From Paenibacillus sp. MBLB1832 (GTDB lineage Bacteria > Bacillota > Bacilli > Paenibacillales > NBRC-103111), in contig NZ_CP130319.1 of NCBI RefSeq assembly GCF_032271945.1, positions 2,065,001 to 2,129,000 on the forward strand: 64,000 nt of DNA, in the 5' to 3' direction. Position numbers and translations under genes: made by a program. Below the pieces are notes generated by a model that saw nothing but the letters and a program-made list of their open reading frames with translations, was not told where the DNA came from and ran no database searches. Positions 1 to 64,000 of the stretch are shown one piece after another (position 1 is the first letter of the stretch; each line of letters opens with the position of its first letter).

Positions 1-691
1 GAGTAAAGTTTTCATGTATGCCAGACGCAAACAAACGGGACAAGTGGCGCTCCGATACATTCAAATAGTTGGCGACAAGCTGTAAACTCAGCGGCTGCGA
101 TAAATTATCACGGATAAATAGCTTGGCCTGCTGAAGGTAGTGATTCGAATGTTGGCGAGGCTGGCTTGTTCGATTCACACGCCCCCCAAATAGCGTGAGA
201 AACGACAACAATAACGAATAGGAAATGGATGGAATGGCGGCTTGCGGCAGGTTGCTGGCGGGTTTTTCTTGAAGCAAGAGCGATTTCCAGAGCAAAGCAG
301 TGGGATGCTGCGCTGCCTCTTCCACAACGACGACAGCGTGCTCAGCGAGGTGTTGGAAGCTTTCGCGCATCGTCTCACTAGATTGGGCATGATCCAGCTC
401 GAATCCTACATACAGTAGGAATAACCCGTTGGCCGTACGAATCTGATGCGTGACCCCTGGGCGAGAGATGAAATGTGTTCCTGGTTTCAAAAGGTAATGG
501 ATACCATCATCCGTATATTCTCCTTCGCCGTCCATCACATAGCACACTTCGAAGAAGGAATGCTTATGGACGGGGTTATCGAATAAAGGGGATACAATAC
601 CCCAATTGTACACTTTAAAGCTGGCTTCACGGCCATTCAACACAAGCGCAATATCACTCAACATAGCCATCGTTTCTTTGCATAAATACAT
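1..691 (-). CDS. AraC-family transcriptional regulator with cupin sensor domain (C-terminus cut by window edge)
   Basis: The reading frame is open on the minus strand from an ATG at 691 to the window edge, about 230 residues. The first ~100 residues contain a cupin-type ligand-binding region (VHKHSFFEVCYVMDGEG, then a LKPGTHFI turn). Near the edge the first helix-turn-helix of an AraC DNA-binding domain begins (LSLQLVANYLNVSERHLSRL). The second HTH lies outside the window. It is divergent from the PhyH gene at 839 across ~147 bp, an arrangement typical of a local activator of its neighbour. The inducer is unknown but probably a small sugar-like or organic ligand. Confidence 0.88.
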   Translation of the reverse strand, partial: MYLCKETMAMLSDIALVLNGREASFKVYNWGIVSPLFDNPVHKHSFFEVCYVMDGEGEYTDDGIHYLLKPGTHFISRPGVTHQIRTANGLFLLYVGFELDHAQSSETMRESFQHLAEHAVVVVEEAAQHPTALLWKSLLLQEKPASNLPQAAIPSISYSLLLSFLTLFGGRVNRTSQPRQHSNHYLQQAKLFIRDNLSQPLSLQLVANYLNVSERHLSRLFASGIHENFT

Positions 692-726
692 ATTGGCACC
701 TCTCGTGCAAATTTACTGAAGATGTC

Positions 727-745
727 CTTATTTTACAAAAATAAG
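727..745. promoter_or_regulatory. Perfect inverted repeat in the AraC/PhyH divergent promoter region
   Basis: CTTATTTT-ACA-AAAATAAG is a perfect 8-3-8 palindrome in the 147-bp gap between the divergent genes. A TATAAT hexamer at 783-788 is a candidate -10 for the PhyH gene, with no good -35 upstream, as expected for an activator-dependent promoter. Binding by the adjacent AraC protein is inference. Confidence 0.4.
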
Positions 746-838
746 TCCGCTCTCGAAAAAGACATAGGTCAGTCCAACCTCCTATAATTATAAGTGTGAT
801 AAGGGAATTATGCTAATCAATAAATTGGAGGCGTGGAC

Positions 839-1612
839 ATGATTCAATCGAGGGATGCGGAATTTTACAAAGAAAATGGATATTTGTTAGTCAAAGGTGT
901 GTTCAATCAGCAAGAAGTGGCTGAGATGAGAGAAGCTGTAGAGAAAATTATTACTCGCGCAGCCCAATCCAAGTCGGACGGCAATCATGCCTGGCAAGGA
1001 GATTTCCTTCCGAAAGAGGAATTGAAGAAGCTGGTGCTGAAAGGATTTCACGATGTACACTATCATGATGCCGCTTTCACGCGAGCTGCTGTTCATTCCC
1101 GTATGCGTGAAGTACTCACTCAAATTATTGGGCCTAATGTGCAGCTTCATCACTCGAAAATGCTAGTCAAACCGCCAGAGGTCGGCGCAGCTTTCCCGAT
1201 GCATCAGGACTATCCGTATTTCCCGCATGAGAAGCATACGATGCTCGCGGCGAGCGTACATTTGGATGATGCCGATGAGCAAAATGGCTGTCTGCGCGTC
1301 ATTCCGGGTTCGCATCGCGAAGGTACTTTGCCGCACGTTGGAACATATTATTTAAATCATAAACAGTATCCGATTACGGATGGAACCCCGTGCGTGGCTG
1401 AAGCTGGTGATGTGCTTTTCTTTAATTACTTAACGATTCACGGATCAGAGCCGAATCGGAGTGTGAGAACGCGGAGAAACGTGCTATTCCAATATCGTGA
1501 CCCAAGTGATTTCCCGACAGATAACGTCCACTTTGACTGGGGGATGGGTCTGATGGTCGCTGGGGAAAACCCCCACTTCACGAAGGTGAAGCCAGAGTAT
1601 ACGATCAAATAA
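839..1612 (+). CDS. Phytanoyl-CoA dioxygenase (PhyH) family Fe(II)/2-oxoglutarate oxygenase
   Basis: A 257-residue cytosolic protein with the PhyH double-stranded beta-helix iron site: H122 and D124 in MHQDY, distal H201 in LTIHGSEPN, and arginines just after it (R210, R212) for 2-oxoglutarate. The PGSHREG stretch (157-163) is characteristic of the family. The ATG at 839 is preferred over the in-frame GTG at 833 because the GGAGG at 827-831 is 7 nt from the ATG but only 1 nt from the GTG. Family members hydroxylate diverse small molecules; the substrate is not predictable. It is the first of three PhyH genes in the window, each beside an AraC gene. Confidence 0.9.
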   Translation: MIQSRDAEFYKENGYLLVKGVFNQQEVAEMREAVEKIITRAAQSKSDGNHAWQGDFLPKEELKKLVLKGFHDVHYHDAAFTRAAVHSRMREVLTQIIGPNVQLHHSKMLVKPPEVGAAFPMHQDYPYFPHEKHTMLAASVHLDDADEQNGCLRVIPGSHREGTLPHVGTYYLNHKQYPITDGTPCVAEAGDVLFFNYLTIHGSEPNRSVRTRRNVLFQYRDPSDFPTDNVHFDWGMGLMVAGENPHFTKVKPEYTIK

Positions 1613-1644
1613 CATTTTTTGAACATAATGGAAAAATAAAAAAG

Positions 1645-1683
1645 AAGCTGGAGAAACGAGAAATCTCGTTATCCAGCTTTTTT
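1645..1683 (+). terminator. Intrinsic terminator after PhyH gene
   Basis: A long hairpin (AAGCTGGA...AACGAGA paired with TCTCGTT...TCCAGCTT) is followed by TTTT. It ends the PhyH transcript before the MerR promoter. Confidence 0.85.
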
Positions 1684-1749
1684 AGATCTGAGTGGGAATG
1701 CGCGCGGTTCTCTATAATTCAACTTGAAAGCACTGCCATAAAGTTAACG

Positions 1750-1778
1750 TTGACGTTAACGTCCAAAAATATTATGAT
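1750..1778 (+). promoter_or_regulatory. MerR-type promoter/operator for the MerR-MFS operon
   Basis: A -35 TTGACG (1750-1755) and -10 TATGAT (1773-1778) are 17 bp apart. The perfect palindrome GACGTTAACGTC (1752-1763) overlaps the -35 and occupies the spacer, the position where MerR-family proteins bind. It is preceded by another GTTAACGT half-site at 1743-1750. The normal 17-bp spacer suggests repression rather than the DNA-untwisting activation seen with 19-20 bp spacers. Confidence 0.7.
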
Positions 1779-1820
1779 GAATTCATTCAACTGCCAGATC
1801 TGTCAGAAGGGAGTGTTTGC

Positions 1821-2246
1821 GTGAACACATTCAAAATCGATGAGGTTGCTAAGGAATGCGGATTGACCAAACGAACGATTCGTTACTACGAGGAGATCGG
1901 CGTTTTGTTCCCTCCTGAGCGCAGCGAAGGCGGTATCCGCTTATATTCGTCGAGGCATATCGAACGATTAAAGCAAATCGTAACCGCACGCGATGTCCTT
2001 GGCTTTTCGCTTAACGAAATATTGGATTTCGTCGCGATTCGCGAGAAGATCGGCGAGCAGCGAGATGGGTATCTCCAAACGGAGGAAGCCCAACAAAAGC
2101 TGTTGCACTTGCTGGAAGTCAAGGCGATGGTCGATCAGCAATTGAGCATGGTGGATCTGAAGCTTGCCAAAATGAAGGAGTTTCGCAAAGAGATTGAACA
2201 GATTCAAACCCGTATTAACAACGAGATTACAAAAATAACCACATAA
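1821..2246 (+). CDS. MerR-family transcriptional regulator (YfmP-like)
   Basis: A 141-residue protein starting at GTG. The N-terminal winged HTH is clear (FKIDEVAKECGLTKRTIRYY, residues 3-22, then EEIGVLFPPERSEGGIRLYS). It is followed by the helix pair and a C-terminal dimerisation coiled coil (about 75-135). There is no metal-binding cysteine pair near the C-terminus, so it is not a CueR/ZntR-type metal sensor. It sits 16 bp upstream of an MFS pump, and a palindrome lies in its own promoter, so autoregulated repression of the pump is likely. Size and context resemble B. subtilis yfmP-yfmO. Confidence 0.9.
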   Translation: MNTFKIDEVAKECGLTKRTIRYYEEIGVLFPPERSEGGIRLYSSRHIERLKQIVTARDVLGFSLNEILDFVAIREKIGEQRDGYLQTEEAQQKLLHLLEVKAMVDQQLSMVDLKLAKMKEFRKEIEQIQTRINNEITKITT

Positions 2247-2262
2247 AGGAGACTTATGAAAC

Positions 2263-3510
2263 ATGCAACCCTCAGCTATGAACAAGGCCCAAACGGCCGC
2301 ACAGACGAAACCACATACCAAGGAAGTTAGTATGTTTAGTCAACCGAAAGCGGTATGGGCGGTCGTCTTCGCCAGTATTATTGCTTTCATGGGTCTTGGT
2401 CTTGTTGACCCGATCCTACCTGCCATTGCGAAGAAGCTGCATGCTTCTCATAGCGATGTAACGTTATTATTCACGAGTTACAACGCCGTTATGGCTGTTG
2501 CGATGCTGATTACAGGAGTTATCTCATCGCGGCTTGGCATCAAGAAAACACTGCTTGCGGGTATCGTCATCATTGCCATTTTCTCCGCATTGGGCGGTAT
2601 GTCGAATGGGATTTGGAGCCTTGTATGGCTGCGTGGCGGCTGGGGACTCGGGAATGCGCTATTCGTCGCAACCGCGTTATCCGCGATCGTATCCATGTCC
2701 AAAACAGGTGTCGCTAAATCGATTATTTTGTTTGAAGTAGCCGTTGGTTTAGGGATCTCTGTAGGTCCATTGCTTGGTGGAGAGCTTGGTGCCATCTCTT
2801 GGAGAGGTCCATTCTTCGGCGTAGCAAGTCTGATGATCATTGCCTTCTTAATGATTCTATTTATTATGCCAAAACCGCAAACTCAAATTCGTAAAACCAA
2901 AACTTCCTTGGCTGATCCATTTCGCGCCTTGAAGTTCAAGGCTTTACGTACGTTTGGGATCGCAGCGGCGCTGTATAACTTCGGATTTTTCACATTATTG
3001 GTATATGCGGCTTTAGTTTTAGGGAAACTAGGCTTAGATGAACATCAGCTTGGTTATGTATTCTTGGGTTGGGGACTTATGCTGGCATTTACATCCGTGT
3101 TTACGGCACCGAAGTTGCAGAAGCGTTATGGTACTTTACCGTCCATGTGTGTGCAATTATTCTTATTTGCAGTTACGTTGTTCGTCATGGCGGAGTGGAC
3201 GACAGATAAAACCGTCATTATCGTGTGTGTAATTATCGCTGGCGCTTTCCTGGGAAATAATAATACGTTGATCACAACGGCGGTCATGAATGCTGCGCCT
3301 GTTGAACGTCCAACTGCATCAGCAGCCTACAGTTTCTTGCGTTTCATCGGCGGGGCAATTGCTCCGTTCTTAGCTGGAAAGTTGGCGGAATGGTTTAACC
3401 CGCATATGCCATTTATCGTTGGCGGCAGCTGTGTTGTGTTGGCAGTCATCTACTTATGGATGAATCAGAAGCATTTGAAACACGTGGACGAAGTCGAGAG
3501 TGCACATTAG
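2263..3510 (+). CDS. MFS drug/solute efflux transporter (YfmO-like)
   Basis: A 415-residue protein with 12 predicted membrane helices. The MFS signature is in TM1-TM3 (DPILPAIAKKLHAS, then GVISSRLGIKKTLL as the motif-A loop). A pair of six-helix bundles is separated by a cytoplasmic loop around residues 200-225. The listed ATG is 11 nt from AAAGGAG; the internal Met24 (nt 2332, MFSQPKAVW) is an alternative because the first 23 residues are polar and lack a membrane segment. It is cotranscribed with the MerR gene. Proton-coupled export of a toxic compound is the family expectation; the substrate is unknown. Confidence 0.88.
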   Translation: MQPSAMNKAQTAAQTKPHTKEVSMFSQPKAVWAVVFASIIAFMGLGLVDPILPAIAKKLHASHSDVTLLFTSYNAVMAVAMLITGVISSRLGIKKTLLAGIVIIAIFSALGGMSNGIWSLVWLRGGWGLGNALFVATALSAIVSMSKTGVAKSIILFEVAVGLGISVGPLLGGELGAISWRGPFFGVASLMIIAFLMILFIMPKPQTQIRKTKTSLADPFRALKFKALRTFGIAAALYNFGFFTLLVYAALVLGKLGLDEHQLGYVFLGWGLMLAFTSVFTAPKLQKRYGTLPSMCVQLFLFAVTLFVMAEWTTDKTVIIVCVIIAGAFLGNNNTLITTAVMNAAPVERPTASAAYSFLRFIGGAIAPFLAGKLAEWFNPHMPFIVGGSCVVLAVIYLWMNQKHLKHVDEVESAH

Positions 3511-3518
3511 AACATAGG

Positions 3519-3553
3519 AACGGAGCACGCATCTTGCGTGACTCCGTTTTTTT
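3519..3553 (+). terminator. Intrinsic terminator of the MerR-MFS operon
   Basis: ACGGAG and ACGCA arms pair around a TCT loop (GGAGCACGCATCTTGCGTG core), followed by TTTTTTT. Confidence 0.85.
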
Positions 3554-3658
3554 CATTTTTAAGAGGGACAAACAAATTGTTCAGGAATATGTGAAAAGTG
3601 GTGAAGCGTTTCGTTGTGATTGTTCATATAACTTGGAAAAGTTCACTAGGAGGCACCC

Positions 3659-4497
3659 GTGCAATCGATTAAGATTGCCCAGAGGCGGCAAGCGTTACGA
3701 TTCCTAGCAATGGCGTTCAAATCAAGGATTCCGCAGGCAATATTTTGCAAGCCCATGGCGGCGGCATTATTAAAGTAGGCACATATTACTACTGGTTTGG
3801 AGAGAACAGAAACGGTGATAACTTAGTTGCGTGTTACCGTTCCACAGATCTCAAAACATTGGAATTCCGCAACAATGTGTTGAAGCATTCTTCTGCTGCA
3901 GAATTGGCGACAGCGAATATTGAACGGCCGAAAGTCATCTATAATGCGTCAACAGGTCAATTCGTCATGTGGATGCACAAAGAAAACGGGACCGATTACA
4001 GTGAAGCAAGAGCAGCGGTTGCCTACTCCTCTACAATTGACGGCGACTAAACGTGGTAAGGGACAGATGGGTTGGGGCGTGGGGCGGCATCGTGAACGAT
4101 TCGAAACAGCAACAAATCACTCGCTGTCAGCGGCACGGACAAAAATCTCAGCGCAGCACCGATTCAGCAGTTTACCGACACGACAAATCTATATCAGAGA
4201 TGGCAATTCGTGAGAAAAGCGAATGGCTATTACAGTATCGTGAATAAACAAAGCGGCAAATATATGGATGTGAACGGACAATCTACGGCGGATGGCGCGA
4301 TCAATATTCAATATGCGAGCAACGGCGGTAAAAACCAAGAATGGTTGCTGGTTGATCTGGGGAATGGATATTATGCGCTGGAGAATCGGAACAGCCGAAA
4401 ATTCATGGATATTAGCGGAAGCTCCACAGCCGATGGCGGTCAGAGCATCCAATGGACGTGGAATGGCGGGAATAATCAGCAGTGGACGATTAATTAA
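3659..4497 (+). pseudogene. Decayed secreted GH43 glycosidase with C-terminal ricin-type lectin domain
   Basis: An AGGAGG (3649-3654) and GTG (3659) mark the old start, but that frame soon ends. GH43-like sequence begins in another frame at 3673 (GVQIKDSAGNILQAHGGG, GTYYYWFGENR, NIERPKVIYN) and runs into a TAA at 4048 that looks like a lost Tyr codon (GD-stop-TW). More stops follow. From 4096, in a third frame, a complete beta-trefoil ricin-B lectin domain reads through to 4497 (SGKYMDVNGQSTADG, SRKFMDISGSSTADG repeats, QxW motifs). Most of the GH43 catalytic domain between the two parts is deleted. It was once an exo-galactanase/arabinan-type enzyme with a carbohydrate-binding tail; it cannot make an active enzyme now. 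Confidence 0.82.
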
Positions 4498-4508
4498 TTG
4501 TTAAAGTG

Positions 4509-4544
4509 AAGAGAGGAGGGGAGCTATCCCTTTCTCTTTTTTTT
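4509..4544 (+). terminator. Probable terminator after the GH43-ricin pseudogene
   Basis: An imperfect hairpin AGAGA..GGG / CCC..TCTCT is followed by a run of eight T. Confidence 0.6.
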
Positions 4545-4580
4545 CCTCGCTTAGCCTCCCAAACCCGCCGTCTCAGTGGC
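4545..4580 (+). repeat. Diverged copy of the CTGAGCCTCCC...CTCAGCGG palindromic repeat
   Basis: TTAGCCTCCC-AAACC-CGCCGTCTCAGTGGC resembles the two copies at 25361-25391 and 25767-25797, with the inverted arms partly eroded. It indicates a dispersed intergenic repeat family. Confidence 0.5.
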
Positions 4581-4602
4581 CTGCCTCACATATTTTCTCA
4601 CC

Positions 4603-4630
4603 TGTTAACCTCTCGAAAACATGTATATTG
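4603..4630 (+). promoter_or_regulatory. Copy 1 of the shared 28-bp promoter element (upstream of GH88)
   Basis: TGTTAAC-N4-CGAAA-N3-TGTATATTG, ending 57 bp before the GH88 start. The same three blocks with identical spacing occur at 5888 and 9741. The TATATT block may serve as -10; the upstream blocks are probably a regulator site. Confidence 0.7.
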
Positions 4631-4687
4631 AGCCGCACCCAGGTTGTCGGTATGCTTGGAGCATTCAACGGATAGGGGTGTTCAACG

Positions 4688-5815
4688 ATGACACAGGAAC
4701 AATGGATACAAGACGCCTGGGAACAGGGCGTTCGCAAAGTATTGCACACAAGTATTCGCGTAGGAGCGGAATTCCCGCACGGATCGAACGACGGTCAATT
4801 TCAAATGACATCACCGCATTATTGGACTTCAGGCTTCTGGCCAGGTATTTGCTGGCTCATTTACCGCGATCAAAAGAATGACTCCTTACGCCAACTTGCC
4901 GAGAGTTGCGAGGAACAGATGGATGCCGTTCTAGCCAACATCCATACACTAGATCATGATATGGGCTTCATGTGGACATTAACGTCGATCACGAACTGGC
5001 GCCTCACACAGAATGAGACTTCCAAACGTCGAGCCTTGACGGTCGCAAGCCATCTAGCAGGTCGCCTCAACTTGAAAGGAAGCTTCATTCGGGCATGGAA
5101 TCATCCTGAACGGGTCGGATGGGCCATCATTGATTGTTTAATGAATTTGCCGCTTCTATATTGGGCTTCGAAGGAGACTGGCGACCCGCGATTCAAGCAT
5201 ATCGCAGAGGCGCACGCGAACATGGCGGCCAAGCATTTCCTTCGCGAGGATGGCTCCGCGTATCACATCGTGTGCTTCGACCCGGAGACAGGCGAGCGGG
5301 TCGGCGCTCTTGGCGGCCAAGGCTATGCGGAGAACTCCGCATGGGCTCGCGGATCGGCATGGTCGATCTATGGCTTAGCGCTTAGCTACCGCCATACCGG
5401 CCGTGCCGATTTCTTAGCAGGGGCGGAGCGCGCTGCGCAATTCTTCACGTCACACTTACCTGCGGATAAGGTGCCGTACTGGGACTTCCGCCTGCCGACC
5501 TTCGAGGCGGCACCGCGAGATACGAGCGCTGCGGCGATTGCGGCATGCGGACTTCTCGATCTGGCAGCGGTATGCGCTGGCGACAAAGCCCTCTTTTATA
5601 AGGAACAAGCGTGTGCGATCTTGCAATCCCTAGCGAACAACTACCAGGGGGATGATTCTGAAGAAGCTATCCTCCTATCTGGCACAGGTAACCTGCCGAG
5701 TAACCAGAATGTGAACAAGCCGCTCATCTATGGCGATTATTATTATATGGAAGCATTGGCGAAGCTGCAGGGCTACCCTTCCTTCTCCGAAGCAGGCTTG
5801 TCTGACGAGGCGTAA
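4688..5815 (+). CDS. GH88 unsaturated glucuronyl hydrolase
   Basis: A 375-residue cytosolic enzyme of the usual length of the family. It carries the (alpha/alpha)6-barrel motifs SPHYWTSGFWPG (42-53), HDMGFMW with D91, WAIIDCLMNLPLLYW with D149, and GQGYAENSAWARGSAW. D91 and D149 correspond to the catalytic Asp pair (Asp88/Asp149) of Bacillus sp. GL1 UGL. The enzyme hydrates and cleaves 4,5-unsaturated uronic acids from oligosaccharides left by polysaccharide lyases. No signal peptide is present, so substrates arrive by import, fitting the ABC importer immediately downstream. Its promoter carries the shared element. Confidence 0.9.
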   Translation: MTQEQWIQDAWEQGVRKVLHTSIRVGAEFPHGSNDGQFQMTSPHYWTSGFWPGICWLIYRDQKNDSLRQLAESCEEQMDAVLANIHTLDHDMGFMWTLTSITNWRLTQNETSKRRALTVASHLAGRLNLKGSFIRAWNHPERVGWAIIDCLMNLPLLYWASKETGDPRFKHIAEAHANMAAKHFLREDGSAYHIVCFDPETGERVGALGGQGYAENSAWARGSAWSIYGLALSYRHTGRADFLAGAERAAQFFTSHLPADKVPYWDFRLPTFEAAPRDTSAAAIAACGLLDLAAVCAGDKALFYKEQACAILQSLANNYQGDDSEEAILLSGTGNLPSNQNVNKPLIYGDYYYMEALAKLQGYPSFSEAGLSDEA

Positions 5816-5887
5816 CCGCATATTTTACAAAGGTATATGGCATGAAAAAAGGTATATCACAACCCGCAAATCCGCTAAGCGCAAGCC

Positions 5888-5915
5888 TGTTAACTGATCG
5901 AAATCATGTATATTG
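5888..5915 (+). promoter_or_regulatory. Copy 2 of the shared 28-bp promoter element (upstream of ABC importer)
   Basis: TGTTAAC (5888-5894), CGAAA (5899-5903) and TGTATATTG (5907-5915), ending 60 bp before the permease ATG. Spacing is identical to the copies at 4603 and 9741. Confidence 0.7.
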
Positions 5916-5975
5916 TACGGATGACGGCTGAGCAGGTACGATGAGTTCAAATTACAGAGCAAGGATGTGACATCG

Positions 5976-6962
5976 ATGAGTGAAGCAAACCCGTCTTCAA
6001 CCTCCGCTATGATTAATCAGAAGGCGAGCCCAGTTAAAACCAAAAGCAATTGGTTAGTTAGGAAGTATGGCAAACGCGTACTTAAACAAAATATTCCTTT
6101 GTACATCATGTTTGTGCCCGTCATCCTTTTCTACCTTATATTTAAATACTACCCGATGACGGGGCTTGTCATTGCTTTCAAGAAATACAGCTTTATTAAA
6201 GGGATCTGGGGCAGCCCGTGGGCAGGCTTGGATAGCTTCAAAATGATTTTTCAGACTAAGCAGAATTTTAATATCATATGGAACACCTTAAAACTGAGTG
6301 GGTTAAGTATCATCATTGGCTTCCCGATTCCTATTATATTAGCGCTTCTGCTCAATGAAGTTAGGAAGTTACAGATTAAAAGGTTGGTACAGACATTAGT
6401 GTATCTACCGCATTTTCTCAACTGGGTCATTGTTGGGGGAATCGTGGTGACTGTGTTCTCACAGAGTACAGGTACGCTCAATCATGTGATTGAAAAGATG
6501 TTTGGTGAGTCGTATCCCTTCTTATACAAAGAATTCTCATGGATTACCATCTATCTGACATCAGGTGTTTGGAAGGAAGCCGGCTGGAACGCCATTATTT
6601 ACCTCGCTGCACTTACAGCCATCGATCAAAGTCTCTATGAAGCAGCCAGCATAGATGGTGCTAATAGATGGCAGCAAACGATTCGCATTACACTGCCGGC
6701 GATCACGCCAACCATCATTATTTTATTAATTCTGAAAATCGGACATCTCATGGAGCTAGGATTTGATCAAGTGTATGTCCTGCAAAATAATGCCGTCCTT
6801 GAAGTCTCTGAGGTCATTAGTACATTTATATACAAAATCGGTATTCAGCAAGCGAATTTCAGTCTTGCGACAGCAATGGGATTGTTCGAATCCTTAGTAG
6901 GGTTAATCTTGGTATTATCCGCCAATCGCATTGCACGCCACTTTGGACAAGGCTTATGGTAG
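5976..6962 (+). CDS. ABC oligosaccharide importer permease, LplB-type
   Basis: A 328-residue integral membrane protein with six helices. The EAA loop reads YEAASIDGANRWQQTIRITLP (around 223-243), the contact site for the ATPase. The ATG at 5976 is 10 nt from AAGGA; the in-frame GTG at 5967 is too close to it. The N-terminal ~45 polar residues before TM1 are typical of LplB-type permeases of Paenibacillus. It pairs with the next gene to form the channel of a CUT1 importer, probably for uronate- or deoxy-sugar-containing oligosaccharides, given GH88 upstream and GH95 downstream. Confidence 0.92.
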   Translation: MSEANPSSTSAMINQKASPVKTKSNWLVRKYGKRVLKQNIPLYIMFVPVILFYLIFKYYPMTGLVIAFKKYSFIKGIWGSPWAGLDSFKMIFQTKQNFNIIWNTLKLSGLSIIIGFPIPIILALLLNEVRKLQIKRLVQTLVYLPHFLNWVIVGGIVVTVFSQSTGTLNHVIEKMFGESYPFLYKEFSWITIYLTSGVWKEAGWNAIIYLAALTAIDQSLYEAASIDGANRWQQTIRITLPAITPTIIILLILKIGHLMELGFDQVYVLQNNAVLEVSEVISTFIYKIGIQQANFSLATAMGLFESLVGLILVLSANRIARHFGQGLW

Positions 6963-6975
6963 GAAGGAGAAGCAT

Positions 6976-7851
6976 ATGAAACATACCCAAGGAGAGAAGT
7001 TATTTTACAACCTCAACTATATATTTTTATTGATCATTGGTCTCAGTTGTTTGTTACCTATTGTTCATATTTTTGCAATGTCACTTAGTGATAAGCATGC
7101 GTTAATGTCGGGAACGGTTAGCTTTTGGCCTGTTGATTTCAGCCTTGATGGCTATAAAGCGCTGTTCAAGGAAAGTCCGATTGTCCAGGATTTTACCAAT
7201 AGTTTGATTATTACGGTGGTTGGGACATTCTTAAACATGGTGTTCACCATCCTAGCTGCATACCCCTTGTCTAAGCGTTATTTTATCGGACGTAGTTTCT
7301 ATTCATTCGCCATTATTTTCACCTTGATTTTCTCAGCGGGTCTCATTCCTACCTATTTATTGGTCCAAAAATTGGGGCTCATCAATAGTTACGGCGCTCT
7401 GTGGCTGCCTGGCTTGATCACGGTATATAACCTCTTGGTTTTGAGAACCTTTTTCGAAGGATTACCGGAAGAGTTGGAAGAGGCTTCACGTATTGATGGC
7501 TGCTCCGAATGGCGCTTGATCATTCAGATCGTGTTGCCATTGTCATTACCGGTTCTAGCAGCGTTAACCTTATTTTATGGAGTCGGCCACTGGAACGCCT
7601 TCGTGAATGTACTGATTTATATCAATGATTCCAGCAAGCTGAATTTAGCGGTACTCGTGCAACAAATGATTCAGAATCAAAGTTTGCTGCAGGAGCTGAC
7701 GAATACACAGCCTGAATTAGCAGCAGCGATTACGCCAGAGGGTGTTAAAGCGGCAGGGATCATTGTGATTACATTACCGATGTTGATCGTGTATCCGTTT
7801 CTACAACGCTTTTTCGTCAAAGGTGTCTTAATTGGTGCTGTAAAAGGATAA
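6976..7851 (+). CDS. ABC oligosaccharide importer permease, LplC/YtcP-type
   Basis: A 291-residue second permease with six helices. Its EAA loop is LEEASRIDGCSEWRLIIQIV, with LPLSLPVLAALTLF following. The ATG at 6976 is 5 nt after GGAAGGAGA and 13 bp after the first permease stop, so the two are translated together. An upstream in-frame start at 6931 would overlap the first permease and has no ribosome site. No ATPase gene follows; such CUT1 systems normally share an MsmX-type ATPase encoded elsewhere. Confidence 0.92.
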   Translation: MKHTQGEKLFYNLNYIFLLIIGLSCLLPIVHIFAMSLSDKHALMSGTVSFWPVDFSLDGYKALFKESPIVQDFTNSLIITVVGTFLNMVFTILAAYPLSKRYFIGRSFYSFAIIFTLIFSAGLIPTYLLVQKLGLINSYGALWLPGLITVYNLLVLRTFFEGLPEELEEASRIDGCSEWRLIIQIVLPLSLPVLAALTLFYGVGHWNAFVNVLIYINDSSKLNLAVLVQQMIQNQSLLQELTNTQPELAAAITPEGVKAAGIIVITLPMLIVYPFLQRFFVKGVLIGAVKG

Positions 7852-7863
7852 TGGTAATTCCTT

Positions 7864-7875
7864 AAAGGAGGTGAT
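7864..7875 (+). promoter_or_regulatory. Isolated full-length Shine-Dalgarno (STAB-SD-like) between permease and solute-binding protein genes
   Basis: AAAGGAGGTGAT is a 12-nt match to the complement of the 16S rRNA 3' end. The only nearby ATG (7874) is 2 nt from GGAGG, too close for normal initiation, and opens just seven codons. The next real gene starts 104 nt later. Such isolated sites stabilise mRNA 5' ends in Bacillus (the cry3A STAB-SD case); the same role here is inference. Confidence 0.5.
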
Positions 7876-7979
7876 GCGAAGCGCTAAAACATGGTAGTCT
7901 AAGTTTACATGTACATGAATTAATCGGGGTATCGTATCTAAAAATTGCACGTACATAACTTGAGGGGTGACTTATTCAT

Positions 7980-9650
7980 ATGAAGAAAATCAGCACATTG
8001 AAAGCAGCATCAGTTACATTAGCTTTGGCAATCTCAAGCACGACGCTACTTGCGGCTTGTGCATCGGATAAAAAGGATAGTGCAACAACGACGCCAAGCA
8101 CAGCGAGCACGACTGCGGCAAGTGCGACACCAGCAGGACCTAAACCAAAAATTACGGTTTCTATTTATGATCGTAACAATGTACCTGAAGGTGAAGGAAC
8201 CATTACGAATAACCGCTGGACAAAGTGGATTAATGAGAATGCGCCTGTTCAAGTTGAGTTTATCCCTGTTCCACGTACGAACTCTTCGGAGAAGTGGAAT
8301 GTCCTGTTCGCTTCAGGCCAAGCTCCTGACTTAGTTATGGAATTCTCGAATCCTTATATGAAGGACTTGGCAGCCAAAGGGCAAATTATTCCGCTTGATG
8401 ATGCGATTGCGAAGTATTCCACGAATTACAAAAAAGTGATTGCTGGCAATGAGTCCTTACAAAAATTAACGAGATTTAATGGGAAAACGTACTTTATGGG
8501 TCGTACTTTGCCATTCACAGCCAACCATTATGTGATGATTCGCCAGGATTGGTTAGATAAATTGAAGCTTCCAGTGCCAAAAACAACAGAGGAATATCTC
8601 CAAGTTGCTAAAGCCTTCACGGAGCAAGATCCTGACGGTAATGGCAAGAAAGATACACTCGGTTCAACTTTCTATGATGTGGATGCTTTCTTCCAACTAT
8701 ATCAAGCAAGTGATGAGACATTGCCTATGATCACGTCCTATCATCTGATCAATGATCAATATGTGCGGACATGGGATCGTCCAAAGGCAGATTTAGCATT
8801 TAGAAAGAGTTTGTATGATGCTGGGGTTGTAGATAAAGATACGTTCACAGATAAAAATGGTGCGAAAGCGCAACAGGATTGGGTAAACGGCAAGCTTGGC
8901 ATTTATGGTTCTGATGTGATAGAAGGAATTAAAGGATACGATGTTTACAGTGCGCTAATCAAAAATAATCCAGACGCGAAAGTGACGGTTATACCGCTTC
9001 CGAAGTCTGAATTCGGGCAATTCTCACCTGCTGGTGCGGTGCCGATGCAATTTACAACGGCCATTAATGCTACAGCGAAGAACGTTGAAGCTGTTATGAA
9101 ATATGTCGATTGGCTGATGCAACCTGAGGTTCAAACGACATTGATGTACGGTTTTGAAGGCGTTCATTATAAAATGGTAGACGGTTGTCCAAAACCAATC
9201 GATACGGAGAAAAACAAGAAAGAATTAAATTGGAATGGTGATTTCCAAATGATGTCTCAGACAGGCACGATGGGGAAATGTGTAGAGTATACGAACACCT
9301 TGGATCCCTCGAAGCCGATTGATAAAGCGTATATGGATTTAGTCAAGCAAGCTAGAGCTGCTTACATCACACCGGATCGTCCTACAACGTCTGAAGTCGT
9401 GCTTCCAGTAACATTGACGGAAGATCTAACAGTCATCAAAAACACGTTGAAGAATACGCTAACGAATATTTATACGAAAGCTGTTGTCAGCGGATCAAGT
9501 TATACGGTTGAACAAGCAATGAAAGATGCACAAGATGCTTGGGATAAAGGCGGCGGTAAGAAAGTCGATGACTTCTTGACAAAGGCCTATACGGATAACA
9601 AAAAAGACGTTATTTTCACGAAAGATTATTATAAATTGTTGACGAAATAA
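7980..9650 (+). CDS. Extracellular solute-binding lipoprotein of the ABC oligosaccharide importer
   Basis: A 556-residue protein with a lipoprotein signal (charged MKKISTLKAA, hydrophobic core, lipobox TLLAAC with Cys26). A Thr/Ser/Ala/Pro linker (about 30-52) precedes a family-1-type periplasmic-binding fold, including an EF-hand-like DPDGNGKKDT segment that probably binds calcium. It is anchored on the outer face of the membrane and delivers oligosaccharides to the two permeases. It is in the same operon but separated by 128 bp with an isolated Shine-Dalgarno, consistent with higher expression than the permeases. Confidence 0.93.
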   Translation: MKKISTLKAASVTLALAISSTTLLAACASDKKDSATTTPSTASTTAASATPAGPKPKITVSIYDRNNVPEGEGTITNNRWTKWINENAPVQVEFIPVPRTNSSEKWNVLFASGQAPDLVMEFSNPYMKDLAAKGQIIPLDDAIAKYSTNYKKVIAGNESLQKLTRFNGKTYFMGRTLPFTANHYVMIRQDWLDKLKLPVPKTTEEYLQVAKAFTEQDPDGNGKKDTLGSTFYDVDAFFQLYQASDETLPMITSYHLINDQYVRTWDRPKADLAFRKSLYDAGVVDKDTFTDKNGAKAQQDWVNGKLGIYGSDVIEGIKGYDVYSALIKNNPDAKVTVIPLPKSEFGQFSPAGAVPMQFTTAINATAKNVEAVMKYVDWLMQPEVQTTLMYGFEGVHYKMVDGCPKPIDTEKNKKELNWNGDFQMMSQTGTMGKCVEYTNTLDPSKPIDKAYMDLVKQARAAYITPDRPTTSEVVLPVTLTEDLTVIKNTLKNTLTNIYTKAVVSGSSYTVEQAMKDAQDAWDKGGGKKVDDFLTKAYTDNKKDVIFTKDYYKLLTK

Positions 9651-9683
9651 CATCGTTCTGATCTGACTCTCCCTATCTCTTCC

Positions 9684-9721
9684 AGCCTCTTCCAGTGTTG
9701 CATACGCGGAGGAGGCTTTTT
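9684..9721 (+). terminator. Intrinsic terminator of the ABC importer operon
   Basis: AGCCTCTTCC pairs with GGAGGAGGCT (10 bp, one G-U) around a 14-nt loop, followed by TTTTT. Confidence 0.9.
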
Positions 9722-9740
9722 CACCCTGTTACCAGATGTA

Positions 9741-9768
9741 TGTTAACTCGGCGAAAGGTTGTATATTG
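9741..9768 (+). promoter_or_regulatory. Copy 3 of the shared 28-bp promoter element (upstream of membrane AraC regulator)
   Basis: TGTTAAC (9741-9747), CGAAA (9752-9756) and TGTATATTG (9760-9768), 69 bp before the TTG start. It suggests the regulator belongs to the same regulon and may control itself. Confidence 0.7.
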
Positions 9769-9837
9769 CTCGATGCCAGCAACACGATTAGAATATGAAT
9801 ATAGATTTTTCATTGCAGATAAGGGAGAGGGCTCATC

Positions 9838-12054
9838 TTGAGAAGAAATTGGTTCCGTCGCTTGCTACTTTCCTATGTACCTGTGCTTATTCTAATTGTG
9901 TGCTTATTTGTATTTATCGGGGTTGTGCAGCTCAATGACTTATCACGGAAAGAAGCCCTGAAATCGAGTAACGTATATGTTCAAAATATTCAAAACAGCA
10001 TCGATATGTCGCTGAACTCCATCGAAATGATGATGCTGGAGACGATTACGCGGAATATGAAATTAACGACTTTCGCGGGCATGCAAAGCGATTCGGTCTT
10101 TCTGATCGAGCTCTCACAATTGCTCCAGAATTTGACGGCTACTCATCCATGGATTGACTCCGCTTATTTGTATAGGGCAGGGGATGGAACCGTTATTAGT
10201 GATAAAACCAAATTGAATATTGAGCAGTTTGGTGATCGGACTTTCATTGAAAGCCATTTAAACCATCCCGAGTTGGCTTCATGGAGTCTGCCTCGTGCAT
10301 ATCGAACGGTGAAAGATGGGAATTCAGAGGGCACGGTCATTTCCATGGCTAAAGGCGTCCCTTTGCAGAGTAAAGGCATTGCTATGCTCGTCATTAATGT
10401 GAAAGTGGGCGCGATTCAAGAGTTTCTAAGCAAATATGGCACATCAGAGGTCAATCAGATTGCGCTTTATGATAGTGAAGGCAAAAAACTGTTTGAACAA
10501 CCAGGAAAACCATCCAAGTCTAATGACATTACGTTAATTTCAATGTATACCGGATGGACAATTGCGAGTTCCCTCAAGCAAGAGGAACTTGGCGATATTT
10601 TTAGCTATATGCGAAGTGGTTGGTTTATTGTCGGGTTCCTTGGCTTATTGTTAGGTATCGGTTGGATCGTCTATATTTCACGTAAAAACTACAAGCCGAT
10701 CGAAACGATTATGTCTCGGATCGAGAAATACAATCAGGCGCATAAAGAGCGTCCCATTCAGGGCCCGACCGGGGATGAACTTAGTTATATCGATTATACG
10801 TTAAGCAGTATCATTGAGGTCAGCCGTGAATATCAGAATCAGAGTCAGGTGAATGACCAATATCGACGGATTCAGTTATTCCATGAGTTGGTGGACGGAA
10901 GCCGGCGGATTGATGACGCGGAGTGGAAGAGTGAATTGCAGGAGCTGGGGATGAAGCAGTTCGGCAGCGCTTCGGTCAGCATTGTTGAAATCGATAAGTA
11001 TATTGAATTCATTAGCGGCCATTCCCGCCAGGATCAGGGGTTATTTAAATATATTTTGAAAAAGGTGATCGAAGAGACATCCGAAGCGAACGGTTTGCAC
11101 ATTTGGCACGAGTGGGCTACGAATCATCGGCTATGTCTGATCGTGCTCAAAGAACAAGATGACATTCAGACGAAGTCCGTGCTGTTGGGGCTCATGGAAC
11201 AGGTGCGTCAATGGATGCAGGAAAATTTGAAACTGACGGTGACGATCGGTCTGGGGGTTACGGTCACGGATGTGAATGCGATATCTCATTCGTATGAATC
11301 GGCGGCGAGGGCATTGGATTACAAATCCGCACTTGGCAGCAATCGGATCATCGGGCACTGGGAGATCGAGCTATTATCGCATGACGACCTGTACGTTTAC
11401 TTGCAGTATGTTCGGACCATTGCGCAAGCTTTCCGCGTCGGCAATGAGGGGTGGCGGGAGCAGCTTCAGCTGCTTTTTGAAGGATTGCGCAGATTATTAC
11501 TCCCTAAAGAGGAGATTAGCGGTATTCTAAGCTACATGAACTACTATTTCTATAGAGAAATGATGGAGTTGCCGCCCGAATATCAAGACCTCTGGAACAA
11601 GGAGTTCCGAACTCCGTGGGATGAGAATATGGATGCGCTCGAAACGTTGGATGAGCTGGAGTCTTTCTATTCCGAGAGCTTAACCTCCTGTGCGAGAAAA
11701 ATGGAAGCCATACGTGCCAGCAAAGGCAATCACGGTGTGGTGCAAAAGGTCCGAGATTATCTGGAGGCGAATTTCAATGATCCCGACCTCTCTTTAACGA
11801 GCCTCAGTGATCAATTTAACATGAATTCATCGAGTTTAAGTACGTTATTCAAAGAGGAATTTGGTGAGAAGTTCGTTGTTTATCTCTGCCAAATCCGCAT
11901 GGAGCGTGCGAAGGAATTGCTGCGCTCGACTTCGTTACCGATTCAAGACATCTCAGAGAAGGTCGGGTACCTGCATCAAATGTCCTTCATTCGGGCATTC
12001 AAGAAAATGATCGGTACGACGCCTGGGGATTATCGGAAAGTGCATAGTGAGTGA
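9838..12054 (+). CDS. Membrane-anchored AraC-family regulator with extracytoplasmic sensor domain
   Basis: A 738-residue protein starting at TTG after AGGGAGAGGG. Order: cytoplasmic basic start (MRRNWFRR), TM1 (about 10-30), extracytoplasmic sensor (about 31-255, dCache-like length), TM2 (about 259-280), a cytoplasmic linker including a degenerate-cyclase-like segment seen in YesN relatives, and a C-terminal AraC double HTH (about 640-737: LSLTSLSDQFNMNSSSLSTLF, then IQDISEKVGYLHQMSFIRAF). It probably senses an external sugar and activates the importer and GH88 genes directly, without a separate histidine kinase. The upstream shared element supports this. Confidence 0.9.
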   Translation: MRRNWFRRLLLSYVPVLILIVCLFVFIGVVQLNDLSRKEALKSSNVYVQNIQNSIDMSLNSIEMMMLETITRNMKLTTFAGMQSDSVFLIELSQLLQNLTATHPWIDSAYLYRAGDGTVISDKTKLNIEQFGDRTFIESHLNHPELASWSLPRAYRTVKDGNSEGTVISMAKGVPLQSKGIAMLVINVKVGAIQEFLSKYGTSEVNQIALYDSEGKKLFEQPGKPSKSNDITLISMYTGWTIASSLKQEELGDIFSYMRSGWFIVGFLGLLLGIGWIVYISRKNYKPIETIMSRIEKYNQAHKERPIQGPTGDELSYIDYTLSSIIEVSREYQNQSQVNDQYRRIQLFHELVDGSRRIDDAEWKSELQELGMKQFGSASVSIVEIDKYIEFISGHSRQDQGLFKYILKKVIEETSEANGLHIWHEWATNHRLCLIVLKEQDDIQTKSVLLGLMEQVRQWMQENLKLTVTIGLGVTVTDVNAISHSYESAARALDYKSALGSNRIIGHWEIELLSHDDLYVYLQYVRTIAQAFRVGNEGWREQLQLLFEGLRRLLLPKEEISGILSYMNYYFYREMMELPPEYQDLWNKEFRTPWDENMDALETLDELESFYSESLTSCARKMEAIRASKGNHGVVQKVRDYLEANFNDPDLSLTSLSDQFNMNSSSLSTLFKEEFGEKFVVYLCQIRMERAKELLRSTSLPIQDISEKVGYLHQMSFIRAFKKMIGTTPGDYRKVHSE

Positions 12055-12058
12055 TGGA

Positions 12059-12105
12059 AGACAGAGCCTTGGGACAGTAACTCTTTGGGGGGGCTGTCTT
12101 TTTTT
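12059..12105 (+). terminator. Intrinsic terminator after membrane AraC gene
   Basis: AAGACAG..CC pairs with GG..CTGTCTT around a large loop and is followed by TTTTT. Confidence 0.7.
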
Positions 12106-12238
12106 GTCTGGTTTGCAGGAATATTATGGGATTGATTGAATAAAGGAGAGGGGCATTGAAACCTGATATAGAAAGCTGTGTTGGAATTGTGGATCAATAG
12201 ATGGAAGAGAACGATACGAGAGAGTAAAGGAGAATATT

Positions 12239-12820
12239 TTGAAACCATTTATTAGGCAATATTTATTACTTATTCTTGCAGGTAGTATTATCTCAATAGG
12301 GATTGTAATTAGTGCAATTTCTATAATTAAAGATAATCCAATTAGTGGGCGAAATTTCATACCTGTAAATGCCAAAACAGCTGTTGAGCTTGTACCTGGG
12401 AAGTATACAATTTTCTATGAATACAATCAATCAACGAAACAGTTTGGTCCATTGACAATTACAAGTAACAATAAGAATGTAAAACTTACGGATTGGCTTC
12501 AAATTTCGGTCAAGAATCATGGGAATGAATTAAGTTTGAAAGGTGATTCATCACTAAGTTATTCAATTAATCAGAATGTTGGAGAGTCGATTATTAGCTT
12601 CAAAGTGGATCGTCAAGATCAATATGAAATATCGATTAACACTAAAGATTTTAGTGATATTGATGCACTAAGGTTCACATTAATTGCAGATTTCACGGAG
12701 AGGATTTTTTCCGTATTTAAGAATTTTGCAATATATATGCTAATTTCAATACCGTTCGTGCTTCCTGGATTCTGGATATATATAAGAGAGGAAAAGAAAA
12801 AAAGTAGAAGTGGCTTTTGA
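12239..12820 (+). CDS. Hypothetical two-helix membrane protein (AT-rich gene)
   Basis: A 193-residue protein with a TTG start 5 nt after AAAGGAGA. An N-terminal hydrophobic segment (about 7-29) and a C-terminal one (about 160-180, ending IYIREEKKKSR) flank an extracytoplasmic beta-rich region with many Asn, Ser and Ile residues. I recognise no family. Codons are markedly AT-rich compared with the GC-richer neighbours on both sides, and the same holds for the pentapeptide gene that follows 52 bp later, so both may have been acquired together. Confidence 0.7.
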   Translation: MKPFIRQYLLLILAGSIISIGIVISAISIIKDNPISGRNFIPVNAKTAVELVPGKYTIFYEYNQSTKQFGPLTITSNNKNVKLTDWLQISVKNHGNELSLKGDSSLSYSINQNVGESIISFKVDRQDQYEISINTKDFSDIDALRFTLIADFTERIFSVFKNFAIYMLISIPFVLPGFWIYIREEKKKSRSGF

Positions 12821-12872
12821 ATGGTGAGTTCACTTATTGCAAAAACACCAAAAACAACAGAGGAGAATGAAA

Positions 12873-13313
12873 ATGCAATTAGAACCAAACAAGTTGGAAT
12901 TTGAAATGAAGAATATTTCAGGATCTACGTTCAAGAAAGTGAATGCACAAGAGCTAGATTTTGATAATGTAAACCTATCTAAAACGAAGGTAAACAACGC
13001 TAATTTGAGTGAAATGGCACTAAATAATGTAAATGCGTCTGGATGGAGACTTACAGATATTAATTTATCTCAGTCATGTATTCAGAATGCAAATATGAGT
13101 GATATGAAAATTGAACATATTCATTTAATGGGCACTGAATTTTCAAATATTATACTTCCTGTAGAAGGGGACGGGAATTATAATCCTGAAGGGGACTATC
13201 GACCGATTCTATTTAAGAATTGTAACTTGACCAATATGGAGATTATAGATTGTGACATTACGGGCTTAAAGATAAACGGCATTTTAATAGAAGAACTATT
13301 GAAGAAGCTGTAA
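12873..13313 (+). CDS. Pentapeptide-repeat protein
   Basis: A 146-residue soluble protein built of A(N/D)LXX-like repeats (LDFDNVNLSKTKVNNANLS, ALNNVNASGWRL, CNLTNMEIIDCDITGLKI), forming a quadrilateral beta-helix. The start is the ATG at 12873, 7 nt after AGGAG; the earlier in-frame TTG (12837) and ATG (12867) are badly placed. Family members include DNA-gyrase-protecting proteins, but many have no known role, and no specific one is supported here. It probably forms an operon with the preceding membrane protein and shares its AT-rich composition. Confidence 0.82.
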   Translation: MQLEPNKLEFEMKNISGSTFKKVNAQELDFDNVNLSKTKVNNANLSEMALNNVNASGWRLTDINLSQSCIQNANMSDMKIEHIHLMGTEFSNIILPVEGDGNYNPEGDYRPILFKNCNLTNMEIIDCDITGLKINGILIEELLKKL

Positions 13314-13438
13314 GAGAAGCGGAATATTACTTGGAATATGATGAAAATTTGTCACGAGAATAGTTAACGGACTTGACCAAGTTCAAACACTAACGCAATA
13401 ATTAGAGTTGATGTTAAATTGGGTTTTCAGGAGGGATT

Positions 13439-14239
13439 ATGTTGAAATTACAACTTTTTCACGCACTATGGGGAATGACGGGAACACTCAGCGAGAAGCT
13501 GTACCGTGCCAAGGATCATGGTTATGCTGGCATTGAAGCGCCTCTTCCAAGTCAAGAGGAACGTAGTGAGTTTATTGAGCTGATAGACCAGCTTCAGCTT
13601 TCTTTTATTCCTCAGATTTTCACAGCTGCAGGCCGACACGAAGAATCGTTTCAAGAGCAAGTCGAGCAAGCCAAGACGTATCGGCCCCTTTTCATAAATG
13701 CCCATAGTGGTAAAGACTATATGTCTGAGGAGGAGCAAGCGCGCTTTTTCGAATTTGCACTGCGAGTGGAGAAGGAAGCAGGTATTCAAGTTGCACACGA
13801 AACGCACCGCGGGCGCATTCTGTTTACACCTAAGGCAACTGCTAGAAACCTTCTCTTGTTTCCCGAACTGAAAGTAACGGCAGATTTCAGTCATTTTACG
13901 TGTGTCTGCGAATCCCTGCTTCAAGATCAGCAAGAGGAGCTTACCTTGATTAAGAGCCGTGCCCTGCATGTGCATGGCAGAGTTGGTTTTGAAGAAGGGC
14001 CTCAGGTACCGCATCCAGCAGCACCAGAATTTGCGAGATATTTGGAGCAGTTCGAGCAATGGTGGGATGACATACTGAACAATCCCCTCATTGCTTCGCA
14101 GCCGAATGCGACTTTTACGCCAGAGTTCGGGCCTCCAGGCTATATGCCGACTATTCCGTTTACTCAGCAGCCGATCGCAGATTTGTTTCAGGTTAATCAC
14201 TGGATCGGTGAACGCATACGGACGAAATATACGATTTAA
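13439..14239 (+). CDS. Sugar phosphate isomerase/epimerase-like TIM-barrel protein
   Basis: A 266-residue AP-endonuclease-2/xylose-isomerase-like barrel. Candidate divalent-metal ligands sit at strand ends in the usual order: Glu in HETHRGR, Asp in TADFSHF, His in LHVHGRVG, and Glu in TPEFGPPGY. The ATG follows AGGAGGG. It is cytosolic and probably interconverts a sugar released by the neighbouring glycosidases; the substrate cannot be assigned. The gene directly precedes the GH95 fucosidase but is separated from it by a terminator. The long antisense frame across it (13466-14245) is a shadow. Confidence 0.85.
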   Translation: MLKLQLFHALWGMTGTLSEKLYRAKDHGYAGIEAPLPSQEERSEFIELIDQLQLSFIPQIFTAAGRHEESFQEQVEQAKTYRPLFINAHSGKDYMSEEEQARFFEFALRVEKEAGIQVAHETHRGRILFTPKATARNLLLFPELKVTADFSHFTCVCESLLQDQQEELTLIKSRALHVHGRVGFEEGPQVPHPAAPEFARYLEQFEQWWDDILNNPLIASQPNATFTPEFGPPGYMPTIPFTQQPIADLFQVNHWIGERIRTKYTI

Positions 14240-14248
14240 TTTCAAGAG

Positions 14249-14277
14249 AGCCTGTCCTATGTGACAAGGCTTTTTTT
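14249..14277 (+). terminator. Intrinsic terminator after isomerase gene
   Basis: AGCC-T-GTC pairs with GAC-AA-GGCT, followed by seven T. Confidence 0.75.
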
Positions 14278-14409
14278 ATATGGGTGTGCTCACAAAATCA
14301 TCTTAATTTTGTACCAGGATGCATGAGAATTGTCCTTCCTACTTGCTTTCCTAATCCATTAAGCTAAGTTTAATGCTTGACTAGATTCATGACCTGGGAG
14401 GAATCTGTA

Positions 14410-16776
14410 ATGAAACTTAGCTATAATAACCCGGCAAAAGCATGGACGGAGGCGCTTCCGATAGGCAATAGCCGTCTCGGTGCAATGGTATTTGGGGGCG
14501 TGGAGAACGAACAGCTCCAGCTCAATGAGGAAACACTTTGGTCAGGCGCGCCGAAAAATGAAAACAATCCCAACGCGCTCAGCATCCTCCCGCGTGTTCG
14601 CGAACTGCTGAAAGAGGGAGAGTTCGTTGAGGCCGACCGCTTGTCCAAACAAATGATGGGGCCATACACCCAGTCCTATTTGCCTTTAGGACATCTATGC
14701 TTGCAAATGGATCATGGAAAAATCCATAAAGATTATAACCGATGCCTCGATTTGCAAGAGGGTGTGGCTGGGGTGACGTACCGTATTGGTAACGTTACTT
14801 ATACACGTGAAATGTTCATTTCGCATCCGGATCAGGTGCTAGTCGTCTCGCTTCGCGCAAGTGAACCTGGCATGTTGAACTTGCATGCGCATCTAAATAG
14901 CCCGTTGCGGTTTCGAACGGCTGTTGAGGAGTCCAGCTTGTTATTGAAGGGCTACGCTCCTGAACATGTAGATCCAAGTTATTACGAAACGAGTCATCCG
15001 ATCGTGTATGGAGACCCGAAAACGACGAAGGCGATGACGTTCGAGGTGCGCTTAGCTGCGCAGCTGGAAGGCGGGACATGTGTCGTAGATGCAGACGGCA
15101 TGCATATTCGAGAGGCAATTGCGGTTACGCTCTTTGTTAGCGCAGCAACGAGCTACTCGCCGACACAGGATCGCATAGATCCAGGTGCAAAGGCACGAGA
15201 AGTACTGGCAAGTGCGATGCAGCACTCGTATGTTGATCTGCGAGAGCGGCATGTAGCGGATTATCAGCGTTTGTACAATCGCGTAGAGCTGCAGCTTGGT
15301 GATATCGAAACTACATCGGCAAATGAATCCCTGCCGACAGATCAACGCATCGTTTCCCTGGGAGCGAAGGATGCGGGGCTTGTACAGCTGCTTTTCCAAT
15401 ATGGACGATATCTGATGATCACGAGCTCCAGGCCTGGTTCGTTGCCAGCGAACTTACAGGGTATTTGGAATCAGGAAACACGGCCGCCTTGGAGTTCCAA
15501 CTGGACATTAAACATTAATGCGCAGATGAATTATTGGCCTGTGGAGGTCAGTAACTTGGCGGAATGCCATGAGCCATTGTTCGATCTGATCGAACGGTTG
15601 TCCCATAACGGACAAGATACCGCGCGTATTCACTATGGTGCCAACGGCTGGACAGCCCATCATAACACCGATATTTGGGCGCAGACGGCGCCTGTCGGTA
15701 ATTATGGGCATGGCGATCCCGTTTGGGCGCTGTGGCCGCTCGGCGGGGTATGGCTTTCACAACATCTATGGGAGCATTATGCGTTTGGTTTAGATCAGAA
15801 CTTCTTGCGTGAACGCGCCTATCCAATTATGAAGGGGGCAGCGTTGTTTGCCTTGGATTGGCTCATCGAGGATGAGCAGGGGACACTTGTCACTTCGCCA
15901 TCCACATCGCCAGAACACAAATTCATTGTAGATGGCGCCAAAGTCGGCGTCAGCATCGCATCCACGATGGATATGGCGTTAATTTGGGACTTATTTTCAA
16001 ATTGTATCGAGGCTTCAACGCTCTTAGAGCTGGATGAGGACTTCCGAGGTCAACTCGTGGAGGCGCGTGCTCGGTTGTTCCCGATGCAAATTGGCCAATA
16101 TGGTCAACTGCAGGAGTGGTCGCAGGACTTCGAGGATGAGGATATCCACCACCGTCATGTTTCGCATTTATTCGGTGTCTACCCAGGACGCCAGCTAACG
16201 GCGAAGGGGACGCCTGAACTGTTCGATGCGGCTAGGCAATCGTTAGAACGCCGTGGAGATGGCGGAACAGGGTGGAGCCTTGGTTGGAAAATCTCGCTCT
16301 GGGCACGTTTCGGCGATGGCAATCGCGCCTTGGGGCTTATTACGAATCTATTAAAGCTCGTTGACAATGAGCAGGAAAACTACCACGTTGGCGGTGTGTA
16401 CGCCAATCTGTTTGATGCGCATCCTCCTTTCCAAATTGATGGAAATTTCGCCGTGACGGCAGGCATTGTGGAAATGTTGATGCAGTCATATCAGGGCTAT
16501 ATCGAGCTGCTCCCTGCATTGCCAAATGCGTGGCCATCAGGCAGCGTAAAGGGACTTCGTGCTAGAGGCGGGTTCGAGGTAAATCTGCGCTGGGAGAACC
16601 GTGAGATGGTGGAGGCGGAAATTGTGTCCAAGCAGGGGGGATTGTGCCGCCTATACGCGAGCAAACCACTGCGTGTTGTGGATGCCAATGGAAATGAGGT
16701 ACCGTGCGTGAGTGAGCAGGATATTATGCAGTTCCAGACTGTGAAAAATATGACGTATCGCATTACGTATCAGTAA
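14410..16776 (+). CDS. GH95 alpha-L-fucosidase (or alpha-L-galactosidase)
   Basis: A 788-residue cytosolic enzyme of full family length. The N-terminal beta-domain starts with [20 protein letters not shown]. The (alpha/alpha)6 catalytic barrel contains [18 protein letters not shown] and [10 protein letters not shown] (Asn-activated water region), SPSTSPEH (candidate general-acid Glu), and [17 protein letters not shown] near the end. The ATG at 14410 is 8 nt after GGGAGGA; the upstream TTG at 14377 has no ribosome site. It removes alpha-1,2-linked fucose (or galactose) from side chains of imported oligosaccharides such as xyloglucan or pectin fragments. Confidence 0.9.
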
Positions 16777-16783
16777 TTGTGAA

Positions 16784-16817
16784 ATGAGTCTCCCCGATTT
16801 GGGGAGGCTCATTTTTT
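16784..16817 (+). terminator. Intrinsic terminator after GH95 gene
   Basis: ATGAGTCTCCCC pairs with GGGGAGGCTCAT with one mismatch, followed by TTTTT. Confidence 0.88.
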
Positions 16818-16831
16818 GTGTCATGTGATAG

Positions 16832-17107
16832 GCCAGCCGAAAGGATAATCACATGCCGCTCGCTTCGCTAACGATATCGAGCAATCAACCGCTCCACGCG
16901 CATTTCGAGGGGAATCTGCTAGGTGGAGCTGTCGTAATTGAAGCGCATGGATCTAGGGCGGAGACCTCTTCCTGGCAAGCGCATACGCCTTATCGCCCGC
17001 TTTCGCAAGGTCGTGACGCAGAACTGGTTAAGCTAAAGGCGGTGCCTTACTATTTATGGGGCAATCGAGGTGTGGGTGAGATGGCCGTTTGGATCCGCCA
17101 CACTTAA
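16832..17107 (+). pseudogene. C-terminal remnant of a GH127 beta-L-arabinofuranosidase
   Basis: About 90 codons read in frame and match the C-terminal end of GH127/DUF1680 enzymes: the DN-xxPLASL segment, GNLLGGAVVIE, then KAVPYYLWGNRGVGEMAVWIR. The frame also matches just upstream of the ATG at 16853, so that ATG is internal and not a real start. The ~550 residues of the catalytic barrel are missing, replaced by the GH95 terminator. It overlaps the convergent lrgB stop by 4 bp. It is debris of a larger glycan-degrading locus. Confidence 0.78.
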
Positions 17108-17796
17108 CCAATCCACCAGTAAATCGGTATAAATAAAATCGAGGTGATAATGCCCGCAGCGCCCATGGCGAAGCCGCTCATACTGCCTTCGATTTCGGAA
17201 TCCTTAATCAACCGAGCGGTTCCGATGCCATGCGCAGCGGTTCCAATGGCGATGCCGATCGGTAACGCATTGCGAAACCCAAGCCAGAATAGCAGTTTTC
17301 TGCCAATCATGCTTCCGCACAGACCGGTCAGCACCGTCAGCACGGCTGTCAGTTCTGGCAGCCCACCAAGTCGGCTGGAGATCTCGATCGCGATGGGCGA
17401 GCTGACCGATTTCGGCAGCATGCTGAGCAGAATCTCGCGGCTGCCGCCGAGTAAGCCTATCAGCGCAGCGGCGCCAGCGATGCCCGCGAGCGAACCAAAC
17501 GTGACGGCAATCAAGATGCCCGTCAGCTGCTTTCGAATCAGGCCCGCGTGCTTGTACAGCGGGACGCCGAGGGCAACGGTTGCGGGTCCAAGCAACAGGG
17601 TAAGGTAATCAGCGCCTGCCTTGTAGGCAGAGTAAGGAATTCGAAAGCTGAGCAGCAGGCAAATAATAAAGCATGAGCATACGAAAAGCGGATGCAGCCA
17701 TGACCAGCGCTTATGAATCAGCTGTGCAGCGGAATAGGCAGCGACGCTTAGCGTAATACCAAACATGGGGTTCGCGACCCAAGAAGGAACGCTCAT
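17104..17796 (-). CDS. lrgB: LrgB/CidB-family membrane protein
   Basis: A 230-residue protein with about seven hydrophobic helices. Family hallmarks are GPATVALGVPLYKH, LPKSVSSPIAIEIS and GTAAHGIGTARLI. It partners with LrgA, encoded just upstream with a 4-bp ATGA overlap, to form a holin-like/overflow-metabolite transport pair affecting autolysis, or pyruvate exchange as shown for B. subtilis PftAB. It lies at the end of a minus-strand run modA-modB-lrgA-lrgB. No LytSR-type regulator is adjacent. Confidence 0.9.
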   Translation of the reverse strand: MSVPSWVANPMFGITLSVAAYSAAQLIHKRWSWLHPLFVCSCFIICLLLSFRIPYSAYKAGADYLTLLLGPATVALGVPLYKHAGLIRKQLTGILIAVTFGSLAGIAGAAALIGLLGGSREILLSMLPKSVSSPIAIEISSRLGGLPELTAVLTVLTGLCGSMIGRKLLFWLGFRNALPIGIAIGTAAHGIGTARLIKDSEIEGSMSGFAMGAAGIITSILFIPIYWWIG

Positions 17797-18176
17797 ACGC
17801 TCACTCCTTTCTGTGGAGGCGCTTTATCCATGCCTGCATTCGTTTCTTTACGCTGCAATGTCTTCGTAATCCAACCCGTCACAATCAGCACGACCATCGT
17901 GCTTCCAACGACGCCAACGCCAATGGATAGCCAGTTTGCCCCTATCAACGGGAAGAACGCCATCGTTCCCACAACGAAAGGGAGAAAGAAGAGCATCATA
18001 TTGCCCGTGAACCAATTGGCTGTCGTTTCGACCCATTCTAGCTTTATGATTTTCGCAAATAACGCGATCGTGAACAGAATAAGTCCGATGACATTGCCTG
18101 GTAAAGGTAGATGCAGACTCGTCTGAAGCCCAATCCCAATCAGGTTAAAAATCAATAAAATGGCGAGTCCTAGCAT
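17793..18176 (-). CDS. lrgA: LrgA/CidA-family holin-like membrane protein
   Basis: A 127-residue protein with four membrane helices (LGLAILLIFNLIGIGLQ; LPLPGNVIGLILF, the conserved PG motif; FLPFVVGTMAFFPLI; and the last helix before a polar tail). The ATG at 18176 is chosen because AGGAGG lies 6 nt upstream; the longer 158-residue frame would begin inside modB. It is translationally coupled to lrgB and placed 11 bp after modB, so it is probably transcribed with the molybdate genes. Confidence 0.88.
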   Translation of the reverse strand: MLGLAILLIFNLIGIGLQTSLHLPLPGNVIGLILFTIALFAKIIKLEWVETTANWFTGNMMLFFLPFVVGTMAFFPLIGANWLSIGVGVVGSTMVVLIVTGWITKTLQRKETNAGMDKAPPQKGVSV

Positions 18177-18187
18177 AAGGTCCTCCT

Positions 18188-18856
18188 CTATGTGGCGTTT
18201 CTCGAACGATGATTGACGATAAATAAGAGTCCGAACGAGATCAGAATGATGGATCCTGTCCAATACCATGCCATGGACGGATTCCCCGATTCAACGGCAA
18301 TATAAATGGCGGTCGGCAGTGTCTGCGTTTTGTGCGGAATATTGCCCGCAATCATAAGTGTTGCGCCAAATTCCCCCAGCCCTCTGGCGAAACCTAGAAT
18401 ATAAGCGCCCATGACGGACCGCCACGCCAGCGGCAACGTAATGTAGCGGAGCACTTGCCACTCCGAGGCGCCAAGCGATCTCCCCGCATCTTCCAAGTCG
18501 CGACTAACGAGCGCAAATCCCGTTTTCATGGTTTGATAAACCAAGGGAAAAGCAACCACGATCGAGGCGATCACAGCTGCTCCCCAAGTGAAAATGATGG
18601 ATTGGTGGAAGAGATGCTCCATCACAGAACCGATCCAGCTCCTTTTACCAAGCAGAACAAGCAGAATGAACCCGACGACCGTCGGAGGAAGCACTAGAGG
18701 GAGGATAAAGGCCGTTTCGAGCCAAAGTTTCCCTCGAAATGTGCGCCGAGTCATCCGCCATGCGGTGAATCCGCCTAGGACCAGAACGATTAGGCTTGAG
18801 CATATGGCAACTTTTATTGAAAGCAAGATTGGAGCAGTGAATTCAGTCCAGTTCAT
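18188..18856 (-). CDS. modB: Molybdate ABC transporter permease ModB
   Basis: A 222-residue membrane protein with five or six helices. The permease signature is DAGRSLGASEWQVLRYITLPLAW with the EAA-loop glycine, preceded by LPLVLPPTVVGF, typical of ModB. The second ATG (18856) is 8 nt after AAGGA and is favoured over 18865. It receives molybdate from ModA, encoded just upstream. No modC ATPase gene or ModBC fusion is present here, so an ATPase from elsewhere must serve it. Confidence 0.92.
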   Translation of the reverse strand: MNWTEFTAPILLSIKVAICSSLIVLVLGGFTAWRMTRRTFRGKLWLETAFILPLVLPPTVVGFILLVLLGKRSWIGSVMEHLFHQSIIFTWGAAVIASIVVAFPLVYQTMKTGFALVSRDLEDAGRSLGASEWQVLRYITLPLAWRSVMGAYILGFARGLGEFGATLMIAGNIPHKTQTLPTAIYIAVESGNPSMAWYWTGSIILISFGLLFIVNHRSRNAT

Positions 18857-18867
18857 GGGTGACATCC

Positions 18868-19659
18868 TTATTGGGGAATCGTAAATCCGTATTTCACGAA
18901 CACATCTTGTGCATCTTTACTTTGCAAATAGGTGAAAAAGTCCAGCGTTTCTTTGCTATGCTTCGTCGCTTTAACAATTCCAGCAGGGTATTGAATTGGC
19001 GTGTACGTTTTCGGATCAACGCTGAACGCGACCTTCACACTTTTGGAAGTCAGCGCATCCGTCTTATAGACGAAACCTGCTTCGGCATTGCCAGATTCCA
19101 CATAAGTCAGGACTTGGCGAACATCTTTGCCTTGCACGATTTTGGCTTGCAGCGTATCCCATAGTTTCACGTTCGTTAATGCTTCCTTGGCATAACTTCC
19201 CGCAGGAACCGTTTGCGGCTCACCAACAGCAAGGTGCTTAATCGCATCGTTGTTCAGATCCTCTGCTTTTTGCACGCTGACTTTGCCATCAGCTGGCACG
19301 ACAGCGACGAGTTCGTTCACTAACAAGTTTTTTTGTTGGGCAGAATCAATCAACTGCTTATCTACTAAAGCTTTCATATTTTTGGTTGCTGCGCTAAAAA
19401 ATAAGTCCGCAGGTGCACCTTGCTCGATTTGTTGCTGCAACGCGCCGGAAGCACCGAAGTTAAAATTAATTTTAATCGATTTGTTCTTATTTTCATAGTT
19501 AGTTTGAATCTCTTTCAAAGCATCCGTTAAACTTGCAGCGGCTGAAATCGTTAATTCGATCTTCTCAGCAGACGTTTCTGCTTTTGCACATCCTGTAATC
19601 ACCAATGCAGCTAAAACGAAATATGACAAATGATAACTAATCTTGCTTAAACGAAACAT
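18868..19659 (-). CDS. modA: Molybdate-binding lipoprotein ModA
   Basis: A 263-residue protein with a lipoprotein signal (lipobox VITGC). The mature part carries the ModA hallmarks: ISAAASLTDALKEI, FNFGASGALQQQIEQGAPADLFFSA and the C-terminal YPAGIVKATKH. It binds molybdate or tungstate outside the membrane and delivers it to ModB. It is the first gene of the minus-strand run and has a palindrome over its likely promoter. Confidence 0.94.
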   Translation of the reverse strand: MFRLSKISYHLSYFVLAALVITGCAKAETSAEKIELTISAAASLTDALKEIQTNYENKNKSIKINFNFGASGALQQQIEQGAPADLFFSAATKNMKALVDKQLIDSAQQKNLLVNELVAVVPADGKVSVQKAEDLNNDAIKHLAVGEPQTVPAGSYAKEALTNVKLWDTLQAKIVQGKDVRQVLTYVESGNAEAGFVYKTDALTSKSVKVAFSVDPKTYTPIQYPAGIVKATKHSKETLDFFTYLQSKDAQDVFVKYGFTIPQ

Positions 19660-19691
19660 GTACTTCCCTCCGATTTGTGAAAACTATCTAT

Positions 19692-19706
19692 TTGATTATA
19701 AATCAA
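19692..19706 (-). promoter_or_regulatory. Palindrome overlapping a candidate modA -10 region
   Basis: TTGATT-ATA-AATCAA is a perfect 6-3-6 inverted repeat. On the minus strand it contains TATAAT. It lies 33 bp upstream of modA and could be a repressor site; the regulator is not identifiable. Confidence 0.4.
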
Positions 19707-19766
19707 TATAACAAATTATTTTCGATTATATCTAAACCTGTTGGCGTTAATTGGCGAGCCAAATGC

Positions 19767-19803
19767 AAAGGAGCTAAGCAGATATAGGCTGCTTAGCTCC
19801 TTT
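19767..19803 (-). terminator. Strong terminator downstream of the small membrane protein gene
   Basis: AAAGGAGCTAAGCAG pairs perfectly (15 bp) with CTGCTTAGCTCCTTT around a 7-nt loop. It separates the gene at 19814-20074 from modA. Confidence 0.85.
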
Positions 19804-19813
19804 ATTATTGAGA

Positions 19814-20074
19814 TCATATAGCCGCAGGGGTTAAGGCCGAATTCGTGTGCGACGCGGAACCGCGCGGCAGACGGCTGCAATCAATATACATCGGATAAAC
19901 ACCTTCGTGTACGGAAGGAGGAACGATAGTCGTAACAACCTGAGCGGGTAGCTCCTGCAAGGAGGGAGTGTTCTGTCTGAGGCGCTTACTCTTCTCAAAA
20001 ATATCGATCATGAGATAGTACATAATACTAATGCTGAGAAAACCTAATCCGCAGATTTGCAAGTTTTGCATCAT
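19814..20074 (-). CDS. Hypothetical small single-pass membrane protein
   Basis: An 86-residue protein starting at the ATG 9 nt after AGGAGG. A hydrophobic stretch (about 6-24, ICGLGFLSISIMYYLMI) is followed by a polar, proline-containing tail. I recognise no family. It is a single-gene unit closed by a perfect-stem terminator, and a Fur-box-like palindrome lies ~104 bp upstream, the only gene positioned to use it. Confidence 0.6.
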   Translation of the reverse strand: MMQNLQICGLGFLSISIMYYLMIDIFEKSKRLRQNTPSLQELPAQVVTTIVPPSVHEGVYPMYIDCSRLPRGSASHTNSALTPAAI

Positions 20075-20177
20075 CCTAGTACGCCTCCTATGAATCATTT
20101 TTCATAGAATAACGCAGTTCGTTTGCGATGTCGCTCGAATGACGGTGTCGTATTCTGGTAGTTCTTGACAATATAAA

Positions 20178-20192
20178 TGAGAATTATTATCA
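20178..20192. promoter_or_regulatory. Candidate Fur box
   Basis: TGAGAATTATTATCA matches the Bacillus 7-1-7 Fur consensus TGATAAT-N-ATTATCA with a single mismatch. A TTGACA at 20165-20170 on the plus strand precedes it, but no plus-strand gene follows. The downstream candidate is the minus-strand gene starting at 20074. Confidence 0.55.
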
Positions 20193-20248
20193 ATTTTATT
20201 TTGAGAAAAGTGCTGTGCAGGTGGCAGAGGGTTACCTTTTTTACAAGC

Positions 20249-20275
20249 AAAAAAGCGCACCCCTATCGGGTGCGC
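20249..20275 (-). terminator. Terminator overlapping the 3' end of the YheC/D gene
   Basis: GCGCACCC pairs with GGGTGCGC and is followed on the minus strand by TTTTTT. The stem includes the last codons and the stop codon (20263). Confidence 0.85.
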
Positions 20276-21030
20276 CCGTACTGCTTGCCGCTTTTGAGCA
20301 TGCGTTGATACAAGGAGCGATTGCTCATATGCTTCAAAGGGTAGAATTGAGGCCGTGTATTCACTTCAAGAATCCATGGCCTCCCATGGTGATCTAACGC
20401 CACGTCCAGTCCCAATTCACGGAACCCCTTATAGTTGCGGTCAAAATTCTTCCCAACCTCGACGCCTAGCCAATTGAGGCTTCGTTCCTTCTGTCTGCTG
20501 CGGGCTACGGAATATCCTGCCCCTTGTAGCGTGTGATGGAAATACCCGACTGTCCCGCCTTGGTTATAATTCGTCGCCACTTTACCAAGCTTGCCGATTT
20601 TGGCGAAAAGGGCAGTGCTAATCCATTTCCCTGCATTCGATTTCTGCACCATAACACGAATGTCGAACGGTCTTCCGCGTGTTTTGGCAAGGGAAATGCC
20701 CTTCTGCAGTAAGAAAGAGCGTCCTCTCGCGAAGGAGACGAGATATCGATGAAGCTGATCAACCGATTTGTGAAAGGATCGTTTTCTATTTAATTGGGTG
20801 TGATAACCACCGCTGCCTGATTTCTTCGTGATTTTAATAATATGGTTACCGCCGGAACCGCCCGTTGGCTTGAAGAAAACAGTAGAATAGGAAGCCAGCA
20901 TAGTGTTTAAATGACTTCTCGTAAAAAGCAGGGTACGGGGGACGTAACGGCGTAAATTGGGTTGCTTCAGCAGCCATTTGGTTTTCCGCCATTTGCTTCT
21001 AATAGAATGGCTTTTATACTTTGCGGCCAT
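20263..21030 (-). CDS. YheC/YheD-family ATP-grasp protein (spore-coat associated)
   Basis: A 255-residue protein with ATP-grasp features: FKPTGGSGGNHI (nucleotide-binding Gly-rich loop, about 53-64), RPFDIRVMVQK, NYNQGGTVGYF, and the metal/ATP motif WILEVNTRPQF (about 219-229). YheC/D proteins are associated with the Bacillus endospore coat; the ligase reaction is unknown. The length is shorter than YheC/YheD (~360-450) and matches single-domain Paenibacillus members. It stands alone, closed by its own terminator. Confidence 0.88.
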   Translation of the reverse strand: MAAKYKSHSIRSKWRKTKWLLKQPNLRRYVPRTLLFTRSHLNTMLASYSTVFFKPTGGSGGNHIIKITKKSGSGGYHTQLNRKRSFHKSVDQLHRYLVSFARGRSFLLQKGISLAKTRGRPFDIRVMVQKSNAGKWISTALFAKIGKLGKVATNYNQGGTVGYFHHTLQGAGYSVARSRQKERSLNWLGVEVGKNFDRNYKGFRELGLDVALDHHGRPWILEVNTRPQFYPLKHMSNRSLYQRMLKSGKQYGRTR

Positions 21031-21243
21031 AGGGAGATCACCTCTTTTTGACAGCGTATGCGGGTGTGCACCTGCTTGTCTGTGTGTTTACCTATGGCCG
21101 TGTAAGATGGGTTAGGATTTTAGCTGCGCATTCCCATCGAATTACCTTATGCTTGAAGCGACCGACTGTAAATCGCCCAGAAGGCAAGTCAAAATCAGGC
21201 GGGGATGATTTGGTAAAGGAAATGAGCGACTTGTACGCGGCGG

Positions 21244-22125
21244 CTAAGAAATAGGGAAAACATTCGCTTTCCGATACGCATTCGGCGTAATGCCTTTCGC
21301 CTGTTTAAATACGCGGAAAAAGGTTTGCGCCGACTGAAAACCCGCCTCCAGCGCCAGATCAGCTACACTCATATCGGAAGAAAGCAACAGGGAGCAGGCA
21401 TGGCGCAGTCTTATTTCATGCAGTAACTCCAAGTATGATTTCCCAACGCTCCGACGGATGGTGGATGCCAACAAGGTTGTGCTGATATGGAAATGGTTGG
21501 CTGCATCTTCGAGCGAAATTTCTTCTCGGTACGCTTGATGCAGGTACAACAGTATTTTGCTTGCGAGCGGATCGGTGTTCTCGGGCCGCAGCTGTGAAGG
21601 CTGTGCAGAGCTGGTGCGTTCACGTTCCAAATGAATTAACAATTCCAGCATTTTCGACTTCAGCATCGTATGTTTATAAGGATTGTGACGATTGAATTCT
21701 ACGAGCAGATCACCTAGTAGTGATTCTACTTTGCGGTGGGCTGTTGGTGCGAGCTTCAACACATAAGGTTCTGTGGAATCCGTGGCTAGCAAGGAATCGA
21801 CAATCGCCCGTTCTTGATTCGTAGGTGAGGCCAGCAAGAGTTCGAGTCCGAACATGCAATTGAACAGCACCAGGGGCGTGGACCCTGTGGAATGAATTTC
21901 ATGAAATTGATAAGGCATAATGACGGTCACCGTGCCTGGTGTCATCGGATGCGACATTCCGTTAATCGTCTCAACGCCATCTCCGCTCAGGACGAGTGAT
22001 ATTTCCATCACATCATGGCGGTGTAAAGGAAAATGATGATGAATCGTATTGCGTGTCACCACTAATGGAATGTCAGACGCAAGAATCGGAAAGAAGGAGG
22101 CGTCATAGGTTTGTGGGTACGTCAT
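21244..22125 (-). CDS. AraC-family transcriptional regulator
   Basis: A 293-residue protein. An N-terminal cupin (IHHHFPLHRHDVMEISLVLSGDG, about 27-50) precedes a C-terminal AraC double HTH (about 190-288: ISLEDAANHFHISTTLLAS, then SVADLALEAGFQSAQTFFRVFKQAKG). The ATG at 22125 sits 7 nt from GAGGG. It is divergent from the beta-mannosidase across ~100 bp and most likely controls it. The ligand is probably a mannose-containing sugar (inference). Confidence 0.9.
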   Translation of the reverse strand: MTYPQTYDASFFPILASDIPLVVTRNTIHHHFPLHRHDVMEISLVLSGDGVETINGMSHPMTPGTVTVIMPYQFHEIHSTGSTPLVLFNCMFGLELLLASPTNQERAIVDSLLATDSTEPYVLKLAPTAHRKVESLLGDLLVEFNRHNPYKHTMLKSKMLELLIHLERERTSSAQPSQLRPENTDPLASKILLYLHQAYREEISLEDAANHFHISTTLLASTIRRSVGKSYLELLHEIRLRHACSLLLSSDMSVADLALEAGFQSAQTFFRVFKQAKGITPNAYRKANVFPIS

Positions 22126-22226
22126 CACAGGTCCCTCTTTTCGAAATGAGATTCATTGTTGCCAAAATGAGAGTAAATCGAGTCGTCCTTATTTTATCAT
22201 ATTTCTTAAAGGGAGTGTGATTTGAT

Positions 22227-24701
22227 ATGAAACGATTAGACTTACATCAAGGTTGGCAAATGAAGGATACGGCCCAGGAAGCGTGGCTGCCTGCGGTCGT
22301 ACCAGGTTCTGTCGCATCGGATTTATTACGTGCGGGTGCGATGGTAGATCCTTATTTTCGAAATCAGCAATATGAAGCATTTGAAGTGTTTCGCCGCGAT
22401 TATGAATATGTGAAGCAATTTGCATTAGATGAAGAGATGTTGCAGCACGCCAATCTGGAATTAATCTGCGAAGGATTGGATACGCTTGCAGAGATTTATG
22501 TGAACGGCTGCTTGTTGGCAGAAACCCGCAATATGCATCGTACGTATGCTTTTAATTTGCGAGCGCTAGCCCATGCTGGCGAAAATGAGCTTCGCATTGT
22601 TTTTCGCTCACCTGTAACGTTTGTTGAGAATAAGCAGAAGGAAAGCTTTCTATGGGCGGCCAATGACGATTATGTCGTACAAGGCTATCCGCATTTGCGG
22701 AAAGCGCACCATATGTTTGGTTGGGACTGGGGCCCAAAAGTGCCAGATAGCGGGATTTGGCGTGATATTTATGTCTGCGCGTATGACAGCCGTATCGCGG
22801 ATGTTTCGTTTACGCAGGAACATGTGGCTGATCAGCCTGTTGTTGTGCAGGCTAATGTGACGATTGAACGTGGTCAGGATGCAGGTTTGTCGCTCGAGCT
22901 AGTGCTAGTGTCACCAACAGGCGCAGAGGTCGCTGCTGAAACGATCGCTGTCACACAGGACAAGGAGCAAGTGCGTTTCAACGTAGCGAATCCACAGCTA
23001 TGGTGGCCGAATGGCTTGGGTGAGCAGCCGCTTTATGAAGTGCGAGTGAAGCTCACGGGAGGTCGTGAGGCGCAATCCGCCATTGATTCGCGCGAGTACC
23101 GCATCGGCCTTCGCACCTTGATGGTGAAGCGAGAACCTGATCAATGGGGAGAAACGTTCGAATTCGAAATCAATGGTCATTCCATTTTTACGATGGGAGC
23201 CAATTACATTCCCGAAGATAACATTCGTGATCGGCAGAGTCGGGCACGCACGGAGAAATTGATTAAGGACTGTGTGAGCGCCAACTTCAATTGCATTCGT
23301 GTGTGGGGCGGCGGCTTCTATCCCGACGATTATTTCTTTGATTTGTGCGACGAGTATGGGCTTATCGTGTGGCAAGATCATTTATTCGCTTGCGCGGAGT
23401 ATGAAATGACAGCGGAGTTCACAGCCGAAATCAGAGCTGAGGTCGCAGACAATGTGCGCCGTATCCGTCATCATGCCAGCCTAGGCATCTGGTGTGGAAA
23501 TAACGAAATGGAATGGGCTTGGGTGGAGTGGGATTTCCCGAAGCGCAGCAAATTAAAAACGGATTACATCAAACAATTTGAAATAGTTATTCCAGAAGTA
23601 ACGCAAGCGCATGATGCAGAGACGTTCTATTGGTTGGCTTCGCCTTCCTCTGGCGGCGGGTTCGATGATCCGAACGCTTCAGAGCGCGGTGACGTGCATT
23701 ACTGGCAGGTGTGGCATGGGAATAAGCCATTCACCGAATATCGCAAGCATTATTTCCGCTTCTGCTCGGAATTCGGGTATCAATCGTTCCCGTCCTTGAA
23801 AACAATTAAAGCGGTGACGAACCCAGAAGATCGTAATATTTTCTCAGCGGTGATGGAGGGTCATCAGAAAAACGCAGGCGGCAATAGTAAAATTTTGAGC
23901 GGAATCAGTGAAAATTTCTTGTATCCGAAAGATTTCGATTCCTTGTTGTACGTTTCTCAACTGCTGCAAGCGGAAGCGATGCGTTACGGGGTCGAGCACT
24001 GGCGCCGCAATCGCGGAAGATGCATGGGCTCTGTGTATTGGCAGCTGAATGATTGCTGGCCTGTCGCTTCATGGTCAAGCCTTGACTACTTTGGCCGTTG
24101 GAAAGCGCTGCATTATGCGGCGAAGCGGTTCTATGCGCCACTCATCGTGTCCGCGGAAGAGACGGGAACACGGGTGAAGCTGACGGTGACGAATGATACC
24201 TTAGCATTGGCTTCTGGACATGTAGAATGGCGTTTAAGAGAAGTGGATGGGACGATAATTCGGTCAGGAGTTATTGACACGGAAGTTGAGCCGTTATCTG
24301 CAAGCTGTTGTGCTGAGTTTGACTTTGCTGAAGATATTCGGGGCCGCGAGGATCGGGCGTATCTTGAGTATGCTTGGGGTACGAACGAGGGCATCGTGAG
24401 CGAAGGGTATGTGCTGTTCGTGAAGCCGAAACACTTGGCGCTGCAAGCGCAGCCAGGACTGCGAGTTTCCATTCAGGATGTGGGGGAAGATTTCAATTTA
24501 CTCATTGAAGCGGATTCCTTAGCCTTGTTCGTTGAGCTTGATTTCCAAGCGCTGGATGCGCAATTTAGCAATAATTACTTCCATGTTTCCGCTGGTCAGC
24601 CGAAACGTATCGTGCTTCATAAGTCGAATCTTTCTTCGGCTGCGACGCTTGAAGAACTGAAGCAGCAAGTGAAGATTCGGAGTTTGGTAGACTCATTTTA
24701 A
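22227..24701 (+). CDS. GH2 beta-mannosidase
   Basis: An 824-residue cytosolic enzyme. Layout: GH2 sugar-binding jelly roll (1-190), immunoglobulin-like domain (190-300), TIM barrel (300-640) and C-terminal beta domains. The acid/base is E427 in WCGNNEMEW; the nucleophile is E515 in FCSEFGYQSFP. HHMFGWDWGP and the RVWGGGFYPDDYFFDLCDEYG stretch are specific to beta-mannosidases. It releases terminal beta-mannose from manno-oligosaccharides or N-glycan cores. No signal peptide is present, so it acts on imported oligosaccharides. The adjacent AraC gene is its probable regulator. Confidence 0.94.
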   Translation: MKRLDLHQGWQMKDTAQEAWLPAVVPGSVASDLLRAGAMVDPYFRNQQYEAFEVFRRDYEYVKQFALDEEMLQHANLELICEGLDTLAEIYVNGCLLAETRNMHRTYAFNLRALAHAGENELRIVFRSPVTFVENKQKESFLWAANDDYVVQGYPHLRKAHHMFGWDWGPKVPDSGIWRDIYVCAYDSRIADVSFTQEHVADQPVVVQANVTIERGQDAGLSLELVLVSPTGAEVAAETIAVTQDKEQVRFNVANPQLWWPNGLGEQPLYEVRVKLTGGREAQSAIDSREYRIGLRTLMVKREPDQWGETFEFEINGHSIFTMGANYIPEDNIRDRQSRARTEKLIKDCVSANFNCIRVWGGGFYPDDYFFDLCDEYGLIVWQDHLFACAEYEMTAEFTAEIRAEVADNVRRIRHHASLGIWCGNNEMEWAWVEWDFPKRSKLKTDYIKQFEIVIPEVTQAHDAETFYWLASPSSGGGFDDPNASERGDVHYWQVWHGNKPFTEYRKHYFRFCSEFGYQSFPSLKTIKAVTNPEDRNIFSAVMEGHQKNAGGNSKILSGISENFLYPKDFDSLLYVSQLLQAEAMRYGVEHWRRNRGRCMGSVYWQLNDCWPVASWSSLDYFGRWKALHYAAKRFYAPLIVSAEETGTRVKLTVTNDTLALASGHVEWRLREVDGTIIRSGVIDTEVEPLSASCCAEFDFAEDIRGREDRAYLEYAWGTNEGIVSEGYVLFVKPKHLALQAQPGLRVSIQDVGEDFNLLIEADSLALFVELDFQALDAQFSNNYFHVSAGQPKRIVLHKSNLSSAATLEELKQQVKIRSLVDSF

Positions 24702-24721
24702 CAGATTCGTCAGCCACTGTG

Positions 24722-24752
24722 GCCTCCAAGGAACTATGCCTTGGAGGCTTTT
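24722..24752 (+). terminator. Intrinsic terminator after beta-mannosidase
   Basis: GCCTCCAAGG pairs perfectly with CCTTGGAGGC, followed by TTTT. Confidence 0.9.
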
Positions 24753-24832
24753 CGTGCAACTAAATCCGTAGCCGCACGTCTAATACATATTATGGAAAAA
24801 GTATGGGGCCAGGCGCCAGGGAGGTATGTGAA

Positions 24833-25324
24833 ATGGATTTATACTTTCGCGATAACTTTTTTAATGCGGGTGTGACAGAGATTTTGAATGAGCGGGAGGA
24901 TCAGGTCGGCCATTTGGATTTAAAGAGCTTATTTGGTTCCGCGCTTGATGTGTTTGGACCGCAGGGCAAGCTGGTCTGCAGCGGTGAGTTTCCATTTTTA
25001 TCAGGCAAATGGGTAGTGAGTGGTGCTGGCGGAGAAGAGCTCGGCGTGCTGCGAAGTCGAATGGCGTTTTTCTCCAAGAAATACACGTATGAAACGGATC
25101 GACGTGGGAGCTACGAGATTGTTTCTCCCGCATTTTCAAGCGAATATGAAATCCTGGACGAATCTGAGAATCAGGTGGCCATGTTCGAGAAAGTAAATGG
25201 CTTCTTTGCCTCGGGTGCGTTTCGTTTGAACAATCAAAGTGAGATGTTGGATACCTACGAGCTTGTTGCCGTCATTATGGGTGTGAACGCGATCCAGAAA
25301 AGGCAACGCTCGGCGGCTACCTAA
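24833..25324 (+). CDS. Tubby-C/LURP-one-like domain protein
   Basis: A 163-residue soluble protein with alternating beta-strand pattern and no signal or membrane segment (YFRDNFFNAGVTEILNERED, LFGSALDVFGPQGKLVCSGE, YEIVSPAFSSEYEILDESEN). The strand pattern and the 'default/damage' phrasing of successive hairpins resemble tubby-C-like/LURP-one-related proteins of Bacillus (YxjI type); the assignment is tentative. The ATG at 24833 is 8 nt after GGGAGG. No terminator was seen; the repeat array begins just downstream. Confidence 0.6.
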   Translation: MDLYFRDNFFNAGVTEILNEREDQVGHLDLKSLFGSALDVFGPQGKLVCSGEFPFLSGKWVVSGAGGEELGVLRSRMAFFSKKYTYETDRRGSYEIVSPAFSSEYEILDESENQVAMFEKVNGFFASGAFRLNNQSEMLDTYELVAVIMGVNAIQKRQRSAAT

Positions 25325-25360
25325 AATGTAAGGAGTATGGCGAAGGCAAGCGCGACTCGG

Positions 25361-25391
25361 CGCTGAGCCTCCCGAAATGGCCGCCTCAGCG
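25361..25391. repeat. Palindromic repeat flanking the 104-bp array (left copy)
   Basis: CGCTGAG...CTCAGCG inverted arms 17 nt apart, in the context GACTCGG-CGCTGAG-CCTCCCGAAAT. The right copy at 25767-25797 is near-identical, and a diverged copy is at 4545-4580. Confidence 0.7.
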
Positions 25392-25407
25392 GCGATCGGA
25401 CTAGTTC

Positions 25408-25692
25408 AACGCTGGATTTTCCAGCGTCAGGTGGGTGGGCTTGGGGGAACACGCACACCGAAGCTGGTTAATCCAGCCTCAGCTGTAGGATGCGGGGAAG
25501 CCGACTCGTTCAACGCTGGAAATTCCAGCGTCAGGTGGGTGGGCTAGGTGGAACGCGCATACCGACGCTGGATAATCCAGCTTCAGCTACAGGATGCTGA
25601 GAATACGACTCGTTTAACGCTGGAAATTCCAGCGTCAGGCATGATGGGCTAGGTGCAACGCGCATACCGACGCTGGATAATCCAGCCTCAGG
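25408..25692. repeat. Tandem array of 104-bp hairpin-bearing repeat units
   Basis: Three units begin at 25408, 25512 and 25616 (exact 104-bp period). Each holds two palindromes: ACGCTGGAAATTCCAGCGT (first copy ACGCTGGATTTTCCAGCGT) and, ~52 bp on, GCTGGAT-A-ATCCAGC. A spacer rich in GGTGGG lies between. Unit 3 has a 1-bp insertion. Short frames across the region are repeat-derived and not credible genes. Confidence 0.85.
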
Positions 25693-25766
25693 TGGGTGGG
25701 CTTGGTGGACACGCACACTGAATGGGCGTCTCAGTCGACAAACCACCCCAACTCAGCACGACTCGG

Positions 25767-25797
25767 CGCTGAGCCTCCCGAAATCGCCGTCTCAGCG
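25767..25797. repeat. Palindromic repeat flanking the 104-bp array (right copy)
   Basis: CGCTGAG...CTCAGCG, with the same CCTCCCGAAAT interior as the left copy. The two copies bracket the array as direct repeats ~406 bp apart. Confidence 0.7.
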
Positions 25798-25899
25798 GCT
25801 TCTTCGCCGCCAAGTCCAACTGAGCCTCACTTTTTTCAAAAAAAGGGTTTACCTTTCGCTCGGAATTTGATACTATTATCGCAATATTCAAATGCAACG

Positions 25900-26180
25900 A
25901 AGAGAAGAGTAAATAATTGAATTCTTTCGCAGAGAGCTCCGTTAGCTGAAAAGGAGTAAAGAATTATTTATTGAACAAAGCCTCTGAGCAGCGAATCGGA
26001 ACCGTTCTGAACGGGGATGGTGAGCCAGGAGCTCCTGTTATAGAGCTAAAGTAATCGCATTTCGTAGAAATGCCGTACTTGAAGAGGCTGATATGGCGAC
26101 ATATGAGTGAAACTGGGTGGTACCACGAGGATATAAATCTCGTCCCTGAGACTGATGAAGTCTTAGGGGTGGGATTTTTT
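25900..26180 (+). promoter_or_regulatory. T-box riboswitch, lysine specifier (AAA), controlling asd
   Basis: Stem I contains AGAGTA on the 5' side, the AGAGAGC...GCTGAAAAGG distal motif, and on the 3' side TGAAC-AAA-GCCTCTGAGC. This aligns without gaps to the glyQS leader CGAAA-GGC-ATTCTTGAGC, placing the specifier at 25977-25979 (AAA, Lys). The T-box GGGTGGTACCACG is at 26115-26127; its TGGT pairs with an ACCA tRNA end. The terminator (CGTCCCT...AGGGGTGGG, then T7) is at about 26140-26180. Uncharged tRNA-Lys would allow read-through into asd. Confidence 0.88.
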
Positions 26181-26270
26181 TTATTCAGGGAGAAGTAACA
26201 CACCAATTCATTCAGTTTGAATAGTAATTAGAATAAAACAAATCATACTACGTGGAAAGGATTTGACTTA

Positions 26271-27365
26271 GTGATGTCAGCAAAATTAAGAGTAGGTATC
26301 GTCGGAGGAACTGGTATGGTGGGGCAGCGCTTTATTGAGCTCCTTGATCAGCATCCATGGTTTGAAGTAACAGCAATCGCAGCTAGTGCTGGATCTGCAG
26401 GAAAAACATATGAAGAAGCCGTAAAAGGCAGATGGAAGCTATCCTTCGCATTACCAGATGCTGTGAAAAAAATCATCGTTCAAGACGCATCCAAAGTGGA
26501 AGAAGTTGCAGCGAACGTTGACTTCATTTTCTGCGCAGTCGATATGAAGAAAGATGAAATCAAAGCGCTGGAAGAAGCTTACGCGAAAGCAGGTCTTCCT
26601 GTTATTTCGAATAACTCCGCTCACCGCTGGACGCCAGACATTCCGATGGTCATTCCAGAAGTAAACCCAGAGCACATCGAAGTCATCGCGGCACAAAGAA
26701 AACGTCTTGGTACGGAGACAGGTTTCATCGCGGTTAAGCCGAACTGCTCGATTCAAAGCTATGTTCCAGCGCTTCACGCGTTGAAGGATTTCAAACCGAA
26801 ATTTGTTGTGGCTTCGACCTATCAAGCGATTTCAGGTGCAGGCAAAAACTTCACCGACTGGCCAGAAATGCTAGATAACGTGATTCCATACATCGGTGGC
26901 GAAGAAGAGAAGAGCGAGCAAGAGCCGCTGCGGATCTGGGGCGCTATCGAAAACGATGAAATCGTGAAAGCAAGCGAGCCGCAAATTACGACGCAATGTA
27001 TTCGTGTACCAGTGACTGACGGTCACTTGGCGACCGTATTCGTATCCTTTGAGAATAAACCAACGAAAGACATCATTCTGGAGCGTTGGCAGCAATTCAA
27101 AGGCCGTCCGCAGGAGCTGGGTCTTCCAAGTGCGCCGAAGCAATTCGTGACGTATTTTGAAGAAGAGAACAGACCTCAAACCAAATTGGATCGCGACATC
27201 GAAGGCGGAATGGGTGTATCCGTTGGAAGATTGCGTGAAGATTCCCTGTATGATTTCAAATTCGTTGGACTATCGCACAACACGTTGCGCGGCGCAGCTG
27301 GCGGAGCGGTTCTGATCGCTGAATTATTGAAAGCCGAAGGTTACATTCAACCAAAACAAGGTTAA
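26271..27365 (+). CDS. asd: Aspartate-semialdehyde dehydrogenase (fungal/archaeal-type)
   Basis: A 364-residue enzyme reducing aspartyl phosphate to aspartate semialdehyde with NADPH, feeding lysine, threonine, methionine and diaminopimelate. NADP loop GIVGGTGMVGQRF (9-21); catalytic C159 in KPNCSIQSY; TYQAISGAGKNF; substrate His in VTDGHLATVFV. NNSAHRW and VIPEVNPEH with this length point to the fungal/archaeal subclass rather than the usual bacterial ~330-residue type. GTG 26271 is 9 nt after GGAAAGGA; ATG 26274 is equally possible. It is controlled by the lysine T-box upstream. Confidence 0.95.
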   Translation: MMSAKLRVGIVGGTGMVGQRFIELLDQHPWFEVTAIAASAGSAGKTYEEAVKGRWKLSFALPDAVKKIIVQDASKVEEVAANVDFIFCAVDMKKDEIKALEEAYAKAGLPVISNNSAHRWTPDIPMVIPEVNPEHIEVIAAQRKRLGTETGFIAVKPNCSIQSYVPALHALKDFKPKFVVASTYQAISGAGKNFTDWPEMLDNVIPYIGGEEEKSEQEPLRIWGAIENDEIVKASEPQITTQCIRVPVTDGHLATVFVSFENKPTKDIILERWQQFKGRPQELGLPSAPKQFVTYFEEENRPQTKLDRDIEGGMGVSVGRLREDSLYDFKFVGLSHNTLRGAAGGAVLIAELLKAEGYIQPKQG

Positions 27366-27374
27366 AACATATCG

Positions 27375-27411
27375 AACAGGTTGCTTCAAGCGAAGCGGCC
27401 TGTTTTTTTTT
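27375..27411 (+). terminator. Intrinsic terminator after asd
   Basis: AACAGG...GCTTC pairs with GAAGC...CCTGTT, followed by seven or more T. Confidence 0.85.
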
Positions 27412-27555
27412 GTCCCATCCAGCTAAAAAGTCGGAAAAGTCATGGAACTTCACTGGAAAATCCCTTCCATCGCTGCCGCAAACATAATACGCTCGAAGGT
27501 ATTTGAGGTGAGCGCACCGACGTTCCGTCTCGACGACGGATCTTATGACTACGGA

Positions 27556-27592
27556 TATAAAACAAGGGTGTCCCTCAGTGGGGACACCCTTT
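27556..27592 (-). terminator. Intrinsic terminator of the SLH repeat protein gene
   Basis: AAGGGTGTCCC pairs perfectly with GGGACACCCTT; the minus strand continues TTGTTTTAT. Confidence 0.85.
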
Positions 27593-27600
27593 GCTGATTC

Positions 27601-29772
27601 TTATTGGATCGTAATCTGATTAATGACAGCACCTACACCTTGCAGAACGATGGCGTGATTGGACACCAAATTCGCAATGTTGCCTGTAATCGTCACACTC
27701 GACGACACATTGTAGGTCGTGGTTACGTTGCTGCCATTGCTGCCTGTTTGGTTAATCGTGATCGTAGCAATTTTCCCTTGATTCGTAAAGGTTACACTGT
27801 TGAACGTGCCCGATACGCTAAACTGTTGATTATTCGCGTTCGTCAACTGAGTCACTTCAGCGAAGAGCGCTGAATTATTATACGAGCGAACCTTGACTAC
27901 GTCGCCTGCCTGCAGGGCAAAGGCGCTGATCAAGGAGCCGCCGCGATAGACGAAAGCTTTGTCATTCAATGTAATGGCTTCAGCTTGATTGCCGCTGACG
28001 AGAATGAGCACATTGTTCGAAGCGGAGATAATTGTGCCCGTTTTCTCCGTAATCGTCGGTTGGGAAGAGGCAGATCCATCGGCTCGCTGAGTAACTTCTG
28101 CTGAGACGAGAAGGCCGTTATAATAATGGGCTTTGATGACGTCGCCCGGCAATAGAATGCCCACTGAGCTAGCTGCACCGTTTAAGTAGAGGAACGAATT
28201 CGCATGGAGCTGAAGCTGATACGACTGGCCGCCGCTAGTCAGTGTTAGCTGATTGTTCGCTATGGGACCCACAACGGTGCCTGTCATTTCGCCTGTCGTG
28301 GTGACTTGTGCCACACTTTTCGTCACTTCAATGACCGCGACATAGTTATTGTAGGCATAAGTGGTCACGATATCGCCAACCTGCAGTGCAGCCAGATTCG
28401 TCAGCGAGCCGTTGCGATAGACGACCGCGCTGCTGTTAAGCGGAAGCCCTTTGACCTGGCTGCTCGTGTTCATTAGCAGAACGTTGTCACGAATCGGGAA
28501 AGCAATTGTTCCAGATTCAACACTGTCATAGTTCGTTGGCGTTCCAGTTGTTCCTACAGGCTGTGTCACTTCAACGAAGCTAACGCCGTAGTTGTAGGAA
28601 CGCGTGCTCACGATATCGCCTAATTGCAAGCCAGAGGCTTGGATTTGCACGCCATTGCGGAAGAATAGCACGCCTGCATTAAGCGGCAACGTAATCGTCT
28701 GCCCGCCGCTTACGAGCGTAAGCGTGTTGCCCGTAACTGCTGCGGCGACCATGCCCGTTTTGACTCCAACAGCCTGAGTAGGGGTACTTGGCGTCCCGCC
28801 GCTGAGCTGTGTAACCTCAATATAAATAATCGTATTGTTATAATAGCGAATTTTCACGGAATCTCCAGCGAGTAAAGATGATGCACTTACACGGGCCCCA
28901 TTGCGGTAAATAAACACATTCGCATCCAACGTCATGCTGCTCGTTTGCCCGTTCACGCTGTTGCGGAACGTGAGTACATTTCCACTTACCAGCGTGGACA
29001 CCGTTCCTGTGATCAGCCCGTCATTGTTGCTCGGCAATTGATTGCCAGCTCGATCGAGCAGCGCGGCGATTTGCGCGCGGGTGACCAGCTGTTTAGGGCG
29101 GAACGTGTTATCTTCGAAGCCGTTCACAAGCCCTTTATCGACCGCTACCTTCACATAGCCGACAGAACCAGCGGGCACGGCTTTCGCATCTGCAAACGGA
29201 AGCTTTGCGTTCATATTGGCTTCGGCTTCATCCTGAAGCTTCAGTGCTTTAATAAGCAAAGTCGTGGCCCATAGCCGATCTGCGGGCTGGTTCGGATTCA
29301 CATTCGTATCCGTTTCACCAAAGAGATCGTTCTCCAGGGCAACAGCCACATAGCCGACAGCCCATGACGGGATGGCAGCGGCGTCATTGAAGTTCAACTT
29401 CGTCGCTTTCTCTTCCGCTGACTCCGCTTGGTCGCGAAGTCCCATTAACCGAACAGCGGCTGTAATGGCTTCGATCCGAGAAACCGTTTCCTGAGGTCGA
29501 AAGGAACCGTCGGGATATCCATCGAAAATGCCTCGATTTGCAAGGCTCATGATGTAGCGCAAAGCCCATTCAAACTCTTTGCCCTGCGTATCTTTGAAGT
29601 CAATCTTGAGCTGAATCGTCTGGTTTTTGTCAGGCAGCCGCCGCTCATTATTCTTGTGATCGTTATCCTTGTTGTCACGGCCTCCCTGTGCAAAAGCGGA
29701 TGTTCCCATGCCTAGTGCAAGTGTGACGGCGAGTGCGGGGACGATCCATTTTTTCATACGCGAATGCTTCAT
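27601..29772 (-). CDS. Surface protein with three SLH domains and five-to-six copies of a ~75-residue beta repeat
   Basis: A 723-residue secreted protein. The start is the ATG at 29772 (MKHSRMKKWIVP), downstream of AAGGAG; the longer frame has no ribosome site. Signal peptide to about residue 30 (SAFA|Q), then a charged linker, then three SLH domains (about 60-245: IFDGYPDGSFRPQETVSR, GFEDNTFRPKQLVTR). The rest is repeats with the pattern GTV..NxLTLxSGG...LxLN...xYRNG...LxxGDxVxxxxYN...EVTQ, five clear copies and one degenerate last copy. SLH domains anchor to pyruvylated secondary wall polymer. The repeat family is not one I recognise; it may be a surface spacer. Confidence 0.85.
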   Translation of the reverse strand: MKHSRMKKWIVPALAVTLALGMGTSAFAQGGRDNKDNDHKNNERRLPDKNQTIQLKIDFKDTQGKEFEWALRYIMSLANRGIFDGYPDGSFRPQETVSRIEAITAAVRLMGLRDQAESAEEKATKLNFNDAAAIPSWAVGYVAVALENDLFGETDTNVNPNQPADRLWATTLLIKALKLQDEAEANMNAKLPFADAKAVPAGSVGYVKVAVDKGLVNGFEDNTFRPKQLVTRAQIAALLDRAGNQLPSNNDGLITGTVSTLVSGNVLTFRNSVNGQTSSMTLDANVFIYRNGARVSASSLLAGDSVKIRYYNNTIIYIEVTQLSGGTPSTPTQAVGVKTGMVAAAVTGNTLTLVSGGQTITLPLNAGVLFFRNGVQIQASGLQLGDIVSTRSYNYGVSFVEVTQPVGTTGTPTNYDSVESGTIAFPIRDNVLLMNTSSQVKGLPLNSSAVVYRNGSLTNLAALQVGDIVTTYAYNNYVAVIEVTKSVAQVTTTGEMTGTVVGPIANNQLTLTSGGQSYQLQLHANSFLYLNGAASSVGILLPGDVIKAHYYNGLLVSAEVTQRADGSASSQPTITEKTGTIISASNNVLILVSGNQAEAITLNDKAFVYRGGSLISAFALQAGDVVKVRSYNNSALFAEVTQLTNANNQQFSVSGTFNSVTFTNQGKIATITINQTGSNGSNVTTTYNVSSSVTITGNIANLVSNHAIVLQGVGAVINQITIQ

Positions 29773-30165
29773 CTTTCTCTTCTCTCCTTCATAAATTAAA
29801 TGAGATGGAATAACGATTATGCAGCGCTTGTTGCGTAGGTAAAACATATTACAGGATTCGGAAGAAGTTGGGTTTTTCTGGGTGTCATTTGTAAAATAAT
29901 TCAAATTAGAAGAGAATCCGCTTCCAAGCGCCATAGCCTCACTGTCTAGCGGATGCATGACATTTTCAAAGATTAAGGAGAAGATTCGGTCTTATTTGCA
30001 AAAAAAATTAATATATTTTTCTTAAAACGAGGTTGCTTAGAAGGAAAATAACAGACGAAGAGATAAGTAATAGATGTGAAATTTGCCTAGCACGTCAAAT
30101 GTCGTCCAATCAGCTATCACCCAGCTAAATTCCTAGCATAGTATGTAGGAAGGTGGTGATGACAA
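29773..30165. other. 393-bp divergent intergenic region, no gene seen
   Basis: An AT-rich gap between the divergent SLH gene and the 30166 gene. It must contain both promoters, but I could not pick convincing -35/-10 pairs. No RNA structure or repeat was recognised. Confidence 0.5.
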
Positions 30166-30456
30166 GTGACTTTTACACTTGAAAGTTGGATGATTTACAC
30201 GTTATGGGGAGTTTTTGGCTTTATGCTGATTGATTTCCTAATCGCTTTTTTCAAATCCTTCTGGCAAGGATCTTTCGGTCCAACAATCGTGTTAGGTTAT
30301 TTAAAAGATGTCTTATACTACGTGCTGCCACTGAACGTTCTACTTTCTATGGTTTCGTTTGATCCAACGTACTACACGATCATCGTTTTTTACTTCATCG
30401 GCGGTCTGGCGATCATGGCCAAGTATGTGTTGGATGTTATTCGAAGATTCCAATAG
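30166..30456 (+). CDS. Small hydrophobic membrane protein upstream of FtsH-like protease
   Basis: A 96-residue protein with GTG start after AAGGTGGTGATG. Three hydrophobic segments are visible (about 7-28, 43-62, 66-86), ending in KYVLDVIRRFQ on the cytoplasmic side. I recognise no family. It lies 110 bp upstream of the FtsH-like gene on the same strand, with a hairpin lacking a T-run between them, so the two are probably cotranscribed. A role as partner or adaptor of the protease is inference from context only. Confidence 0.7.
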   Translation: MTFTLESWMIYTLWGVFGFMLIDFLIAFFKSFWQGSFGPTIVLGYLKDVLYYVLPLNVLLSMVSFDPTYYTIIVFYFIGGLAIMAKYVLDVIRRFQ

Positions 30457-30470
30457 TTGTGCCAGGGCCC

Positions 30471-30489
30471 TGCCCTAGGCAGGGCTTGG
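30471..30489 (+). repeat. Intercistronic hairpin without T-run
   Basis: GCCCTGCC-CTA-GGCAGGGC is a perfect 8-3-8 stem between the small membrane gene and the protease gene. No U-tract follows, so it may act in RNA processing or stability rather than termination. Confidence 0.45.
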
Positions 30490-30566
30490 AAGGAATTCTT
30501 TCTCCAGAAGTCGAACTTGTGTATGCAATGTGGAATTTCAAACTTATATATAAAGGAAGTGTAGCC

Positions 30567-32306
30567 ATGAGGAGATATCAATGGATTAAATGGCGAAAGT
30601 TCATCCTCTGGCTAGCAGCCGTTGTTTTGCTTGGCGGACTGTTATGGGCAGGTGGGCCGACAGCTTGGGGGATTGCGCTTAGTATAGCCAGCCTTCTGAT
30701 GCAATTGCTTTTCGCAATGGTGTTCATGATTATTCAGTTTGTTGCCTTGTTCTGGTTCCTTGCTCGCGGGCGAACGTATTGGATTCTGCCTGGAGAGACG
30801 GGCTCGACGTGGGATGATTATCGTGGAAACCCTGAAATCGTGGAGAATGCAAAACGGATCGTGACCCTCCTCAAAGGCGTCAAGTCGTTCAAAGAAATGG
30901 GTGGAGAAGCGATTCGCGGATTGCTGCTCTGCGGGCCTCCTGGAACGGGGAAGTCCTACTTGGCACAGGTTATTGCAAATGAAGCACAGGTACCATTTGC
31001 TTATGCATCCGCACCTAGCTTTCAAAACATGTTCTTCGGTGTCGGTAACTTGAAGGTGATGGGCATTTACAAAAAAGCTCGCAAGCTTGCGCGCGTTTAT
31101 GGCGCTTGTATCATCTTTATTGACGAAATCGATGCCATCGGGATGAGCCGTCAAGGCGGCGGTGCTGGCGGCGGTATGATGGGCATGATGGGAATGGGCG
31201 GCGGCTCAGGCCTACTGAACGAATTGCTCTTGCAAATGGACCCGCCAAATATCGATAACTCTAAAATTGTGAAGCTGTTGCGTTCGCTTGGTCTACGTCG
31301 TAAAAAGGCAGAACGACCGCCAGTCTTAACCATAGCAGCCACTAACTTGCCAGATGTTCTTGATTCAGCCTTGCTACGACCAGGCCGCTTCGATCGTCAA
31401 CTATGGGTAGATGTTCCTGACTATGACGGTCGGGTCGACATTTTCCAATACTATTTAAAAAAGGTGAAAATGGACGAAACGCTAACCGCAGAGAAAGCGG
31501 GTCTCGATTCCATTGGATATAGCCCTGCTCAAATCAAACATATCGTCAATGAAGCTGTTGTTATCGCGCATCAACGCGGTGCGCAAGCGGCCAGCTACGA
31601 AGACTTCCGAGCTGCGATGGAGACCTACGAGTGGGGGCTCAAGCAGCCGCTTCGCTCCATGCGGGACGACGAGAAGCGCAATGTCGCCTATCACGAAGCG
31701 GGTCATGCGGTGGCGCAGTTCCTGCTTAAACCACATGAACGTGTGTGGAAAGTGACCATCATAAGGCGTGGCGGAGCGCTTGGACTTTCGGCAACGAAAG
31801 AGACACACGAGCGTTATAACCGAACTGATTCGGAGATGTTAGCTGAGATACAGGTGTGTCTGGCAGCTCGTGCGGTGGAGGATGAATTCCTTCACAAGAA
31901 ATTAAATGGTGTAACCTCCGACTTGCAGCATGCTACTCAAATTGCTGGAGCCTACTTAGGTATGCTAGGTATGGGAGATGAACTGTTCAGCTTCTTAGCG
32001 GTCGGTTCTCGTACCGATGGGCTCAAGGCGCTTCGACCACAGATTAATGAGCTTCTGAAAGATCAGATGCAAGAAGTGAAGAAACTTGTACTCGATTATG
32101 CAGATTTCGTTCATAAGATTGCGGAAGAGCTCCTGAAACGTGAAGATTTGACAGGCGATGAAATTGAAGATATTTTCACAGAGTTGTATGGAGACTCGCG
32201 TCCTCGGGCGATTGAGGTTAAACCTGCACCTCTGAAAAAGCCGCTCTCACTGGAAAAACCAGCAGATGGCCTTAACGATTTCGATGAGGATTTGAAGGAC
32301 AGCTAA
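30567..32306 (+). CDS. FtsH-like membrane AAA protease lacking the extracytoplasmic domain
   Basis: A 579-residue protein; ATG at 30567, 7 nt after AAGGAAG. Two closely spaced N-terminal helices (about 10-28 and 34-64) have only a short loop between them instead of FtsH's ~70-residue outer domain. AAA module: Walker A GPPGTGKS (123-130), Walker B IIFIDEID (182-189), a Gly/Met-rich insert (about 197-215), and SRH with LLRPGRFDR. M41 zinc site: HEAGH (376-380), third ligand D452 in TSDLQHAT. It is probably a processive membrane-linked zinc protease. The tail after 555 is acidic/Lys-Pro rich. The FVGVG-type pore loop appears as MFFGVGN. Confidence 0.9.
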   Translation: MRRYQWIKWRKFILWLAAVVLLGGLLWAGGPTAWGIALSIASLLMQLLFAMVFMIIQFVALFWFLARGRTYWILPGETGSTWDDYRGNPEIVENAKRIVTLLKGVKSFKEMGGEAIRGLLLCGPPGTGKSYLAQVIANEAQVPFAYASAPSFQNMFFGVGNLKVMGIYKKARKLARVYGACIIFIDEIDAIGMSRQGGGAGGGMMGMMGMGGGSGLLNELLLQMDPPNIDNSKIVKLLRSLGLRRKKAERPPVLTIAATNLPDVLDSALLRPGRFDRQLWVDVPDYDGRVDIFQYYLKKVKMDETLTAEKAGLDSIGYSPAQIKHIVNEAVVIAHQRGAQAASYEDFRAAMETYEWGLKQPLRSMRDDEKRNVAYHEAGHAVAQFLLKPHERVWKVTIIRRGGALGLSATKETHERYNRTDSEMLAEIQVCLAARAVEDEFLHKKLNGVTSDLQHATQIAGAYLGMLGMGDELFSFLAVGSRTDGLKALRPQINELLKDQMQEVKKLVLDYADFVHKIAEELLKREDLTGDEIEDIFTELYGDSRPRAIEVKPAPLKKPLSLEKPADGLNDFDEDLKDS

Positions 32307-32422
32307 CATGGCCGACAAACGGCATGTGAACAATGATTGCCTCCTTTTTGGCTATAATGGTCAGAAGGGGGGCAATTTCTATGTGCGGCCATCATGTAAA
32401 ACAACAAAAGGAGAATTCGATC

Positions 32423-34084
32423 ATGGACTATGATGTCATCGTCGTTGGAGCAGGGCTCGCAGGATTAGTGGCAACCGTCGAGATCGCGGATGCTGGGAAA
32501 AAGGTGTTACTGCTCGATCAAGAACCGGAAGCTTCCTTGGGCGGACAAGCCTGGTGGTCGTTCGGCGGGTTATTTCTCGTGAATTCACCCGAGCAGCGTC
32601 GCCTTGGGATCAAGGATTCACTAGAGCTGGCTTGGCAGGATTGGCAGGGCTCGGCGGGTTTTGACCGCGTGGACGACGAGGACTATTGGGGGCGAAAATG
32701 GGCCCAAGCCTACGTAGAGTTCGCCGCAGGCGAGAAGCGCGAATGGCTGCGCAGCCAAGGCATTCGCTTCTTTCCGGTTGTGGGCTGGGCTGAGCGTGGC
32801 GGCCAGCTGGCCGATGGGCACGGCAACTCTGTCCCCCGATTTCACATCGTGTGGGGGACAGGCCCCGGGATTGTAGCGCCGTTCGAGCAGCGCCTAAGAG
32901 CGCATATGGTGACGGGGATGGTGCAATACAAGCCCCGCCACCGTGTGAACGAGCTGCTCCAAGTTGGCGGCGCCATCGTTGGGGTAAGCGGCGACGTGCT
33001 CGCGCCGAGCACAGCTGCACGCGGCGAAGCGAGCTCGCGCGACGCTGTTGGCGAGTTCGTGTACAGCGCGCAGGCGGTCGTCGTCAGCAGCGGCGGCATC
33101 GGGGCGAACCATGCGTTGGTTCGCCAATATTGGCCGAGCCGGCTGGGCACACCCCCGGCAAAGATGCTGTCTGGCGTCCCAGCCCATGTGGACGGCCGGA
33201 TGCTGGCGATCGCCGAGCAAGCTGGCGGTCGGATCGTGAACCGTGATCGGATGTGGCACTACACGGAAGGCATTGAGAACTGGAATCCCGTGTGGGAGCG
33301 ACACGGAATTCGCATTCTGCCAGGGCCATCGTCGCTCTGGCTCGATGCGCGCGGGCAGCGGTTTACGGCGCCGAATTTTCCTGGCTTTGATACTTTAAGT
33401 ACCCTGGAAGCTATACAGAAAACAGGTTATAACTATTCATGGTTTATTTTGACTCAGAAGATTATTGAGAAAGAATTCGCACTTTCAGGGTCCGAGCAGA
33501 ATCCCGATTTGACTGGGAAAAGCATTCGCCAAGTACTGTCTCGCGCACTGCCAGGGGCGATGGCTCCCGTTCAAGCTTTTATGGATAAAGGAAAAGATTT
33601 CGTCGTAGCCTCTACGCTGGCCGAACTTGTTAAGGGAATGAATGCGATAACCGAGGAGAAGTTATTAGATCTTGCTCAGATCGAGCGTCAAATCCAAGCG
33701 AGAGATCGGGAAATCGAAAACAAGTTTACGAAAGATGCGCAAATTACCGCCATTCGAGGCGCTCGCAACTATGTGGGAGATAAACTGATCCGTGTGGCGA
33801 AGCCCCATCGCTTGCTGGATCCAGCGAGTGGACCGCTCATCGCCGTTCGTTTAAATATCGTCAGCCGCAAAACATTAGGAGGACTGCAAACTGATCTTTC
33901 AGGGCGCGTCTTGAATCAGGCTGGTGAGGTGGTGCCAGGACTGTATGCCGCAGGCGAAGCTAGTGGATTCGGCGGGGGCGGTCTTCATGGGTACCGTGCT
34001 TTGGAAGGCACGTTTCTCGGCGGCTGTCTGTTCACAGGCAGAGTGGCAGGGAGAGCAGTTGCGAAGGAACTTCAATCTCGTTAA
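32423..34084 (+). CDS. FAD-binding dehydrogenase (flavoprotein, KstD/fumarate-reductase fold)
   Basis: A 553-residue protein. The ATG at 32423 follows AAAGGAG by 9 nt. Dinucleotide motif VIVVGAGLAGLVATVEIA (5-22), then DQEPEASLGGQAWWSFGGL. The C-terminal FAD site reads GLYAAGEASGFGGGGLHGYRALEG, ending in GGCLFTGRVAGRAVA. It matches the FAD-binding dehydrogenases related to 3-ketosteroid dehydrogenase and fumarate reductase flavoprotein subunits. The substrate is unknown. The middle of the gene (about 32640-33370) is distinctly more GC-rich than its ends and includes an Ala/Ser/Arg-rich insertion around residues 192-208. Confidence 0.85.
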   Translation: MDYDVIVVGAGLAGLVATVEIADAGKKVLLLDQEPEASLGGQAWWSFGGLFLVNSPEQRRLGIKDSLELAWQDWQGSAGFDRVDDEDYWGRKWAQAYVEFAAGEKREWLRSQGIRFFPVVGWAERGGQLADGHGNSVPRFHIVWGTGPGIVAPFEQRLRAHMVTGMVQYKPRHRVNELLQVGGAIVGVSGDVLAPSTAARGEASSRDAVGEFVYSAQAVVVSSGGIGANHALVRQYWPSRLGTPPAKMLSGVPAHVDGRMLAIAEQAGGRIVNRDRMWHYTEGIENWNPVWERHGIRILPGPSSLWLDARGQRFTAPNFPGFDTLSTLEAIQKTGYNYSWFILTQKIIEKEFALSGSEQNPDLTGKSIRQVLSRALPGAMAPVQAFMDKGKDFVVASTLAELVKGMNAITEEKLLDLAQIERQIQARDREIENKFTKDAQITAIRGARNYVGDKLIRVAKPHRLLDPASGPLIAVRLNIVSRKTLGGLQTDLSGRVLNQAGEVVPGLYAAGEASGFGGGGLHGYRALEGTFLGGCLFTGRVAGRAVAKELQSR

Positions 34085-34098
34085 TTGCAAGAAATAGC

Positions 34099-34132
34099 GA
34101 CCTGAGTCGAGCCCTATCGATTCAGGTCTTTT
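34099..34132 (+). terminator. Intrinsic terminator after FAD dehydrogenase
   Basis: GACCTGA pairs with TCAGGTC with an inner TCGA/TCGA pair, followed by TTTTCTT. Confidence 0.75.
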
Positions 34133-34217
34133 CTTGTCTACGGGGTTGCAAACTCGTCTTAAAATTGTGGAATACCTTAATTTCCCCTCCCTTTCTTCTT
34201 AAGTTTACCGCTTTCCA

Positions 34218-34230
34218 TGTAAGCGCTTCA
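34218..34230 (+). promoter_or_regulatory. Candidate CcpA cre / LacI-type operator upstream of the cohesin-dockerin gene
   Basis: TGTAAGCGCTTCA matches the cre consensus TGWAARCGYTWWCA except that one base is missing before CA. It lies 156 bp upstream of the secreted glucanase-like gene. Carbon catabolite control is inferred. Confidence 0.5.
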
Positions 34231-34385
34231 TGCCTATGATGAAGATATCAACGACGAGCTTGCATCCTACTTTAATATTGGAATAGAGGGTGATCGGAAC
34301 AGAAAATCAAATATGTAATCGCTTACCAAGATGAGATTATCGGATATAGGTGGAGAGGTTTGCTTGTAATCTAAGGAGGAATACG

Positions 34386-37300
34386 ATGCGTATTTTGAAA
34401 AAAATAAGTTCTTCGATATCCATGGCAGCAATTGTCCTCAGTTTATGGAATCCTGGCGTTTCCCATGCGGCAACTCCGATCACGGATGCAAATTCATCGA
34501 TTTTCGGGCCTAATGTGTATGTGTTTGATCCTGATATGCCAGCAGCTGATATTCAAAGCGCAGCAAGTGCCGTATTTGTAAGACAAGAATCGAATGAATT
34601 TGGCACGGAACGAGATGCCTTCCTTTTCAAGCCAGGCACGTATAATGTGAATATTTTTGTTGGCTTTAATACGCAAGCGTCAGGTCTTGGGCAAAATCCG
34701 GACGATGTATTAATCAATGGCGGATTGAATGTCAACGCAGACTGGGATAATGGAAATGCAACACGCAACTTTTGGCGAGGGATTGAGAACTTGAGCATTA
34801 ACCCAACGTTCAATTATACACCACCAGCACCAGCGCACTTCTCAGCGGGGACGACGCAGATCGCGGTTTCGCAAGCGGCACCTCTTAGACGTCTGCATAT
34901 CAAAGGGAAATTGAATTTGTTTGATTTTGACAGCGGTTGGGGTGCAGGCTGGGCAAGCGGTGGTTTCCTCGCTGATTCCAAAGTTGACGGTCAAGTGATT
35001 CCAGCCTCACAGCAGCAATGGTTTTCCAGAAACAGTGAGTGGGCGAGCTGGTCGAATGGGGTTTGGAACATGGTTTTCGTCGGTGATAAGAATACGCCTA
35101 CAGGACAATTCCCAGATCCACCGTATACGGTCGTGCCGAATACATCTCTAATGCGCGAAAAGCCATATTTGTATCTCGACAATACGAATCAATACCAAGT
35201 GTTCGTACCTTCACTTTCGCAGAATACGCAAGGAACGAGTTGGGCGAATGGACCGACGCCAGGCACATCGATTCCAATCAGCCAGTTCCACATCGTTCGT
35301 GCGGATCAACCAAGTACATCAAGCGCAGCAAGCATTAATGCCGCATTAGCGGATGGGAAGAATTTGTTGTTTACACCAGGTATCTACCCCTTGAATGATA
35401 CAATTCGGATCAATAACGCGAATACAGTCGTACTCGGCATCGGGATGCCTACGCTAATCCCAACTACTGATAAACCAGCGATGAAGGTAGCCGATGTGGA
35501 TGGCGTGAAGCTTGCGGGACTGCTGTTTGAAGCGGGACCGAATGAAACGTCTTCGCTCGTCGAGGTAGGACCTGCCGGCAGTTCGGCGGATCATGCGGCA
35601 AATCCGACTTCGTTGCACGATTTATTTTTCCGTACAGGCGGTGCGGTCGTTGGTGAGAATTTAGCGCAAATGACGATCAACAGTGACGATGTGATTGGCG
35701 ATCATTTCTGGATGTGGCGTGCGGATCACGGTGCGGGTGCAGGCTGGACAGATAACGTTTCGAAAAACGGACTTGTCGTCAACGGCGATGATGTCACCCT
35801 ATACGGATTATTTAACGAGCATCACAACGAGTATCAAACGCTATGGAATGGGAACGGCGGACGTGTGTATTTCTATCAATCCGAAATTCCTTATGATGTT
35901 CCGAACCAAGCGGCATGGATGGATGGAAGCAAGAAAGGATTCGCCTCTTACAAAGTAGCGGATTCGGTTACGACCCATGAAGCATGGGGGCTTGGTGTGT
36001 ACTCCTATTTCAGAGATGCGGCTGTGAAGCTAGACAATGCGATTGAAGTGCCGATTGCAGCGGGCGTCAAGATTCATCATGCCACGACGATTTGGTTGAA
36101 CGGGACTGCTGGCAGTGAGATCACGCACATCGTGAACGGTGTCGGGGGCCGTGTCTATGGTACATCAGGCAGTGCGCAAAGACAGACGATAAATTTCTAT
36201 GGTACCGATGTTGGAGATACGGAAGCTCCGAGTGTGCCTACGACGCTAGTTGCGAAGGAAACTGCTTATGATCGCGTCAAAATCGGATGGAACGCATCGA
36301 CGGATAACCTCAATGTTGCGAGTTATGACGTGTATCGCGATGGTACGCTGATCGGTCATACAACCACAACGGAATATCTAGATATGGGTGTCCAGCCAAA
36401 GGCGACCTATAGCTATACGGTGAAAGCTGTAGATGGCGGCGGAAATCAATCCGCTTTCAGCAGCTCGTTAAGTGTAACGACTCCGAAGCGGGCGTTGGAT
36501 CGCTCAACATGGACGGGAACATCAACGTCTGCAGATCCTGTCTCGCGGCTTCTGGATGGCGATATGGGGACTCGCTGGAGCTCGGGCAAACCGATGTCGC
36601 CATCGCCAGAGCAATCCTTCACGATCGATATGAAGGTGCCAACGACGCTCAATGGCATTGAGATGGATTCCACCGGCAGCAATAATGACTATGCGCGTGG
36701 TTATGCGGTTTACGTCTCAATGGACGGCGTGACGTGGGGCAGTCCAATCGCCACAGGAACGGGCACGAACAAAATTATTACGGTTGAATTTGCCCCACAA
36801 GTAGCACGCTATCTCAAAGTCGTTCAAACGGGCACGAATTCCAGCTGGTGGTCCGTTCATGAAGTAAGAGCCTACGGCCTATTGCCAGCAACTGCCTCCA
36901 TCGACGGCCCTTCGATGGTCACGAGCGGTCAAACGTTCGATACGACGGTTAGTTTAGCGAATGTCGTGTCAGCTGTGTACGCGCAGGATATTCGTTTCAC
37001 TTATGACACCAGTTTACTGGAGTTCGTCTCAGTTGATTTCGTAAATCCAGCGATTTCGAAAGTGGGACAGTCGGACACGGCAGGCCAGCTTCGCTTCCTA
37101 ACAGCCAACCTATCCCAAGCTAATGTGAATGGTCCATTATTGACGCTGCATTGGAGAGCGAAGGCGCCAGCTGATAATGCTTCAACAACGATTACTCTTA
37201 CAAGTCTGGCACTAGCTGATTTGCAAACAGCGACGGGGCTCGGACCTGATTCCCAAGTTGTTCTCATTAAAGCAATCGTTGATTTGACGATCTTGAACGA

Positions 37301-37700
37301 TAAGATCACTGCTGCTCAATCCATTTACGATGGGGCTGTAGAGGGCTATGCGAATGGTCAATATGCACCTGGCTCGAAAACCGCCTTACTGTCCGCCATT
37401 AGTACGGCGAGAGCGGTTGTGGCGAATCCAGATGTGACAAGGGCTCAAGTTGCAGACGCGATTGCTGACCTTCAAGAAGCATTAAATCTCTTTGCAACGA
37501 TGAAGTATGTTGGAGATCCAGGCGATGTGAACAACGATGGCAACTTCACGGTCGTTGATTTGGCGAATGTGGTTGCAGCATATGGCAAAACATCTGCAGA
37601 TAGTGATTGGGCTCAATTTGCAAAAGCTGACTTCAACAAAGATGGCAAAGTGGATCTGGTTGACTTGGCGGCTGTTGCTCAGCGCATCCTTGCGGAATAG
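34386..37700 (+). CDS. Secreted multidomain GH55-like protein with FN3, F5/8-type C, cohesin, FIVAR and dockerin modules
   Basis: An 1104-residue secreted protein; ATG 6 nt after AAGGAGG. Signal peptide to about 30 (VSHA|A). Residues 35-605 match the beta-helical family often labelled 'adenylyl cyclase' or 'coagulation factor 5/8 domain protein' in actinomycetes and Paenibacillus (FGPNVYVFDPDMPAADIQS, LFKPGTYNV, SQQQWFSRNS, WNGNGGRVYFYQSEIPYD), which I take as GH55-like beta-1,3-glucanase. Then FN3 (611-698), F5/8 C carbohydrate-binding (701-832), cohesin (836-961), FIVAR helices (963-1038) and type-I dockerin (1043-1103) with two Ca loops (DVNNDGNFTVVDL, DFNKDGKVDLVDL). Cohesin and dockerin together in one enzyme is unusual. 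The next gene encodes a cohesin-SLH anchor. Confidence 0.8.
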   Translation: MRILKKISSSISMAAIVLSLWNPGVSHAATPITDANSSIFGPNVYVFDPDMPAADIQSAASAVFVRQESNEFGTERDAFLFKPGTYNVNIFVGFNTQASGLGQNPDDVLINGGLNVNADWDNGNATRNFWRGIENLSINPTFNYTPPAPAHFSAGTTQIAVSQAAPLRRLHIKGKLNLFDFDSGWGAGWASGGFLADSKVDGQVIPASQQQWFSRNSEWASWSNGVWNMVFVGDKNTPTGQFPDPPYTVVPNTSLMREKPYLYLDNTNQYQVFVPSLSQNTQGTSWANGPTPGTSIPISQFHIVRADQPSTSSAASINAALADGKNLLFTPGIYPLNDTIRINNANTVVLGIGMPTLIPTTDKPAMKVADVDGVKLAGLLFEAGPNETSSLVEVGPAGSSADHAANPTSLHDLFFRTGGAVVGENLAQMTINSDDVIGDHFWMWRADHGAGAGWTDNVSKNGLVVNGDDVTLYGLFNEHHNEYQTLWNGNGGRVYFYQSEIPYDVPNQAAWMDGSKKGFASYKVADSVTTHEAWGLGVYSYFRDAAVKLDNAIEVPIAAGVKIHHATTIWLNGTAGSEITHIVNGVGGRVYGTSGSAQRQTINFYGTDVGDTEAPSVPTTLVAKETAYDRVKIGWNASTDNLNVASYDVYRDGTLIGHTTTTEYLDMGVQPKATYSYTVKAVDGGGNQSAFSSSLSVTTPKRALDRSTWTGTSTSADPVSRLLDGDMGTRWSSGKPMSPSPEQSFTIDMKVPTTLNGIEMDSTGSNNDYARGYAVYVSMDGVTWGSPIATGTGTNKIITVEFAPQVARYLKVVQTGTNSSWWSVHEVRAYGLLPATASIDGPSMVTSGQTFDTTVSLANVVSAVYAQDIRFTYDTSLLEFVSVDFVNPAISKVGQSDTAGQLRFLTANLSQANVNGPLLTLHWRAKAPADNASTTITLTSLALADLQTATGLGPDSQVVLIKAIVDLTILNDKITAAQSIYDGAVEGYANGQYAPGSKTALLSAISTARAVVANPDVTRAQVADAIADLQEALNLFATMKYVGDPGDVNNDGNFTVVDLANVVAAYGKTSADSDWAQFAKADFNKDGKVDLVDLAAVAQRILAE

Positions 37701-37729
37701 GAATCATTGGTTTATGTAGGGTGAAACAT

Positions 37730-37765
37730 GCCCGCTATGATACATTTTGTAGTATAATAGCGGGC
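37730..37765 (+). repeat. Intercistronic hairpin between dockerin and cohesin-SLH genes
   Basis: GCCCGCTAT pairs with ATAGCGGGC, extended by ATAC/GTAT inside. No T-run follows, so the two genes may share a transcript with this as a partial stop or stability element. Confidence 0.5.
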
Positions 37766-37819
37766 GGTTCCGCCTTAGATAGCGTGTTACTGGGTAAACG
37801 CTGAAGGAGGAAATCGCAC

Positions 37820-38872
37820 ATGGTTATGCGCAAATGGTTGCACACCTGTCTATCTCTCGTAATCCTAATGAGTCTCATTTCTCCAACCGCAGCATGGGCC
37901 TCTGAGGCCAGTTCACCAAGTACGTATTCGATGGTTGTTTCAAATAAGCTGCCTGCCAAAGATGAAACGATTGAAGTCATCATAGTAGGTCATGCATTAG
38001 TGGATGTTTATGCTTTTGAAATTAATGTGGAGTACGATCCTACTAGGTTAACCTTTATAGATGCCAAAACGAGTGTACCTGGATTTTCGGTGCCGCCAAT
38101 TCTGAAGGATAAGCAGATTCAGCTTGCGCATACGCAAGTAGGGAAAGACAAGGGACTTGAAGGAGACCAAACGCTGATGAAGCTTCGCTTCAAAGCCCTG
38201 CAGAACGGGAAAGCGGAGGTGATTTTGCGCAATGTTCGAGTCGTTGACTCCAAACTTGTTAGCACTACGAAGTTGACTGATATGAGCACGATGTTGAACA
38301 TCCTTAGTACGCTGTCATTTGACGATATGGCCGATTTCGATTGGGCAATCGAAGCAATTGAAGCCTTAGCTGCTAAAGGCATTGTGAACGGAACGGGGGA
38401 CCGGACATTCAGTCCAGGTGCTGCTGTGACAAGAGCGGATTATCTCGTCTTGTTGATGAGAGCGCTTGGTTTGCAAGGTGGAGGCGGCGAGCCGTTTGCG
38501 GATGTTGATAACGAGGCTTACTACGCGCAGCCGATCGCTGCCGCAAGGGAGCTAGGCATCGTGCAAGGGGATGAGGGCAATCAGTTCCACCCGAAGGCGT
38601 CGATTACACGTGAAGATATGATGGTGCTGACCCATAGAGCTTTGCGAGCAACGAAGTACCTCCAGGCAGCGAGTAAGGTATCTGAGCTAGCCTCATTTGA
38701 CGATGCAGACACAATCTCGGATTATGCTGTCGAAAGCGTCGCGGCGCTCGTCGAAAGCGGTCTGATTCACGGCTTCGCGGATGGCATTCATCCGCAAGAA
38801 ACGACGAATCGCGCCCAGGCGGTTGTTCTCATTCATAACCTACTGACCTATATCCAAAAAGGTACTCGCTAA
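37820..38872 (+). CDS. Cohesin-SLH cell-surface anchoring protein
   Basis: A 350-residue secreted protein; ATG 10 nt after AGGAGG. Signal peptide to about 28 (AAWA|S). A cohesin fold occupies about 33-165 (STYSMVVSNKLPAKDETIEV, DVYAFEINVEYDPTRLTFID, LMKLRFKAL). Three SLH domains fill 172-345 (GIVNGTGDRTFSPGAAVTR, GIVQGDEGNQFHPKASITR, GLIHGFADGIHPQETTNR). SLH modules bind the secondary wall polymer, so the cohesin is displayed on the cell surface, ready to hold a dockerin protein. The neighbouring upstream gene encodes exactly such a dockerin protein. Confidence 0.88.
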   Translation: MVMRKWLHTCLSLVILMSLISPTAAWASEASSPSTYSMVVSNKLPAKDETIEVIIVGHALVDVYAFEINVEYDPTRLTFIDAKTSVPGFSVPPILKDKQIQLAHTQVGKDKGLEGDQTLMKLRFKALQNGKAEVILRNVRVVDSKLVSTTKLTDMSTMLNILSTLSFDDMADFDWAIEAIEALAAKGIVNGTGDRTFSPGAAVTRADYLVLLMRALGLQGGGGEPFADVDNEAYYAQPIAAARELGIVQGDEGNQFHPKASITREDMMVLTHRALRATKYLQAASKVSELASFDDADTISDYAVESVAALVESGLIHGFADGIHPQETTNRAQAVVLIHNLLTYIQKGTR

Positions 38873-38876
38873 AGTG

Positions 38877-38914
38877 AAATAGAGCCTTGCGATCGCAATC
38901 GCGGCTCTATTTTT
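38877..38914 (+). terminator. Intrinsic terminator after cohesin-SLH gene
   Basis: AATAGAGCC and GCGAT arms pair with ATCGC and GGCTCTATT, then TTT. Confidence 0.88.
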
Positions 38915-39007
38915 GCTGTTTTGCAATATTTGTAGGCTACATACGTCCTGAACTTGTGCTAAAATGGAAAAATCGGTCTAATTCATGACGTTTGAGGTGA
39001 ATGTTCT

Positions 39008-40885
39008 TTGCATTATGTAACATCCTATAAAAGAAAAACGTTCCGCTCCAAAGTTAAACAAGTGCTGCAACTCCTGCTCGGCAGTGAAAAATTAACGCTG
39101 TATACGTACGTGGCAATTTTACTTAAGTCGCAGCTACTACTCGCCGCGTTACATGCACCAGATGTCGATGGCATTAATATTGGTCAAATGTACTTTACAT
39201 ATCCGCCAGTACTTTCCCATCTGATGTTGATTTTGTTCGTCGTTGTCATCGGTCAGTTTTTCAAAAAAAGCGGACGCCGCGCCTACTTACTTGTGATTCA
39301 TCTCATCATTAGCTTACTGTTGGTAGGAGATGTCGTCTACTATCGGGCTTATTCCGCATTTCTGTCGCTGCGGTTCATCCCGCATCCGAACGGGTTTAAT
39401 CCGTTGGATTACAACTTGTGGTCGTTCATTCGACCGTTCGACTGCTGGTTTTTGATTGACTTTGTGCTCCTTGGCGCCATCGCTTTTTACCAATGGAAAA
39501 ATGCACCCATCCTGTCGCGGCGCAAAGAGCGTCCCCGTCATCCCGTGCTGGCGTTCCTTCTGTTGCTGTTTGCAAGTAGTGTTATTTATTACGACCACTA
39601 CCGAATCGATGTGAAGGATACAACGAAGGGTGAAATGATGTTCTTTAAGCTAAGCTGGGCGCCGTTTCAGTCGATGTCGGACATGTCGCCGATCGGCTAT
39701 CACTTCTTCGATGGCTTGCGATTGTTCGGTGAAGCCAAGCAAATCAAGCTTGCCGGGTCTGAGCAATCAGAGGTCGAGCAATGGCTGACGCGCAATGCCG
39801 AAGGGCTGCCAGATAATGCGTATAAGGGTATGTTTCAAGGCAAAAACCTTATTGTGATTCAAGTCGAATCGCTCGAGAATTTCGTCATCGGCCAAAGGGT
39901 GAATGGACAAGATATTACGCCAAACATCAATCGTTTGTTGGGGAACAGCTTGTATTTCACGAACTTCTATGAGCAAGTGAATAACGGAACGAGTTCTGAC
40001 AGCGATCTGATGACGACGACGTCGGTGTTCCCTGTTCGTACGGGGGCGAATTTCTTCCGTTATCCGACCAACACCTATAATTCGTTGCCTAAGCTGATGC
40101 AGGGCATGGGGTATCAAACGATTTCGACGCACTCCGAGCCTGCGGGAAGCTGGAATTGGGTGGAAGCTCATCATAATATCGGCTACCAAACGAGCTGGGA
40201 TTTGCGCACTTATAAGGAAGATGATCACGTAGGTCTAGGATTGTCTGACGAGACCTATCTCAGACAACTCGGGGATAAAGTGGCAGGGCTGAGCGCACCG
40301 TTCATGCTGCATGCGGTTACGTTGTCCAGTCACGGTCCTTTCGATTTACCTGACAAAACGAAAACCCTGCACTTAGATCCTAGCTTGGATTCCACGATCA
40401 TGGGGGCGTATTTCCAGGCGATCCATTATACAGATCAACAAATCGGCGCCTTCATGGACAAGCTGGATAGCTTGGGTCTGTTAGACCAATCCGTCATCGC
40501 TATTTATGGCGATCATACGGGCGTGCATAAATACTACCAGGATCAAGTGGATGCAATCCCGGCTTTGGAAAATGAAGAGTGGCGCACACATTCCTTGAAG
40601 CTGCCGTTCATTATTTATAACAAAGGCATGCAAGGTGAACAAATTGCCACGATTGGCGGGCAAATTGATACACTGCCTACGCTTGCCTACGTGATGGGCG
40701 TGGATAAAGCGCAGTTTGAGACAACGGCCATGGGGAAAGTACTGGTGAATACGCGCAAAAATTTCACGATCTTGAACGACGGCACGCTGGTCGGCCAGCC
40801 GAACGATGCGGAGGAAGATCATCTGCTGCAATCATTCAAGATCGCCAATTGGCTGCATGAGAGCAATTATTTTGCTAATCGGTAA
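39008..40885 (+). CDS. Lipoteichoic-acid-synthase-like sulfatase-fold membrane protein (LtaS family)
   Basis: A 625-residue protein starting at TTG after GAGGTGA. Five N-terminal membrane helices (residues ~30-210) are followed by an extracellular sulfatase-type domain. Catalytic site: E287 in IQVESLENF, nucleophile T328 in NNGTSSDSD, D502/H503 in YGDHTGVHK. LtaS polymerises glycerol phosphate from phosphatidylglycerol onto a glycolipid; some paralogues prime or modify other wall polymers. No glycolipid synthase is adjacent. It converges on the lipoprotein gene at a shared terminator. Confidence 0.88.
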   Translation: MHYVTSYKRKTFRSKVKQVLQLLLGSEKLTLYTYVAILLKSQLLLAALHAPDVDGINIGQMYFTYPPVLSHLMLILFVVVIGQFFKKSGRRAYLLVIHLIISLLLVGDVVYYRAYSAFLSLRFIPHPNGFNPLDYNLWSFIRPFDCWFLIDFVLLGAIAFYQWKNAPILSRRKERPRHPVLAFLLLLFASSVIYYDHYRIDVKDTTKGEMMFFKLSWAPFQSMSDMSPIGYHFFDGLRLFGEAKQIKLAGSEQSEVEQWLTRNAEGLPDNAYKGMFQGKNLIVIQVESLENFVIGQRVNGQDITPNINRLLGNSLYFTNFYEQVNNGTSSDSDLMTTTSVFPVRTGANFFRYPTNTYNSLPKLMQGMGYQTISTHSEPAGSWNWVEAHHNIGYQTSWDLRTYKEDDHVGLGLSDETYLRQLGDKVAGLSAPFMLHAVTLSSHGPFDLPDKTKTLHLDPSLDSTIMGAYFQAIHYTDQQIGAFMDKLDSLGLLDQSVIAIYGDHTGVHKYYQDQVDAIPALENEEWRTHSLKLPFIIYNKGMQGEQIATIGGQIDTLPTLAYVMGVDKAQFETTAMGKVLVNTRKNFTILNDGTLVGQPNDAEEDHLLQSFKIANWLHESNYFANR

Positions 40886-40896
40886 TCGGAATACAG

Positions 40897-40945
40897 AAAA
40901 AAGCCCGTTCCAAGTAGATTCATCTACTCGAAGCGGGCTTTTTTT
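40897..40945. terminator. Bidirectional terminator between convergent genes (dispersed repeat copy A)
   Basis: AAAAAAGCCCGTTC...GAAGCGGGCTTTTTTT with an inner AGTAGAT/ATCTACT stem; T-runs on both strands. The core 40904-40937 is a near-identical inverted copy of 60385-60416. Confidence 0.9.
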
Positions 40946-40962
40946 GAATTCCGATTTAATTC

Positions 40963-41502
40963 CTATTTGACCTCAGAGACAAGGAACTTATCGTTCACTT
41001 TTTTCGTTGTATAGGTAACGCCGTCTTTGGTCGTGAATTTCACGAGATCAGCGGTATTTGCCTTGTCGAAGGTAATTTCTTCTTTTTTCGTTGCTAAGAT
41101 ATTGGATTTGAAATAGGAAGTTTTGTTCGTTAAGAACGCAGCGCCTGCCTTCGCATCGGTGATGTAATGATTCACTAACGTATCCAACATGGAAGCGTCG
41201 AAGTAGCTGGAAAGGAATTTCTTAGCTGATTCTTTATCAGTTGCTGCGACAGGATTCACGATGAAGGCACCGTCTGCAGATTTGGCTTCAGCAAATAAAT
41301 AATCGACTTTCTCGCGAGCGATTCTCGCCGCAATGTAGCCTTTCATGTTTGTAGCGTCCTGAGAAACAGTTGTTGCTTGTGGTGCTGCAGAAACAGTTGC
41401 AGCTGGACTTGGGGAAGCTGTATTTTTGGTGGAGGAACAAGCAGCGCCTGTTACTGCCAAGGATAGGATAAGAAGTCCTGCTGCGGTTTTTTTCAATGTC
41501 AT
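40963..41502 (-). CDS. Hypothetical lipoprotein
   Basis: A 179-residue protein with lipoprotein signal (MTLKKTAAGLLILSLAVTG, lipobox TGAAC, Cys22). A Ser/Ala/Pro/Thr linker (about 27-50) precedes a mixed alpha/beta domain with many Lys and Asp residues. I do not recognise the domain; the length and the KFLSSYFDASMLDTLVNHY helix suggest a small surface-exposed globular domain. It is monocistronic, started by GAGGTG 7 nt before the ATG. Confidence 0.75.
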   Translation of the reverse strand: MTLKKTAAGLLILSLAVTGAACSSTKNTASPSPAATVSAAPQATTVSQDATNMKGYIAARIAREKVDYLFAEAKSADGAFIVNPVAATDKESAKKFLSSYFDASMLDTLVNHYITDAKAGAAFLTNKTSYFKSNILATKKEEITFDKANTADLVKFTTKDGVTYTTKKVNDKFLVSEVK

Positions 41503-41616
41503 TTATGTACACCTCATCATTTAATTAACTTACTATCCCGAATAACCCATTTCTATGGTTCTAGGATAGCCAGCAATATAAGAATATAAACGATGGGCGT
41601 AGAAATTGCAAAGGGA

Positions 41617-42564
41617 TTATTTTGGTAAAAGGAGATCCAACATCTCGGCTTGAAGCCCTGTGCGTAGGTCCGTAATCGGATGATAGCCTAGAAGGCGCTG
41701 CGCTTTGCTAATATCTGCCCACGTATGACGAGGCTCACCTGTTGCTTTGCCGAGAAATTGTCTCTCCACCTTTTTCCCAAAAAGCTCCTCTAAAATGGCA
41801 ATGCATTCTAGCACGGACGCGCGCTCTTTCCCACCAATGTTGATTGTTTCACCGATAATATTGGCTGCATACGCGGTTGCTGCGATCGCATCAACACAGT
41901 CTTCGACATAAGTAAAGTCGCGTGTTTGCAGGCCATCCCCATGGATCGGGATCGGTTTATCCGCCATGATGTGTGTTATAAAACGATGGAAGGCCATATC
42001 AGGCCGCTGCCTCGGCCCATATACAGTGAAGAAACGCAGAATGACGACGGGGACGCCCAGATTGTGCGCATACACTTTACATAGCTGCTCACCAGTCAGC
42101 TTGCTGACGCCGTAGGGAGAGAGAGGGATCGTTATGGCATCTTCATTCACCTGATTGAGCTGCTCGCCGTAGACGGACGATGTGGAGGCGTAAATGAACC
42201 TTGAAACGGGGAACTGCCGGCAGCCTTCCAACAATCGCTGTGTAGCCTCAATGTTATTCGAAATGTATGTTTTGAAATCTTCGCCCCAGCTTGAGCGAAC
42301 ACCCGGCATGCCCGCCAAATGATAGACGATATCGATATGAGGCAGAATGTCCTCCCATCTTACATGGAGTAGGTTGCGATTGATAAATGTAAAACGGGGG
42401 TGGAGCAGGAGATGACGCAGGTTATGCTCTCGAGTGGCAATAGGTGTGGGTGATGTCTCCAGAAGGGCATCCAGCCCAATGACCTCGTGATTCGGATCTT
42501 GAAGCAATCGCTCACACAGATGTGACCCGATAAAACCTGCAGCTCCCGTAACGAGTATTTTCAT
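41617..42564 (-). CDS. NAD-dependent nucleotide-sugar epimerase/dehydratase
   Basis: A 315-residue extended short-chain dehydrogenase: ILVTGAAGFIGSHLCE (NAD loop), ASTSSVYGE, and YGVSK (catalytic Tyr/Lys), TVYGPRQRPDMAF and GDGLQTRDFTYVEDCVDA. This matches UDP-glucose/UDP-glucuronate 4-epimerases. With UDP-glucose dehydrogenase encoded just upstream on the same strand, UDP-glucuronate to UDP-galacturonate is a likely reaction (inference). It is the last gene of a three-gene run making activated sugars for a surface glycan. Confidence 0.88.
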   Translation of the reverse strand: MKILVTGAAGFIGSHLCERLLQDPNHEVIGLDALLETSPTPIATREHNLRHLLLHPRFTFINRNLLHVRWEDILPHIDIVYHLAGMPGVRSSWGEDFKTYISNNIEATQRLLEGCRQFPVSRFIYASTSSVYGEQLNQVNEDAITIPLSPYGVSKLTGEQLCKVYAHNLGVPVVILRFFTVYGPRQRPDMAFHRFITHIMADKPIPIHGDGLQTRDFTYVEDCVDAIAATAYAANIIGETINIGGKERASVLECIAILEELFGKKVERQFLGKATGEPRHTWADISKAQRLLGYHPITDLRTGLQAEMLDLLLPK

Positions 42565-42594
42565 GATGAATATCCTCCCTTTTGTACTTGCACC

Positions 42595-43887
42595 TTATCG
42601 ATTGCCAATGCCGTAATAGTGATAGCCTAATGTCGCTAGTTGTTCGCCGTTCAGCATATTACGACCATCAAAGATGTACCCAGCATTCATCACATTGCGT
42701 AGATGCGCCCAATCCGCACGAATATACGTCTCCCATTCGGAACAAAGAATCACAGCATCGCATTGCTGCAGCGTCTCTTCGACAGTATCGAATTGGGAAA
42801 CGCGTTCAGCGAGCAAAGAGGCAGGAAGCTTGGCGACAGGGTCATGTACACGAACAATGGCCTGTTTCTCCATCAACTGATGCAGAATTGAAATGGAAGG
42901 TGCTTCGCGCAGATCGTCTGTATCGGGTTTAAAAGAGAGACCGAGGATGGCTACCGTTTTCTGTGTGAAACCGCCAAGCTGCCCCTCCCAGACATCCAGG
43001 AAGTGTCTGGATTGTGTCTCATTCACTTGCGTGACCTTCTCTAGAATGCTTAACTCCATGTTATTTTCTTTCGCTGTATATAGCAGGGCTTTGCTGTCTT
43101 TGGGAAAGCAGGATCCGCCATAGCCGATGCCAGCGCGCAAGAAATGAGGTCCAATTCGATGATCCAGCCCCATGCCTTTCGCAACCTCTGTGACATTCAC
43201 CTCTAAACTCTCGCAAAGCCTGGACAATTCATTGATATAAGAAATTTTAGTTGCTAGGAAAGCGTTCGAGGCGTATTTGATCATTTCTGCCGTCTTCGGT
43301 TTCGTTATTAATAGAGGAGCGTTCATTTGAGCATACAACGCTTTCATGACCTGGGTGGCGTGCTCGCTCGTGCTGCCGATAATAATTCGGTCTGGATGCA
43401 AAGAATCATGCAGAGCGCTGCCTTCCCGCAAAAATTCTGGATTGGAAACGACATCGAAGGGATAGCTATCCGTTTGTGAAGCTTTGACCCACTGTGTGAC
43501 GTTCGCGTTCGTCCCAATTGGAACCGTACTTTTCACCACAATTAATTTATAGTCCTTCATGGTAGAGCCAATTCGCTCAGACACGATGCGAACAGCACGG
43601 AGATCCGCGCTGCCATCCTGATCGGAGGGGGTTCCCACGCAAAGAAAAATAATCGAATTGTCATGAATCGCCCCTTCAACATCTGTGGTAAATTGGATGT
43701 TCGTCGTTAGGAGATGTTTGCGCAATAAGCTGTCCAGCCCAGGTTCATAAAACGAAAGCCTGCCCTCCGATAAAGATTTCATCTTATTTGCATCCGTATC
43801 TAATCCCGTCACCTTCCATCCGAGCTCGGCAAAAACCAAACCGGTCGTTACCCCAACATAGCCCATACCGATAATTAAAATGTTCAT
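42595..43887 (-). CDS. ugd: UDP-glucose 6-dehydrogenase
   Basis: A 430-residue cytosolic enzyme oxidising UDP-glucose to UDP-glucuronate with 2 NAD. NAD loop IGMGYVGVTTGLVFA (6-20); VKSTVPIGT; NPEFLREGSA; catalytic C260 in GYGGSCFPKDSKAL; C-terminal domain LSFKPDTDDLREAPS. It overlaps the upstream nucleotidyltransferase by 4 bp (ATGA) and is followed 30 bp later by the epimerase, so all three are coexpressed. Confidence 0.94.
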   Translation of the reverse strand: MNILIIGMGYVGVTTGLVFAELGWKVTGLDTDANKMKSLSEGRLSFYEPGLDSLLRKHLLTTNIQFTTDVEGAIHDNSIIFLCVGTPSDQDGSADLRAVRIVSERIGSTMKDYKLIVVKSTVPIGTNANVTQWVKASQTDSYPFDVVSNPEFLREGSALHDSLHPDRIIIGSTSEHATQVMKALYAQMNAPLLITKPKTAEMIKYASNAFLATKISYINELSRLCESLEVNVTEVAKGMGLDHRIGPHFLRAGIGYGGSCFPKDSKALLYTAKENNMELSILEKVTQVNETQSRHFLDVWEGQLGGFTQKTVAILGLSFKPDTDDLREAPSISILHQLMEKQAIVRVHDPVAKLPASLLAERVSQFDTVEETLQQCDAVILCSEWETYIRADWAHLRNVMNAGYIFDGRNMLNGEQLATLGYHYYGIGNR

Positions 43888-44873
43888 TTATCTGAACCTC
43901 CACTGTTTTGGATGAAAACGGACTGTGGACTAATAATCGAGTTCGTCATCGGATAATGATGAGGGTTGAGGATGGCGTATTCGAGTAAAATACTGTTTTC
44001 TAATTTGCAACTGTTAAGCCGTACATTGGGTCCAATCGTCACATAAGGTCCAATGACACAATCGATGACTTCTGCAGTTGGATCAATGCATACGGGATGA
44101 ATAAAGGTAGTTCCAGCATGTGAATCTCTGAAGGTATAATCCAACAGGCCTTCTTCTTCCATCTGATCCAGCATCCATTGGTTCGCTCCTAACCAGCCTT
44201 CCATGGTTCCAACGTCGGAGAAGTTTTTGTGCGTAATCTGATACGAAATGGAATACTGCTTCTCAATTAACCACTGGATAGCATCGGTGATTTCATATTC
44301 ACCACGTGGGGATGGTTTGATGGCATGAATAGCTTGAAAAATACTAGGTTTAAATGCGTAGGCGCCCAATACGGCTAAATTTGACTTGGGCATCGCCGGT
44401 TTTTCTTCGAGTCCGATAATTTTATCTTCATTGACTTCGGCAATGCCGAATGCTTTGGGATTGGCAACCTCGCGCAGCAGAATAGAAGCGTCATGTCCTT
44501 CTTCCATCATGGCCTCTTTCATGCGATGCAAAGTCTCTGTAATGAGATTATCACCAAGGAGCAAAATAAACGGTTCACCTTGAATGTAAGATTCCGAGTA
44601 CTTCACAGCATCCGAGATGCCTAGCGGGTTCTTTTGGAAAATATACGTGATGTGAACGCCCCATCTATCGCCCATGCCTACTTCCTCTAAAAACATCTCA
44701 TAATAGGGTTGTCGAATGACAACACCGATCTCGGAAATTCCTAACTCAACCAGCTTCTCAATCCCATAAAAGATAAGGGGTTTATTCGCTACAGGAAGCA
44801 ACCCTTTGGGCTTAATATTGGAAAATGGTTGGAGTCTTGTGCCCTTACCAGCACATAGAATTAATCCTTTCAT
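43884..44873 (-). CDS. Sugar-nucleotidyltransferase (RmlA/GlmU-N-like, left-handed-helix tail)
   Basis: A 329-residue protein. The ATG at 44873 is 8 nt after AAGGAGG. Pyrophosphorylase motif LCAGKGTRLQPFSNIKPKGLLPV (5-27); LLLGDNLI metal site; GLEEKP. The end has hexapeptide-type turns (VIDCVIGPYVTIGPNVRLN, LENSILLEYAIL). This is the long glucose-1-phosphate thymidylyl/uridylyltransferase type. It is the first gene of the run and supplies the NDP-sugar, probably UDP- or dTDP-glucose. Confidence 0.88.
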   Translation of the reverse strand: MKGLILCAGKGTRLQPFSNIKPKGLLPVANKPLIFYGIEKLVELGISEIGVVIRQPYYEMFLEEVGMGDRWGVHITYIFQKNPLGISDAVKYSESYIQGEPFILLLGDNLITETLHRMKEAMMEEGHDASILLREVANPKAFGIAEVNEDKIIGLEEKPAMPKSNLAVLGAYAFKPSIFQAIHAIKPSPRGEYEITDAIQWLIEKQYSISYQITHKNFSDVGTMEGWLGANQWMLDQMEEEGLLDYTFRDSHAGTTFIHPVCIDPTAEVIDCVIGPYVTIGPNVRLNSCKLENSILLEYAILNPHHYPMTNSIISPQSVFIQNSGGSDK

Positions 44874-45107
44874 TGCTACGACCTCCTTGTCTGCATGTAG
44901 ACATATTATTAATTTATGATGAATTTTAGTAAATGGAAGGGCTAATTTGCTAGGCATAATCAGGTTGGGTCTTTTCTCTTTTTACGAATGTTTAAAATGG
45001 AACATATAATCCGCCAATAGACACGAGCAATCGTCTAAGCATAGAAAAAGAAACATCATAGTATACATGGAGACAATAAAAGTTTCTCAATAGAAGGCGA
45101 GAGAGGA

Positions 45108-45818
45108 ATGATTCATTTGAACCTAGAAGCAATTAAAAGTTTCTTAGCAAGTTTGGGAGAACTAGAAGGAGTAGAAGTTGAGTACATGAATGGGGACAAG
45201 GTTGATTTCGATGAAGTTGAGTCGGAAGAGGCTTTGCATGCCTTTTTGCAAGAACTTGATTGGAGTCAAGTTGATGAAGTAGAAGCAGAACTTGCTGACG
45301 GATCTAAGAAAGTGTTTGGAGAAGAAGACGAAGAAGATGAAGAAGATGAAGATGAAGAAGATGAAGAAGATGAAGACGACGATGATGACGACGATGATGA
45401 CGACGATGATGACGACGATGATGACGACGATGATGACGACGACGAAGAAGGCGAAGTAATGGTTTCAGCTCTCGGTGGTGAAGAGGAAGAGGAAGAGGAC
45501 GAAGAAGACGAAGAAGACGAAGAAGACGAAGAAGACGAAGAAGACGAAGAAGACGAAGACGATGATGAAGAAGAAAATGAAGAAGAAGAAAATGAAGAAG
45601 AAAATGAAGAAGAAATAAGAACACCAGTAGAAGAAACAAAAGAAGAAGATGAAGACGAAGAAGAAGAAGAAGATGAAGACGACGATGACGACGACGAGCA
45701 TGATGACGATGATGACGATGAAGACGATGATGACGATGATGACGATGATGACGATGATGAAGATGAAGATGAAGATGAAGATGAAGACGACGATGACGAT
45801 GAGGAAGAAGAAAATTAA
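45108..45818 (+). CDS. Poly-acidic low-complexity protein
   Basis: A 236-residue protein; the ATG follows GAGAGGA closely, and TTG at 45117 is an alternative. Residues 1-70 are an ordinary-looking domain (LNLEAIKSFLASLGELEGVE, FLQELDWSQVDEVEAEL, DGSKKVFG). The remaining ~165 residues are almost only Asp and Glu in blocks (DEEDEE, long D runs), broken by VMVSALGG (around 125) and RTPVEETK (around 178). There is no signal peptide. The DNA is a (GAAGAC/GATGAC)n microsatellite that should slip easily, so length probably varies between strains. Cation or basic-protein binding is plausible; the function is unknown. Confidence 0.75.
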   Translation: MIHLNLEAIKSFLASLGELEGVEVEYMNGDKVDFDEVESEEALHAFLQELDWSQVDEVEAELADGSKKVFGEEDEEDEEDEDEEDEEDEDDDDDDDDDDDDDDDDDDDDDDDEEGEVMVSALGGEEEEEEDEEDEEDEEDEEDEEDEEDEDDDEEENEEEENEEENEEEIRTPVEETKEEDEDEEEEEDEDDDDDDEHDDDDDDEDDDDDDDDDDDDEDEDEDEDEDDDDDEEEEN

Positions 45819-45826
45819 TGAATGAA

Positions 45827-45888
45827 AAATCCCGACATCTTCTGATTGCTTCTGCTGTAGCAGAAGGAACCAGAGAATCGGGTTTTTC
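45827..45888 (+). terminator. Intrinsic terminator after poly-acidic protein gene
   Basis: AATCCCGA...TCGGGTT outer arms with inner CTTCTG/CAGAAG, followed by TTTTT. Confidence 0.75.
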
Positions 45889-45985
45889 TCGTTGGTTCAT
45901 TTTGTAGCAAAAGGGCTAATCCGCACGTAGATTGTGATCTACATGTGGATAGCCCTAATTGAGCTGGGGGAACACTAGACAGTGC

Positions 45986-47128
45986 CTAGTGTCCAGCCCA
46001 CACAGCGAGTATTTCTTGAGCTACACGATGCCAAGTAAAGTTTTTTTCTGCCAAGCGTCGTCCGTTAATCCCCATCTGACGCGCATTGTTGACGTTCGAA
46101 AGCATGCTATTCAATTTCTGCGCATATTCATTTGGATCCTCTGGATTGTTAACCAGCACGCCATTATTGTTCATGACGATCTCTGGATTGCCGCCTCTAG
46201 CCGATGTGAGAAAAGGCAAACCGGCTGCCATGGCTTCATAGTGTACACGTGCTAATGGTTCCTGCCATATGGACGTACATACAAAGACATCTCCCGCACA
46301 GAACCAACGGTGAATGTCGTGTGCTTGCACGTAGCCAGTCGTTATGACAGGCAGAGGGGAGCGGTCAGCCAAGGCGCGCACGTAAGCGACATAATCGCTG
46401 ACTGTATTGTCATTAAACCAGGCGCCGCCTACAACGACCAGGACAGCATCCGAATGGTTAATTTCTGACATCGCCCGAACTAAGACATGCGGGCCTTTAT
46501 TGCGGGTCAAACGACCGACAAATAAGATAACTTTTTTATTAGATAAGTTATATTCCGCTCGGATACTTTCCCTCGCGCTCTTGGCGCTTGCAGATTCCAT
46601 CCAAGGCGCGAACCGATCGAGGTCAACGCCGGAATAGATCGTTTTGAGCTTAGGAGCAGCTTGCGGGTAATAATCCGTGATTGAATGTCCAACATAATTA
46701 CTGATGGTTATAATGCGTTCCGTCTGCTCAAGCACCTCAGTGCCAATGTTGTGAGGGAGTTTGGCTGGGGTAAACATGTCATTATGCATACTGAGTATGA
46801 TGCGAGAAGTCGGCGCTACACTGCGGACAGGCAAGACAAGCAAGGGGCGATTATAAATTTGGATAAGATCATAATGTTCTTTTGTATTTGCGAGAAAACC
46901 GACAACCCCTGTCGTATAAGGCTCAAGCAAACCTTCTGAATCTACGCGCACATAACGGATACCGTCTCTTACTTCATCATTCGGTAAATCAGGATCAGTT
47001 CTGCCCAGTATGGTAATGGTGTGATGATTACGCAGTAGTGAAGCCACGCCACAAATATACGTTTGAATGGCTCCGCCACGAATGTTCGGAACAGGCAGCT
47101 TTTCTGTACAAATCATCAGAATGTTCAC
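45986..47128 (-). CDS. GT4-family glycosyltransferase (CotSA-like)
   Basis: A 380-residue GT-B enzyme. N-terminal acceptor half begins ILMICTEKLPVPNIRGGAIQTY. The donor half has LFVGRLTRNKGPHVLVRAM and the nucleotide-sugar site EPLARVHYEAMAAGLPFLTS with conserved Glu-rich turn. No signal or membrane segment; it acts on the inner face. It lies 20 bp downstream of a CotS-family gene on the same strand, as cotSA beside cotS in Bacillus, suggesting assembly of a spore-coat glycan. Confidence 0.88.
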   Translation of the reverse strand: MNILMICTEKLPVPNIRGGAIQTYICGVASLLRNHHTITILGRTDPDLPNDEVRDGIRYVRVDSEGLLEPYTTGVVGFLANTKEHYDLIQIYNRPLLVLPVRSVAPTSRIILSMHNDMFTPAKLPHNIGTEVLEQTERIITISNYVGHSITDYYPQAAPKLKTIYSGVDLDRFAPWMESASAKSARESIRAEYNLSNKKVILFVGRLTRNKGPHVLVRAMSEINHSDAVLVVVGGAWFNDNTVSDYVAYVRALADRSPLPVITTGYVQAHDIHRWFCAGDVFVCTSIWQEPLARVHYEAMAAGLPFLTSARGGNPEIVMNNNGVLVNNPEDPNEYAQKLNSMLSNVNNARQMGINGRRLAEKNFTWHRVAQEILAVWAGH

Positions 47129-47148
47129 AGGTTAACAGCTTCCTTTCG

Positions 47149-48792
47149 TCAAGCAGTCCTCGGTTTTAGTTTTAACTGCTTCTTTTTCATTGGTTGGAGC
47201 TTTTGCGAATTGAATGTCGATTTTTTCGTAGGTGTATTGATTTTTTTCTTCAACGGCGGAGTGATGCGTTTTGCTGGCTTCACAAGTTTTTGTAAAGGTT
47301 TATGAGCAGGAAGAAGAATTTTTACATAGCGTTTATTTTTGGTACTCCAAACCAATTTATAGCGTGGTTTGAATCTCCAATAAATAATTTTTTGCTGCTG
47401 TTTCTTTTTGACAGGGAGCACTTTTTTCGTGTTTCTTGCGCCTGAAACCACACGTTTTTTAGGCACACGCAGATTAACTCTTTTACGACGGCGGGCAGGT
47501 TTTCTAATGATGACTCTAGGTCGTCTAACACGTGGCGCTGGAATAGCTGGGACCACCACGGGTTCTGGAACAGGGATCTCTGTAAATACAGGTGCAGGCG
47601 GTGCGATAAGATCGCCTGGAAGTGTAGAAGCAGGGCGCTCGTAAACAAAAGGAGCGATGACTTCGGCCGTGTAATCTCCAGCAGGATATTTGGCCTTATC
47701 CTGCTCTAATTCGGAGAGAGCCTGCCATTTACTTGTCTCCGTTGCGAGTACGCGCTGAAGAATGGGAGTCAATTCAAGATCAAGGAAAGGAACGGGATTA
47801 AACACAATTTCCTTCACATGCTTGTAGAATTCATTTGGGAACGCCATATCGATCCATAAGATTTCGAACGTTTCTTGATCAAGCGGGTTTGCCTGATGAT
47901 AAGCGTCAATCATGCCACGGATCCAAGTGAGATCCCATACTCCCATATCATCCATGGTACTCGTAATCAATTTGCGCAGATCGCGAATAGGCAGGTCATA
48001 CGAAACCCCGTCTAAGTCGATGACCCAGATACCGCCAGGACCCATTTGACCGTTGGACCAGCCGAAGTCCTGATGTGCAAGCCCCCAATGCGGGCCGCCC
48101 TTTGCAACCATTTTGGTGTAAGCAGAGTTTTGGAACCGTTGGTAGATCTCATTCGCTTGACGTTTGAAATCTTCGACAACGGCAAGTAGATTTCCACTTC
48201 CGCCAGTTTCTGGATAAGCAAGGGCAATATCCTGAAACCAGCCGATCTTCGCGATGATTTTCTCATAATATTTTCCCCAGCCATGAATACGGGATGATTT
48301 CTCAGAGCCAACAGGAGGGACGTAACCTTTGGAGTTTTTGTGGAACTCACCTAACCCGTAGCACAGCTGAGAGGCACCTTCCAAATCAATTTTGGAAACA
48401 GGGATGAGCGGTTCGATCCAGTCCGTCACAATCCAGAGTTTACCTCCGGCTTCGACGAAGTAATTACCTTCCTTAGTAGGGATGAAAGAAGGGACACGAT
48501 GTCCTAGTTCGGACATGTATTTTTGCGCGCCAACACTGAAAAGACTTCTTCTGGGCCTGCGATGCAAACATTTAATGCTCAGGTTGCCCTTGTTTGTGGC
48601 TATTTTCCAAATAGCTCCGCCTTTATCTGGTTTGGAAGTAACCAAGAGCATGTCATGAACCTCCATGTCATAGTGGGTCATAACCTCGCGGGCAAGCTGC
48701 TCTAGCTCAGGAGGTACATATTGTTCGGCAACGATTCCTGGATCTAAGAGCACATCAAGCCAAGGGACGATTTGATAATTTTCCACCACCAT
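47149..48792 (-). CDS. CotS-family kinase-fold spore coat protein with Lys/Arg-rich tail
   Basis: About 547 residues. The kinase-fold domain (1-330) keeps the phosphotransferase motifs HQDFGWSN (Brenner-type) and IDLDGVSYD (metal-binding Asp), as in CotS/YtaA coat proteins. A proline-rich hinge (about 375-405, APPAPVFTEIPVPEPVV) leads into a strongly basic tail (405-547) rich in K, R and KPxK motifs. ATG 48792 is only 2 nt from GGAG; GTG at 48789 or 48786 has better spacing. The basic tail is unusual and may bind acidic glycans, nucleic acid, or the poly-acidic protein encoded nearby (speculation). Confidence 0.82.
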   Translation of the reverse strand: MVVENYQIVPWLDVLLDPGIVAEQYVPPELEQLAREVMTHYDMEVHDMLLVTSKPDKGGAIWKIATNKGNLSIKCLHRRPRRSLFSVGAQKYMSELGHRVPSFIPTKEGNYFVEAGGKLWIVTDWIEPLIPVSKIDLEGASQLCYGLGEFHKNSKGYVPPVGSEKSSRIHGWGKYYEKIIAKIGWFQDIALAYPETGGSGNLLAVVEDFKRQANEIYQRFQNSAYTKMVAKGGPHWGLAHQDFGWSNGQMGPGGIWVIDLDGVSYDLPIRDLRKLITSTMDDMGVWDLTWIRGMIDAYHQANPLDQETFEILWIDMAFPNEFYKHVKEIVFNPVPFLDLELTPILQRVLATETSKWQALSELEQDKAKYPAGDYTAEVIAPFVYERPASTLPGDLIAPPAPVFTEIPVPEPVVVPAIPAPRVRRPRVIIRKPARRRKRVNLRVPKKRVVSGARNTKKVLPVKKKQQQKIIYWRFKPRYKLVWSTKNKRYVKILLPAHKPLQKLVKPAKRITPPLKKKINTPTKKSTFNSQKLQPMKKKQLKLKPRTA

Positions 48793-48921
48793 CACTCCAT
48801 CACATATTTTAAGTGAATTGTACGACGCAAACAGAAACAGCTTAGGTGTATCTATTCCTATGCATATGTCATTAGGGGAAGTGTTGATATGTACAAGAGT
48901 GGAGTTTGTAAAAGATTTGGA

Positions 48922-48972
48922 TTGACATGAAACCAAATGGTTGTATATAATCCAAAGTGTAACCAAAAGGTT
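48922..48972 (+). promoter_or_regulatory. Promoter with two AACC-N4-GGTT operators upstream of the DUF1761-like gene
   Basis: TTGACA (48922-48927), 18-bp spacer, TATAAT (48946-48951). AACCAAATGGTT (48931-48942) lies in the spacer and AACCAAAAGGTT (48961-48972) after the -10; centres are 30 bp apart. This looks like an ArsR-type repressor site; no such regulator is adjacent. Confidence 0.7.
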
Positions 48973-49006
48973 TCGTATTATTTTGAAGAAAGTTGAGGAG
49001 ATCACG

Positions 49007-49450
49007 ATGTTAAGTTCGATTAATTACTGGGCTGTGCTTGTAACTGGCGTATTATCCTTAGTCTTGGGATTTCTTTGGATGGCGGTTATTTGGGCCAAAC
49101 CTTATCAAGGGTTAATGTACGGCAAGAAGGAAGATAGCCAGTTAGACGTTAGCAAAAGCACGAAAATCCAATCCTTTGTCATCTATATCCTTGTGTCATT
49201 CGTGACGTCTATTGCCTTCGCAATTTGCTTAGAACTATGGCGTGCTGGCGGACAAGCATTTGGGTATGATGGCGATCGGTTATTGAATGCTTTCTGGTTT
49301 ACGATGCTGCTAGTTGCTGGATACACCCTTCCATTTACGGTCGGTAAAAAGGTGTGGCAATTCAAAAGTTGGGTCGTCGTGGCCGTTGATACTTCATATG
49401 AAATCGTTCGTTTCACCATGCTGCTGCTGTTTTTCTGGTTTTGGCAATAG
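49007..49450 (+). CDS. DUF1761-like four-helix membrane protein
   Basis: A 147-residue protein; the ATG at 49007 is 6 nt after TGAGGAG. Four hydrophobic helices (about 6-28, 55-77, 90-112, 122-145); the N-terminal VLSLVLGFLWMAVIW-KPYQGLMYG matches the 'LGGLWYSPLLFGKAW' opening of DUF1761 proteins. Function is unknown in the family; members often sit with ArsR regulators and SRPBCC proteins. The twin AACC-N4-GGTT operator in its promoter fits control by such a repressor. Confidence 0.7.
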   Translation: MLSSINYWAVLVTGVLSLVLGFLWMAVIWAKPYQGLMYGKKEDSQLDVSKSTKIQSFVIYILVSFVTSIAFAICLELWRAGGQAFGYDGDRLLNAFWFTMLLVAGYTLPFTVGKKVWQFKSWVVVAVDTSYEIVRFTMLLLFFWFWQ

Positions 49451-49526
49451 ATGGACGCTAGAAAAGTGTGAGATGCGCTCAACTTGTGTATAATAGAACT
49501 ATCTATACATAAGGAGGCGACTTCGG

Positions 49527-49697
49527 ATGAAGAATTGCCCATCTTGTTCCAAACGAACCGAGCCCCATTTCCAGAACTGTCCCTACTGCGGGGCTAAGAT
49601 AACCTTCACCGTCGCTGAGAAGTTTGACCAGATGGCTGAATTGGTAGAGCAAGCCCTGAAACAGGAGCTTGAATCGCGTAGAAGAATGAAGCACTAG
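49527..49697 (+). CDS. Small zinc-ribbon protein (56 aa)
   Basis: A 56-residue protein with ATG 9 nt after AAGGAGG. Two CxxC knuckles (CPSC at 4-7 and CPYCG at 18-22) form a zinc ribbon, followed by an amphipathic helix (VAEKFDQMAELVEQALKQEL) and a basic end. The good ribosome site, a complete terminator overlapping the stop codon, and paired cysteines support a real gene. The function is unknown. Confidence 0.8.
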   Translation: MKNCPSCSKRTEPHFQNCPYCGAKITFTVAEKFDQMAELVEQALKQELESRRRMKH

Positions 49698-49728
49698 ATC
49701 TCGAGGTTCGAGAGCTGGTGCTTTTTTT
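49689..49728 (+). terminator. Terminator overlapping the zinc-ribbon stop codon
   Basis: AAGCAC and CTCGA pair with TCGAG and GTGCTT, followed by T7. The stem includes the last codons. Confidence 0.85.
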
Positions 49729-49865
49729 CGCGGCACTCACCATGTGAGAGAATGATATTTAAACCAACGTGCTTTTGGCAACCATAATGCCTGTTTAGAC
49801 TAAAGATTTTTCAAGTGAAAAGCCGTAAAGTAAAGGTGTGAAGGATATTCGAGGAGGTAGTTCTC

Positions 49866-50774
49866 ATGAGCAAACAAGAGTTGCACATTCCTGAAGCTGA
49901 TGCTTTACGGCAAGATGAAATCACAAGTGAACAAGCGCAATTTTTCTTGGAAAATGGGTTTTTGATCATCCGTAATGTCGTAGTTGGCGAAGAGCTGCGC
50001 CTGCTGCAGGAGCAAACGATGCAAGTAGTTGAGAGTGGACTCGCAGGCAGCGGCGATGAGGATTATATGTACCGTGTTCGGAAAAATGGCGAGCGTAAGT
50101 ACTGGCGTACGGAGTACATCATCGATAAGCAAGAGGCTCCCAAGGCGCTGCTGGCACATCCATTCATCCTGCGTTCGGTTGCGAAGATTCAAGGCGTTAA
50201 CTTCATACCAACCTGGGATTCCCTCGTTGTGAAAATACCAAATCAAGCCGCAAGCGTGCCATGGCACCGAGATGCGTTAGTTCCTAGAGGATGTACCGAT
50301 CCTCGGCCGATTTTCAATGTGGATTTTTATTTGGATGAAGCGGACTTAAAGTCCTGCTTGTGGGTCATTCCAGGCAGCAATCACTGGTCGATCGAAGCGG
50401 CTGAAGAGCGCTGTGCGCGTCCTGGCTTCGACTTCAGTGATGCGGTACCTGTCCCGATGCAGCCCGGGGATGTGATCTTCCACAACATTCAGCTTCTTCA
50501 CGGGTCGCCTGAAGGGGATGGCAATGCGCTGCGTCGCACCATCTATTACGAGTTCCGACCAGGTGAAATTGAAGCGGAGTTCGGGCCGCATACGCTCGAG
50601 TACTTGGCGCTGAAGCAGCATATGCTCGTGGATTGCATTGAACAGAGGAAGCAAGTCGCCTATTCCGCAGGGGAGACGGCTTATGACTATCTCCCTGTAG
50701 GCGCTTTCGCGCTTGGGGCGAAGGTGAAGCCAGCCACATATCGCTATGCGCATGGGGATTATTGGCGGGGTTAG
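49866..50774 (+). CDS. Phytanoyl-CoA dioxygenase (PhyH) family oxygenase
   Basis: A 302-residue protein; ATG 8 nt after GAGGAGGT. Iron ligands H134 and D136 (WHRDA), distal H212 (LLHGSPEG), 2-oxoglutarate Arg around R224 (RRTIYYEFR). WVIPGSNHWS is the family's PGS turn. No signal peptide. Its stop overlaps the stop of the convergent AraC gene by 4 bp, so the two are tightly paired. The substrate is unknown. Confidence 0.9.
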   Translation: MSKQELHIPEADALRQDEITSEQAQFFLENGFLIIRNVVVGEELRLLQEQTMQVVESGLAGSGDEDYMYRVRKNGERKYWRTEYIIDKQEAPKALLAHPFILRSVAKIQGVNFIPTWDSLVVKIPNQAASVPWHRDALVPRGCTDPRPIFNVDFYLDEADLKSCLWVIPGSNHWSIEAAEERCARPGFDFSDAVPVPMQPGDVIFHNIQLLHGSPEGDGNALRRTIYYEFRPGEIEAEFGPHTLEYLALKQHMLVDCIEQRKQVAYSAGETAYDYLPVGAFALGAKVKPATYRYAHGDYWRG

Positions 50775-51616
50775 GAATAAATTAAATTGGCACAAAACTG
50801 GGTGAGACTTTGCCCAGTTTTTTTCTTGAACATTCGTCCGAAGGTGTGGACGTCGGAATAGCCGACCCGATCCGCAATTTCGCTGAACGACAAGTTGCTG
50901 TGAATGGCGAGTTCCTTTGCCTTGTTGATGCGAATCCACGTCAAATACTGCATGGGTGACATGCCCACATGCTGGCGGAAGAGGGTGAGTATATAGTTCT
51001 TGCTGAGGCCCGACACGTCCTCGAGCTCTTTAATTTGAATCTCGCGGCTGTAGTGCTCCGTGAGATAGTTCTTGATGAGAACGAGCTTCGGCATGGTGAT
51101 GGCGTCGGATCGAGTGCTCGTCTCGTTCCCTTGCGCCGCTTGGGCAAGGATACTCATGAGCAGGCTCTGACAGTGCATCTGATGAACGAGCCCTGGCTGG
51201 CGGTAATGCGTGACGAGCTGCGAGAGCATCGTCTCGACGGGATGATCTGCGAAATTGCCGAGCAGATGCTTTCCCTTGAACAACTCCTCGTACGGGAAGG
51301 CCGACGTCCCGAAGTGAAACACCAACGAGATACACACGTACGGACGATCGTCCGCCTTGATGATCGAGTGCAGCTCGTTCGGCCGATGGAAAAGCAGATC
51401 GCCGCGATGCGTCTCATACGGCTGATCGCCTACTGGATAGTCGGCAAATCCATCGACCACGTATTGCAAAATATACTGCGACATCAGCCGATTGCGGATC
51501 GCCCACCCTTGCGGAGCGTGGAACATATGAGCTAGTGTAATATACGGTGGGAAATAGTAATCTTGCAGCATATCCATCGTCTCTGCAGGCTGCATGGTGG
51601 TCAAATTAGGCGCCAT
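50771..51616 (-). CDS. AraC-family transcriptional regulator
   Basis: A 281-residue protein; ATG 8 nt after AAAGGTG. Cupin domain (about 35-95: MSQYILQYVVDGFADYPVG, HRGDLLFHRPNELHS) and AraC double HTH (about 175-275: IQIKELEDVSGLSKNYILTLFR, then SFSEIADRVGYSDVHTFGRMF). It is convergent with the PhyH gene. Plus-strand frames inside it are shadows. It ends without a clear terminator because its 3' end overlaps PhyH. Confidence 0.9.
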   Translation of the reverse strand: MAPNLTTMQPAETMDMLQDYYFPPYITLAHMFHAPQGWAIRNRLMSQYILQYVVDGFADYPVGDQPYETHRGDLLFHRPNELHSIIKADDRPYVCISLVFHFGTSAFPYEELFKGKHLLGNFADHPVETMLSQLVTHYRQPGLVHQMHCQSLLMSILAQAAQGNETSTRSDAITMPKLVLIKNYLTEHYSREIQIKELEDVSGLSKNYILTLFRQHVGMSPMQYLTWIRINKAKELAIHSNLSFSEIADRVGYSDVHTFGRMFKKKTGQSLTQFCANLIYS

Positions 51617-51695
51617 GGCATCATCACCTTTCTATGTACTCTCATTGTAGCATTAAGGCGGGGAGTTGCGGAGTGCCTTTGGCAACCCCCACAAC

Positions 51696-51727
51696 AAAAA
51701 AACTCCAGCCCCTCACGAGGCTGAAGT
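51696..51727 (-). terminator. Intrinsic terminator of the 251-residue hypothetical gene
   Basis: CTTCAGCC...AGGGGCTGGAG on the minus strand pairs with small mismatches and is followed by T7. Confidence 0.75.
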
Positions 51728-51736
51728 CCTAATCGT

Positions 51737-52489
51737 TTACTCCGTCACTTTTTGCATCTTGCCAGGATTGTTAATCTTGTACGCCACAGGGTGCTTGCTG
51801 AGCTTCTTGGCGACGATTTTGCACTCAAACGTGACGATGTCGCCAACCGCGAGCTCCAGCTTTTTGAGCGTTGCGCTATGGCTGGACCACGCGCTGCCGA
51901 CTTCAATAGCTGGCTCGAGAATGGACACAGCCTCATAGATGATCACCTCATCATCGGTATCGGAGAAGTTGTTCGGCACAGTCGTAAACTCCATAACCGT
52001 CGCCTTCATTTTCACTTTCTCCTCCGGAAGCTCCAGCTTCGGCGCTTTCTCTTTTTTCACTTTGCTCTTCGCAGGCGCTGCCTCGCCATCGCCGCCGCCA
52101 GCAGGCTCCGCAACCTTGGGAGCTTTCGCAGGCTTGGACGCTTTTTCCTCAACCACAGCTGCTTCCGCTTCACTTTCAATCTCGTCTACAACGCCATCCT
52201 CCGTGAAAGCCGCGCCGCGCTGGCTGTAATTCGCGGCTTGCATCTCCTTCAAATAGGAAGGATGGATGCAGTGCAGCTGCCCCGTGTCCAATTCGATGAC
52301 GGCGGTCATCGGATCCACAAGCCCAACGATGTTGCAAGGCACATTCAGGTTATTGCCTTTGTAGAAGAAAGCTTTGGCTTTCGACGCTTTTTCCGAAACT
52401 AATCCCCATTCTTTACATTGATCCAGCAGCTCAGCTTCATCATCGAAACGAGTGAAAGCGCCAGGCTGGATGGCAAACGCATACTCCAT
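51737..52489 (-). CDS. Hypothetical two-domain protein with Ala/Lys/Pro linker
   Basis: A 250-residue cytosolic protein. Residues 1-90 form one domain (FAIQPGAFTRFDDEAELLDQ, NIVGLVDPMTAVIELDTGQL). Residues 105-155 are a low-complexity acidic then Lys/Ala/Pro linker. Residues 158-250 form a beta-rich domain (KMKATVMEFTTVPNNFSDTD, VGDIVTFECKIVAKKL), OB-fold-like in pattern. I recognise no family. It has its own terminator and a MITE in its 5' flank. AAAGG lies 10 nt before the ATG. Confidence 0.72.
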   Translation of the reverse strand: MEYAFAIQPGAFTRFDDEAELLDQCKEWGLVSEKASKAKAFFYKGNNLNVPCNIVGLVDPMTAVIELDTGQLHCIHPSYLKEMQAANYSQRGAAFTEDGVVDEIESEAEAAVVEEKASKPAKAPKVAEPAGGGDGEAAPAKSKVKKEKAPKLELPEEKVKMKATVMEFTTVPNNFSDTDDEVIIYEAVSILEPAIEVGSAWSSHSATLKKLELAVGDIVTFECKIVAKKLSKHPVAYKINNPGKMQKVTE

Positions 52490-52524
52490 CAAGTATCAAC
52501 CTTTCTTTTCTATATATAAGAGGT

Positions 52525-52691
52525 TGTTCAAAAAGTCGCCTTTGATCACGAAGCAAGCCATGAAGTTTATTCGACATCGAATCTTGCGTTCACCTTCGAA
52601 GTCCGTTGCTCATGTAGGTTTGCCTACACTCCGCTACTCCTTCTTCAGGTTTTCGCAACCTTCTCGGTGCTGAAAGTCGACTTTTTGAACA
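52525..52691. mobile_element. MITE-like element with ~20-bp terminal inverted repeats
   Basis: The left end TGTTCAAAAAGTCG-N-CTTT (from 52525) and right end AAAG-N-CGACTTTTTGAACA (to 52691) are inverted; 13 bp are perfect (52526-52538 and 52678-52690). The 167-bp interior has no gene. Such ends are common on non-autonomous elements in Bacillaceae. No clear target duplication was seen. Confidence 0.72.
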
Positions 52692-52724
52692 CGCATTTTA
52701 TGGATTCAGCAGGTGCAAATGCAC

Positions 52725-52958
52725 CTACACGTCTTGTTCTTCCTTCTCAGTGGCATCCTCTTCGCCAATTTCGTCCTCTTCTTCTAAACGGAAATCATCC
52801 GTCTTTTCGCCGTCTTCCCAAATTTCCACGAAGAGGGCATCACAATTTTCGAAATCAGTTGGTTTGAAGCCGAGCGCTTTTTCCTCGTCTGGACCGACAT
52901 ACACATTCTCAAGCGTTTCCCCGTCAAATGAGAGGATGACATAGATTTTCATAGGCAA
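52725..52958 (-). CDS. Hypothetical small acidic protein
   Basis: A 77-residue protein. TTG start at 52958 is 6 nt after AGGAGG; an in-frame ATG is at 52952. Residues 1-50 are beta-rich (KIYVILSFDGETLENVYVG, NCDALFVEIWEDG); the last 25 are mostly Glu/Asp (LEEEDEIGEEDATEKEEQ). I recognise no family. The MITE lies 34 bp past its stop. Confidence 0.65.
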   Translation of the reverse strand: MPMKIYVILSFDGETLENVYVGPDEEKALGFKPTDFENCDALFVEIWEDGEKTDDFRLEEEDEIGEEDATEKEEQDV

Positions 52959-53105
52959 GGTGTGCCTCCTAATTGGTGATAAGGATTATTATAGCATACC
53001 GAATGAATTGTTCGCATGAACCGTGAATGATCTTTCATATACATCTTTATAGTCTGTATTTCCCGGGTTCTGTTAACAACGGAAAGCGAAGGAGGAGTAA
53101 GAAGG

Positions 53106-54197
53106 ATGGCGGTTCTAGTTATATGCATTCTCGGCTGCCTGTCGGGTTTCGTGATTTTCAGAAGGAACGTGATACCGCGCAGCGCTGACCAAGCTCTGAA
53201 TGAGGTCAAGCTATCTATTATTATTCCAGCTAGGAACGAAGCGGACAATCTACCCCATTTGCTGCACACCTTGAAAATTCAAACCCTAGAACCCTATGAG
53301 ATTATTGTGGTTGACGATTTTTCAGAAGACAACACCAGGGAGATCGCGGAGAGCTTCGGCGTTACGGTGATAGCGAACTCGCCGCTGCCTGAAGGGTGGA
53401 CGGGCAAAAACTGGGCCGTATGGAATGGCTATTCCCATGCAACAGGAGAACTGATCGCGTTCTTAGACGCGGATATCCGATTTGCCCCTCGGGCTCTGGA
53501 ACTGCTGGTGAAAGCGCGGAATAAGCTGGGCGGCGTTCTTTCCATCGTACCCTACCATTACACCGAAAATTTGCGCGAGAGACTCGCGTTGATCTTTAAC
53601 GTGCTGGGGGTGTTCGCGTTTACGTCACCTTTTGAAAAAAATAATGGGCAAAAGGGTCTGTACGGTTCCTGCATTTTAACGACTAGGGCTGATTACGAAT
53701 CAGTGAAAGGGCATGAAGGCATCAAGTCGGAAATGCTGGATGACCTGAATCTCGGCGCAACATACGCCAGGGCAGGCATTCCGGTCAACAATTACATCGG
53801 CTACGGCCTCGTGTCCTTTCGGATGTACCCGCAGGGGATGGAAAGTCAGGTGCAAGGATTCGGCAAAGGTGCGGTGCTAGGGACGTCGAAGCTCAAAGGA
53901 GGCACGCTCACCCTGACTGCTATATGGGCCATCGGCTTGATCCTAGCGTGCACATTTCCCTTTTTCTTATCGACTAACTGGGGGCTTCCACTATTCATCG
54001 GGTATTTGCTTTACATGGCACAGCTATTTTATTTCGTCAAATATGTGGGGATTTTCGGCATCGTGATGCCTGTGTTTTACGTGTTTTCCACGATATTTTT
54101 CATTGTAGTCATGTTGTACTCGGTGTATCAGGTCGTCTTTCTCGGGCATGTTGCATGGAAAGGGCGGCACGTCAAAGTAGGAAGCAGGCGAGCGTAA
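53106..54197 (+). CDS. GT2-family membrane glycosyltransferase (CrtQ-like)
   Basis: A 363-residue protein. TM1 (about 3-17), then a GT-A domain: LSIIIPARNEADNLPHLL, EIIVVDDFSEDNT, FLDADIRFAPRAL (DxD-type metal site), and SEMLDDLNLGATYARAG (catalytic Asp region). Three or four C-terminal helices (about 270-345). The architecture resembles 4,4'-diaponeurosporenoate glycosyltransferase CrtQ and related lipid glycosyltransferases. Its stop codon overlaps the start of the PlsY-like gene, so the two are translationally coupled and probably act in one lipid pathway. Confidence 0.85.
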   Translation: MAVLVICILGCLSGFVIFRRNVIPRSADQALNEVKLSIIIPARNEADNLPHLLHTLKIQTLEPYEIIVVDDFSEDNTREIAESFGVTVIANSPLPEGWTGKNWAVWNGYSHATGELIAFLDADIRFAPRALELLVKARNKLGGVLSIVPYHYTENLRERLALIFNVLGVFAFTSPFEKNNGQKGLYGSCILTTRADYESVKGHEGIKSEMLDDLNLGATYARAGIPVNNYIGYGLVSFRMYPQGMESQVQGFGKGAVLGTSKLKGGTLTLTAIWAIGLILACTFPFFLSTNWGLPLFIGYLLYMAQLFYFVKYVGIFGIVMPVFYVFSTIFFIVVMLYSVYQVVFLGHVAWKGRHVKVGSRRA

Positions 54198-54823
54198 TGA
54201 TCATCGTTTGGACGATTGGGGCATTTGTGTCAGGTGCGATCATGTTCAGTTATTGGCTGGGTCGATTGGCTCGGAAAAATCTACAAACCATTGGCGACGG
54301 AAATCCTGGTGCCCTTAACTTATGGAAAGCAGCTGGGTATCGGCTTGGGATTCTAGGGGTGCTGTTGGATTTTCTCAAAGGATATCTCATCGTCCGATTT
54401 GCGCTTGAAGCTGGGGGTATCTCGGGATATGCCGTGATTCCGATCGCACTTGCTCCGATTGTAGGGCATGCGTTTTCTCCGTTCCTGCTTGGAAAAGGGG
54501 GCAAAGCCATCGCCGTCACCTTCGGCGTCTGGAGCGGGTTGACGCAGTTCGAAGTGTCGCTTGCGCTTGCGGTCATCTTGGCGATCATGCTGGGCATTAT
54601 GAAAATCGTCAACCAGTGGAAGCCGATTTCGTCGGAGACGGACGGGCAGCAGGTAGTGATCGGAATGCTGCTCTTGGGTATCTATCTGTACGTGAGGGAT
54701 GCCTCCGCCGCGGAAATATGGGTGTGGATGGGCAACTCACTGCTGCTTATAGTGAAACATCGGAAAGAAGTGAAAGCCCTTCTCCATCGAAAAAGCGATA
54801 TCAAAGAAGGATCTCCGCATTAA
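54197..54823 (+). CDS. PlsY-family glycerol-3-phosphate/lipid acyltransferase paralogue
   Basis: A 208-residue membrane protein with about five helices. PlsY motifs are present: GDGNPGALNLWKAAGYRLG...DFLKGYL (motif 1) and GHAFSPFLLGKGGKAIAV (motif 2). The ATG at 54197 lies on the upstream gene's stop codon (TAATG). PlsY transfers acyl from acyl-phosphate to glycerol-3-phosphate; coupling to a CrtQ-like glycosyltransferase suggests acylation of a glycolipid instead or as well (inference). The terminator overlaps its 3' end. Confidence 0.85.
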   Translation: MIIVWTIGAFVSGAIMFSYWLGRLARKNLQTIGDGNPGALNLWKAAGYRLGILGVLLDFLKGYLIVRFALEAGGISGYAVIPIALAPIVGHAFSPFLLGKGGKAIAVTFGVWSGLTQFEVSLALAVILAIMLGIMKIVNQWKPISSETDGQQVVIGMLLLGIYLYVRDASAAEIWVWMGNSLLLIVKHRKEVKALLHRKSDIKEGSPH

Positions 54824-54843
54824 GATCCGGGGATCCTTCTTTC
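54806..54843 (+). terminator. Terminator overlapping the PlsY-like stop codon
   Basis: GAAGGATC pairs with GATCCTTC around a CC/GG extension, followed by TTCTTTCT. Confidence 0.75.
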
Positions 54844-54916
54844 TCATAGGTCAAGCAACGCGCCTACATACGGCACTGTGTCTTGGGAAAACCTAGGACA
54901 TAGAGGTGACTGCCCA

Positions 54917-55561
54917 ATGGAAAATAAGTTCGCACTTCAGGAAGAACGCATTAATGCTTTTAGCCATGGAATTGGCGTATGCTTGAGTGTGTACGGTCTC
55001 TTCCTGTTATTGCAGCGATCCGCACTATTTGAAGACCGATTATACATGGTTAGCAACGTCATTTTCGGCGCGTCCTTATGCTTGGTGTATGTCTCATCGA
55101 CACTATTGCACGGCACTCGTTCTCTGAAATGGGGTAAACGTTTCGAAATGCTGGATCATGCGGCGATATTCATCGCGATGGCAGGGTCCTATACGCCGTT
55201 TCTGCTGATCACCTGGCAAAGCCGCATGGCGACAGAGCTCCTAATCGTCATTTGGGCGTTAGCATTCGCTGGCGTGCGGTACGTGCATCTCATTATTCAG
55301 CGGTTTATGCCGTGGGGTTTGCTGTTTTATTTGGGCATGGGCGCCTTCATGATGCTTTTTTTCGTCCCCTTATATGTGAGACTGCCCCACATGGCTTTTA
55401 TTTGGCTGGCACTCGGCATGGCGAGTTACATGGCAGGTGTTCCTTTTTTCCTCTGGCAAAAATTACGCTTTCATCATGCGGTCTGGCACCTTTTCGTACT
55501 CGGCGGAAGTGCTTGTCATTTTATAGCTGTCTACAGCTATGTGATGCCTGCGCTTTTATAA
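54917..55561 (+). CDS. Hemolysin III/TrhA (PAQR-like) membrane protein
   Basis: A 214-residue protein with seven helices. The ATG at 54917 is 7 nt after AGAGGTGA. PAQR signature residues: SSTLLHG (His near TM2 end), LDHAAIFIAMAGSYTPFLL, and HHAVWHLFVLGGSACHF at the C-terminus, forming a zinc-site-like His set. In B. subtilis the homologue affects membrane fluidity homeostasis. It stands alone. Confidence 0.9.
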   Translation: MENKFALQEERINAFSHGIGVCLSVYGLFLLLQRSALFEDRLYMVSNVIFGASLCLVYVSSTLLHGTRSLKWGKRFEMLDHAAIFIAMAGSYTPFLLITWQSRMATELLIVIWALAFAGVRYVHLIIQRFMPWGLLFYLGMGAFMMLFFVPLYVRLPHMAFIWLALGMASYMAGVPFFLWQKLRFHHAVWHLFVLGGSACHFIAVYSYVMPALL

Positions 55562-55711
55562 GCTAAGGCTGATGTTATAAATGATACAGGCAGGATAAAA
55601 ACACCTTAATTTTGTGCTATTCTGAATTAACATTGTTTATTTCATGACCGGATGGCCGTCACTATAATAAAGGCATGAACCTCACATCTTACGTGCCAAG
55701 GAGGCAAAACG

Positions 55712-57130
55712 ATGCTGAACAACTCGCCTTTATTATTGACGGATGAACAAATGAGAAATTTTATTACGAAGGGGTGCCTGATTCTCAAAACGGATTTTCC
55801 GCGTGAGTTTCACGAGAGCCTCGTCGAGCAACTGAACACGGTGTATACCGCGGAAGGGAATCCGGGAAACAATTTGCTGCCGCGCATTCGGGAGCTGCGC
55901 AAAGTGTTCGAGCACCCGGTTGTGACAGGCGCCTTGACCAGTGTGCTAGGGCCGAATTATATGATGCATGCGCATCGGCATGGTCATTATAATGCTTCTT
56001 CTACAGCTGGCGCTTGGCATAAAGATAGTTATTGGGGATATAAAAAAATGCGGAATCACCATCCGCACTGGGCCATGATTATGTATTTTCCGCAGGATAC
56101 TCCCATGGAATTAGGACCAACTGGCGTAATGCCAGGCACGCAAAATTATGAATCGCGCACGTTCCAAGCCGATGAGCAGGAAGCGGAGGTGTTGGCCAAT
56201 GGGGAGGCGGGAACTTTCGCCTTGATCCATTATGATATATGGCACCGATCCACGCCGAATGTATTGGGACAACCTCGCTATATGCTGAAGTTCGAATTCA
56301 TGCGAACGGAGATGCCGCAAGCACCAAGCTGGAACAATCAGGAGAGCGAATGGCGGCGCCCTGCGGGATTGAAGCTGCCAATCGCGGAGCACGATGTGAT
56401 GTGGAGAGAGACTTGGAACTGGCTGTCAGGACAAGTTGGCAGTCTTGCCAATACGACTGCACCAGACGCAGCGCGGATCAAGGAATTAGGAGAGGGGCTA
56501 GGGGACTTCGAGCCCGTTGCGATCAATGCGGCCTACGAGCTTGCGGCAAGCGGTCAGGCTGGGGTGGATGTGCTACTAGAAGCGCTTCGCAACGGAGAAA
56601 AGCAAGTGTCCAGAACGGCTGCGTACGGCTTATCCGCAGCGGGTCGTGAGGCAATTGCAGGATTAGTTGCGACAATAGCTGAAGCAGCAAGTGAGGACGA
56701 TGATGTGATCGCTCACGCCGTATTCGCGCTTGGGGAATTGCGGGGCTTGGCGAGCGAGGCTATCCCTGCAGTTGTTGCACAAATGCAGCATCCTTCGGCA
56801 AAAGTTCGCTGCGCAGTTGTGGATGCGCTGGGGCTTATGGAAGCTCAGCACGATGACGTGGTAGCTTGCTTAGCGCGAGCCTTGCAGGATGAGAACGCGC
56901 AAGTGAGGTTTATGGCAAGCCTTGCACTGTCTAGGCTTGGCGCGTATGCCGAGGCTGCGATTCCGCAGTTGGAAATCGCCATGGACGACGAGAACCGTTA
57001 TGTTCGCGCTCATGCCGCAGAAACGCTAAGTTACATCGGTACCGAGAGGGCGAAGAACACGCTCATTCGGTTCCTGCTCAACGCACGGTGGTGTCCAACC
57101 ACCACTGCGAAAAACGCTTTTTATCCGTAA
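55712..57130 (+). CDS. PhyH-family oxygenase fused to C-terminal HEAT repeats
   Basis: A 472-residue protein; ATG after AAGGAGG. PhyH domain 1-240: H103 and D105 (AWHKDSYW), distal H178 (DIWHRSTPNV), and PRYMLKFEF for the 2-oxoglutarate side. Residues ~250-460 are HEAT/PBS-lyase-type helical repeats (AAYGLSAAGREAIAGLV, AVFALGELRGLASEAIPAVV, VVDALGLMEAQ, SLALSRLGAYAEAAIPQLE, HAAETLSYIG). The fusion is rare: PhyH enzymes are normally ~250-310 residues. The helical tail probably binds a protein partner or presents the substrate. It is convergent with an AraC gene. Confidence 0.88.
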   Translation: MLNNSPLLLTDEQMRNFITKGCLILKTDFPREFHESLVEQLNTVYTAEGNPGNNLLPRIRELRKVFEHPVVTGALTSVLGPNYMMHAHRHGHYNASSTAGAWHKDSYWGYKKMRNHHPHWAMIMYFPQDTPMELGPTGVMPGTQNYESRTFQADEQEAEVLANGEAGTFALIHYDIWHRSTPNVLGQPRYMLKFEFMRTEMPQAPSWNNQESEWRRPAGLKLPIAEHDVMWRETWNWLSGQVGSLANTTAPDAARIKELGEGLGDFEPVAINAAYELAASGQAGVDVLLEALRNGEKQVSRTAAYGLSAAGREAIAGLVATIAEAASEDDDVIAHAVFALGELRGLASEAIPAVVAQMQHPSAKVRCAVVDALGLMEAQHDDVVACLARALQDENAQVRFMASLALSRLGAYAEAAIPQLEIAMDDENRYVRAHAAETLSYIGTERAKNTLIRFLLNARWCPTTTAKNAFYP

Positions 57131-57157
57131 TCCTATCGCCTAGATAACACGAAACTC

Positions 57158-57185
57158 AAAAAGCCTCCCATCCCTGGGAGGCTTA
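57158..57185. terminator. Bidirectional terminator between PhyH-HEAT and AraC genes
   Basis: AAGCCTCCC pairs with GGGAGGCTT; an A-run precedes and T's follow. Confidence 0.8.
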
Positions 57186-57205
57186 CTTGCATTCTATCAC
57201 CTGTC

Positions 57206-58066
57206 TCATCTGCCAGCATCGCTATGGGTTTGCGGCCGTAAATCCCGGAACGCCGTCGGTTTGAATCCCGTCTGTTCCTTGAACATACGGGAGAAGTAGG
57301 ACAACTCCATGCCGAAAGAATCGGCAATTTGGGACACATTCAGCTCCGTCGTCAGGAGCAGGTGCTTTGCTTTTTCAGAGCGAAGGTGATTCATATATTG
57401 GATCGGGGAGTATCCCGTAAACTGTTTGAACGCGTTGATGAAATAATTTGGATGATAGTGTGCCAGCTGGGCCAACGTTTCGATCGAGATTTGATCGGCC
57501 ATATGCTGCTCCATGTAGCGAAGGACCTTGTCCATTTTCTCATGCGTAGGCGTAGTAGCTAGATTTAATTTAACCGAGGCGTTCTCCTCGATAAATTCCG
57601 CGATAATTTCACTGAGAATCCCTTGAACCCTGAATTCAGCAGTTAATGTGTCACTGTTCCTATAGGCAATAAGCTTCTCAAATGAGTGTTTCATCGTTTC
57701 CGGATCCTTGACAACAATAGATGGTGACGTGTGCAAAATTTGGAACAAATCCAAATCCCCAATTCTTGCGGTGAAATGAGACCAATACTTGCCAAACGTG
57801 TTGTCACTAATCGTCCCATAGGCTTGGTCGCTGCCCGCAGGGAGAATGTACAGCTCACCCGGCCGCGGATAATACGTTTGGCCGTTTATTTTGACATAAC
57901 CCTCACCTTCAACAAAATAATACAGCCGATTCACGGGGCAGGAGGGAATTTCATCTGTCCATGTTTTGTGTACTTTCGTGTGCGCCGCATAGTCGACGTC
58001 GAGATTCGCTCTGGCGATATACTTCTTCCAAAAGTTCCGTTGGCTCGCATTCATACCCGGTTTCAT
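57206..58066 (-). CDS. AraC-family transcriptional regulator
   Basis: A 286-residue protein with ATG 9 nt after AAAAGGCG. Cupin region (about 45-95: VNRLYYFVEGEGYVKINGQ, PGELYILPAG) and AraC double HTH (about 185-275: ISIETLAQLAHYHPNYFINAFK, then NVSQIADSFGMELSYFSRMFK). It lies 4 bp downstream of the TetR gene on the same strand, so both may be on one transcript, and it is convergent with PhyH-HEAT. Confidence 0.9.
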   Translation of the reverse strand: MKPGMNASQRNFWKKYIARANLDVDYAAHTKVHKTWTDEIPSCPVNRLYYFVEGEGYVKINGQTYYPRPGELYILPAGSDQAYGTISDNTFGKYWSHFTARIGDLDLFQILHTSPSIVVKDPETMKHSFEKLIAYRNSDTLTAEFRVQGILSEIIAEFIEENASVKLNLATTPTHEKMDKVLRYMEQHMADQISIETLAQLAHYHPNYFINAFKQFTGYSPIQYMNHLRSEKAKHLLLTTELNVSQIADSFGMELSYFSRMFKEQTGFKPTAFRDLRPQTHSDAGR

Positions 58067-58070
58067 CGAT

Positions 58071-58727
58071 TTATACGCCTTTTAAGAAAAGTTGGCAGAT
58101 CCCCTCTGTATATTGCTGTTTCGAATACCCAAGCACATCTTTGTGGTATAAATATTGGTCAGGAAAAAGGGAAATCAATAGCGTATTTGTCGCGAGGGTG
58201 ACGTCCATTTCTTTCATTTCTCCTTGCTGAATCGCCTGTTCAAATAAAGGAACGATCAGGTTATGAAGTCGGATAAAGATAGGTTTCTTATAAATGATGT
58301 AGCGGTGTTTCTCCAGATGCATCGTCGAGATGACAGACAGGAGAGAGACATTCGCATCGATAAAATCAATGGCATCATGAATACAGGCCGATAATTTCTC
58401 CAATCCTGTGCCTGGGAGTGTATTCGCCGAATATTTGATCTCCATGGATTCAATAAACCGCACCATTGTCGATTTGAATAAGTCGCTGCACACATCCCCA
58501 ATATGGGTATAGCGGCGGTACAAAATGCCTTGACCAACACCGGATTCTTTGGCAATTTGATGCATCGTAACGGAGTCAATCGCATGCGTCGCCAAGAGCG
58601 TCTTTGCAGCGGACAGAATGCGGCGGCGGTACTCCGTATCCCGCTCTTCGCGCCGGCCCATGGGTGGCGGGGTTTCTTCTTTATCAGGTTCACAACTGAA
58701 AATAGCGTGTTCATCTGGATGTTTCAT
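58071..58727 (-). CDS. TetR-family transcriptional repressor
   Basis: A 218-residue protein; ATG 8 nt after AGGAGG. The TetR HTH occupies about 33-80 (YRRRILSAAKTLLATHAIDS, MHQIAKESGVGQGILYRRYT); the rest is a helical ligand-binding domain. The first ~25 residues are a polar extension with an unusual EETPPPMGRREE stretch. It is divergent from the DHA2 pump, and two identical palindromes lie in the shared promoter, so it almost certainly represses the pump and itself. Confidence 0.92.
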   Translation of the reverse strand: MKHPDEHAIFSCEPDKEETPPPMGRREERDTEYRRRILSAAKTLLATHAIDSVTMHQIAKESGVGQGILYRRYTHIGDVCSDLFKSTMVRFIESMEIKYSANTLPGTGLEKLSACIHDAIDFIDANVSLLSVISTMHLEKHRYIIYKKPIFIRLHNLIVPLFEQAIQQGEMKEMDVTLATNTLLISLFPDQYLYHKDVLGYSKQQYTEGICQLFLKGV

Positions 58728-58768
58728 CTACCATGCCTCCTGAGAGAGATCGTTCATAAAAAAATAAT

Positions 58769-58820
58769 TTGACTTTACGGACAATTGTCCGTAATATGGG
58801 GTAGCGGACAATTGTCCGTA
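58769..58820 (+). promoter_or_regulatory. Promoter with two TetR operators
   Basis: TTGACT (58769-58774) and TAATAT (58792-58797) are 17 bp apart. The palindrome TTACGGACAATTGTCCGTAA (58775-58794) fills the spacer; a second CGGACAATTGTCCG is at 58805-58818, centres 27 bp apart. Repressor binding would block RNA polymerase. Confidence 0.85.
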
Positions 58821-58867
58821 ATCATTGTACCACGAGAAGAGAGCGATTGTCTAAGGAGGCATGGAGT

Positions 58868-60370
58868 ATGAGTCAAACAGCTGTACACGGCGGTGGAACA
58901 GAACCAGAGTTTAAATTAACAAGCATTTTGGTGCCTTTAATTGCCATTATCACAGGCATTTTCATGGTTATTCTTGATACGACAGCTATGAACGTTGCCC
59001 TTTCTAAGCTAGTCGTTGATTTCAAAACAGACTTGCCGACGATTCAGTGGGCAGTAACAGGATATATGCTGGCTTCAGCGGCTGTTATTCCTTTGGCAGG
59101 TTGGTTATCGGATCGTTTTGGGGCGAAAAATGTATTCCTGACATCCGTACTCTTATTTACGATTGCTTCCCTTTTGTGCGCAACGCCAAATAGTGCAGAG
59201 ATGTTGATTGCGTTTCGTATTCTTCAAGGCCTAGGCGGCGGCTTCGTCATGCCAGTTGCAATGGCTTATGTATATAGACTTAGTCCTCCGAATAAAATCG
59301 GGCAAGTGATGGGGATGTTGGGTGTTCCCATTTTGTTAGCGCCAGCGATTGGACCGATCTTGTCAGGCTGGTTGGTTGAATATCATTCCTGGCACTGGAT
59401 TTTTTTAATTAACCTGCCAGTCGGTATTTTTAGCTTTATTTTCGGCTTATGGAAATTGCCTGTTGTTGCTCGTAAGAAAGTGGCTGGTTTTGACCTGCCA
59501 GGGATGATTCTTGGACCAATCGCGTTCGCATCCCTTTCCTATGGCATTACCCAAGGTGCGTCTGGTTGGACATCCGATAAAGCGCTGGGGGGCATTATTT
59601 TCGGTGCCCTTGCTTTGCTTGTTTTCGTCATTATTGAGCTAAGAACCAAGATTCCATTGCTTGAGCTTCGCGTATTTAAATCATTTGATTTTTCATTTAG
59701 TATTTTCATTCAATGGGTGATCCAATTCTGTATGTTCGGGGCGATCTTCCTGCTTCCGCAATTCCTCCAGCAAGCCCGCGGGTACGGTGCATTTGATACG
59801 GGATTAACGCTATTCCCACAAGCGATTGCCTCAGCAATTATGATGCCGGTTGGCGGCTATTTGTTCGATAAAATCGGTGTGCGTTGGCTTGTCGTAATCG
59901 GATTAAGCTTAGTGTCAGGAGCCATATTCCAATATTCGCACATGACTTTGTTAACAGAGCGAACAGATTTAATTCTGCCGCTTGCGATGGCTGGTTCGGG
60001 TATGGGCTTGATGATGATGCCGATTAATTCCCATTTGATCCAAAAAGCTCCGCAAGATCTAGTTAGCCGTGTAACTTCGTTGACAAGTGCCATGCAGCAA
60101 GTCATTAGCTCGTTCGGTGTTGCTATCGTCGTAACGATTCTAACTTCGCGTGTGACCACGATGATTACGGAGCAGAAGCTTCCAGTCGGAACTCCTGCGG
60201 ATATGCACAAATCCATGCTAGCCGTTGCGCCAGATGCGTTTGGCTACACCTTTAAAGTGATGATGATCATCGCAATGTGCGGCATCGTTCTCGGCTTCTT
60301 CGTTCGCCGCGGCAAGCAGGCAGCACATCCAGAAGCGCGTGCTGATGTTGCGCTAGAAGGTCTGCACTAA
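58868..60370 (+). CDS. DHA2-family MFS multidrug efflux transporter (EmrB/QacA-type)
   Basis: A 500-residue protein with 14 predicted helices. The ATG at 58868 is 8 nt after AAGGAGG. Motifs: LDTTAMNVALSKL (motif D1), GWLSDRFGAKNVFL (motif A), and ILQGLGGGFVMPVAMAY (motif C/antiporter region). It exports drugs by proton antiport. It is controlled by the divergent TetR gene. Confidence 0.93.
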   Translation: MSQTAVHGGGTEPEFKLTSILVPLIAIITGIFMVILDTTAMNVALSKLVVDFKTDLPTIQWAVTGYMLASAAVIPLAGWLSDRFGAKNVFLTSVLLFTIASLLCATPNSAEMLIAFRILQGLGGGFVMPVAMAYVYRLSPPNKIGQVMGMLGVPILLAPAIGPILSGWLVEYHSWHWIFLINLPVGIFSFIFGLWKLPVVARKKVAGFDLPGMILGPIAFASLSYGITQGASGWTSDKALGGIIFGALALLVFVIIELRTKIPLLELRVFKSFDFSFSIFIQWVIQFCMFGAIFLLPQFLQQARGYGAFDTGLTLFPQAIASAIMMPVGGYLFDKIGVRWLVVIGLSLVSGAIFQYSHMTLLTERTDLILPLAMAGSGMGLMMMPINSHLIQKAPQDLVSRVTSLTSAMQQVISSFGVAIVVTILTSRVTTMITEQKLPVGTPADMHKSMLAVAPDAFGYTFKVMMIIAMCGIVLGFFVRRGKQAAHPEARADVALEGLH

Positions 60371-60374
60371 TAGG

Positions 60375-60425
60375 AAAAAGGCAACCCGTTCGAGTAGATG
60401 AACCTACTTGAACGGGTTGCCTTTT
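60375..60425. terminator. Bidirectional terminator between convergent genes (dispersed repeat copy B)
   Basis: AAAGGCAACCCGTTC pairs with GAACGGGTTGCCTTT with an inner AGTAG/CTACT stem. The core 60385-60416 is an inverted copy of 40904-40937. Confidence 0.92.
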
Positions 60426-60426
60426 C

Positions 60427-61878
60427 TTATGGCAGCTGCACCGACGCGCGGTACAGCTTGCTGTTCCATTGGACATTGCTTTTCAGTGATTCGCTCACAA
60501 AGCGAAGCGGGACATACATGCGGCTGTCAGCCATAATTCGAAGAGGAACGGGCACTGAGACGGATACTCCGTTGACCGTGGCTGTTGAACTTCCATCCCT
60601 CAGCTTTAGGGTGACGCCAGCGTCGGTGATGGTAGCTGTTCGAGTAGCTGAGTCCCAAGAGAAATCAGCATTCATCGCCGTGATGAATGGTCGAATTGGA
60701 ACAATCGTCGTTTCGTTTACAATGAAACCGCTGAAATCGGACACATATTGTCCGTTGATTTCGATCTGAACTTTAGGGTTATCCAATTTGCGCACGACGA
60801 GTGCGTTACTGAGCTTACGACCCGGATACGTCATCATCGTGCCGTTAGCATATAGACCTGAGCTGGACCCGCCGTCCATGTTCATTGCCTCCTTGAGACC
60901 TAGCGCAATCGAGATCGCAGCAAGTTCAGACAAGGTAGCGCTAGGTACTGTGCCCATGACGAGACGGTTTGCGCTATCGTATCCGACGAAGCTTCTGGCT
61001 GCGGAGGACTGCGTCACTTTAGGGTCGGAGAAGCCGTCCCGTTTGACATCAATATCGGAAGCGCCGTTCGTCACTAGCTTCGGACCTACGCCGATTGCAG
61101 CCAGCCAGGACTTGGCGTCGAGGGCGGTGCCGCCTTCACCTTTTGCAACAATATTCTTGGTGATTCGATCACCTACGTCCAGCTTGGGCAGAACGTACTG
61201 GCGATTGTTCGCACTGTTGCCAACAAACAGCACATAGCCGCCATCTGGCACAGGCACGGAATCTGTCGTGATACGGGTGACAAGACCGTCATTAATCACC
61301 ACTTTGGTTCCTGGAAAGCCGATCCATCGGCCAAAATCCGGCGTATACCAAACGACCTGATCGGTACTTGAGTCACCGTAATATTTATTAATCCCCCAGG
61401 GGCTAATGGTGTACGTACCGCCGCCTTCGCTCGTTTTCACGGAAAGATCAAGATCGACAAACTGAATGTCTGGCACCTTATCTTTATTGAGGAACAGCGT
61501 CTGATTCTCGCCCGAATGCATCGGTTCGCCAGCGGCTAACAACGTTCCGTTCGGGTAACGAATATAGGGGTCGGACTCGTAGGCATTGAAAAAAGTGCCG
61601 TTAATCGCGGCAACTGCATCTTCGCGTTCTACGATCGCTTGCATCGATTCATCGTGTCCGATGCCGCCGTCAGCCAATGCGGGAGCGAGCTCCAGGGTAG
61701 GATCTGTGAGGTCAATTGTTACAACGTTGACAGTGAAGTTTCGACCTGAAGCGTAGACGAGTTTCGTAGACGCGTTCACGGATGAGGAATACAAGGCAGA
61801 GGCAGGCACACTGCCAACGAAAAGCGCTGCGCTGAGCAGAAGGGCAGTAGTCGGAATGAGAAGTTTGCGACGTAACAT
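60427..61878 (-). CDS. Secreted phosphodiester glycosidase (NAGPA-like) with copper-amine-oxidase-N-type domain
   Basis: A 483-residue protein. The ATG at 61878 is 8 nt after GAAGGAG. Signal peptide to about 29 (VPASA|L). NAGPA domain (about 60-365): AAINGTFFNAYESDPY, GYVLFVGNSANN, MNMDGGSSSGLYANG. C-terminal stalk-binding-type repeat domain (about 375-480: INGQYVSDF, NETTIVPIRPFITAM, YVPLRFVSESL). NAGPA-type enzymes cleave alpha-N-acetylglucosaminyl phosphodiesters; in Bacillus they act on wall teichoic acid. It is convergent with the efflux pump. Confidence 0.9.
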   Translation of the reverse strand: MLRRKLLIPTTALLLSAALFVGSVPASALYSSSVNASTKLVYASGRNFTVNVVTIDLTDPTLELAPALADGGIGHDESMQAIVEREDAVAAINGTFFNAYESDPYIRYPNGTLLAAGEPMHSGENQTLFLNKDKVPDIQFVDLDLSVKTSEGGGTYTISPWGINKYYGDSSTDQVVWYTPDFGRWIGFPGTKVVINDGLVTRITTDSVPVPDGGYVLFVGNSANNRQYVLPKLDVGDRITKNIVAKGEGGTALDAKSWLAAIGVGPKLVTNGASDIDVKRDGFSDPKVTQSSAARSFVGYDSANRLVMGTVPSATLSELAAISIALGLKEAMNMDGGSSSGLYANGTMMTYPGRKLSNALVVRKLDNPKVQIEINGQYVSDFSGFIVNETTIVPIRPFITAMNADFSWDSATRTATITDAGVTLKLRDGSSTATVNGVSVSVPVPLRIMADSRMYVPLRFVSESLKSNVQWNSKLYRASVQLP

Positions 61879-62023
61879 AACGATATCTCCTTCAACGGGT
61901 TGAATGTCCAAAAGTGCAGAAAATAATCTACTCGTATACCATTCGGACTAGCTGATGGGTTTAGGACGCAACGTTTTAAATGTGGTATTATTAGGGTGCC
62001 AAAATGGAACTTGGAGGATACAT

Positions 62024-62953
62024 ATGCTAATTTATAATACGTTGACTAACCAAACAACGACAGAAAAAGTTAGAAAACCTGAGGAGCACGAGATTGTTTG
62101 GATTCGCCTTCGTAATCCGGATCCTTTGGAGACCAATCATATTCTCTTTGATCTTCTAGAAAGTCACCATCTTTTGGTAGAAGATAGTATTAAATTAAAC
62201 CAACGACCTAAAATGGATAAATATAAAAATAATTTTTTCATTTCTTTTTTTGCTATAAATAATGATTTCGAACCTATGGAAATTGCTCTAGTGATAGGGA
62301 AGAACTATGTTGTTTCTTTGTATAAAGAAGATATTCCAATCTTAGATAATTTATATGAGGAGTTCAAAGAGATCGAGGGGAAAATGAAATTCCCGGCGCA
62401 GATTCTTTACCATATCATGGACAGATGTGTAGATGATTATGTCCAAATTATAGATCAGATTGAAGATAAAATAGAAACTTGGGAAGAGATCATTTATCAA
62501 GATCCATATGCAAAGATATCCCGCGATATTTTTCAAATGAAAAGAATCACACATAGTCTTCGTCGAATTTTCGTTGAAGAAAGAACGGTGCTGGGATCCA
62601 TTAGCCATCAAAATCTTCCTTATTCCCATCCCGATGCAGATGTATATTTTGTAGATATCTTTGATCACATCTCACGGGTTGTGGATTCAATTGATATGTT
62701 TCGAGAGTCAATGACTGGCCTATTGGAAATGCAGATTAGTATGAAATCCGATCGAATGAACGCAACAATGAAGACGTTAACTGTAATCAGCACCATATTT
62801 CTCCCTTTAACATTTATTGCTGGGATTTATGGGATGAACTTCAAAGATATCCCTGAATTAAACTGGAACTTCGGTTATATTTATGTATGGGGACTAATGG
62901 TTTTGATTACAATTTCAATGCTCTTTTATTTCAAAAAGAAAAAATGGTTCTAA
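62024..62953 (+). CDS. corA: CorA-family Mg2+/Co2+ transporter
   Basis: A 309-residue protein. The ATG at 62024 is 6 nt after TTGGAGG. The long cytoplasmic alpha/beta funnel (1-245) precedes TM1, whose C-terminal YGMNF carries the selectivity motif GMN, then TM2 (about 283-303) and a Lys-rich end. It forms a pentameric magnesium channel. The gene is more AT-rich than its neighbours. It is monocistronic and ends in a long hairpin. Confidence 0.92.
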   Translation: MLIYNTLTNQTTTEKVRKPEEHEIVWIRLRNPDPLETNHILFDLLESHHLLVEDSIKLNQRPKMDKYKNNFFISFFAINNDFEPMEIALVIGKNYVVSLYKEDIPILDNLYEEFKEIEGKMKFPAQILYHIMDRCVDDYVQIIDQIEDKIETWEEIIYQDPYAKISRDIFQMKRITHSLRRIFVEERTVLGSISHQNLPYSHPDADVYFVDIFDHISRVVDSIDMFRESMTGLLEMQISMKSDRMNATMKTLTVISTIFLPLTFIAGIYGMNFKDIPELNWNFGYIYVWGLMVLITISMLFYFKKKKWF

Positions 62954-62965
62954 CTTATAAAGAAA

Positions 62966-63007
62966 AAACGACAGTCAGGACTTATTTCTTGTCCTTGTCT
63001 GTCGTTT
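62966..63007. terminator. Bidirectional terminator between corA and SNF2 helicase genes
   Basis: AAACGACAGTCAGGAC pairs with GTCCTTGTCTGTCGTTT with minor mismatch; A- and T-rich flanks serve both strands. Confidence 0.8.
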
Positions 63008-63031
63008 CTTCAATTTATGGGATGTACACCA

Positions 63032-64000
63032 CTACCACGACTTCCGCAGCGTAAACAAATCCTGCAGCTCATCATTCGAAAGCTCTGTAATCCAGCCCTC
63101 GGAGGAGGAAATGACATTGTCGCTGAGGCTCATCTTGCTCTCGAGCATCTCGTCGATCCGTTCTTCGAGCGTGCCGAGTGAAATAAACTTATGGACCTGC
63201 ACGTTCCGTGTTTGGCCCATCCGATAGGCGCGGTCTGTCGCTTGATTCTCGACCGCGGGATTCCACCAGCGGTCGAAGTGGAACACGTGATTCGCCGCGG
63301 TCAAGTTCAACCCAACGCCGCCGGCTTTCAGCGACAGCACGAAAATATGCGGTCCCTCGCCATCCGCGGCTTGGAACCGTTCAATCATGCGGTCGCGCTC
63401 CTGCTTCGGCGTGCTCCCGTTGAGGTAGTACACGGGCTCACCGCGCCCCGCGGAGAGCACATCCGCCAGCATGCGGCCCATGCCCACATACTGCGTGAAG
63501 ATCAAGCACGAATCGCCCTCATCGCGAAGCTCATCGACCATCGCAACAAGCCGCTCCAGCTTCGCAGAGCGCTGCACCAACTCGCCGCGGCCATCCTCGC
63601 TCGCCATCAGCGCCGCCACCGTATCCGCTTCCTTCGTCAGCAGAACAGGGTGGTCGCACAGCTGCTTGAGCTGTGTCAATGCGCCGAGGATGGCGCCTTT
63701 GCGCTCCATGCCCTCGAGCTTCTGCATCCGCTCCATCAATTCTTTCACCGTCTGCTCGTACATCGCACCTTGCTCTGCGGTCAAATTGATGTACACCTTC
63801 ATCTCCAGCTTATCAGGCAAATCGAGCTGAATCGCAGGGTCTTTCTTTTTGCGGCGCAGCATAAAAGGTTTGACTAACTGCTGCAGCTGCGCGGTCCGCT
63901 CTGCATCTTGATGCTTCTCGATCGGATTCGCGAAGCGAATCTGAAAGCCGCGCTGGTTCCCGAGGTAACCAGGGTTCAGGAAGTCATAGATGGACCACAG
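63032..64000 (-). CDS. SNF2-family DNA helicase, C-terminal part (N-terminus beyond window)
   Basis: The frame is open from the window edge (residues LWSIYDFLNPGYLGNQ, helicase motif IV region) to the stop at 63032: 322 residues of the C-terminal RecA-like lobe. Helicase motifs V and VI are visible (VLSLKAGGVGLNLTAANHVFHFD, RWWNPAVENQATDRAYRMGQ), with LIFTQYVGMGRML before them. It is an ATP-dependent DNA translocase, HepA/RapA- or SNF2-like. The N-terminal Walker motifs lie outside. The sequence is GC-richer than corA. It is convergent with corA. Confidence 0.9.
   Translation of the reverse strand: MWSIYDFLNPGYLGNQRGFQIRFANPIEKHQDAERTAQLQQLVKPFMLRRKKKDPAIQLDLPDKLEMKVYINLTAEQGAMYEQTVKELMERMQKLEGMERKGAILGALTQLKQLCDHPVLLTKEADTVAALMASEDGRGELVQRSAKLERLVAMVDELRDEGDSCLIFTQYVGMGRMLADVLSAGRGEPVYYLNGSTPKQERDRMIERFQAADGEGPHIFVLSLKAGGVGLNLTAANHVFHFDRWWNPAVENQATDRAYRMGQTRNVQVHKFISLGTLEERIDEMLESKMSLSDNVISSSEGWITELSNDELQDLFTLRKSW

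Follow-up and report, generated by a model that had tools for sequence, protein, structure and literature searches.

Classical cellulosomes rely on large, repetitive scaffoldins, and several cohesins on one protein are a defining part of the classical scaffoldin. To our knowledge, Paenibacillus is not usually listed as a cellulosome-making genus. The described systems closest to the locus considered here are (i) the clostridial cellulosome of the Acetivibrio type, (ii) the surface proteins of Paenibacillus guangzhouensis, (iii) the NagJ/NagH glycosidases of Clostridium perfringens, and (iv) SLH-bearing surface glycosidases such as ChiW of Paenibacillus sp. FPU-7. As outlined in the relevant part of PMC11557425, the Acetivibrio-type cellulosome shares dockerin enzymes, cohesins, and an SLH-held wall cohesin with this locus, and its anchor cohesin is type II-like, as in the modelled orthologue of the anchor here.

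In its section on P. guangzhouensis, the same paper reports 28 proteins that each combine a single dockerin with a single cohesin, in many cases on glycoside hydrolases, along with five SLH anchors and a largest scaffoldin of two cohesins; its authors suggest a cell surface rich in enzymes that differs from conventional cellulosomes (PMC11557425). The same one-dockerin, one-cohesin proteins and SLH-anchored cohesins occur here, and the inventory seems to describe a system of this kind. The basic idea is thus already in print for one Paenibacillus species, in a section that is without gene pairs, two cohesin classes, genus-wide counts, or an exchange of free, cis, and docked forms.

For C. perfringens, the part of PMC12997984 that treats these enzymes describes single X82-type cohesins and FIVAR-dockerins, with one GH31 bearing both. 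The NagJ/NagH glycosidases therefore resemble the present enzymes in carrying an X82-type cohesin and a FIVAR-dockerin, whereas here both modules are present in every one of the nine dockerin enzymes, each with a neighbouring cohesin-SLH gene, and that paper nowhere uses the term SLH. It also reports that AlphaFold3 or multimer prediction recovers known C. perfringens pairs. ChiW, in the portion of PMC5132251 concerned with it, is an SLH-bearing surface glycosidase; it shares the surface display proposed for this system, but its SLH is part of the enzyme, while here SLH belongs to a second protein that carries the cohesin. A further candidate precedent, S1 of P. curdlanolyticus B-6, was rejected, since its sequence is described as free of cohesin and dockerin modules. 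Among the matches listed from a literature that lies mostly outside the subscription journals, no report of the enzyme-anchor gene pairing was found. To this the present analysis adds the gene pairing, the genus counts, the exchange of free, cis, and docked forms within a single enzyme family, the division of the cohesins into two classes, and the hairpins.

The enzyme and anchor genes

The window is a 64,000-nucleotide stretch of the genome of the soil bacterium Paenibacillus sp. MBLB1832 (contig NZ_CP130319.1). Within it, two genes that run in the same direction with a gap of 119 bases encode a multimodular enzyme and a cohesin-SLH protein (Table 1). An earlier, sequence-only reading had placed both open reading frames at these positions and had described a secreted glucanase with its own cohesin and a C-terminal two-loop dockerin, followed by a cohesin with three SLH domains; all of these assignments hold.

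Table 1. Features of the enzyme-anchor pair. Enzyme residue numbers follow the 1116-aa numbering (alternative start GTG 34350).
Feature	Position	Strand	Basis
GH55 enzyme gene, secreted, multimodular	34386..37700	+	1104 aa from ATG 34386
Signal peptide of enzyme (predicted)	34386..34469	+	by eye from sequence
GH55 catalytic domain	34500..36164	+	residues 51-605 vs PDB 4pew, E 1.4e-172 to 4.1e-173
FN3-like domain	36225..36482	+	1k85 E 2.6e-10; Pfam fn3 residues 629-709, 20.1 bits, below cut-off 25
F5/8 type C (CBM32-like) domain	36525..36866	+	Pfam F5_F8_type_C residues 726-839, 71.8 bits
Enzyme-borne cohesin, C. perfringens NagJ (X82) kind	36891..37208	+	Pfam Cohesin residues 848-953
FIVAR module	37281..37499	+	Pfam residues 1003-1046, 24.2 bits, below cut-off 29.2; within 2jnk/2ozn match
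Dockerin, two canonical calcium loops	37518..37691	+	Pfam Dockerin_1 residues 1057-1114
Hairpin between enzyme and anchor genes	37730..37765	+	gap fold z -3.58; 0/200 shuffles as good
Cohesin-SLH anchor gene, secreted	37820..38872	+	350 aa
Anchor cohesin	37910..38314	+	Pfam Cohesin residues 46-149, 27.7 bits, cut-off 24.1
Three SLH repeats	38315..38839	+	Pfam 127.5 bits, three stretches; 3pyw and 6bt4 matches

By homology, the enzyme is a GH55 beta-1,3-glucanase, and it is on this footing that the name glucanase stands. Aligned to 4pew, the catalytic domain retains the general acid Glu and helper Tyr, both named in the section of PMC10637969 on GH55 catalysis, as well as the preceding Glu-His pair; counting along the alignment assigns the first two to Glu512 and Tyr515. 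The cohesin scores 41.8 bits in Pfam (cut-off 24.1), and 2jh2 is the top match of the profile of its family. The dockerin scores 34 bits (cut-off 22.9) with the calcium loops DVNNDGNFTVVD and DFNKDGKVDLVD, both canonical, and residues 978-1114 match PDB 2jnk/2ozn (E 8.7e-10). With an X82-kind cohesin and a FIVAR-dockerin tandem on one enzyme, its modules belong, by homology, with the C. perfringens kind.

The anchor has an N-terminus that resembles a signal peptide (predicted by eye). Having a cohesin together with SLH, it fits the definition of an SLH-anchoring scaffoldin (at least one cohesin plus SLH) given in the corresponding part of PMC11557425. With regard to possible binding to pyruvylated secondary wall polymer, its SLH fold resembles that of 6bt4 and of SpaA entries containing pyruvylated ligands; PF04230 has three matches in the genome, but this family also occurs in genomes such as that of E. 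coli and is unspecific. Anchor cohesins fall into a different class from those of the enzymes, and the modelled orthologue makes the anchor cohesin look type II-like. With profiles built solely from other genomes, the E-values are 1.4e-41 for the anchor cohesin, 6.5e-34 for the enzyme cohesin, and 9.2e-25 for the dockerin, which places these modules far beyond chance.

Nine pairs in one genome

The sequence-only reading had called this scaffold minimal. A genome search for further dockerin proteins finds nine dockerin enzymes in all, each with its own cohesin and a neighbouring cohesin-SLH gene; the pair is therefore not isolated, and the word minimal fails. The cohesin-SLH gene is immediately next in eight of the nine pairs, being split by a frameshift in one of them (L005), while a CBM6/35-like gene separates the two in L006. 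Partner enzymes include a GH2 (L003), a GH5 (L008), a heparinase-like protein (L004), and beta-helix proteins (L002, L005, L009).

The module profiles for dockerin (A1), anchor (A2), and enzyme cohesin (A3), which include rows from this genome, mark nine dockerins and nine anchor cohesins, one in the split frame. Because such a scan finds its own rows by construction, it was repeated with profiles from other genomes, whose rows had originally been chosen with A1-A3, over the fetched stretches of this genome; all nine dockerins (E<=1e-13), nine enzyme cohesins (<=1e-18), and nine anchor cohesins (<=3e-18) were recovered. With Pfam alone, six of the nine dockerins exceed the cut-off; the L004 dockerin has an E of 0.033, and those of L005 and L009 have no Pfam dockerin match. 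For L005, L006, and L009, hmmscan lists no enzyme cohesin, though the genome-wide Pfam search scores all three over the cut-off.

That search gives 18 cohesin matches in 18 separate frames: nine on enzymes, eight on anchors, and one on an SLH-less protein (L007), with the L004 anchor cohesin, at 17.1 bits, below the cut-off. It thus found no multi-cohesin protein in this genome, and PF00404 together with the genome's own dockerin profile revealed no second dockerin family. Of the parts of a classical cellulosome, this genome has the dockerin enzymes (nine), and a multi-cohesin scaffoldin was not found in it; the system is for that reason not classed as a cellulosome, although the pair may work like a small surface cellulosome.

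The pair is best read as a single unit of a system for surface display, one that in this genome lacks a multi-cohesin scaffoldin, with a probability of roughly 0.55. The anchor would be exported and held to the wall through its SLH repeats, as its family and fold imply, and its cohesin would take the dockerin of the neighbouring enzyme and so bring the glucanase onto the cell. With less certainty, the enzyme's cohesin could receive the dockerin of a second copy or of a different enzyme, such that enzymes might be strung outward from the anchor. The sequence-only reading is partly borne out in this respect: its list of parts and its recruiting, wall-attached enzyme fit the evidence, whereas minimal and unusual outside clostridia do not.

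Distribution across the genus

Both dockerins and anchors occur in 21 of 25 Paenibacillus genomes, this one included. Among the other four, one has a single dockerin without an anchor and three have neither; an anchor alone occurs in none. Since one species is moreover in print (PMC11557425, in part), the claim that such an arrangement is unusual outside clostridia does not hold for this genus. Among 15 genomes from elsewhere in the order, dockerins occur in 3, and an anchor in one of these three. An anchor in these counts is a profile match at E<=1e-16, some being fragments, with SLH not a criterion for individual matches; the split anchor of this genome scores slightly under that limit. The dockerin:anchor ratio accordingly runs from 9:8 in this genome to 92:8 in genome G023, where the enzyme-cohesin profile has 101 matches, five of them in anchor frames, and one 1303-aa frame holds two strong matches to that profile. 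Locus L048 (P. aceris) belongs to genome G040; G040 and G023 have identical match coordinates and seem to be a single assembly.

Gene order was surveyed around 124 distinct anchors in 80 regions, among the matches listed when ranked by similarity to the anchors of this genome. Of these listed anchors, 97 are preceded by a dockerin gene on the same strand, at a distance within 400 bases in 95 cases, 9 have one downstream, 6 have one on the opposite strand, and for 12 no dockerin gene was found alongside; among the 12, at least the L011 anchor has an intervening gene, and the L154 anchor adjoins masked sequence. Upstream dockerin frames of the listed anchors contain a cohesin in 93 of 97 cases (E<1e-3). 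The four that do not are L064 and L123, which are cut or short, and L038 and L039, in which dockerin and anchor are present but no cohesin was found in the ~400 residues before the dockerin. In the L064 and L075 clusters, several cohesin-dockerin genes surround a single anchor.

These counts bear on a one-to-one arrangement, in which each dockerin binds the neighbouring anchor only and the enzyme cohesin is a spacer or a non-binding domain. The nine-to-nine pairing in this genome and the two loci with dockerin and anchor but no such enzyme cohesin (L038, L039) agree with it, as does an enzyme-cohesin face that is no more conserved than the other sheet (see below). It is nonetheless unlikely, given 92 dockerins against 8 anchors in G023, the retention of the cohesin in nearly all paired frames around the listed anchors (two of the exceptions being short or cut), and the membership of the enzyme cohesins in a group whose C. 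perfringens members bind dockerins, as the pertinent part of PMC12997984 describes.

Free, cis-anchored, and docked GH55 enzymes

With the enzyme as query, 56 loci were obtained, of which 53 are GH55; L093-L095 are dockerin-only matches and were left out of the GH55 set. Sixteen of the 53 are docked, having a cohesin plus a dockerin in frame or by tblastn match, and in seven the enzyme itself bears SLH. Of the 16 docked relatives, 12 are directly followed by the anchor gene, and one (L064) has it at another place in its cluster; for the other three (L044, L048, L070), no anchor was found within the examined flank. P. curdlanolyticus YK9 has one free and one cis copy (L052, L062).

A tree was built from 53 catalytic domains (17 docked, counting the enzyme of the window, 7 cis, and 29 free; L091 absent, and L053 and L058, counted as free, cut by contig ends). 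On it, the three states require at least 7 changes, whereas shuffling gives a mean of 20.7. The straightforward interpretation is that cohesin-dockerin together with an anchor replaces SLH in cis. Wall display is the best-supported role for the pair because GH55 relatives are free, cis-SLH, or docked with an anchor, and this exchange is its strongest support.

Which cohesin the dockerin fits

Four lines of evidence point to the anchor cohesin, namely gene order, co-occurrence, the cis/docked exchange, and a genome in which no second dockerin family was seen. The anchors' predicted binding face, which we take to comprise strands 8-3-6-5, is also more conserved than the other sheet (2.02 vs 1.65 bits, p 0.02, 123 sequences). 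The enzyme cohesins show no such excess (1.71 vs 1.96, 104 sequences). Cohesin-like domains that are structural or sugar-binding sandwiches without a dockerin partner, with the pairing reflecting co-regulation of secreted proteins, would account for the low Pfam scores of anchor cohesins (27.7 bits in the window, 17.1 in L004). This is very improbable, since dockerin and anchor genes are gained and lost jointly across the genus, the modelled cohesins match those of solved dockerin complexes, and the predicted face is conserved in the anchors.

Homology points to the other partner, since a NagH-like dockerin would be expected to pair with an enzyme cohesin that is NagJ-like. In a first covariation test over 93 pairs, which seemed to favour the anchor, the dockerin scored 0.56 with the anchor cohesin, 0.46 with SLH, and 0.61 with its own cohesin. 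With FIVAR, SLH, and the own cohesin as controls, the anchor value fell to 0.07, and covariation was therefore dropped as support for anchor docking. The controlled analysis leaves 0.25 for the own-gene cohesin, a value confounded by linkage within one gene, and 0.41 for FIVAR, a linkage control for which a linker of FIVAR size is present in 70 of the 93 pairs.

A soluble network, in which the dockerin binds only the cohesins of its own or other enzymes and the anchor cohesin takes a different partner, would accommodate the NagH-like dockerin and NagJ-like cohesin on one enzyme, the placement of the anchor cohesin in another class, and the covariation of 0.25 against 0.07, confounded as it is by one-gene linkage. 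Gene order, the co-occurrence of anchors and dockerins, and the cis-SLH relatives speak against it, as does the lack of another dockerin family in the genome by PF00404 and the own profile; we consider it quite unlikely.

Structure prediction used the L065 orthologue (Paenibacillus sp. Soil766), chosen because its two genes share one frame. A 668-aa model (30 rows) reached pLDDT 82.4 and pTM 0.47, and a 278-aa model of dockerin plus anchor cohesin (27 rows) pLDDT 78.1 and pTM 0.50; taking pTM as the sign of placement, the dockerin is not placed confidently in either.

The reading as a surface-display unit is thus favoured by the nine pairs, the recurrence in the genus, the free, cis, and docked GH55 enzymes, the two cohesin classes, and ratios up to 92:8. 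Counted against it are the low pTM values, the covariation of 0.07 against 0.25, the homology that matches the dockerin with the enzyme-type cohesin, the type II-like anchor cohesin, the enzyme-cohesin face being no more conserved than the other sheet, the listed anchors with no dockerin found (12/124) or an opposite-strand one (6/124), and the docked GH55 enzymes without an anchor in the flank (3/16). Because 92 dockerins to 8 anchors rules out a universal one-anchor-per-enzyme rule, we lean towards both cohesin interactions. A tentative extension is that one dockerin family fits both the type II-like anchor cohesins and the X82-like enzyme cohesins, with chains of enzymes reaching outward from a small number of anchors; every enzyme would then be both cargo and scaffold.

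The intergenic hairpin

Five gaps of 70-119 bases in this genome fold well (z -3.6 to -5.1), the four besides that of the window at -3.8 to -5.1; this set leaves out three pairs with gaps of 4-12 bases and L006, with its intervening gene. Seven orthologue gaps also hold hairpins (z -1.3 to -6.1). In a wider set, 72 pair gaps have a mean z of -2.93 (34 below -3) and 67 control gaps one of -1.66 (14 below -3), with a p of 5e-5 that is too small, as many gap rows are orthologues. A count by stem length fails to separate pair from control gaps (68/72 vs 57/67). RNAalifold yields a weak consensus (-0.99 kcal/mol; the covariation term is unfavourable) because the stems vary among species. Hairpins in clostridial cellulosome operons have a role in the enzyme-to-anchor ratio, and by analogy the hairpin here may adjust that ratio. 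If the enzymes do form chains, the enzyme:anchor ratio, perhaps set by the hairpin, would fix chain length.

Implications for Paenibacillus

The 92 dockerins and 8 anchors of one genome would constitute a large cohesin-dockerin inventory for a genus seldom regarded as a cellulosome maker. As one enzyme occurs in free, cis, and docked forms, the benefit of docking can be compared directly in close relatives. If enzymes scaffold one another from small anchors, assembly size would follow from the expression ratio, and few parts would suffice for a designer enzyme coat. The recurrence of the pairing in the genome and across the genus suggests an enzyme coat built without a large classical scaffold protein.

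Abundance of dockerins and cohesins in a related genome

Profile searches of G023, an 8-Mb genome, returned 92-93 dockerin matches as against 8 anchor matches. The profile of the cohesin class carried by dockerin enzymes had 101 matches there, 5 of which fall within anchor frames, and a single 1303-aa frame bears two strong cohesin matches. Match coordinates in G023 are identical to those in G040, the genome to which the Paenibacillus aceris locus L048 belongs.

Variation among anchors and neighboring genes

Within the window's own genome (loci L001-L009), the anchors of L001-L004, L006, L008, and L009 are ~580-610 aa long, and a conserved stretch of ~200 residues, for which no Pfam match was found, separates their cohesin from the SLH repeats. 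No such stretch is present in the anchor of the window, which is 350 aa long. The anchor gene of L005 is divided by a frameshift, which reflects either decay or a sequencing error. A short partial-cohesin ORF of L002, with which no dockerin was seen, looks like a relic. At L004 and L006, an additional secreted protein adjoins or separates the enzyme and anchor genes. The cohesin protein of L007 sits at a site that is otherwise unpaired.

Features at loci of the window's own genome and of a relative (L011)
Locus	Coordinates	Strand	Feature	Evidence
L005	4873-6640		Anchor gene split into cohesin part and SLH part	ORF scan, Pfam
L002	8798-9151	minus	117-aa ORF, latter part of enzyme-type cohesin	Relatives-only profile, E 2.6e-14
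L004	9051-10463		Secreted ~465-470-aa protein, weak CBM6/35-like end
L006	5792-7189		Secreted ~465-470-aa protein, weak CBM6/35-like end
L011	2020-3396		Protein with an end similar to those of the L004 and L006 proteins
L007	3138-4697		Cohesin protein with Big_13 and weak FIMAH match, without SLH	Pfam

Dockerin and FIVAR modules

The dockerins of L004, L005, L009, and, in part, L006 have a degenerate first calcium loop and a better kept second one, as do those of the relatives' loci L064 and L075; because of this asymmetry, these dockerins may bind in a single orientation only. With the other modules controlled, anchor-cohesin distances across 70 pairs are tracked better by FIVAR (partial value of 0.27) than by the dockerin (0.07). 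In type II complexes, X modules touch the cohesin; by analogy, FIVAR might contact the anchor cohesin.
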